IMG/VR virus record: IMGVR_UViG_3300030117_001866
Location: 1-21,379 of that record
Length of the DNA stretch: 21,379 nucleotides
Source of the DNA: a virus
Reading direction: 5' to 3' (one strand)
Shown: in pieces, positions 1 through 21,379 of the stretch
Layout of the letters: every line of letters begins with the position of its first letter
Numbering within the stretch: position 1 is the stretch's first letter
The notes under the pieces: model-generated
What the model was told of the DNA's origin: nothing
What the model saw: only the letters and a program-made list of their open reading frames with translations
The model's database searches: none
Made by a program: the position numbers and the translations under genes

Positions 1-456
1 AATGTTGGTATTTATGGTCCATATTATTCTTTCTTGTCAAATGCAAGAATAACCCCTGTACCTTTCAGAAAAAATGTTCATGTCTACTCCTGTATGTGCA
101 TGCTGAACAGTTTGCCTTTCAATTGGAGAGGACCTTGGAATGAAGATGTAGATTTATGCTTACAAACTCTCGCCCATAAATACTGCACTATTGGTACTAC
201 TTTTATAACTCAAGAAAAAATGAAAACTATGTCTATGAAAGGTGGTAATAGTACTGCTTATCAAAACCTAGATATAAGAGCATTTGGTTCAAGAGCTTTA
301 CAACGCAGATGGCCTGACGTTGTAGAGCTTAAAAATAAATATGGCAGACCTCACTTTCATATAAAAAACAACTGGCGTATGTTTAAAGATATACCATTAA
401 TCAAAGACCCAAATTACAAACCAAAATCTTTTAGCATACAATTACAAGAAAAGTAA
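1..456 (+). CDS. TET-associated (GREB1-like) glycosyltransferase, 3' part only
   Basis: The reading frame is already open at base 1, so only the C-terminal 151 codons are visible; the TTG at 34 is an internal codon, not a convincing start. Visible features in order are an HVYSC strand segment, WRGPWNEDVDLCLQ (about residues 42-55), MKGGN (about 79-83), and a WPDVVELKNKYGRPHFHI tail segment (about 104-121). From memory, this order matches the TET-associated glycosyltransferase family of phages, whose C-terminal part is shared with eukaryotic GREB1. The acidic ED-D motif would be the catalytic/metal region of a GT-A fold. These enzymes are predicted or shown to add sugars to hydroxymethylated pyrimidines in phage DNA. 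The stop is one base before the terminase small-subunit ATG, so the two are probably co-transcribed. The sugar and base are unknown. The family call rests on recalled motifs, not a search. Confidence 0.72.
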   Translation, partial: NVGIYGPYYSFLSNARITPVPFRKNVHVYSCMCMLNSLPFNWRGPWNEDVDLCLQTLAHKYCTIGTTFITQEKMKTMSMKGGNSTAYQNLDIRAFGSRALQRRWPDVVELKNKYGRPHFHIKNNWRMFKDIPLIKDPNYKPKSFSIQLQEK

Positions 457-457
457 T

Positions 458-775
458 ATGAAAAGAGCTACTAAAAAAGAATTTGAGGCAAGAGTCCGTA
501 AAGTAGCAGGCTTAAAAGCACGAAATGCTAGTCGGTCGGAAATTGTGGCATATGGCACAAGGGAATGGGGGGTGAACAAAAGGCAAGTTGATGTATATTT
601 AGCAGAGGCAAACAAACTCATATCAATTGATTGGGAGATTGATAGAAGGCAATTTTCTGCAGAACTTTTATCACAATTAAGCACATTGGCTCAAGATGCT
701 CGTAGAAATGGTCAACCTCATGTAGCTTTAGGTTGCATAAATACTATGGCGAAGATCAGTGGTGTAGTTAAATGA
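458..775 (+). CDS. terS: terminase small subunit
   Basis: A 105-residue basic, helical protein. It probably recognises the phage DNA packaging site and hands DNA to the large subunit. Residues about 25-55 (SRSEIVAYGTREWGVNKRQV) look like a helix-turn-helix, with 'GVNKRQVDVYL' as the likely recognition helix. Residues 57-104 form the helical oligomerisation part. The ATG at 458 follows the upstream stop by one base, and the gene ends in an ATGA overlap with the large terminase. Size and position directly before the large subunit fit the terminase small-subunit family. Sequence identity in this family is usually low, so the assignment leans on context. Confidence 0.8.
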   Translation: MKRATKKEFEARVRKVAGLKARNASRSEIVAYGTREWGVNKRQVDVYLAEANKLISIDWEIDRRQFSAELLSQLSTLAQDARRNGQPHVALGCINTMAKISGVVK

Positions 776-2112
776 GCATACTAGATATGCAAGAAGGTGG
801 AATACTTGAAAGTGTTAGTTCGTCTAACATTGACTGCGAAGAGATATTAAGACAAATAAAAAGCGACTTACATCCCGGCCAACTTGCTTTTGTAAATGAT
901 GAAGATACTGAAATCATAGGTTTATCAGCAGGTTATGGTGCAGGTAAAACTCGTAGTCTTTGTGCTAAAGCTGTACAGTTAGCTATGAACAATCAAGGTT
1001 TCACAGGGGCAGTCATGGAACCAACTGCACCTCTTATTCGTGATATTTGGCAGAATGATTTTGAAACTTTTTTAGAAAATTATGGCATTCCATATACATT
1101 AAGGCAGTCCCCATTACCTGAATATTCTTTGCATTTGCCAGATGGGGAGGCGAAGATTTTATGTAGGTCGTTTGAGAATTGGTCAAGAATTATCGGTCTA
1201 AACTTAGCATGGGTTCTTGCAGATGAGATTGATACTGTCTCGCCAAGCATTGCAGATCGTGCTTTTCCTCGTATTCTTGCAAGACTTCGTAGTGGTAATC
1301 AAAGACAGTTTGGTGTAGCGTCTACACCTGAAGGATTTAGGTGGATGTGGAATACCTTTGGCAGTAATGAGGCTAAAACAAAAACTGATAGACGACTAAT
1401 AAAAATGAGGACTTATGATAATCCACACTTACCTGCCGATTTCATTACAAGACTTGAAGAGAACTATGAGTCTGGGTTGCTTCAAGCATATTTGAATGGC
1501 GAGTTCTGTAATATAACAACAGGGGTAGTCTATAGTCGCTTCGAAAGATCTACTCATGTCATTGAAGAAAGGCCAAATATAGAAAACGAACCACTCAGAA
1601 TCGGTATCGACTTTAATATCGGGAATACTAACGCTGTGATTGGGCTTGCTATAGGTGATTCAATGACCATTTTTGATGAAATTAATGCTAGTTATGACAC
1701 TGACACCTTGGCAAAAGAGATTAAAAGCAGATATCCGTTTAACAAAATTTATATCTACCCTGACGCTTCAGGCGGTAATAGAAGCACAAATGCTACGAAA
1801 ACCGACATCCAAATACTTGAAGGCTACGGATTTGTTAATCAATCCGCAGCTTCAAATCCACCAATAAGAGATAGAGTTAATTCTGTACAGCGATTATTTG
1901 AAGATGGAAGAGGTAACATTAGATTAAAGATTCATAGTTCTGCAAAAAAATTAATCGAGTGTCTTGAGTTACAAAGTTATACTGAAAAGGGTGACCCAGA
2001 CAAAGAAGCAGGTTATGACCATATGGTAGATGCACTTGGTTACATCTGTTGGAGGTTGTTTAATCCATTACATATGGGTGCTGGTCGTAGAACTGGTGTT
2101 AGGCTTTACTAA
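772..2112 (+). CDS. terL: terminase large subunit (ATPase-nuclease)
   Basis: This 446-residue protein is the packaging motor that pumps DNA into the procapsid and cuts the concatemer. The ATPase domain has a Walker A motif, AGYGAGKT (residues 53-60), a Walker B segment, WVLADEID, with D151/E152, and the coupling motif GVASTPEGF (181-189). The C-terminal RNase H-like nuclease has its acidic residues at D280 (IGIDFNIG), D331 (YPDAS) and D416/D420 (YDHMVDALGY). Length and motif order are normal, and all key residues are present, so it should be active. It starts within an ATGA overlap with the small subunit. The long + frame nested at 1673-1867 is a shadow. Confidence 0.97.
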   Translation: MSILDMQEGGILESVSSSNIDCEEILRQIKSDLHPGQLAFVNDEDTEIIGLSAGYGAGKTRSLCAKAVQLAMNNQGFTGAVMEPTAPLIRDIWQNDFETFLENYGIPYTLRQSPLPEYSLHLPDGEAKILCRSFENWSRIIGLNLAWVLADEIDTVSPSIADRAFPRILARLRSGNQRQFGVASTPEGFRWMWNTFGSNEAKTKTDRRLIKMRTYDNPHLPADFITRLEENYESGLLQAYLNGEFCNITTGVVYSRFERSTHVIEERPNIENEPLRIGIDFNIGNTNAVIGLAIGDSMTIFDEINASYDTDTLAKEIKSRYPFNKIYIYPDASGGNRSTNATKTDIQILEGYGFVNQSAASNPPIRDRVNSVQRLFEDGRGNIRLKIHSSAKKLIECLELQSYTEKGDPDKEAGYDHMVDALGYICWRLFNPLHMGAGRRTGVRLY

Positions 2113-2120
2113 AGAAAGCT

Positions 2121-2133
2121 ATTACACTGTAAT
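2121..2133. repeat. hyphenated palindrome before the portal gene
   Basis: ATTACA-C-TGTAAT is a perfect 6-bp inverted repeat around one base, in the 39-nt gap between the terminase and portal genes. It could be an operator or half of a promoter region. It belongs to a set of short palindromes found in several gaps of this window. Function unknown. Confidence 0.35.
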
Positions 2134-2138
2134 TAATT

Positions 2139-2144
2139 AAGGAG
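2139..2144 (+). promoter_or_regulatory. strong ribosome binding site of the portal gene
   Basis: AAGGAG lies 7 nt before a GTG codon and fixes the portal start at GTG 2152. It is one of the few strong Shine-Dalgarno sequences in the window that is not simply part of a stop/start overlap. Confidence 0.8.
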
Positions 2145-2151
2145 TTTTAAA

Positions 2152-3570
2152 GTGTACTCAGGTTATAACTATTACGACAGAGAAACAAACAGTCAAGGAA
2201 AAGAAATAAATGACCCAAATTCTATTTGGTTTCAGCAAGAACCTCATTGGATGCTTATAGAAGATTTATTAGGCGGTACATATCAGATGAGGAAAAGACA
2301 TAGAAGATATTTACCACAAGAACCTAGAGAGTTAGATGAAAGCTATGACAATAGACTTGCTCGATCTGTTTGTCCACCATTTTATTTGCGTCTTGAAAGA
2401 ATGCTTGCAGGTATGCTTACAAGAAAACCTGTCAGATTAAATGAAACTTCAGATAAAATACGAGAAGATTTATTTGACATTGATCTACAGGGAAATGATT
2501 TAAACGTCTGGACTTACGAGACTACAAGGAAAATGGTTAGATATGGTCATGTTGGTGTTCTTGTTGATGCTCCAAAGTCTAATCAAGGTGGTAGACCTTA
2601 TTGGGTGACATATACCCCAAGAGATATATTGGGATTTAGAACTGAAATGATTAATGGTGAAGTTAAGTTTACACAATTGAGGTTGCAAGAAAAAGTTGCT
2701 GTACCTGATGGTTTATATGGCGAAAAAATTGTAGATCAAATAAGATTTTTACAAAGAGGTTCATTTGAAATTTATCAGAAAGGTAAAAATAATAAGTTTG
2801 TAAAAATTGAAGAAGGAACTACATCACTTTCAGAAATACCTTTTTCTGTAGCATATTCAAATAGATACAATTTATTAGAATCAAGACCACCAATGGCAGA
2901 TATTGCTGAATTAAATTTAAAAGCATATCAAATACAATCAGACTTAGATAATCAATTACACATATCCGCTGTACCTATGCTTGCTTTTTATGGGTTTCCG
3001 CAAAACTCCGAAGAAGTTTCTGCGGGACCCGGTGAAGCTATAGCTTTTCCTGCTGATGGTCGAGCAGAATATATAGAACCTGCAGGTCGTAGTTATGATG
3101 CACAGTTTAAAAGACTTGATAATTTATCTAATCAGATTAATGAATTAGGTCTTGCTGCGGTTTTAGGGCAAAAATTATCGGCTGAAACTGCAGAAGCTAA
3201 AAGAATTGACAGATCACAAGGCGACTCAACAATGATGGTTGTAGCACAACAGATGCAAGATATGATAGATAACTGTTTAGTTTTTCATGGTCAATACTTA
3301 AATGCAGAAGCAGGTAGTTGTTTTGTTAATAGAGACTTCTTATCACAAAGACTAGAGCCTCAAGAAATACAAGCATTACTACAACTTTATACTGCAGGTT
3401 CAATAACACAAGAAACTTTATTAAAGCAATTACATGAGGGTGAAGTATTGGGGGATGAGTTTGATGTAGAGGAAGAAGTAGAATCAACACAAAGAGGTGG
3501 CATGGTTGAAGCCAAAAAGCCTGAGGAACCTGAAGAAGAACCAGATGAAGAAGAAACAAATGAAGAATAA
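2152..3570 (+). CDS. portal protein (DUF4055 type)
   Basis: This 472-residue protein should form the ring at one capsid vertex through which DNA enters and leaves. The GTG start is chosen because AAGGAG precedes it. The N-terminal part (about residues 60-160) has the arrangement I recall from DUF4055 portals: YDNRLARSVCPPF, a RMLAGMLTRKPV segment, RYGHVGVLVDAP and WVTYTPRDILGF. The helical segment at about 332-375, with LGQKLSAETAEAKRID followed by a QQMQDMIDN helix, is typical of portal C-terminal regions. The protein ends in a very acidic tail (from about 440, rich in EEP repeats). The gene sits between large terminase and Mu F-like genes, the normal place for a portal. A GTG start fits a protein needed in about 12 copies. 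Confidence 0.9.
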   Translation: MYSGYNYYDRETNSQGKEINDPNSIWFQQEPHWMLIEDLLGGTYQMRKRHRRYLPQEPRELDESYDNRLARSVCPPFYLRLERMLAGMLTRKPVRLNETSDKIREDLFDIDLQGNDLNVWTYETTRKMVRYGHVGVLVDAPKSNQGGRPYWVTYTPRDILGFRTEMINGEVKFTQLRLQEKVAVPDGLYGEKIVDQIRFLQRGSFEIYQKGKNNKFVKIEEGTTSLSEIPFSVAYSNRYNLLESRPPMADIAELNLKAYQIQSDLDNQLHISAVPMLAFYGFPQNSEEVSAGPGEAIAFPADGRAEYIEPAGRSYDAQFKRLDNLSNQINELGLAAVLGQKLSAETAEAKRIDRSQGDSTMMVVAQQMQDMIDNCLVFHGQYLNAEAGSCFVNRDFLSQRLEPQEIQALLQLYTAGSITQETLLKQLHEGEVLGDEFDVEEEVESTQRGGMVEAKKPEEPEEEPDEEETNEE

Positions 3571-3573
3571 CCC

Positions 3574-4749
3574 ATGTCAATACCAGAAAGTTTTTATAGG
3601 GAATCTATAGATTTAAATAGATATAGCAATAGAATTGCAAGAGAAATAGTAACTAATTACAACAATGTAATTCTCGATCTGACAAATAAGTTGGCAACAA
3701 TTGATGAAGTAAGAGCACCTGCTACTGTTGCTCGTATCAGATCAATGCTGGTTCAATTTAGAGAAAGTTTAGAAGGTTGGTCTGTTGAAGGTACAAGATA
3801 TATGGCAGATCAATTACAAGCATTAGCTGTATTTCAAACTGACTTTGTCGCTAATGAATTACAAAAAGTTTTACCAAGAGGTGCAGCCAATGTTAATACA
3901 GTTCAAGTTTCAGGTGATTTTGCTAGAAGTATCGTATATACAGACCCGACTAGAGTTAATATTCTTACATTACCAACTTTAGAGTCACAAGTAGGCAGAA
4001 CTTTTAGTCTTACAGCAACAAAAGGTTCAACTATAACATTACCTAGCGGTGAAGTGATAGAAAAAGCATTTCGTGGTATCGCATCATCACAAGCTGAATT
4101 TATTTCAAGAGAAATAAGAGTAGGAATAACAGAAGGTGAAGCATTGCCTAAAATATCAAGAAGGCTAAGAGGTCGATTACAGTTTGGTTCTAATCAGGAA
4201 ATGACAGCAAAAGCACAGGCACTTGCTGGTGGTAGTGGTATGAGATTAGCTAACAATCAAGTAAGAACTATTGTCAGAACAACTGTTAATCAAGTTCAAA
4301 CAATGGCAAGTCAAGAAGTATATGCTGCTAATCAAGAAGTTACTCAAAGATATGAATATGTAGCCACTTTGGACTCAAAAACAACTGCATTATGTGGAAG
4401 TCTTGATGGGAAAACCTTTAGATATGGAGAAGGTCCAATGCCACCTCAACATTTTAACTGCAGATCAACAACTGTACCTGTCATTGATGATGAAGATTTA
4501 AGAAGAAAATATCCTGACACAAGACCAAGTAGTGTTGGTCGTGTGTCACAAAATGAAAGTTATCCTGAATGGTTAAATAAAAATCCAAGTATGCAATCTG
4601 AAGCTCTTGGAAATAAAAAAAGGTTTTTTAATTACTTAATAAATGAGAAAGGCAACAGTCCAAGAGAAGCCTTGAGAAGAATAATAAGGGATGATGGAAC
4701 AGAGTTATCTTTAACAGATTTAATAAAAAAATATCCAAAAGCAATTTAA
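3574..4749 (+). CDS. minor head protein, Mu gpF / SPP1 gp7-like
   Basis: A 391-residue protein of the Mu F-like minor head family, thought to bind the portal and help head assembly or DNA ejection. The long N-terminal region is helical. The family motif lies at about 260-304: YVATLDSKTTALCGSLDG, then PPQHFNCRSTTVPV, including C274 and C296. The C-terminal part (YPEWLNKNPS, then DGTELSLTDLIKKYP) is also familiar from this family, so no extra toxin domain is apparent. The gene begins three bases after the portal stop, without an obvious ribosome binding site, suggesting translational coupling to the portal. Confidence 0.92.
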   Translation: MSIPESFYRESIDLNRYSNRIAREIVTNYNNVILDLTNKLATIDEVRAPATVARIRSMLVQFRESLEGWSVEGTRYMADQLQALAVFQTDFVANELQKVLPRGAANVNTVQVSGDFARSIVYTDPTRVNILTLPTLESQVGRTFSLTATKGSTITLPSGEVIEKAFRGIASSQAEFISREIRVGITEGEALPKISRRLRGRLQFGSNQEMTAKAQALAGGSGMRLANNQVRTIVRTTVNQVQTMASQEVYAANQEVTQRYEYVATLDSKTTALCGSLDGKTFRYGEGPMPPQHFNCRSTTVPVIDDEDLRRKYPDTRPSSVGRVSQNESYPEWLNKNPSMQSEALGNKKRFFNYLINEKGNSPREALRRIIRDDGTELSLTDLIKKYPKAI

Positions 4750-4756
4750 AAGTTAT

Positions 4757-4768
4757 ACTATTAATAGT
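4757..4768. repeat. perfect 12-bp AT-rich palindrome before a small basic gene
   Basis: ACTATTAATAGT equals its own reverse complement. It ends 13 nt before the ATG at 4782, in a gap that has no Shine-Dalgarno sequence. It may be an operator or the core of a late promoter (TATTAATA inside it resembles a -10 box). It could also be chance in AT-rich DNA. Confidence 0.35.
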
Positions 4769-4781
4769 TACTATTAAAACA

Positions 4782-4844
4782 ATGCCAAAAGGTAAGGGTT
4801 ATGGTTCTATGAAAAAAATTAAGAAAAAAGGTGGTAAAAAATAA
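4782..4844 (+). CDS. 20-residue glycine/lysine-rich peptide
   Basis: The frame MPKGKGYGSMKKIKKKGGKK starts at ATG 4782 and ends at TAA 4842-4844, which overlaps the next ATG (TAATG). Ten of the 20 residues are lysine. There is no Shine-Dalgarno sequence, but the gap upstream holds a palindrome. I do not recognise a function. Similar MPKGKG-type peptides are common in marine phage head regions as far as I recall. The strong charge and stop/start coupling with its neighbours argue that it is translated. It could bind DNA or RNA, or be a leader peptide for the next gene. Confidence 0.5.
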   Translation: MPKGKGYGSMKKIKKKGGKK

Positions 4845-4930
4845 TGGCAAAGACTTTACTACAAAAACTAGCTGAAGCTAAGAAACCTAAAAAGAAAAAT
4901 GCCAAAAAAGAGGAAAGTACCGAAGGATAA
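4844..4930 (+). CDS. 28-residue lysine-rich peptide
   Basis: This frame starts at ATG 4844, overlapping the preceding stop, and ends at TAA 4928-4930. The protein MAKTLLQKLAEAKKPKKKN, then AKKEESTEG, has a short amphipathic helix (TLLQKLAEAKK) followed by a basic run. An AAGGTGG sequence about ten bases upstream could serve as ribosome binding site. It overlaps the next gene by 32 nt. No function is recognised. It is part of a chain of small basic genes between the minor head protein and the scaffold. Confidence 0.5.
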   Translation: MAKTLLQKLAEAKKPKKKNAKKEESTEG

Positions 4931-5135
4931 AAAAACTGGCATACCAACAGCTTATTTGAAAGGTGCTAGAAACAAGTCAACAAAGGCTGCTGAAATAAAA
5001 CGTACTGCTGCACTTTACAAGGCAGGTAAGTATATTGATATTAAAGCTGTTCAAGAATCAAGGGTTAACCAAGATGTCACAAAAAAGTCGAAGAAGTCCA
5101 CTAAACGCCGCAACAAAAAAAGCACTAAGAGCTAA
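4899..5135 (+). CDS. small basic protein, 78 residues
   Basis: A lysine/arginine-rich protein beginning MPKKRKVPKDKKTGIPTAYL. Its middle (YLKGARNKSTKAAEIKRTAA, then LYKAGKYID) could form helices, and its tail is almost entirely K, S, T, R and N. It resembles small 'KYL-KR-RAAEIKR' proteins I recall in marine phages, so it is probably a genuine phage protein of unknown role, perhaps an internal DNA-binding head protein. It overlaps both neighbours in different frames (32 and 62 nt). The overlap with the next gene codes basic residues in both frames. Confidence 0.55.
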   Translation: MPKKRKVPKDKKTGIPTAYLKGARNKSTKAAEIKRTAALYKAGKYIDIKAVQESRVNQDVTKKSKKSTKRRNKKSTKS

Positions 5136-5328
5136 AGCTGAAGGTACACGTTTTAAATATAGTGAACTTGTCTCTGTTTACAGAAAGGGTCAAGGTGCTT
5201 ATTTATCAAGTGGTAGTCGTAACGTATCTATGGCGGCTTGGTCTATGGCTCGTGTGAACAGTTACATGAGAGGTGGACCTGCAAGAAAAGTTGATAGAGA
5301 CATATATACAAAAGCAAGGAAGGGATAA
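5074..5328 (+). CDS. DUF5824-like small protein
   Basis: An 84-residue protein if ATG 5074 is used. A TTG at 5035 in the same frame would add 13 residues but adds nothing recognisable. The conserved-looking core runs from about residue 25 to the end: FKYSELVSVYRKGQGAYLSS, GSRNVSMAAWSMARVNSYM, then RGGPARKVDRDI. From memory this matches the C-terminal motif of DUF5824 proteins of giant viruses (a KGxGAYYSSGSRP core, then SW-AR, GG and VD). The biochemical role of that domain is not known to me. The gene overlaps the preceding basic gene by 62 nt and ends in TAATG with the next. The domain link is recalled, not searched. Confidence 0.65.
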   Translation: MSQKSRRSPLNAATKKALRAKAEGTRFKYSELVSVYRKGQGAYLSSGSRNVSMAAWSMARVNSYMRGGPARKVDRDIYTKARKG

Positions 5329-5600
5329 TGACAGTTAAACGTGGGTCTGAAACATTTAGTGGGTTTAACAAACCAAAAAGAACACCAAACCATCCAACGT
5401 CAAGTCACGCAGTCTTAGCAAAAGAAGGTGATAAAATAAAACTTATTAGATTTGGTCAACAAGGTGTAAGAGGTGCTGGGAAAAACCCTAAATCAGACAC
5501 GCAGAAAGCAAGAAGAAAATCTTTTCTTGCTCGTCACTCAAAAAATATAGCAAAAGGTAAAATGTCTGCGGCTTTTTGGGCTGCAAAAGTCAAATGGTAG
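5328..5600 (+). CDS. small basic protein with KARRKSFLARH motif
   Basis: A 90-residue basic protein. Residues 1-25 contain RGSETFSGFNKPKRTPNHPT, the middle has a beta-like stretch (KIKLIRFGQQGV), and the C-terminal third carries KARRKSFLARH (about 60-70) and MSAAFWAAKVKW (79-90). Small proteins with this KARRxSFxARH plus AxYWxxKVKW pattern are frequent in marine viral genomes as I recall, but I know of no proven function. It starts in a TAATG overlap and is the last gene of the small basic cluster. After its stop comes a 38-nt gap with a palindrome before the scaffold gene. Confidence 0.75.
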   Translation: MTVKRGSETFSGFNKPKRTPNHPTSSHAVLAKEGDKIKLIRFGQQGVRGAGKNPKSDTQKARRKSFLARHSKNIAKGKMSAAFWAAKVKW

Positions 5601-5605
5601 TATTA

Positions 5606-5617
5606 GTATTATAATAC
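5606..5617. promoter_or_regulatory. perfect palindrome containing TATAAT before the scaffold gene
   Basis: GTATTATAATAC is a perfect 12-bp palindrome, and TATAAT at 5610-5615 is a consensus -10 box. No TTGACA-like -35 box is seen about 17 bases upstream (AAGTCA at 5587-5592 is weak). With a -10 here, transcription would begin about 15-20 bases before the scaffold ATG at 5639, which has no Shine-Dalgarno sequence. It may be a phage late promoter or an operator; this is inferred from motif and position only. Confidence 0.4.
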
Positions 5618-5638
5618 CTTTAAGTTTACGACTTATTT

Positions 5639-6334
5639 ATGTCTGAAGAAAACAAAGAAGTGGTTACGCCACCAGAAAACAATGCAGAACTTGAGCAATT
5701 AAAAGATTCTGTTAAAAAATTAGAAGCAAAAAATTACGAATTGATAGGTAAATTAAAAAATCAAAAACCTGCTTCAGATAAAACTGTACCTGAAGATTAT
5801 GAAGAGCTTTTGGCTTTCAAGCAAAAGCGTGAACAAGAAGATTTAGAAAAAGAAGGAAAATATGCAGAATCTAAAACTTTACTAGAAGAACAATATCGAG
5901 AAAAATCAGCTGCGGACAAAGAGTTGATACAGAAATTAGAAGCAAGAAATAGAGAACTTGAATTAATAGCACCATCTTTACAAGCACTATCTGAAATAAC
6001 ACATGACCCAGAACTTGTATTAAACAATTTAGTACCGAAAGATCAAATACAAATTAAGGATGGTCAGCCAATTGTTGTAGATGGTTACGAACAATTGCCT
6101 GTAGCAGAATATGTAAAAACAAAACTCGAAAAAGAAAAACCTTATTTGTTAAAAAACAGACAAGCAACAGGTGGAGGTGCACCTATATCAAGACCTAGTA
6201 ATGATAATTTTTCAGAAGATATGTTAAAACCATTTTTGAAATCAAGTGAAGATATTACAGAACAAGGTCGTATTTATAAAACTTATGGTAAGGAAACTTG
6301 GCAAAAGTTGAGAGAAATTGCTAAAACACGTTAG
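5639..6334 (+). CDS. capsid scaffold protein
   Basis: A 231-residue, highly charged protein placed directly before the major capsid gene, as expected for a scaffold that shapes the procapsid and is later removed. Residues 1-30 are acidic and disordered. About residues 14-120 are rich in E, K, L and Q with heptad-like spacing (ELEQLKDSVKKLEAKNYELI), fitting a coiled coil. A proline/glycine linker near 180 (GGGAPISRPSND) precedes a helical, basic C-terminal segment, the usual capsid-binding end of scaffolds. There is no protease motif, so it does not look like a fused protease-scaffold. ATG 5639 is the first start in frame after the upstream stop. Confidence 0.85.
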   Translation: MSEENKEVVTPPENNAELEQLKDSVKKLEAKNYELIGKLKNQKPASDKTVPEDYEELLAFKQKREQEDLEKEGKYAESKTLLEEQYREKSAADKELIQKLEARNRELELIAPSLQALSEITHDPELVLNNLVPKDQIQIKDGQPIVVDGYEQLPVAEYVKTKLEKEKPYLLKNRQATGGGAPISRPSNDNFSEDMLKPFLKSSEDITEQGRIYKTYGKETWQKLREIAKTR

Positions 6335-6389
6335 TATGTAAATATTAGGCAAAGCTACGCTAAGTCAAATAGGGTTACGCCCACATCCG

Positions 6390-6399
6390 TAAAATTTTA
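6390..6399. repeat. 10-bp palindrome before the major capsid gene
   Basis: TAAAATTTTA, a perfect palindrome, ends 11 nt before the capsid ATG at 6411. The 76-nt gap here (6335-6410) is the longest in the window. It also holds a small GGG-TTACG-CCC inverted repeat at about 6372-6382, but no Shine-Dalgarno sequence, even though the capsid protein must be the most abundant product. Such a short AT-only palindrome may be chance. Confidence 0.25.
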
Positions 6400-6410
6400 T
6401 TCTTGAACAA

Positions 6411-7436
6411 ATGGCAGTTCTCAGGAGTGATATTATCGTTCCAGAGGTATTTACCCCATATGTCATAGAGCAAACTACTGCTAGAGATTCATTTCTTGCA
6501 AGTGGTGTGGTTGCACCTATGGCTGAGTTAAATGCAACTGAGGGTGGTGATTTCGTAAATGTACCTTTTTTCTCTGCAAACTTAAGTGGAGACTTTGAAG
6601 TTTTATCAGATTCTTCTTCATTAACACCCGGCAAAATTTCTACTGACAAACAAGTTGGTGTGATTTTACATAGAGGTCGTGCTTTTGAATCTAGGGATTT
6701 AGCTGCATTAGCAGCAGGTTCAGATCCAATGGCAGCAATCGGTCAAAAGATCGGTGCTTACATTGCAAACCAAAGACAAAAAGATTTATTGGCTTGTCTT
6801 GATGGCGTATTTGGTTCTGTTAACTCAACAGACTCCAACGCAGCATTTTTTGGTTTAACAATTGATGGTGGTTCATCTGATACACCCACTGGCTTATCAC
6901 CAAGACACGTTGCAAAAGCAAGGTCAATTCTTGGAGATCAAGGCGACAAATTAACAGCAGTTTGTATGCACAGTAAAGTTTACTATGATCTTGTTGAGAG
7001 AAAAATGGTTGACTATGTTCTTGCAGCAGACGGAAATGGCGGTTCTGCAACAGCATCTGGTGGTACTATTGCCCCTGCATATGCTGGCGGAAACGATACT
7101 GTTCCAACCGGGTTAAGAGTTATTGTTTCTGATGATGTTACAACTACTGGTAGTGGTTCATCAACTGAATACAGTACATATTTCTTTACTGCTGGTTCAG
7201 TAGCTAGTGGCGAACAAGCTGGTTTAACAACAGAGACAGACAGAGATATTCTGGCTAAATCTGATGCTATGGCTATTGATCTTCACTATACATACCATCC
7301 TGTTGGTTCTAAGTGGGCTGTTACTACAACAAACCCAACAAGAGCACAACTTCAAACTGTAGGCAACTGGTCGAAAGTCTACGAGACAAAGAACATTGGT
7401 ATCGTTAGAGCTACTAACGTATCAACTCAAGACTAG
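6411..7436 (+). CDS. major capsid protein (Gp13-like)
   Basis: This 341-residue protein forms the icosahedral shell. It has the opening and order I recall for the 'major capsid protein 13-like' family: VPEVFTPYVIEQTTARDSFL (about 10-29), a GGDFVNVPFF strand, LTPGKISTDKQVGVILHRGR (about 72-91), then SRDLAALAAGSDPMAAIGQK (93-112) and KDLLACLDGVFG. The fold is presumably HK97-like. The start at ATG 6411 gives the expected N-terminus. It follows the scaffold gene, and the next gene starts 12 bases later behind a clear ribosome binding site. A glycine/serine/threonine-rich stretch around 203-250 is probably a surface loop or insertion. Confidence 0.94.
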   Translation: MAVLRSDIIVPEVFTPYVIEQTTARDSFLASGVVAPMAELNATEGGDFVNVPFFSANLSGDFEVLSDSSSLTPGKISTDKQVGVILHRGRAFESRDLAALAAGSDPMAAIGQKIGAYIANQRQKDLLACLDGVFGSVNSTDSNAAFFGLTIDGGSSDTPTGLSPRHVAKARSILGDQGDKLTAVCMHSKVYYDLVERKMVDYVLAADGNGGSATASGGTIAPAYAGGNDTVPTGLRVIVSDDVTTTGSGSSTEYSTYFFTAGSVASGEQAGLTTETDRDILAKSDAMAIDLHYTYHPVGSKWAVTTTNPTRAQLQTVGNWSKVYETKNIGIVRATNVSTQD

Positions 7437-7439
7437 GAG
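7435..7439 (+). promoter_or_regulatory. ribosome binding site after the capsid gene
   Basis: AGGAG overlaps the capsid stop codon (TAG 7434-7436) and stands nine bases before ATG 7449, fixing the start of the decoration-type gene. Confidence 0.7.
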
Positions 7440-7448
7440 TAATTAATC

Positions 7449-7814
7449 ATGCCAAGTCAATTTGAAGTTACTGCGGGTAAATTAACTGGACCAACAACAG
7501 GAGGTACAGTTACCCAAGCAACAAACAAAGGTACAGGTGTAACTCTTAATACAGAGTCAGGCCAGATCACCATGAACAATGCAGCTTTGGCTGCAGCTGC
7601 AGAAGTATCATTTACAGTTACTAATGATAAAATTGCTGCGACAGATGTTGTAGTAGTTAATCATGGTTCTGCTGGTACTGCTGGTAGCTACCTTGTAGCT
7701 GCAAACACTATTGCTGCTGGTTCTTTTGCAATCACAGTTTCTAATGTTTCTGCAGGTTCATTAAGTGAAGCAATTGTAATTAACTTTGTAGCATTAAAAG
7801 GTGCTTCTAGTTAA
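7449..7814 (+). CDS. small beta-rich protein, possible head decoration
   Basis: A 121-residue protein rich in A, G, T, V and S and predicted to be nearly all beta strand. The segment at about 19-66 (GTVTQATNKGTGVTLNTESG, then QITMNNAALA and SFTVTNDKIA) and the ending (NVSAGSLSEAIVINFVAL) match a module I recall from many phage structural proteins, including fibre C-termini. Its place directly after the capsid gene, with a strong ribosome binding site, suggests a capsid decoration protein made in high amount. A fibre-like or virion-surface role is also possible. There is no signal peptide or membrane segment. It ends in TAATG with the next gene. Confidence 0.65.
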   Translation: MPSQFEVTAGKLTGPTTGGTVTQATNKGTGVTLNTESGQITMNNAALAAAAEVSFTVTNDKIAATDVVVVNHGSAGTAGSYLVAANTIAAGSFAITVSNVSAGSLSEAIVINFVALKGASS

Positions 7815-7960
7815 TGGGTATCTTTGCTTTTAAGCGAATGAGAGAACAGGAGCTTACCAAATCGGTAGCTCCTGTACCTCAACCTAAATTAAAACGTAAG
7901 CCAAAAACAAAAACTAATGGCAATAACGATAGACGCAACAGTAGGGGGAGCATCAGCTAA
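7814..7960 (+). CDS. 48-residue hypothetical protein
   Basis: This frame starts at the TAATG junction with the preceding gene (possible ribosome binding site AAAGGTG at about 7797) and stops at TAA 7958-7960, overlapping the connector gene by 44 nt. It begins MGIFAFKRMREQELTKSV, followed by a proline/lysine-rich linker. Short proteins with an MG-FAFKR-RE start occur between capsid and connector genes in other siphophages as I recall, which is the main reason to believe it. It could be a capsid- or connector-associated peptide. Function unknown. Confidence 0.5.
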   Translation: MGIFAFKRMREQELTKSVAPVPQPKLKRKPKTKTNGNNDRRNSRGSIS

Positions 7961-8477
7961 CAGTTACATAACTCTGTCTGACGCTAATTCAATAATCGAA
8001 GGATTAATTCTTGATGATGATGTTTCAGCATGGGATGGTTCGTCCAATGATAATAAAAACAGAGCTTTATACACTGCTGCGGTAAGGGTTGATCGAGAAA
8101 GATTTTTAGGTGCAAGAGTTACAGACACTCAAGCATTGCAATGGCCACGAACAGGGGTTAGAAAACCTGATACCTATATAAATACTTACGCAACAGGATT
8201 TCCATTTCGTATATCAACTGATTATTTTACAGATACAGAAATACCAGAACAAGTTAAAAAAGCACAAGTTATATTAGCTGTTTACTTGAATAACAACAGA
8301 GATGGTTTAGGATTAAGTGGTCTTGAAGATTTTAAAAATGTAAAAATTGGTAATCTAGATGCAACACCGAATTTTTATGGTTCGGTTGGTGCAGATAGAG
8401 TACCACCACTTTTCGAAAGATACTTTACTGGATTGAGAATTAGTGGACCCGGAAACATTGCTATCAAAAGGAGTTAA
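7917..8477 (+). CDS. head-tail connector, DnaT-like-annotated family
   Basis: A 186-residue protein. The N-terminal pattern VGGASANSYITLSDANSIIE, then KNRALYTAAVRVDRERFLGA and QALQWPRTG, matches the phage family often labelled 'DnaT-like ssDNA-binding'. Its members sit at the HK97 gp6-like adaptor position; here it is most likely the first ring below the portal. A replication role is unlikely in this context. It starts at ATG 7917 inside the preceding small frame without a clear ribosome binding site, so it may rely on coupling. Its last bases contain the ribosome binding site for the following gene. Confidence 0.8.
   Translation: MAITIDATVGGASANSYITLSDANSIIEGLILDDDVSAWDGSSNDNKNRALYTAAVRVDRERFLGARVTDTQALQWPRTGVRKPDTYINTYATGFPFRISTDYFTDTEIPEQVKKAQVILAVYLNNNRDGLGLSGLEDFKNVKIGNLDATPNFYGSVGADRVPPLFERYFTGLRISGPGNIAIKRS
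8467..8473 (+). promoter_or_regulatory. ribosome binding site deciding the start at 8479
   Basis: AAAGGAG lies five bases before ATG 8479. This favours that start over the in-frame ATG at 8443, which lies inside the connector gene and would add twelve unconserved-looking residues. Confidence 0.75.
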
Positions 8478-8478
8478 A

Positions 8479-8700
8479 ATGAACTATTATCCAGCAGCAA
8501 AAATTATTAATGACACATCAGCCCACACAGGTAGATTTGGCTGTGTTCAAGCAATTAAAGATTCTGAAATTGCAACATTAGTAGCAGAGAATGTTACTGG
8601 TGATCTTACAAGTATTGATTTGAAATCTAATTGTAAAATTGAAGGTGTAATTACTAGCATTACACTTGCAAGTGGAACTGTTGTTGCTTATAGCTTGTAA
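8479..8700 (+). CDS. 73-residue beta-rich hypothetical protein
   Basis: The protein begins MNYYPAAKIINDTSAHTGRF and ends ITSITLASGTVVAYSL. The strand-turn pattern (NVTGDLTSIDLKSNCKIEGV) suggests a small beta sandwich. Small proteins with a 'SAHTG-FG-IQ' start and a 'FTSITLTSGAVIAY' end are common between connector and head-closure genes in marine phages as I recall; I know no function. It may be a virion surface or neck protein. The start at 8479 is set by a strong ribosome binding site, and it ends in TAATG with the next gene. Confidence 0.65.
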   Translation: MNYYPAAKIINDTSAHTGRFGCVQAIKDSEIATLVAENVTGDLTSIDLKSNCKIEGVITSITLASGTVVAYSL

Positions 8701-9056
8701 TGGGTATTGCATCTTCACTAAAAAAAGCAGCTACCAAAGGCTTGTCAAAACTTGGTGGAAATATAACTATTAGGCAAATTACCAATGGTGCATATAACAC
8801 TACAACAGGTGCTGTAAGTGAAAGTAATAGTGATACTGTAGTTAAAGGAGTTATAGAAAATATAAACAACTCTGAGGTTAATGATCAAATACAAGCTCAA
8901 GATAAAAAAATTACTATTTCTGCTGGTGATATTACATTTACACCTACGCCAAAAGATAAAGTATTGGTTAGTTCTGTAGTGTATAAAATAATTTCTGTTG
9001 CTACTAATGAACAGAATAATACTGCAATAACATATGAATTATTAGTGAGGTCATAA
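8700..9056 (+). CDS. head closure / neck protein
   Basis: A 118-residue protein starting in a TAATG overlap. After a basic helix (SSLKKAATKGLSKLGG) it is mainly beta: NITIRQITNGAYNTTTGAV, a VVKGVIENI strand, then KKITISAGDITFTPTPKDKV and VVYKIISV. This order (strand, 'G-Y-P-TG' loop, VKGVI, KDKV, Y-I) is that of the SPP1 gp16 / HK97 gp7-like head-closure family, which seals the connector after packaging. The identification rests on pattern and on its position between the connector and tail-completion genes. Confidence 0.7.
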   Translation: MGIASSLKKAATKGLSKLGGNITIRQITNGAYNTTTGAVSESNSDTVVKGVIENINNSEVNDQIQAQDKKITISAGDITFTPTPKDKVLVSSVVYKIISVATNEQNNTAITYELLVRS

Positions 9057-9409
9057 TGGCACGACAAATTAGAATAGATCAAATAGATGATGTAATGGAA
9101 GAAGCAGTACAAAGGTTGGTTAAAAAAACTACAATGCAATGGACTTTTTTAGCAAAAAAAGCCACACCTGTTGTTAGTGGTAATTTAAGAAATGGTTGGA
9201 AAACTGATATACAAAAATTACAAGGCAGAATAATTAATAATGTTGAGTATGCAGAACCAGTTATTTATGGAACTGCACTACCACCTAGTTGGGGTGGTAA
9301 ATTTAGAACCAGAAAACAAACAATAAAGGGCTTTCCAGAATTACAAGCAAAACAATTAACAACACAATACATACCAAATGAATTAAGAAAAATCATTAGG
9401 AGTATGTAA
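9056..9409 (+). CDS. tail completion / neck protein, HK97 gp10-like
   Basis: A 117-residue protein. The central motif TPVVSGNLRNGWKTD (37-51), followed by IINNVEYAEPVIYG (59-72), is characteristic of the HK97 gp10-like family, which helps join the tail to the head. The N-terminal 35 residues are helical. A GAGGT ribosome binding site at 9047-9051 precedes the TAATG start. The end again overlaps the next ATG, giving a tightly coupled run of neck genes. Confidence 0.82.
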   Translation: MARQIRIDQIDDVMEEAVQRLVKKTTMQWTFLAKKATPVVSGNLRNGWKTDIQKLQGRIINNVEYAEPVIYGTALPPSWGGKFRTRKQTIKGFPELQAKQLTTQYIPNELRKIIRSM

Positions 9410-9831
9410 TGGCTGCAACCGATTTAAATACAGTTCGTTCTACTATTGAAGCAAGATTGTCAACTGAACTTGCAAGTAGCCCTGCTATTCCTGTTGTATT
9501 TAGTAACCAACCATTTGATGCTACAAGTAATGAAAGTTTTGTACAATGTGAAGTGAGTTTTGGCTCAGGTGAAATTACATCTCAAGGAGATCAAACAGAT
9601 GCTAATACTTTAGTTGTTGGTTTACTGACATTAAATGTATTTACTGAACAGGGTATTGGCTCTGGTGGAAATTTTACTATTTGCAAACGTCTTAGAGACT
9701 TATACAATAGAATTACAGTATCAGATGTTATCTTTGATGCAGTAGTTGGACCAGAAATACTTTCACAACCACCTGAAGGTAAATTTGTAACACAACTGCG
9801 AATAACTTTTGAAACATATGAGGAACTTTAA
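9409..9831 (+). CDS. tail terminator protein (DUF4128-like)
   Basis: A 140-residue alpha/beta protein placed between the HK97 gp10-like gene and the tail tube gene, where phages encode the ring that caps the tail tube and docks to the head. Features include an N-terminal helix (LNTVRSTIEARLSTEL), PVVFSNQPFDATSNESFVQC, a long strand LVVGLLTLNVFTEQGIG, a helix with CKRLRDLYNRI, and GKFVTQLRITFETYE at the end. This order is that of DUF4128/lambda gpU-type terminators. An AGGAG at 9398-9402 precedes the TAATG start. Confidence 0.8.
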   Translation: MAATDLNTVRSTIEARLSTELASSPAIPVVFSNQPFDATSNESFVQCEVSFGSGEITSQGDQTDANTLVVGLLTLNVFTEQGIGSGGNFTICKRLRDLYNRITVSDVIFDAVVGPEILSQPPEGKFVTQLRITFETYEEL

Positions 9832-9833
9832 TT

Positions 9834-9986
9834 ATGGCAAAGCTCGAAATCACTGAAGAAATGTTAGATGCTATCGAGCATATCAAAGGAAGAAGGGATG
9901 CCGCTTATTGGGATCCTGAGTGTAGAAGATATTATGAGAGCCAACAAAATTGTAAAATAGATGTAAAAAAGTCAGAAAAAGGTTAA
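9834..9986 (+). CDS. 50-residue hypothetical protein
   Basis: This frame runs from ATG 9834 to TAA 9984-9986. GAGGAA at 9820-9825 provides a good ribosome binding site eight bases upstream. The protein has an acidic helix (MAKLEITEEMLDAIEHIKG), then RRDAAYWDPECRRYYESQQN, and a basic tail. It has two cysteines (C30, C40) but no recognised domain. It lies between the tail terminator and tail tube genes and separates them by an intercistronic gap with a palindrome. A small tail-assembly factor is possible; I do not recognise it. Confidence 0.6.
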   Translation: MAKLEITEEMLDAIEHIKGRRDAAYWDPECRRYYESQQNCKIDVKKSEKG

Positions 9987-9988
9987 AC

Positions 9989-10000
9989 TATTTATAAATA
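9989..10000. promoter_or_regulatory. palindrome containing TATAAATA before the tail tube gene
   Basis: TATTTATAAATA is a perfect 12-bp palindrome. Its right part, TATAAATA (9993-10000), equals the T4-type late promoter consensus. It ends 15 nt before the tail tube ATG (10016), which has no Shine-Dalgarno sequence. If used as a -10 element, it would give a very short leader. This is inferred from the sequence; no sigma factor is known here. Confidence 0.4.
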
Positions 10001-10015
10001 TTTCTTTTTATTGTC

Positions 10016-10441
10016 ATGGCAACAGCACTCAAAGGAGACGTAGGTAAAATTATGTTTCACAATGCAGCAGGTACAGAAGCTGATGTTGGAGCAACAAGAT
10101 CATGGTCTATGTCTATTAACAAAGATACACATGAAACTACAAAACAAGGCGACACTGCTAAAACATTTATTGGTGGTTTAATTTCTGGCGAAGGTTCAGT
10201 TGAACTTCTATACAATCCAAATGAAACTGGTGCTGCCTACACAAGTTTCATTGATGATGTTTTAACTACTGGTGATGCTGCAGATGCATTGTTTGAATTA
10301 TTTCCAGATTCAGCAACTTCTGCAAAAAAAATAAGTTTTTCTGGTGTTATTACTGGTGCAGAATATGGTGCAACATTAGGAGAGGTTCAAATGATAACAG
10401 TGAACTTTATTACATCAGGTGCCATTACTTCAGCTATATAG
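10016..10441 (+). CDS. major tail (tube) protein
   Basis: A 141-residue protein fitting the size and beta-rich make-up of siphophage tail tube subunits, which stack as hexamer rings along the tape measure. Visible pattern: an N-terminal strand with GDVGKIMFHN, then WSMSINKDTHETTKQGD (about 29-45), the loop TFIGGLISGEGSVELLYN (about 50-67), and the closing strands KKISFSGVITGAEY and EVQMITVNFITSG. 'T-HE-TK-GD' followed by a 'G-GS-E' strand is a known tube-protein signature. It precedes the gpG/gpGT chaperone pair, as in lambda. There is no Shine-Dalgarno sequence despite the high expected demand. Confidence 0.9.
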   Translation: MATALKGDVGKIMFHNAAGTEADVGATRSWSMSINKDTHETTKQGDTAKTFIGGLISGEGSVELLYNPNETGAAYTSFIDDVLTTGDAADALFELFPDSATSAKKISFSGVITGAEYGATLGEVQMITVNFITSGAITSAI

Positions 10442-10469
10442 TACATTAGGGTAATACAATAATTTTTAC

Positions 10470-10820
10470 ATGACAACAAAAAGAACCGTTGACATCATCA
10501 CTGAAGCTTTTAGTGATGTTATGTCTACAAGACGCAAATATGAATTAGAGTTGCCTTCTGGTCAAAAAATTGATATTTATTTTCCACCTTTAACTAGATA
10601 CGACAGACAAAAAGCACAAGCATCTGCTGGTACAGATAGTGCATTGTTGGTGTCCACACAATTACTTTGCCAAATGGCAGAAAAAGAAGATGGGTCAAAA
10701 ATGTTTTCTTTAGCAGATGCACCTGATCTTCAAAGAATGTTGCCAGAAAAAGTTTTAAATGATCTTGAGTTGTTTTTATTTGAAATTAAATTAGACGTTG
10801 ATACAGCAAAAAACGATTAA
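10470..10820 (+). CDS. tail assembly chaperone, short form (gpG-like)
   Basis: A 116-residue protein in the lambda gpG position between the tail tube and tape measure genes. It is mostly helical with a YELELPSGQKIDIYFPPLTR segment near residues 24-43. It should bind the tape measure and recruit tube subunits without being part of the virion. The stop TAA (10818-10820) comes two codons after the slippery site A AAA AAC (10808-10814), so most ribosomes make this short form while some shift to make the longer fusion. No Shine-Dalgarno sequence is visible before ATG 10470. Confidence 0.88.
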   Translation: MTTKRTVDIITEAFSDVMSTRRKYELELPSGQKIDIYFPPLTRYDRQKAQASAGTDSALLVSTQLLCQMAEKEDGSKMFSLADAPDLQRMLPEKVLNDLELFLFEIKLDVDTAKND

Positions 10821-10990
10821 AGAGAAATAACTGGCTTAACTTTGAGTTGTTTCTCGCAACTGAATTAGGTAAAACATTAAGTGAATTAAGAAAAAATATT
10901 ACTGAAGAGGAATTAATATATTGGGCAGCTTATTACGAAAATAAACACGAAAGCGAAAAAAGAATGCGTCAAAGAGCAAAAAACAGGTAG
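10470..10990 (+). CDS. tail assembly chaperone, -1 frameshift fusion (gpGT-like)
   Basis: This long form shares the first 115 codons with gpG, slips back one base at A AAA AAC, and continues from CGA at 10814 to TAG 10988-10990, adding 58 residues (173 in all). The added part reads RLKRNNWLNFELFLATELGK, then TLSELRKNITEEELIYWAAY and YENKHESEKRMRQ. This matches the usual gpT pattern: 'F-LA--LG-T--EL', then 'T--EL--W-AYY'. The extra frame has no start of its own near its 5' end (the first ATG is at about 10963), so it can only be made as a fusion. The gpT part normally binds tube subunits while gpG binds the tape measure. Confidence 0.88.
10808..10855 (+). promoter_or_regulatory. programmed -1 ribosomal frameshift signal
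   Basis: The slippery heptamer A AAA AAC (10808-10814) is in the correct phase of gpG (GCA AAA AAC). After a 7-nt spacer comes a stem of 11 pairs: GAGAAATAACT (10822-10832) with AGTTGTTTCTC (10845-10855). It has one U-G pair and a 12-nt loop. Heptamer, spacing and stem are all as expected for an efficient -1 signal. The gpG stop lies inside the spacer. Confidence 0.88.
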
Positions 10991-11016
10991 TATATAAGAA
11001 ATAGATTTTTTATATA
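10991..11016 (+). promoter_or_regulatory. AT-rich hairpin just before the tape measure start
   Basis: TATATAAGAAA (10991-11001) pairs with TTTTTTATATA (11006-11016) through 11 pairs, one of them G-U, around a TAGA loop. It fills the gap between gpGT and the GTG at 11022, ending five bases before it, where a ribosome would bind. It could lower tape measure translation. It has no following T-run of its own, so it is a poor terminator. TATATAAT at 11011-11018 could alternatively be a -10 box. Confidence 0.4.
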
Positions 11017-11021
11017 ATTAA

Positions 11022-13118
11022 GTGGCTGAAAGTATTGTTACCTTAAGAGTTGATACGAGAAAGGCAGTAAGCTCTCTTAATAATGCCTCAATAGCCAGTA
11101 AGAAATTATCAGTAGCTGCAAAAGGTACAACAGGAAGTTTACATGGTGCCTCTGCTGCTGCAACTGGTTTAGGTGCTTCATTAGCAAGTGCTTTAGGACC
11201 TATAATTGCTGTAAGTTCGGCTGTTACTTTACTTGGTAGATCATTAAGTGTATTTTCTAACAGAGAAAGAGATGCACAAATTCTTCTACAAGGTTTACAA
11301 AACTTAGGTCAAGGTCAACATACTTTAAATCAATTAACAGAGGCTGCAGATAGATTTGGTAATGCAACTTTATTTAGTCAAGATGATTTTACTAGAGGCT
11401 TTGCTCTATTAACAAGTTTTAGAAATATAGGGGTTGATGCTTACGAAAGGGTGGCTGAACAGGCAGCTAACATTGCACAAATAAATAATGTTGATGTCAG
11501 TACTTCCTTTATGCAATTAGCAAAAGCATTGGAAGACCCAGAAAGAAACTTATCAACTTTAAATCGTTCTGGTATTTCTTTTAGTAAGGAACAAACAGAG
11601 CTTATTAAGACATTGATGAAAACAAATCAAACAGCAAAAGCACATGCCTTGATTTTAGATATTGTACAAAAAGCTTATAATGATACAGCTATTGCTGCTG
11701 GTGAAGGATTTGCTGGTAATGTTGATAAGTTAGGAGAAACTTTTGACGATCTAAGTGAAAGTATAGGTAAAGGACTTTTGCCTGTATTAGACCCAGCAGT
11801 TAAAGGTTTAACAAAAATATTAGAATTTTTAAATTCTGAAGGTGGACAAGCAACAGCAATAATAGCTGGTATTGCTTTAGCTGCAAAAGGTATTTCTGTT
11901 GTAATGCCATTGGCTGTTACTGGGTTGGCTAATTTTGTTGTATCAACACAAGCTGCAGCAATATCATCTGCTTTAGCGGCAACTGGTTTAAAAGGTATGG
12001 CAGCAGCAAGTTATTTAGCTGCTGGTGGTATAACAAAAGCAACTATTGCCGTTCATGCTTTTAAAATAGCAATGGTTAAAACTGGTATTGGTGCATTAAT
12101 AGTTGGGTTGGGATTTTTAGCTGCAGCCATACTTAAAGCCAATAATGAACAAAAAGAATTTAATGAACTTTTAGAGACAGGTTCGTCTGCAGATATAACT
12201 GCACAAATAGATGCCACTAAAACAAAAATTGAAGAGTTAAATCAAGCGTTAGAAGATGCTCGTAGAATGGGTGGTCATGAAGGTAGAACAACAAGAGAAG
12301 GTTTAAAAGATGATATTGCAGAGGCAATAGAAAAAGCAGAAGAACTTGATATTGCACTTACTGAAGCAATAGAAAGAGAAAGAGTTGCAAAATTTGATAC
12401 TCAATTAAAGAATTTACAAAATATAAATGCTGAATTAGATAAAGAACTTAGATTAGGTGAAGAATTAACTGAACTTGATAGAATTAGAGCAGAAAGTGAA
12501 ATGGCAATAAATGCAATTATTGCAGAACATGGTGAGATAAAGGGTCAAGAATTAATTGACTTAGAAAAAGCTAATTTAAAACTAAAGGAACAAAAACTTA
12601 ATCAAGACCAAATTACAGAAGCAGCAAAAGAAACAAAACGTGTAATGGAACAATTAGGTGATTCTATTGCTACTGGCATATCAGATGCACTTGTTGATGT
12701 TTTAATGCATACACAGTCTATATCTCAAGCAGTTAATTCTCTTCTAAATGATATGGCAAGACAGTTTTTAAGACTTGGTATCAATACTGCTTTATTCTCA
12801 ATGTTCGGTGGAGCAGAGGGTATATTTAAAAATCTATCTACTTTTGCTGAGGGTGGCAGACCACCTGTTGGCAAAATGTCATTAGTGGGCGAAAAAGGAC
12901 CAGAATTATTTATACCAGATTCTGCTGGTACAATAATTCCAAATAATCAATTAGGTGGTGGTTCTGGATTTACAAGTAATATTATTGTTAATGTAGATGC
13001 AACTGGTTCTTCTGTTGAAGGTAATGAGGAGGAGAGTAGGAGTTTAGGGGCTGCTATTGCTACAGCAATACAAGCTGAAATCATACAACAAAAAAGACCC
13101 GGAGGTTTATTAGCATAA
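11022..13118 (+). CDS. tail tape measure protein
   Basis: A 698-residue protein that sets tail length and probably travels to the cell envelope at infection. The start is GTG 11022, without a Shine-Dalgarno sequence. The N-terminus (VDTRKAVSSLNNASIASKKL) is helical. Hydrophobic, possibly membrane-inserting stretches lie near residues 47-75, 274-320 and 351-371. A charged coiled-coil region spans about 390-545. The classic C-terminal tape-measure motif FAEGGRPPVGKMSLVGEKGP, then ELFIPDSAGTIIP, is at about 609-641. Using roughly 0.15 nm per residue, the tail would be near 100 nm. No lytic transglycosylase or peptidase domain is seen. It ends in TAATG with the gpM-like gene. Confidence 0.93.
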   Translation: MAESIVTLRVDTRKAVSSLNNASIASKKLSVAAKGTTGSLHGASAAATGLGASLASALGPIIAVSSAVTLLGRSLSVFSNRERDAQILLQGLQNLGQGQHTLNQLTEAADRFGNATLFSQDDFTRGFALLTSFRNIGVDAYERVAEQAANIAQINNVDVSTSFMQLAKALEDPERNLSTLNRSGISFSKEQTELIKTLMKTNQTAKAHALILDIVQKAYNDTAIAAGEGFAGNVDKLGETFDDLSESIGKGLLPVLDPAVKGLTKILEFLNSEGGQATAIIAGIALAAKGISVVMPLAVTGLANFVVSTQAAAISSALAATGLKGMAAASYLAAGGITKATIAVHAFKIAMVKTGIGALIVGLGFLAAAILKANNEQKEFNELLETGSSADITAQIDATKTKIEELNQALEDARRMGGHEGRTTREGLKDDIAEAIEKAEELDIALTEAIERERVAKFDTQLKNLQNINAELDKELRLGEELTELDRIRAESEMAINAIIAEHGEIKGQELIDLEKANLKLKEQKLNQDQITEAAKETKRVMEQLGDSIATGISDALVDVLMHTQSISQAVNSLLNDMARQFLRLGINTALFSMFGGAEGIFKNLSTFAEGGRPPVGKMSLVGEKGPELFIPDSAGTIIPNNQLGGGSGFTSNIIVNVDATGSSVEGNEEESRSLGAAIATAIQAEIIQQKRPGGLLA

Positions 13119-13690
13119 TGGCAACCTTTCCTTCTATAACACCAACCTATTCTGGTTTTAGTAAAAAATCAAAACCCGTAAAACGATTAATTAGATTTGC
13201 AGATGGATATGAGCAAAGAGTTTTGTTTGGGTTGGCATCACATCAAAATCCTAAAACATATTCATTCCAATTTGATGTTACAGAAACTGAGTCAGATGTA
13301 ATTGAAGCATTTTTAGATAGCAGAGCAAATGACCAAGCAAGTTTCACTTTTACACCACCGGGCGAAGGAGTTTCTAAAACTGGTACCTATGCACAGTCAT
13401 CTTCTACAACAATAACTGTTACTGTTACAAATCATGGTATTGCTATAGGCGAAACTGTAACTCTTGATTTCACCTCTGGTTCTGCTACTGATGGTAGTTT
13501 TATTGTTGCTACTGCTGCTGATCAAAATACATTTACCGTTACTGCATCATCAAGTGGTAGTAACAGTGGTAATGTAACTGTTACTGTATCTGGTGCTAAA
13601 CAATTTGTTTGTGAAAGCTGGTCAAAAGTTATTTACACTTCTAGCAGAGCAAGAATATCTACAACATTTAGGGAGGTGTTTGAACCATGA
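13118..13690 (+). CDS. minor tail protein gpM-like, with inserted beta domain
   Basis: A 190-residue protein in the lambda M position. The N-terminal part (SFQFDVTETESDVIEAFLDS, then DQASFTFTPPGEG, to about residue 84) and the C-terminal part (KQFVCESWSKVIYTSSRARI, to 190) together make the usual gpM fold of roughly 110 residues. Between them, about residues 87-157, lies an extra serine/threonine-rich beta domain: TGTYAQSSSTTITVTVTNHG, then VTLDFTSGSATDGSFIV and NTFTVTASSSGSNSGNVTV. A close relative of that domain is present in the gpJ-like protein of this window. The protein should form part of the tail tip between the tape measure and gpL. The insert probably projects outwards. Confidence 0.82.
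   Translation: MATFPSITPTYSGFSKKSKPVKRLIRFADGYEQRVLFGLASHQNPKTYSFQFDVTETESDVIEAFLDSRANDQASFTFTPPGEGVSKTGTYAQSSSTTITVTVTNHGIAIGETVTLDFTSGSATDGSFIVATAADQNTFTVTASSSGSNSGNVTVTVSGAKQFVCESWSKVIYTSSRARISTTFREVFEP
13672..13677 (+). promoter_or_regulatory. ribosome binding site of the gpL-like gene
   Basis: GGAGGT, a perfect Shine-Dalgarno core, lies inside the end of the gpM-like gene, nine bases before ATG 13687. It confirms the ATGA-overlapping start. Confidence 0.7.
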
Positions 13691-14262
13691 CCTCAAGTGT
13701 AATAAGTGATTCTCAAAGTATAAATCCTTCATCAATTATTGAGTTATTTGAATTAACTACAACTGCTGCAGTACATGGTTCTGCATCTACTTATAGATTT
13801 CATGCTGGGTCAAGTTTAAATGCCAATGGCGAAGTTGTATGGAAAGGTAATGCCTACCAAAGATTTCCTGTACAAGTAGATGGCTTTGCATATCAAAAAG
13901 GCCAGATACCAAGACCAACTCTAACTGTTAGTAATGTTCTTGGAACTATTACATCAATACTTCTTACTGTAAATCAAACAACAACTGGTAATGATTTAAC
14001 AGGTGCAACATTAACAAGAATCAGAACTTTGGCAAAATTTATTGATGCTGTTAATTTTGCAGGCAATGTAAATCCTTATGGAACACCAGATACAAATGCT
14101 GAATTTCCTCAAGAAATTTATTCGATTGATAGAAAATCACAGGAAACAAGAGAAATAGTAACATTTGAACTAGCTGCTCCTATTGATTTAGCTGGTGTTC
14201 GTGCGCCAAAGCGTCAATGTACTAGAGACGATTTTCCATCTATAGGTCGTATAAGAATATGA
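13687..14262 (+). CDS. minor tail protein gpL-like, lacking the Fe-S cysteine domain
   Basis: A 191-residue tail-tip protein in the lambda L position. Family features are the N-terminal IIELFELTTT strand, FHAGSSLNANGEVVWKGNAY (38-57), FAYQKGQIPRPTLTVSNVLG (67-86), the 'FIDAVNFAGNVNPYGTPD' segment (118-135), and IVTFELAAPIDLAGVRAPKR (157-176). Lambda gpL continues after 'P-R' with a C-terminal domain whose four cysteines hold an iron-sulfur cluster. Here only C178 remains and the protein stops 13 residues later (TRDDFPSIGRIRI). The following DNA encodes the next gene at once, with no cysteine-rich remnant in another frame. It is probably a natural variant without a cluster rather than a broken gene. 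Confidence 0.83.
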   Translation: MTSSVISDSQSINPSSIIELFELTTTAAVHGSASTYRFHAGSSLNANGEVVWKGNAYQRFPVQVDGFAYQKGQIPRPTLTVSNVLGTITSILLTVNQTTTGNDLTGATLTRIRTLAKFIDAVNFAGNVNPYGTPDTNAEFPQEIYSIDRKSQETREIVTFELAAPIDLAGVRAPKRQCTRDDFPSIGRIRI

Positions 14263-14960
14263 ATTGGAAACAAGATGCACTTACTCATGCAAAACAAGAG
14301 GACCCAAAAGAATCATGTGGTCTTTTATTAAATATTAAAGGTAAAGAAAAATATTTTCCCTGTCGTAATTTATCTATGACAGCATACCAATGTTTTATTT
14401 TAGACCCAGAAGATTATGTAAAGGCAGATAATACAGGTGATATTATTGCTGTAATTCATAGCCATCCTATAACTCCACCAGTTGCGAGCCAATCCGATAA
14501 AGTCGCTTGTGAGCAAAGCGGTCTTAAATGGCATATAGTAAATCCTAAAACAGAGTCATGGGGTTATTTAGAACCAACAGGCTATAAAGCGCCTATTATT
14601 GGCAGAGAATGGGCTTGGGGTGTTACAGACTGTTATACCTTAGTAAGAGATTGGTATAAAGAAACTTTAAATATTAATTTAAAAGATTGGCAAAGACCAA
14701 CAACACTTGATGATTTTAATAAAGATCCTATGTTTGAAAGATGTGCATGGCAAACTGGATTTAGAGAATTAAGACCTGATGAACAACTTAAAAACGGTGA
14801 TTTATTGTTTATGGCAATTTTAAGCAATAATTTAAATCATGTCGCAATTTTTTTAGATGGAGAGGTTTTACATCATTTAGCAGATAGAATATCTTGTAAA
14901 GAGCCATATAATGAATGGCTTTTAAAATGCACTGGTAAGAGGTTACGTTATGCTTCGTAA
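14259..14960 (+). CDS. tail tip peptidase, JAMM plus NlpC/P60 domains (gpK-like)
   Basis: A 233-residue two-domain protein like lambda gpK. The N-terminal half is a JAMM/MPN metallopeptidase: E18 in PKESCGLLL, H67 and H69 in AVIHSHP, then S77 and D80 completing HxHx(7)SxxD. The C-terminal half is an NlpC/P60 cysteine peptidase: C125 in WAWGVTDCYTLVRDWY, with H194 in LNHVAIFLDG and H205/H206 nearby. All catalytic residues appear intact. It may process tail-tip proteins during assembly or cut the peptidoglycan cross-links at DNA entry. It starts in an ATGA overlap with the gpL-like gene and overlaps the gpI-like gene by 11 nt. Confidence 0.9.
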   Translation: MNWKQDALTHAKQEDPKESCGLLLNIKGKEKYFPCRNLSMTAYQCFILDPEDYVKADNTGDIIAVIHSHPITPPVASQSDKVACEQSGLKWHIVNPKTESWGYLEPTGYKAPIIGREWAWGVTDCYTLVRDWYKETLNINLKDWQRPTTLDDFNKDPMFERCAWQTGFRELRPDEQLKNGDLLFMAILSNNLNHVAIFLDGEVLHHLADRISCKEPYNEWLLKCTGKRLRYAS

Positions 14961-15570
14961 ACTTAAGTTATATGGCGATCTAGCTAAAGTTACTGGTCAT
15001 AAAGAATTTGATGTTCAAGTTACAACTATTGCACAAGCTGTAAGTTTTTTAATTAATAACTTTCCTCATTTGGAAAGTTATATGTCTAATAGATATTACA
15101 AAATTTTAGTTGATAAAAACGAAACAGATATAGATGAATTACATTTTCCTGTTGGACAAAATGAAATAAAGTTTATCCCTGTTATTCAAGGTGCTGGCGG
15201 TAATATTGGGAAAATTATATTAGGTGGTGCTTTAATTGCAATGTCTTTTGGTGTAGGTGGTATATTTGGTGTAGGTGATGCACTTGCATTAGGCAGTAAA
15301 GGTTTTGGGTTTGCTTCTGCTAGTATGGGTGCAAAAGCTGCTTTTGGTATTGGTGCTGGATTATTACTTTCGGGTGTAAGCGGTATGCTATTTCCAGTAC
15401 CTAAACCACAAGAATTTAAATCTGAACAAGACCCTCAATTATCATTTAGCTTTAGTGGAACACAACAAACATCAAGGGCTGGAACACCTGTACCTATAGT
15501 TTATGGTGAAATATTTACTGGTTCTGTTGTAATTAGTGGTGGTATAGATACAGAACAGGTACAAGTATGA
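14950..15570 (+). CDS. tail assembly protein gpI-like
   Basis: A 206-residue protein in the lambda I position, after gpK and before gpJ. The N-terminal 80 residues look like the ubiquitin-like fold of the family (KLKLYGDLAKVTG, then FDVQVTTIAQAVSFLINNFP, and FPVGQNEIKFIPVIQGAGG). A glycine/alanine-rich hydrophobic middle (about 84-146) could make two membrane-like helices. The end (RAGTPVPIVYGEIFTGSVVI) is the common C-terminal motif. It probably helps assemble the tip and is absent from the finished tail, as in lambda. The start overlaps gpK, and the stop overlaps gpJ (ATGA). Confidence 0.88.
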   Translation: MLRKLKLYGDLAKVTGHKEFDVQVTTIAQAVSFLINNFPHLESYMSNRYYKILVDKNETDIDELHFPVGQNEIKFIPVIQGAGGNIGKIILGGALIAMSFGVGGIFGVGDALALGSKGFGFASASMGAKAAFGIGAGLLLSGVSGMLFPVPKPQEFKSEQDPQLSFSFSGTQQTSRAGTPVPIVYGEIFTGSVVISGGIDTEQVQV

Positions 15571-18500
15571 CAAAAAACCATAAAAATATTAGAGGTTTTG
15601 GTGGTCCACCTCCACCACCAGCACCAAGACAACCTACAAGAACGCCTGATACTTTACATAGTAAACAGTTTGCAACTTTTCTTGATCTAATATCAGAAGG
15701 TGAAATAGAAGGTTTTGCAACAGCATCAAAAGAAGGTAGAACACAAGGGTCAACTGCTTATAATAATGCTGCTTTTAAGGATATATTTTTAAATGATACA
15801 CCTATCTTAAAATCTTCTGCTGACTCAACAAACCCAGCAACTGCTGATTTTAATTATCAAGATATAACATTTACACCAAGATTTGGCACTGCAAACCAAA
15901 CAAAAATTGATGGTATTGAATCAAGTCAATCAACTATACCTGTTGGAGTAACAGTTACAAAAACTTCACCAGTTACAAGACAAATAACAAATACAGATGT
16001 TGATAGGATTAAAGTTTCGATTACTTTTCCACAAATACAAAAAGCTACTAATGAGGGAGATTTATTAGGTTCATCTGTACAATTTAAGATTTCTGTTCAA
16101 TATAATTCTGGTGGTTATACAGATGTGCATACTGATACTGTTACTGGACGAACTGCTGATGCCTACCAAAAAGATTTCTCAGTAAAAGTTACAGGGTCTT
16201 TTCCTGTAGATATAAGGGTTACAAGGATAACAGATGACAGTACTGATACTTCATTGATAGATAGTTTTCAATTTACAAGTTTTACTGAAATAATTGATGA
16301 CTCACAAACTTACGCAAACTCAGCATATACCTCACTAAGATTAGACTCCCAAACATTTTCATCTATACCATCAAGAAAATTTAGAATCAGAGGTATAAAA
16401 GTAAGAATACCGGGTGCTGGTGCATCAAGTTCTGGCACACCGACTGTTGATACTACAAATGGTAGAATTTCTTATCCTACTGGTTATATATTTAATGGTG
16501 TAATGGGTTCTGCTGTTTGGACTACTTGCCCTGCAATGATTTTATTAGATTTATTAACAAATACTAGATATGGGTTTGGAGATCATATAACAGATAGCAG
16601 TTTAGATTTATTTTCTTTTGTAACTGCTAGTAAGTATGCCAACACACTTGTTGATGATGGATTTGGTAGTCAAGAGGCTCGATTTAGTTGCAATGTAAAC
16701 ATACAATCTTCTAGTGAGGCATTTGACTTAATAAATGAACTAGCTGGTGTAATGAGATGCATGCCTATTTGGTCTGCTGGTAGTATTACCATTGCACAAG
16801 ACTCTCCTAAAGATGCAAGTTATCTTTTTAATCTAAGTAATATTACATCTGAAGGGTTTAGTTATTCTGGAAGTAGTTTAAAACAAAGACATACTGCTGT
16901 TGCTGTTTCATATTTTAATATGGATAGCCAAGAGGTTGATTATGAAGTTGTTGAAGATACAACAGCACAAGGTAAATTTGGAATAATTACAAAACAAGTA
17001 AAAGCATTTGGTTGCACCTCAAGAGGGCAAGCTGCAAGGTTAGGTAGAGCTATTTTGTTTGCAGAACAAAATGAATCTGAAATTGTTAGCTTTGCAACTT
17101 CAATAGATGCTGGTGCTATTGTCAGACCGGGTGCAATTATTGAAATTAATGACCCAGTACGAGCAGGGGTTAGAAGAGGTGGAAGATTATCTGCTGTTGC
17201 TTCAACTACCCAAATGACTGTTGATAATGTTAATGATACTGATTTGCCTACAACAAATAGCCCTACTTTTAGTGTTGTCTTACCAGATGGCACAGTGGAA
17301 ACAAAAGATGTTTCTAGTATTTCAAATGGAGTGGTGACAGTTAGTTCAGCTTTTTCTCAAACACCAAATGTAAATACTGTATGGTTATTACAAAATACAA
17401 CAGTTCAAGCAGAAAAATTCAGAGTTATAACCATTGAGGAAGTAGATCCTATTAGTTATGCAATAACTGCACTTTCATATAAATCTGGTAAATATGATTT
17501 TATTGAGGATGGCACAAGTTTACCAGCACGAAGTGTATCTGTTTTAAATGAACTTAAACCACCTCCATCAAACTTATCTGCTGTTGAAACTATTGTTCCA
17601 ATTAACAATCAAGCAGTTTCTAAAATTTTTATAAGTTGGCAACCGATTGTTGGTGTTATTGAATATCAGGTTAATTATCGTTTTGCTAATGGTAATTTTG
17701 TAAGTGAAAGAGTATCAAGACCAGATTTTCAAATAGTTAATAGTCAATTAGGTGTATATGAAATACAAGTTTTTAGTTATAACGTACAAGGCCAACTTTC
17801 TGCTACATCAAATGATTTAACATTTACTGCTGTAGGTAAAACTGCATTGCCACAAGATGTTTCAAACTTAACTGTTGAACCTGTTTCTAATCAATTTGTA
17901 AGATTACGTTTTAATAAAGCAACAGATGTAGATGTTACGCATGGTGGAAATATTGTGGTTAGGCATAGCAATATAACAGATGGAACTGGTACTTTTACAA
18001 ATTCAGTAGATATTATTCCAGCTTTGCCGGGCAATGTTTCTGAAACCCTTGTACCAGCACTAACAGGTGAGTATATTTTAAAATTTAGGGATGATGGTGG
18101 TCGTTTAAGTTCTGGTGAAACTTCTGTTGTTGTAACAGTACCAGACCCTGTACCACAACTTACTTTATTAACAGATAGAGAAGATACAGATGCAACACCT
18201 TTTAATGGAGCAAAAACAAACACTTTTTATAGTGCTGGTTTAGTAGGTCTTGTTTTAGATTCTTCAGTAAATATTGATGACGTTACTGCAAATATTGATA
18301 CACTAGGTTCTATTGATTTTCTTGGTGATATTGCATCTTCTGGTAAATATGATTTTGTTAGCACTATTGATTTTGGTGGCAAACAACCTGTTAATTTAAC
18401 TCGCCATATGGTTACAGAATCATTTTATCCTAATGATTTAATTGACCAAAGAACTGCTTTAATTGATGTTTGGACAGATATAGATGCCCAAACAGCATTT

Positions 18501-19178
18501 GATACTAATGCTCGTTTGTTAGTTGCTCAAACTGATTTAGACCCTGACTTATCGGTTTCAGCTACTTATGCACAATCTGGGACTACAATTACTGTTACAA
18601 AATCAAATCATGGGTATGTTGCTGGAAATGTTATTGTTGTCGATTTCACAAGCGGTACGGGTATTGATGGTGAATATGTAATCCAAAGTACCGGAAGCGT
18701 AAATGATTTTGTATTAACAGGAACTACAAGTCAAACAACAAGTGGTAATTGTACATATGGTGCGAATTTTACAGCTTTTGAACCAATGGCAAATGGTACT
18801 TTTATTGCTAGAGGTTTTAAGTTTAGAGCAGAATTAACAAGTGAAGATACAGCACAAAGTATTCTTATTAAACAATTAGGTTATAGTGCATCTTTAACAA
18901 GTCGCACTGAATCGCCAAGTAGTGTTATTGCTTCTGGTACCTCACGAAAGTCTGTGTCATTTACAAATACTTTTTTTACAGGCACTTCAGAGCTTGGTGG
19001 CTCTACAACAGCACATCTACCAACAATAGGAATTATTGTAGAAAATATGGAAAGTGGCGATTTCTTTAGTTTGCATAATATTACTGGTAGTGGTTTCGAT
19101 ATTGACATTAAAAATGGTTCAAGTTTTGTTAATAGGAATTTTAGATATACTGCTGTTGGTTTTGGTCGAGGCTCTTAA
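15567..19178 (+). CDS. central tail fibre / host specificity protein gpJ-like
   Basis: This 1203-residue protein forms the tail tip and likely contacts the host receptor. After a polyproline leader (GPPPPPAPRQP), the gpJ core starts with LDLISEGEIEGFATASKEG and FKDIFLNDTPILK. It continues with the structural domains up to about 660, including DLLTNTRYGFGDHI near 320-335 and RPGAIIEINDPVRAGVRRGG near 515-535. Two fibronectin type III-like domains follow (about 665-758 and 759-865). A beta domain at about 999-1068 (ATYAQSGTTITVTKSNHG, then VVDFTSGTGIDGEYVI) closely resembles the insert of the gpM-like protein. The C-terminal 130 residues are probably the receptor-facing part. It is the last gene of the M-L-K-I-J block. 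Confidence 0.93.
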   Translation: MTKNHKNIRGFGGPPPPPAPRQPTRTPDTLHSKQFATFLDLISEGEIEGFATASKEGRTQGSTAYNNAAFKDIFLNDTPILKSSADSTNPATADFNYQDITFTPRFGTANQTKIDGIESSQSTIPVGVTVTKTSPVTRQITNTDVDRIKVSITFPQIQKATNEGDLLGSSVQFKISVQYNSGGYTDVHTDTVTGRTADAYQKDFSVKVTGSFPVDIRVTRITDDSTDTSLIDSFQFTSFTEIIDDSQTYANSAYTSLRLDSQTFSSIPSRKFRIRGIKVRIPGAGASSSGTPTVDTTNGRISYPTGYIFNGVMGSAVWTTCPAMILLDLLTNTRYGFGDHITDSSLDLFSFVTASKYANTLVDDGFGSQEARFSCNVNIQSSSEAFDLINELAGVMRCMPIWSAGSITIAQDSPKDASYLFNLSNITSEGFSYSGSSLKQRHTAVAVSYFNMDSQEVDYEVVEDTTAQGKFGIITKQVKAFGCTSRGQAARLGRAILFAEQNESEIVSFATSIDAGAIVRPGAIIEINDPVRAGVRRGGRLSAVASTTQMTVDNVNDTDLPTTNSPTFSVVLPDGTVETKDVSSISNGVVTVSSAFSQTPNVNTVWLLQNTTVQAEKFRVITIEEVDPISYAITALSYKSGKYDFIEDGTSLPARSVSVLNELKPPPSNLSAVETIVPINNQAVSKIFISWQPIVGVIEYQVNYRFANGNFVSERVSRPDFQIVNSQLGVYEIQVFSYNVQGQLSATSNDLTFTAVGKTALPQDVSNLTVEPVSNQFVRLRFNKATDVDVTHGGNIVVRHSNITDGTGTFTNSVDIIPALPGNVSETLVPALTGEYILKFRDDGGRLSSGETSVVVTVPDPVPQLTLLTDREDTDATPFNGAKTNTFYSAGLVGLVLDSSVNIDDVTANIDTLGSIDFLGDIASSGKYDFVSTIDFGGKQPVNLTRHMVTESFYPNDLIDQRTALIDVWTDIDAQTAFDTNARLLVAQTDLDPDLSVSATYAQSGTTITVTKSNHGYVAGNVIVVDFTSGTGIDGEYVIQSTGSVNDFVLTGTTSQTTSGNCTYGANFTAFEPMANGTFIARGFKFRAELTSEDTAQSILIKQLGYSASLTSRTESPSSVIASGTSRKSVSFTNTFFTGTSELGGSTTAHLPTIGIIVENMESGDFFSLHNITGSGFDIDIKNGSSFVNRNFRYTAVGFGRGS

Positions 19179-19180
19179 AT

Positions 19181-19186
19181 TATGAT
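19181..19186 (+). promoter_or_regulatory. possible -10 box before the first fibre gene
   Basis: TATGAT lies in the 33-nt gap after gpJ, 25 nt before ATG 19212, which has no Shine-Dalgarno sequence. A TTGGTT sequence 19 bases upstream (19156-19161) is a weak -35 candidate. Low confidence. Confidence 0.22.
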
Positions 19187-19211
19187 AACCTTAAGTAAAA
19201 ATAGTTAGACA

Positions 19212-20609
19212 ATGGCTACACATGATTATGTACTAGATAATGCAACAGGGGCTAATTTTCGTGCAGATATAAATAATGTCTTGGCTGCAATAGTAAGTAA
19301 TAATTCAGCTTCTTCTGAGCCTTCTACAAAATATGCATATCAATGGTGGGCAGATACTAATGAAGGTGTTTTAAAAATTAGAAACAGTTCAAATGATGGA
19401 TGGGTTACTTTATTACAACTTGACGGAACTTTAACTCTTGAAGATGGTTCAAACTCCGCACCAGCACTAGGATTTCGTGATGATTTAAACACTGGTATTT
19501 TTTCAAGTGCAGCAGATACTTTAGACGTTACCTGTGGTGGAACAACAAGAGGTAGTTTTTCTTCTTCAGGATTAACTGTTACAGGAAATGTTACAGCAAC
19601 AACTTTTGTCGGAAATGTAGATGCTGTTGACGGAGACTTTGACGGAACTCTTGAAGCTGATGCAATTACTGTTGCGGGTGTAGCTTTAGCAACTGTTATT
19701 GCGGGAACAACAGTTACGACAGCCACAAATGCAAACCATGTTTCCGTTGCTGATAATGAATCAACAAACGAAAATAATTTAATTCCTTTTATTGAAGATG
19801 CTTCTGCAACTGGAAATGTAGGACTTGAATCAGATGGCGATTTTACATATAACCCAAGCACAGGAACAGTTACAGCTACAGTTTTTGTTGGAGCTTTTAC
19901 AGGTAATGTTACAGGTAATGCTTCGGGTACTGCAGCAACAGTAACAGGTGCGGCTCAATCAAATATAACTTCTCTTGGAACTCTTACAGGGTTGACCCTT
20001 AGTGGAGATATGACCTTTACTGGAGATAGTGCAAACATAGTTTTTGATAAATCTGATTCTGCACTTGAGTTTGCTGATGATGCCAAAGCAAAATTTGGAA
20101 CTGGCGGAGATTTAAATATTTACCACGATGGAACTAATAGTTATATTGATAATGTTACAGGTGCTATTTTATTAAGAACAAATAATACAGAAAACTCTAT
20201 TAAGTGTTTTGCCAATGCTCAAGTTGAGTTATACCATGACAATACAAAAAAAATAGAGACAGCTTCGGGAGGAATATCATTAACAGGAGGAGCAGCAGCT
20301 AATATTACAGCCCTTTCTGATGGCTCAACAATAACAATAGATATGGCTACAGCCTGTCATCATTCAGTTACGCTAGGAGGTAACAGAACCTTTGCAGCAC
20401 CTTCAAACCAAGTTGTAGGTCAGGCAGGGTCTATATTTATTACACAGGATGGAACAGGGTCTAGGACAGCTTCATTTAATGCAGCATTTAAATTTGTAGG
20501 CGGTACAGCACCAACACTTACAACAACTGCTGCTGCGGTTGATCGGATTGATTATGTAATTTTATCTAGTAACGTAATACATTGTGCAGTTTCTTTGGAT
20601 GTAAAATAA
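19212..20609 (+). CDS. tail fibre protein with repeated beta modules
   Basis: A 465-residue, Gly/Thr/Ala/Asn-rich protein. The N-terminus (about 1-70) ends in YQWWADTNEGVLKIRNSSND, then WVTL, a start common in marine phage fibres. Residues about 100-260 consist of short TGNV/GTVTATVFVG-type repeats (including an exact tandem 12-mer, TTACAGGTAATG, at 19897-19920) typical of a triple beta-helix shaft. The segment GGDLNIYHDGTNSYIDNVTG (about 299-318), followed by ELYHDNTKKIETASGGI (about 345-361), is a recurrent marine fibre module. A compact C-terminal domain (about 370-465) may bind the receptor. It uses many GGA codons, unlike the head genes. No chaperone or peptidase domain is visible. Confidence 0.85.
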   Translation: MATHDYVLDNATGANFRADINNVLAAIVSNNSASSEPSTKYAYQWWADTNEGVLKIRNSSNDGWVTLLQLDGTLTLEDGSNSAPALGFRDDLNTGIFSSAADTLDVTCGGTTRGSFSSSGLTVTGNVTATTFVGNVDAVDGDFDGTLEADAITVAGVALATVIAGTTVTTATNANHVSVADNESTNENNLIPFIEDASATGNVGLESDGDFTYNPSTGTVTATVFVGAFTGNVTGNASGTAATVTGAAQSNITSLGTLTGLTLSGDMTFTGDSANIVFDKSDSALEFADDAKAKFGTGGDLNIYHDGTNSYIDNVTGAILLRTNNTENSIKCFANAQVELYHDNTKKIETASGGISLTGGAAANITALSDGSTITIDMATACHHSVTLGGNRTFAAPSNQVVGQAGSIFITQDGTGSRTASFNAAFKFVGGTAPTLTTTAAAVDRIDYVILSSNVIHCAVSLDVK

Positions 20610-21379
20610 ATGCCTTTTTTTGATACAATTCGAGCAGGGGCTTCAGGAGCTTCCGCAGATTATGAAATACAACGTAGTTTAAGGTTTAATGATGGAGATA
20701 GTCCTTCTTTAACTAGAAGTCCTAGCGGTAGTGGTAATCAATCAACATTCACTTTTTCTTGGTGGCAAAAAATAACTCAACCTAATGATTATCCAATTAC
20801 ATTTTCTTGTGGATCTACTTCAATCACAACTGGTTTTTGGGAAATGAGGATTGGAAGTGTAGGACTATATTTAAGGTTTAAAGATAGCAGTACAGTTGTT
20901 TTGAACAGCAGGGATATATTTAGAGATCCTTCAGCTTGGTATCACTGCGTAATTGCAGTTGACACAACACAAGCGACAAGTAGTAACAGAATAAAGATGT
21001 ATGTAAATAATAGACAAATAACATCTTTCGAATATGAAAATTACCCAAGTCAGAATTTTAATAGTTTTCGTGTTAATTCTACAGACCAACATCAATGGGG
21101 GTATGGAAAATCAAGTAGTGGTGCTGTAGACGGGCCTCTTGATTCATATTTAGCTGAAATTAATTTTATTGATGGACAGCAATTAACACCATCATCTTTT
21201 GCCGAAACAGACGCAACTACAGGACAATGGAATCCTATTGATACATCAGGATTAACTTTCGGTACAAATGGTTATAGACTACAGTTTGCGGATAACTCAG
21301 GAACAACAGCAACCACATTAGGAAAAGATACAAGTGGTCAAGGCAACAACTTCACACCAAATAATTTTTCTGTAAGTGC
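20610..21379 (+). CDS. LamG/concanavalin-like tail fibre protein, 5' part
   Basis: The frame starts at ATG 20610, directly after the preceding stop, and is open to the window end (256 codons seen). It shows the laminin-G-like module I recall in many aquatic phage fibres: RSLRFNDGDSPSLTRSPS (22-39), FTFSWWQKI, FRDPSAWYHCVIAVDTTQAT (104-123), then NRIKMYVNN and SYLAEINFIDGQQLTPSSF (179-197), followed by DATTGQWNPI and NSGTTATTLGKDTSGQGNNF (229-248). Such jelly-roll domains bind sugars, so it probably takes part in host attachment. The C-terminal part, usually longer than what is shown here, lies outside the window. Confidence 0.85.
   Translation, partial: MPFFDTIRAGASGASADYEIQRSLRFNDGDSPSLTRSPSGSGNQSTFTFSWWQKITQPNDYPITFSCGSTSITTGFWEMRIGSVGLYLRFKDSSTVVLNSRDIFRDPSAWYHCVIAVDTTQATSSNRIKMYVNNRQITSFEYENYPSQNFNSFRVNSTDQHQWGYGKSSSGAVDGPLDSYLAEINFIDGQQLTPSSFAETDATTGQWNPIDTSGLTFGTNGYRLQFADNSGTTATTLGKDTSGQGNNFTPNNFSVS

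Follow-up and report, generated by a model that had tools for sequence, protein, structure and literature searches.

The stretch of DNA analyzed here (the window; 21,379 bases, the entire virus record) opens at its 5' edge inside a gene. We consider it rather likely that this gene closes a DNA-modification cassette that is exchanged horizontally and lies 5' of the terminase genes of a cyanosiphophage-like virus, and that the cassette carries out DNA glycosylation without a TET enzyme. The gene encodes a TET-associated glycosyltransferase (TAGT, PF20691), and its C-terminal 151 amino acids occupy positions 1-456 on the plus strand. About 20 kb of the virus's own genome is missing from the window, and the genes 5' of the TAGT were read outside it, in near-identical relatives (e.g., L002, L009, and L011). 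A further point of reference is G006, a relative of 41,346 bases. Its ends share 99 bases, 99% identical, within the head-morphogenesis gene, so that G006 is effectively complete. Its 25 non-structural genes yielded only GalE, RusA, ERF, AAA, DUF932, DUF6450, ParB_N, radical SAM/SPASM, TAGT, and a "cyanophage outer membrane protein like" domain. The large terminase subunit (TerL) of the window is 67-70% identical to those of the Prochlorococcus and Synechococcus siphophages MED4-184, MED4-117, KBS-S-2A, and S-H1. Judging from this likeness and from the outer-membrane-like domain of G006, the host of this marine virus is probably a picocyanobacterium. A similar module, TYAQS..TTITVT...NHG...GxxVxxDFTSG...DG....., recurs in two of the window's tail proteins (13118-13690 and about 18400-18700) and is apparently a swapped or duplicated domain.

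The frame at 1-456 is open at its 5' end and closes with TAA at 454-456. Direct reading confirmed that it contains the motifs NEDVDLCLQ, MKGGN, and WPDVVELKNKYGR named in the earlier note, and that its stop lies one base before the ATG of the small terminase subunit (TerS). The same note had assigned the gene to the TAGT family and proposed a profile search of the full gene as the check. The window fragment scores 37.8 bits against PF20691 (curated cut-off 27.5), and the full-length, 274-residue copies in relatives score 104.4 bits, so that the assignment stands. Because the protein has 274 residues in near-identical relatives, the window holds residues 124-274. The fragment also matches PHROG 842 ("beta-glucosyl-HMC-alpha-glucosyltransferase") at 2e-12. 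In a scan of viral contigs, 51 TAGT relatives were found, 13 of which are 93-99% identical over the 151-residue fragment; near-identical copies (97-99%) come from independent marine contigs. Against the closer relatives dN/dS is 0.012-0.063, indicating strong purifying selection. Near-identical copies together with low dN/dS mark the TAGT as a real, selected gene, conserved and intact over the part present.

Across 29 aligned TAGTs, D89, D90, N170, D172, G204, and G205 are invariant. On the plus strand of the window, N170 and D172 belong to the NED motif (139-147; fragment residues 47-49), which is the conserved N-E/D-D of the GT-A family and likely forms the catalytic base/acceptor side, and G204 and G205 belong to MKGGN (235-249); the WPDVVELKNKYGR stretch lies at 310-348. 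A single GT-A domain is predicted for the protein (AlphaFold pLDDT 87.7), and the neighbors of the model in the PDB include heparosan synthase 2 and UDP-Gal-bound COLGALT1. The model and the 29 sequences together show the DD(N) and N-E-D motifs with the GT-A fold, as expected of a PF20691 member.

The TAGT was described in the earlier note as fused into the packaging operon; it is instead a separate gene, one base 5' of TerS (stop at 456, ATG at 458) and tightly packed with the genes that precede it. TerS (458-775, plus strand, 105 residues) matches phrog_34910 and is 49% identical to the MED4-184 protein directly 5' of TerL. It overlaps TerL (772-2112, plus strand, 446 residues; Terminase_6N/6C) by four bases. 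The further proposal, that modification genes lie just beyond the window edge, was borne out in the near-identical relatives, where the full operon reads ParB_N(x2)-CTD, radical SAM/SPASM, TAGT, TerS, TerL. There the ParB_N(x2)-CTD protein has 344-380 residues, the radical SAM/SPASM enzyme about 321, and the TAGT 274, with 8-base overlaps at both the ParB/radical SAM and the radical SAM/TAGT junctions. The radical SAM gene lies directly 5' of the TAGT in every relative of the window clade with enough flanking sequence. Its product exceeds the cut-offs of PF04055 and PF13186, has CNMACPFC as its CxxxCxxC motif, and keeps the C-terminal SPASM cysteines at fixed positions across clade members. 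By sequence, its closest solved relative is BtrN (E 4e-17), an enzyme that oxidizes a sugar-like cyclitol. The ParB protein matches PF02195 (ParB_N) in two stretches at 68 bits, with ParB, Noc, and KorB as fold neighbors, and the 15 Pfam families of the G006 non-structural genes include no ParA partner ATPase.

Of the contextual evidence, what argues most strongly for DNA as the target of the TAGT cassette is the presence of DNA-modifying enzymes in the same position. The 80 TerL relatives that we compared, together with isolates, differ in the genes immediately preceding TerS or TerL. In the window clade, this slot holds ParB-CTD, radical SAM, and TAGT. In a sister clade (L101, L105-L108, L111, and others), it holds a UDP-xylose synthase (matching human UXS1 at E 1e-122), ParB_N(x2)-CTD, and TAGT. 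L116 has a ParB-like protein and a different TAGT (108.8 bits), and in L117 and L119 an N6_N4 DNA methyltransferase is joined to a ParB-like domain; for the L116 and L117 proteins the kinship to ParB rests on phmmer, without a Pfam match. In still other relatives a DNA polymerase sliding clamp takes this place, and in some of them a DNA methyltransferase separates TerS from TerL. DNA-modification cassettes are swapped at this site. Whether the radical-SAM and UDP-xylose synthase clades gained their TAGTs separately is not claimed here: the tree splits them, but the AU test does not reject a single clade (p 0.136).

A third type of slot is found in MED4-184, MED4-117, and L127, which carry ParB_N, an FkbM methyltransferase, and a TET/JBP-like dioxygenase. 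MED4-184 and MED4-117 belong to the same phage family as the window (TerL 67%), with the cassette in the same position ahead of TerS and TerL and ParB_N likewise first. However, the dioxygenase and FkbM replace the radical SAM enzyme and TAGT, and their ParB has neither the CTD nor the second ParB_N domain of the window clade. We call the slot gene only TET/JBP-like because its scores of 26.8-30.7 bits fall below the Pfam cut-off for Tet_JBP (34.9). The label "queuine tRNA-ribosyltransferase" given to it in MED4-184 (L093:7896-8681) and MED4-117 (L097:4896-5681) was rejected; the sole Pfam match is Tet_JBP, at a sub-cut-off 26.8 bits. In these two phages the gene probably encodes a TET/JBP-like dioxygenase whose target is thymine or methylcytosine of the host. 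No C5-methylase was found in the MED4-184 genome, and since the TET-like gene occurs there without one, the substrates of the slot would appear to be unusual.

Proximity of a TAGT to a terminase recurs with unrelated terminases: in nine further loci picked by eye, Terminase_6, Terminase_3, or a TerL_ATPase/nuclease lies within a few genes of the TAGT. From the adjacency of TAGT and TerS, the earlier note had suggested modification late in infection or a link between modified DNA and packaging. The adjacency holds, but the link between modification and packaging read from it is weaker than it looks, and position by itself tells little about timing, because exchange at the site 5' of TerS is general: it also receives methyltransferases, TET-like genes, and the sliding clamp. 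A specific packaging mechanism is likewise disfavored, as the slot exchanges many types of cargo.

The constant partner of the TAGT is the CTD, the C-terminal stretch of about 75 residues in the ParB protein (W..MPEF/Y ... F..ED...F ... KT..IW.P), for which there is no Pfam family. Using a profile built from the viral loci themselves, we found the CTD adjacent to, one gene away from, or fused to the TAGT in 50 of the 54 viral loci with enough flank, a count made without dereplication. Of the four misses, three belong to the type of TAGT that retains an N-terminal W..MPEF remnant (seen in L043 and L050). In an independent set of bacterial genomes, the CTD was present at 43 of 48 TAGT loci, including 8 fusions, and among the five misses are two loci without upstream DNA and one with only 251 bases of it. 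It was also present, in some cases weakly, at all eight isolate loci. TAGTs themselves are rare in bacterial genomes within the reach of our search, which finds only sequences matching two peptide patterns (48 loci in 84,980 species). A tblastn search with one CTD against 50,697 phage records returned only three matches, all in Aeromonas phages and all in the TAGT gene, and the TAGT-less slots of the TerL relatives contain no CTD.

The CTD occurs in several architectures: ParB_N-CTD, CTD alone (80-90 residues), CTD-TAGT, and CTD-TAGT followed by a uracil-DNA-glycosylase-like domain. The last is a single 547-residue frame (L041:7622-9265), and its third domain belongs to the uracil-DNA-glycosylase superfamily. 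Isolates with CTD-TAGT genes include Vibrio phages 1.076.O and 1.124.O. The CTD-TAGT fusions indicate that the two work together and, given its ParB_N context, we infer that the CTD delivers the enzyme to DNA; the structure model of the ParB-CTD protein is weak in the CTD part. Some other features of TAGT loci were also recorded. Immediately 3' of their CTD-TAGT fusion, phiAS5 (L095:5110-5310), Aeh1 (L237:4492-4692), and POP12 (L238:4450-4629) have a second small CTD-like gene (59-66 residues). Directly 3' of the TAGT in two otherwise different phages is a gene with a CxxxCYA-type cysteine motif (L020:1121-1930 and L045:3021-3491; 59% identical where aligned), the L020 copy of which has no Pfam or PHROG match at E 1e-4. 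At L018:7670-8505 the TAGT is split over two frames, which is probably a frameshift from metagenome assembly or a decaying copy.

The TAGT also co-occurs with enzymes that could supply its sugar. A nucleotide-sugar epimerase-type SDR (PF01370) was found in 9 of 10 TAGT-bearing records of the phage family and in 0 of 15 TAGT-lacking records (Fisher p 5e-6, which is optimistic since the genomes are related and some are fragmentary). In the window clade the SDR is GalE, a UDP-glucose 4-epimerase (E 2e-87 to E. coli GalE) encoded near RusA, and the cassette is possibly galactosylating. In the sister clade it is the UDP-xylose synthase inside the slot, and in L048 a UDP-glucose dehydrogenase and another SDR follow the TAGT and CTD. 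This variety suggests that different cassettes attach different sugars. TAGT genes also stand as tandem pairs in L023, L039, and Vibrio phage Kuja (L236), an arrangement that suggests successive sugar additions.

The earlier note had also expected a TET/JBP dioxygenase, a thymidylate synthase (TS)-like gene, or another base-hydroxymethylating enzyme near the TAGT, and this was not found. TET/JBP was absent from all 50 TAGT records searched, C5-methylase and TS families were absent from 22, and the non-structural genes of the complete G006 include no known base hydroxylase. The profiles PF00303, PF00145, and PF12851 had no match in G006, G008, or further TAGT relatives searched. As a positive control, the TET search detected the MED4-184, MED4-117, and L127 genes, while all TAGT-bearing members were silent. 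Among 140 neighbors of diverse TAGTs, neither Tet_JBP nor TS appears in the best 25 of 64 families. Thus, in TAGT relatives, we see neither a TS-family hydroxymethylase nor the combination of a C5-methylase with TET that would make hydroxymethylpyrimidines. With no TET/JBP in TAGT-bearing relatives, the name "TET-associated" does not fit the TAGT group of the window, and the absence of a known maker of hydroxylated pyrimidines from G006 and other TAGT-bearing relatives searched counts against the reading preferred below, since it leaves the acceptor unexplained.

In our preferred reading, the cassette most likely decorates viral DNA. The ParB-CTD protein would bring the TAGT to phage DNA, where the GT-A-fold enzyme would move a sugar from a UDP-sugar onto a hydroxylated base. 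The donor may be UDP-galactose or UDP-glucose in the window clade, and in the sister clade UDP-xylose. Preparing the acceptor or oxidizing the attached sugar would fall to the BtrN-like radical SAM enzyme, and DNA modified in this way would be protected from host nucleases ahead of packaging. More tentatively, we propose a TET-independent system in its own right, in which ParB_N-CTD delivers the GT-A enzyme, the radical SAM enzyme makes the acceptor or remodels the sugar, and the result is an undescribed base whose glycans (galactose-, xylose-, or related) depend on the nucleotide-sugar enzyme that the phage encodes.

Several known systems help to place this cassette. Phage RB69 brings its own sugar-supply genes along with a glycosyltransferase. 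The phages of the window group similarly combine a phage-borne sugar-supply gene with a glycosyltransferase, but use GalE or UDP-xylose synthase and have no TS-family synthase of hydroxylated dCMP. Arabinosylation in RB69 is an example of such a phage pathway of nucleotide-sugar supply and DNA glycosyltransfer (PMC6024577). Closer by family is T6 ggt, which, according to passages of PMC13216743, is a PF20691 member that adds a second glucose to glucosyl-hmC in DNA. It shares with the window TAGT the Pfam family (PMC13216743, same passages), the predicted GT-A fold, and the role of a sugar transferase tied to DNA modification. However, T6 ggt adjoins a dCMP hydroxymethylase, and the phage group of the window has neither this enzyme nor the second-glucose step; against a profile of window-type TAGTs, ggt scores 12.4 bits, a distant similarity. 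In Aeromonas phages Aeh1 and phiAS5, Pectobacterium phage POP12, and Tenacibaculum phage PTm1, the TAGT and the CTD of about 75 residues form one polypeptide, whereas the window clade carries the CTD on the ParB_N protein, with the radical SAM gene between CTD and TAGT. Passages of PMC13216743 also report solitary TAGTs without an assigned function in 288 of 753 phage genomes. Like that of the window, these have no alpha- or beta-glucosyltransferase alongside, and the same passages describe no ParB_N-CTD, radical SAM, or nucleotide-sugar partners for them (PMC13216743).

Alternative explanations differ in how well they fit these observations. The one that survives best, a possible though not favored reading, keeps DNA as the target but has the acceptor hydroxyl come from elsewhere than the phage: it would be host-supplied, or an unmodified base or the backbone would be used, with the radical SAM enzyme only tailoring the sugar. 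This is a sub-version of our preferred reading, and the likelihoods of the two overlap. It fits the lack of a known hydroxylase in the complete G006, the similarity of the radical SAM enzyme to BtrN, and the TET-like gene of MED4-184 that has no C5-methylase beside it. However, no TAGT that uses an unmodified base is known to us, and cassettes of the UDP-xylose synthase type, which have no radical SAM gene, would need another acceptor source too.

It is unlikely that the target of the TAGT is instead a protein of the virion (capsid, tail, or terminase), as for some mycobacteriophage glycosyltransferases, with the place of the gene beside the structural operon reflecting that role. The gene does adjoin packaging and head genes, an enzyme for base hydroxylation was not found, and glycosylation of virions by phages has been published, to go by a title cited in PMC12619734. 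But the slot is filled by DNA methyltransferases or a TET-like gene in sister phages, the partner belongs to the ParB-type proteins that accompany DNA methyltransferases, a uracil-DNA-glycosylase-like domain is attached to one TAGT, and the characterized PF20691 member acts on DNA (passages of PMC13216743).

We regard as very improbable a TET/JBP or TS-like hydroxymethylase close beyond the window edge, with hmC or hmU as the base that the TAGT glycosylates. The family name and the TET-like genes in the MED4-184 and MED4-117 slot speak for it, but for the relatives it is contradicted by the lack of TET, C5-methylase, and TS matches (the complete G006 included), by the radical SAM gene that takes the place directly 5' of the TAGT, and by the best 25 families among TAGT neighbors. 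Equally improbable is an auxiliary metabolic or surface-polysaccharide module in which GalE, UDP-xylose synthase, and TAGT change host surface sugars and so exclude other phages: these two nucleotide-sugar enzymes are bacterial surface-sugar enzymes and polysaccharides are commonly built by GT-A GT2-like enzymes, but the TAGT is modeled as one GT-A domain only, TAGTs are rare in the bacterial genomes covered by the two-pattern search, and the ParB_N-CTD partners and the slot shared with DNA modifiers point to DNA.

Taken as a DNA-glycosylation cassette, the genes at the edge of the window raise the question of how such a system works without any known base hydroxylase. They also provide testable partners for solitary TAGTs, namely the CTD, which accompanies nearly all of the TAGTs examined, the ParB_N proteins, and nucleotide-sugar enzymes that predict the sugar. 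At a single position 5' of the terminase, related phages exchange methyltransferases, TET-like dioxygenases, and glycosylation modules.

Follow-up and report, generated by a model that had tools for sequence, protein, structure and literature searches.

A predicted lambda-type programmed -1 ribosomal frameshift site with a conserved RNA hairpin in the tail module of an uncultivated marine phage

Introduction

Does the gpG-like tail gene of an uncultivated marine phage end with its open reading frame, or do some ribosomes slip at an A-rich heptamer and continue in the -1 frame? The question was raised by an IMG/VR viral record of 21,379 bases with a head and tail module (the window, meaning the whole stretch of DNA analysed), for which the original prediction had proposed a complete -1 frameshift signal giving a gpG/gpGT pair. 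In phage lambda, where gpG outnumbers gpGT by about 30 to 1, the two proteins bind the tape measure protein, and contact with the major tail protein is through the T part; this mechanism and its wide conservation are covered in excerpts of the Atkins 2016 review (PMC5009743). No report of frameshifting in the cyanophages related to the window was found in listings of open PMC papers, nor by a word search of PMC7852597.

Sequence data and comparative analyses

Relatives of the site were collected by scans of IMG/VR, each contributing its best 80 loci at most, and by searches of phage records. They were sorted into four groups, the names of which were taken from the window or from isolates (near, S-H1, MED4-184 and KBS-S-2A). 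Since some contigs were collected twice, the distinct 115-nt context was used as the unit of counting; locus L365, which had no gpG match, and loci L086, L087 and L088 are not part of the context counts. Comparisons over 62 nt were done with distinct sites only (84 near, 54 S-H1-group, 17 KBS-S-2A-group and 25 MED4-184-group sites), and seven KBS-S-2A-group contexts without the heptamer were excluded from these. The -1 frame was counted as open if it extended at least 140 nt beyond the gpG stop.

The stability of the stem was compared with that of shuffled sequences. A null model in which the gpT protein and codon usage were kept was preferred over dinucleotide shuffling. Covariation was evaluated on a quick tree calculated from gpG only, which lies upstream of the site.

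Anatomy of the site

The putative gpG-like tail assembly chaperone was encoded in the zero frame at 10470..10820 (116 aa; plus strand, as are all features with coordinates in this section and the next) according to ORF translation and PHROG profiles. The codons at its end read GCA AAA AAC GAT TAA. The slippery heptamer A_AAA_AAC was read in gpG phase at 10808..10814 and was followed by the 7-nt spacer GATTAAA (10815..10821), which contains the gpG stop codon TAA at 10818-10820. Programmed -1 frameshift signals leave about 5-9 nt between heptamer and structure, and the 7-nt spacer falls in this range. The putative stimulatory stem was formed by the 5' arm GAGAAATAACT at 10822..10832 (assigned by folding, covariation and codon-preserving shuffles), a loop of 12 nt at 10833..10844 and the 3' arm AGTTGTTTCTC at 10845..10855 (assigned by folding), which contains the rare leucine codon CTC at 10853-10855. 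RNAfold gave a free energy of -13.1 kcal/mol; of the 11 stem pairs, one is a U.G wobble (10828/10849), and one isolated pair was added within the loop. The in-phase heptamer, the stop-containing spacer and the 11-bp stem around a 12-nt loop were therefore all present as originally predicted, with the wobble counted among the eleven pairs.

The gpT part was located in the -1 frame at 10814..10990, as indicated by translation, PHROG profiles and similarity to HK97 gp14. It starts with CGA at 10814-10816 and ends with a stop at 10988-10990; the length of 58 residues and the 173 residues of the gpGT fusion, obtained by translating gpG together with the -1 frame, agreed with the prediction. The prediction had also described gpT as having no start codon. 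This was inexact: a TTG at 10847 within the gpT frame opens an ORF of 47 aa, shorter than usual length cut-offs, though most relatives have another codon at this position (TTG 24, TTT 57, TTA 2 and TTC 1 among the 84 near sites listed). With TTG in 24 of these 84 sites, no start codon is conserved in the overlapping -1 ORF.

Gene neighbourhood and similarity of the products

The gpG/gpT pair sits between a major tail protein gene upstream (10016..10441; PHROG 10528, E 9.9e-39) and a tape measure protein gene downstream (11022..13118; PHROG 27166, E 2.1e-17; PF06791, 31.1 bits versus a cut-off of 30.2), as lambda-type pairs do. gpG matched PHROG 20784, a family of unknown function (E 6.5e-27), and gave a weak match to the tail assembly chaperone family PHROG 344 (E 0.023). 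gpT matched two tail protein families, PHROG 14766 (E 6e-8) and PHROG 337 (E 1.6e-7), and was similar to the HK97 gp14 region (E 4e-3). In the Pfam search no family was obtained for gpG and only a Med26 match below the cut-off for gpT, and the NCBIfam search of the gpGT fusion matched no family.

Conservation of heptamer and frames in relatives

The near group comprised at least 160 loci and at least 107 contexts, window included. An in-phase heptamer was present in 107 of 107 contexts among the matches listed (A_AAA_AAC in 73, A_AAA_AAA in 34). The S-H1 group (at least 81 loci and at least 64 contexts) had the in-phase A_AAA_AAC in 64/64, and the codon preceding the heptamer was GCA in every one of the 107 near and 64 S-H1-group contexts listed. 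In the KBS-S-2A group (at least 38 loci, at least 27 contexts) the heptamer was found in 20/27, and in the MED4-184 group (at least 82 loci, at least 66 contexts) in 0/66.

The -1 frame was open in 159/160 near loci and in 80/81 S-H1-group loci among the matches listed, the one remaining locus ending with its contig in each case. Among the matches listed for the MED4-184 group it was open in 78/82 loci, with three cut by contig ends and one (L301) truly short. The corresponding count for the KBS-S-2A group was 25 of the 38 loci listed; two were cut by contig ends and eleven had a truly short -1 frame past the gpG stop (L349, L350, L352-L356, L358, L359, L362 and L363). In these eleven, which are more distant relatives, the shift may take place elsewhere or in another direction. 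The gpG stop lay inside the spacer in 91/107 near contexts; the other near contexts listed end gpG 18 nt later, and the spacer stop is thus not essential.

In the isolates MED4-184, MED4-117 and S-H1, gpT is likewise in the -1 frame, and among the near sites gpT varied synonymously around a conserved protein. The relatives thus support the frameshift reading of the gpG/gpGT pair through heptamer and -1 frame, and through the covariation described below. Five cyanophage records lack the gpT half or do not join it to gpG: it is absent as a gene from those of MED4-184, MED4-117, KBS-S-2A and P-HS2, and in that of S-H1 it is given as a separate hypothetical protein.

Chance expectation and stem stability

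The window is AT-rich (GC content 35.3%), and the heptamer as such is common there. Nine copies of A_AAA_AAC were counted on both strands versus 14.8 expected, so the heptamer alone is not above chance. One of the copies, in gpT phase at 10978-10984, lies one codon ahead of the gpT stop. Among the matches listed, a copy at the gpT end was found in 31 of the 106 near contexts with the gpT end in view, and in 0/63 S-H1-group, 0/62 MED4-184-group and 0/25 KBS-S-2A-group contexts; it was rejected as a signal and taken as a by-product of the lysine-rich gpT end.

Against dinucleotide shuffles the window stem had a z of -1.9, and 9/200 shuffles were equally stable. Shuffles constrained to the gpT protein and to group codon usage gave a z of -3.14 (1/200 equally stable), and those constrained to the same protein and to the usage of the gene pair itself gave a z of -3.8 (0/500). 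Sites at which at most 5% of codon-preserving shuffles were equally stable numbered 80/84 in the near group, 54/54 in the S-H1 group, 14/17 in the KBS-S-2A group and 19/25 in the MED4-184 group (distinct sites among the matches listed); the sites are related by descent and hence are not independent tests. A search of 10400-11100 against Rfam yielded two matches, both under their gathering scores.

Selection on the stem as RNA

Alignment of the 84 distinct near sites among the matches listed revealed two registers of the stem. In the first, which is that of the window, the pairing arms are GAGAAATAACT and AGTTGTTTCTC; in the second, pairing is between GCGAGA and TCTCGC, shifted outwards by two bases, and between AACT and AGTT. 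The full second register (10 pairs) was present in 47 and the full first register (11 pairs) in 26 of the 84 near sites listed. At least nine stem pairs were formed in one register or the other in 83 of these 84, the exception being L159 with eight pairs. Locus L165 (L165:1542-1603) has a gpG at the base of the second-register branch, yet a window-type stem at the frameshift site; this mismatch reflects either the retention of an earlier state or recombination close by.

Two column pairs of the near group changed on both sides. Columns 18 and 45 formed A-U in 66, G-C in 11 and G-U in 7 sites, counted over all 84 near sites listed although 18-45 pairs in the first register only; columns 24 and 39 formed C-G in 72, U-A in 7 and U-G in 4 sites and were unpaired in one. 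All four columns fall on the third positions of gpT codons. The double changes at 24-39 exchanged AAC or AGC with GAG for AAT or AGT with GAA in 7/7 cases, which kept Asn or Ser together with Glu. Those at 18-45 were AGG with TTC in 5/11 cases (Arg and Phe kept) and GGG with TTC in 6/11 (Gly). Position 21-42 was unpaired in 58 of the 84 near sites listed.

On the gpG tree, at least 9 changes were required in column 24, at least 8 in column 39, at least 10 in column 18 and at least 4 in column 45. Within supported pairs the partner column never moved the opposite way. Supported pairs were few, and the tree-based sign tests stayed above 0.05 (median p 0.0625 and 0.125 for 39/24, 0.25 and 0.5 for 45/18).

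Codon choice in the stem pointed in the same direction. CTC makes up 1.4% of the leucine codons of the window; in the 3' arm it was used in 78/83 and CTA in 5/83 sites listed, window included. GAG accounts for 20% of the glutamate codons and was used in the stem in 75/83 sites listed, and AAC accounts for 24% of the asparagine codons and was used in 62 of the 69 listed sites with Asn at that position. Shuffles, covariation and codon choice together argue that the stem of the near group is under selection as RNA.

In the KBS-S-2A group, five pairs showed double changes, and 94.6% of cells were pairing versus 87.0% in shuffles. In the S-H1 group the named structure covaried no better than shuffles, and RNAalifold gave 11 pairs with 0 changed on both sides. 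Because covariation did not exceed shuffles there, the S-H1-group structure is claimed only from the codon-preserving shuffles and from the stem base GCAG/CTGC, which was invariant among the matches listed. The near, S-H1 and KBS-S-2A alignments agree in the column of the stem base. Covariation in relatives, proposed with the original prediction as a check, was accordingly observed at two pairs of the near group and at five of the KBS-S-2A group, and at none above shuffles in the S-H1 group.

Alternative explanations

Joining of the two frames at the level of the mRNA is very unlikely. The polymerase would have to stutter on the A run, producing mRNAs that join gpG and gpT, and the hairpin would help by forming in the exit channel. 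Excerpts of the Atkins review do describe nascent stem-loops that stimulate polymerase slippage (PMC5009743). The A run has six residues in the window, and six, seven and eight in 73, 29 and 5 of the 107 near contexts listed, respectively. However, six A are a short run for polymerase slippage. In the S-H1 group the run was exactly six in 64/64 contexts listed, so that a long conserved homopolymer is lacking there, and in the MED4-184 group it was only three in 66/66 contexts listed, with gpT still in the -1 frame. The start of the stem 7 nt past the heptamer, moreover, is like that of ribosomal frameshift sites as generally known.

Still less credence is given to gpT as a separate protein translated from a start of its own at the in-frame TTG (10847), which the stem would hide or uncover. 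The codon does open the 47-aa ORF, but it is present in just the 24 of 84 distinct near sites listed above, and initiation there would lose the conserved stretch around NNWLNFE. The chance that gpG simply ends at its own stop and that the -1 frame is a relic of gene decay (a pseudogene) or of misreading (a sequencing error) is close to nil. The junction does contain a homopolymer, where errors arise; against this, identical frames and heptamer were found in at least 107 distinct contexts, the three isolates named above have gpT in the -1 frame as well, and gpT varies synonymously while its protein stays conserved. A sequencing error in the run of six A, which the original prediction had named as a risk, is excluded because many separate contigs, and isolates too, show this arrangement.

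A possible alternative slip site in the MED4-184 branch

The MED4-184 group (L082, L083 and L248-L327) had the sequence NNA_AAG_GAA_TCY_TAA at the gpG stop in 66/66 contexts among the matches listed. The codon before AAG was GCA in 32, GTA in 19, ACA in 14 and ATA in 1 of the 66 contexts listed. As the longest A run is three in these contexts, slippage on a heptamer or stuttering of the polymerase is unlikely in this group. A -1 stop is located just upstream, which confines the shift to a few codons at the gpG end. The hairpin was weaker, with -7.6 to -10.4 kcal/mol over the 66 contexts listed and a median z of -2.16 over 25 sites.

According to excerpts of the Atkins review, NNA_AAG is a known slip site at which one tRNA re-pairs, and it is used by IS1222 (PMC5009743). 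The tetranucleotide is in phase in the MED4-184 branch, not in the window; IS1222 encodes a transposase, and here a tail gene is concerned. It is quite possible, though it falls a little short of probable, that the slip mechanism was exchanged under a kept hairpin within one marine cyanosiphovirus lineage. The window and S-H1 branches would use tandem slippage of two tRNAs on GCA_AAA_AAC or GCA_AAA_AAA, and the branch of MED4-184, MED4-117 and P-HS2 would have lost the heptamer and would use a single lysine tRNA on NNA_AAG. If so, the branches may differ in how the gpG:gpGT ratio is maintained. This swap in the sister branch is the one point that a specialist might take up.

Comparison with known systems

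The locus resembles lambda G/T in gene order, in a -1 shift near the gpG end, in the gpT domain and in the small fraction of fusion product expected. It differs in that lambda has G_GGA_AAG and 48 nt downstream without excess structure (z +0.9), whereas the window has A_AAA_AAC and a conserved hairpin. Excess downstream structure was likewise absent from KS9 (z -0.1), Bcep176 (z +1.5) and P2 (z -0.55) in codon-preserving shuffles, where the anchor for KS9 and Bcep176 was not an annotated site and instead was the last in-phase heptamer found by script, 40 nt before the gpG stop. S-2L had a z of -0.9 at an arbitrary anchor, no in-phase heptamer having been found, and AG-345-A17 was left out of the shuffles because its -1 frame was closed at the chosen anchor.

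HK97 gave -22.4 kcal/mol and a z of -4.1, stronger than the window, also at an arbitrary anchor as no in-phase heptamer was found. The window hairpin thus stands out from lambda, KS9, Bcep176 and P2, and not from HK97, within a small reference set. The signal had been called unusually well formed; this description holds against the former four and fails against HK97. The HK97 gp13/gp14 pair is otherwise alike in the gpT similarity already given, in an annotated -1 frameshift and in the strong downstream structure at the arbitrary anchor. It differs in the codons near the gpG end, which are CGG GAA AAG TCT, with no in-phase X_XXY_YYZ heptamer. For an HK97-like cluster, two genes with 6 and 7% frameshifting are recorded in PMC3711429.

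The haloarchaeal virus HCTV-2 has the same heptamer, A_AAA_AAC, in the same gene pair (g-t), with an archaeal host (PMC5009743, excerpts). An A-rich heptamer followed by a stem-loop is also the arrangement of E. coli dnaX, the heptamer of which is A_AAA_AAG (PMC5009743, excerpts).

Proposed mechanism

The site is, with high confidence, a lambda G/GT-type signal for programmed -1 ribosomal frameshifting, producing gpG and a predicted gpGT of 173 residues. This assignment is based on what was seen of the anatomy, the conservation, the selection on the RNA stem, the gene order and the gpT similarity. Structure follows the slip site, as does the stem-loop 3' of the dnaX heptamer; the upstream Shine-Dalgarno-like stimulator of dnaX is a point of difference. 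Judged from its sequence, the feature agrees with the lambda type in position, frames, heptamer, spacer and structure, and would be an ordinary example, well supported here, of a mechanism already known. The slippage, its rate and the roles of gpG and gpGT are what we infer from the anatomy and from lambda.

Most ribosomes would terminate at the spacer TAA and release gpG. A minority would pause at the hairpin with AAA in the P site and AAC in the A site; both tRNAs would then slip one base back onto AAA AAA, and translation in the -1 frame would yield gpGT as the minor product. Both proteins would serve as chaperones of tail assembly, in the way reported for lambda: the G part would bind the tape measure protein, and recruitment of the major tail protein would fall to the T part. 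Counted against this explanation is that A_AAA_AAC slips less than A_AAA_AAG in E. coli (PMC5009743, excerpts). The lower slipperiness may be the reason for which the hairpin has been kept in the near group.

The comparative data argue strongly for the use of a lambda-type frameshift with a selected RNA hairpin in an uncultivated marine phage group. The at least 264 distinct natural contexts, with their stem variants and the slip-site swap, represent a test bed for control of the product ratio by stem stability and slip site.

Other features of the window

Among the tail genes beyond the tape measure gene, the proteins encoded at 13118-13690 and 15567-19178 share a module of 70 residues (44% identical, E 2e-11), and the baseplate PHROG match of the former falls in this module. 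The product of 14259-14960, which we take to be perhaps a lambda gpK-like protein, matched a desampylase model with its N-terminal part, far under the cut-off of that model. A small basic ORF with the N-terminal start MPKKRKVPKDKKTG was located at 4899-5135.
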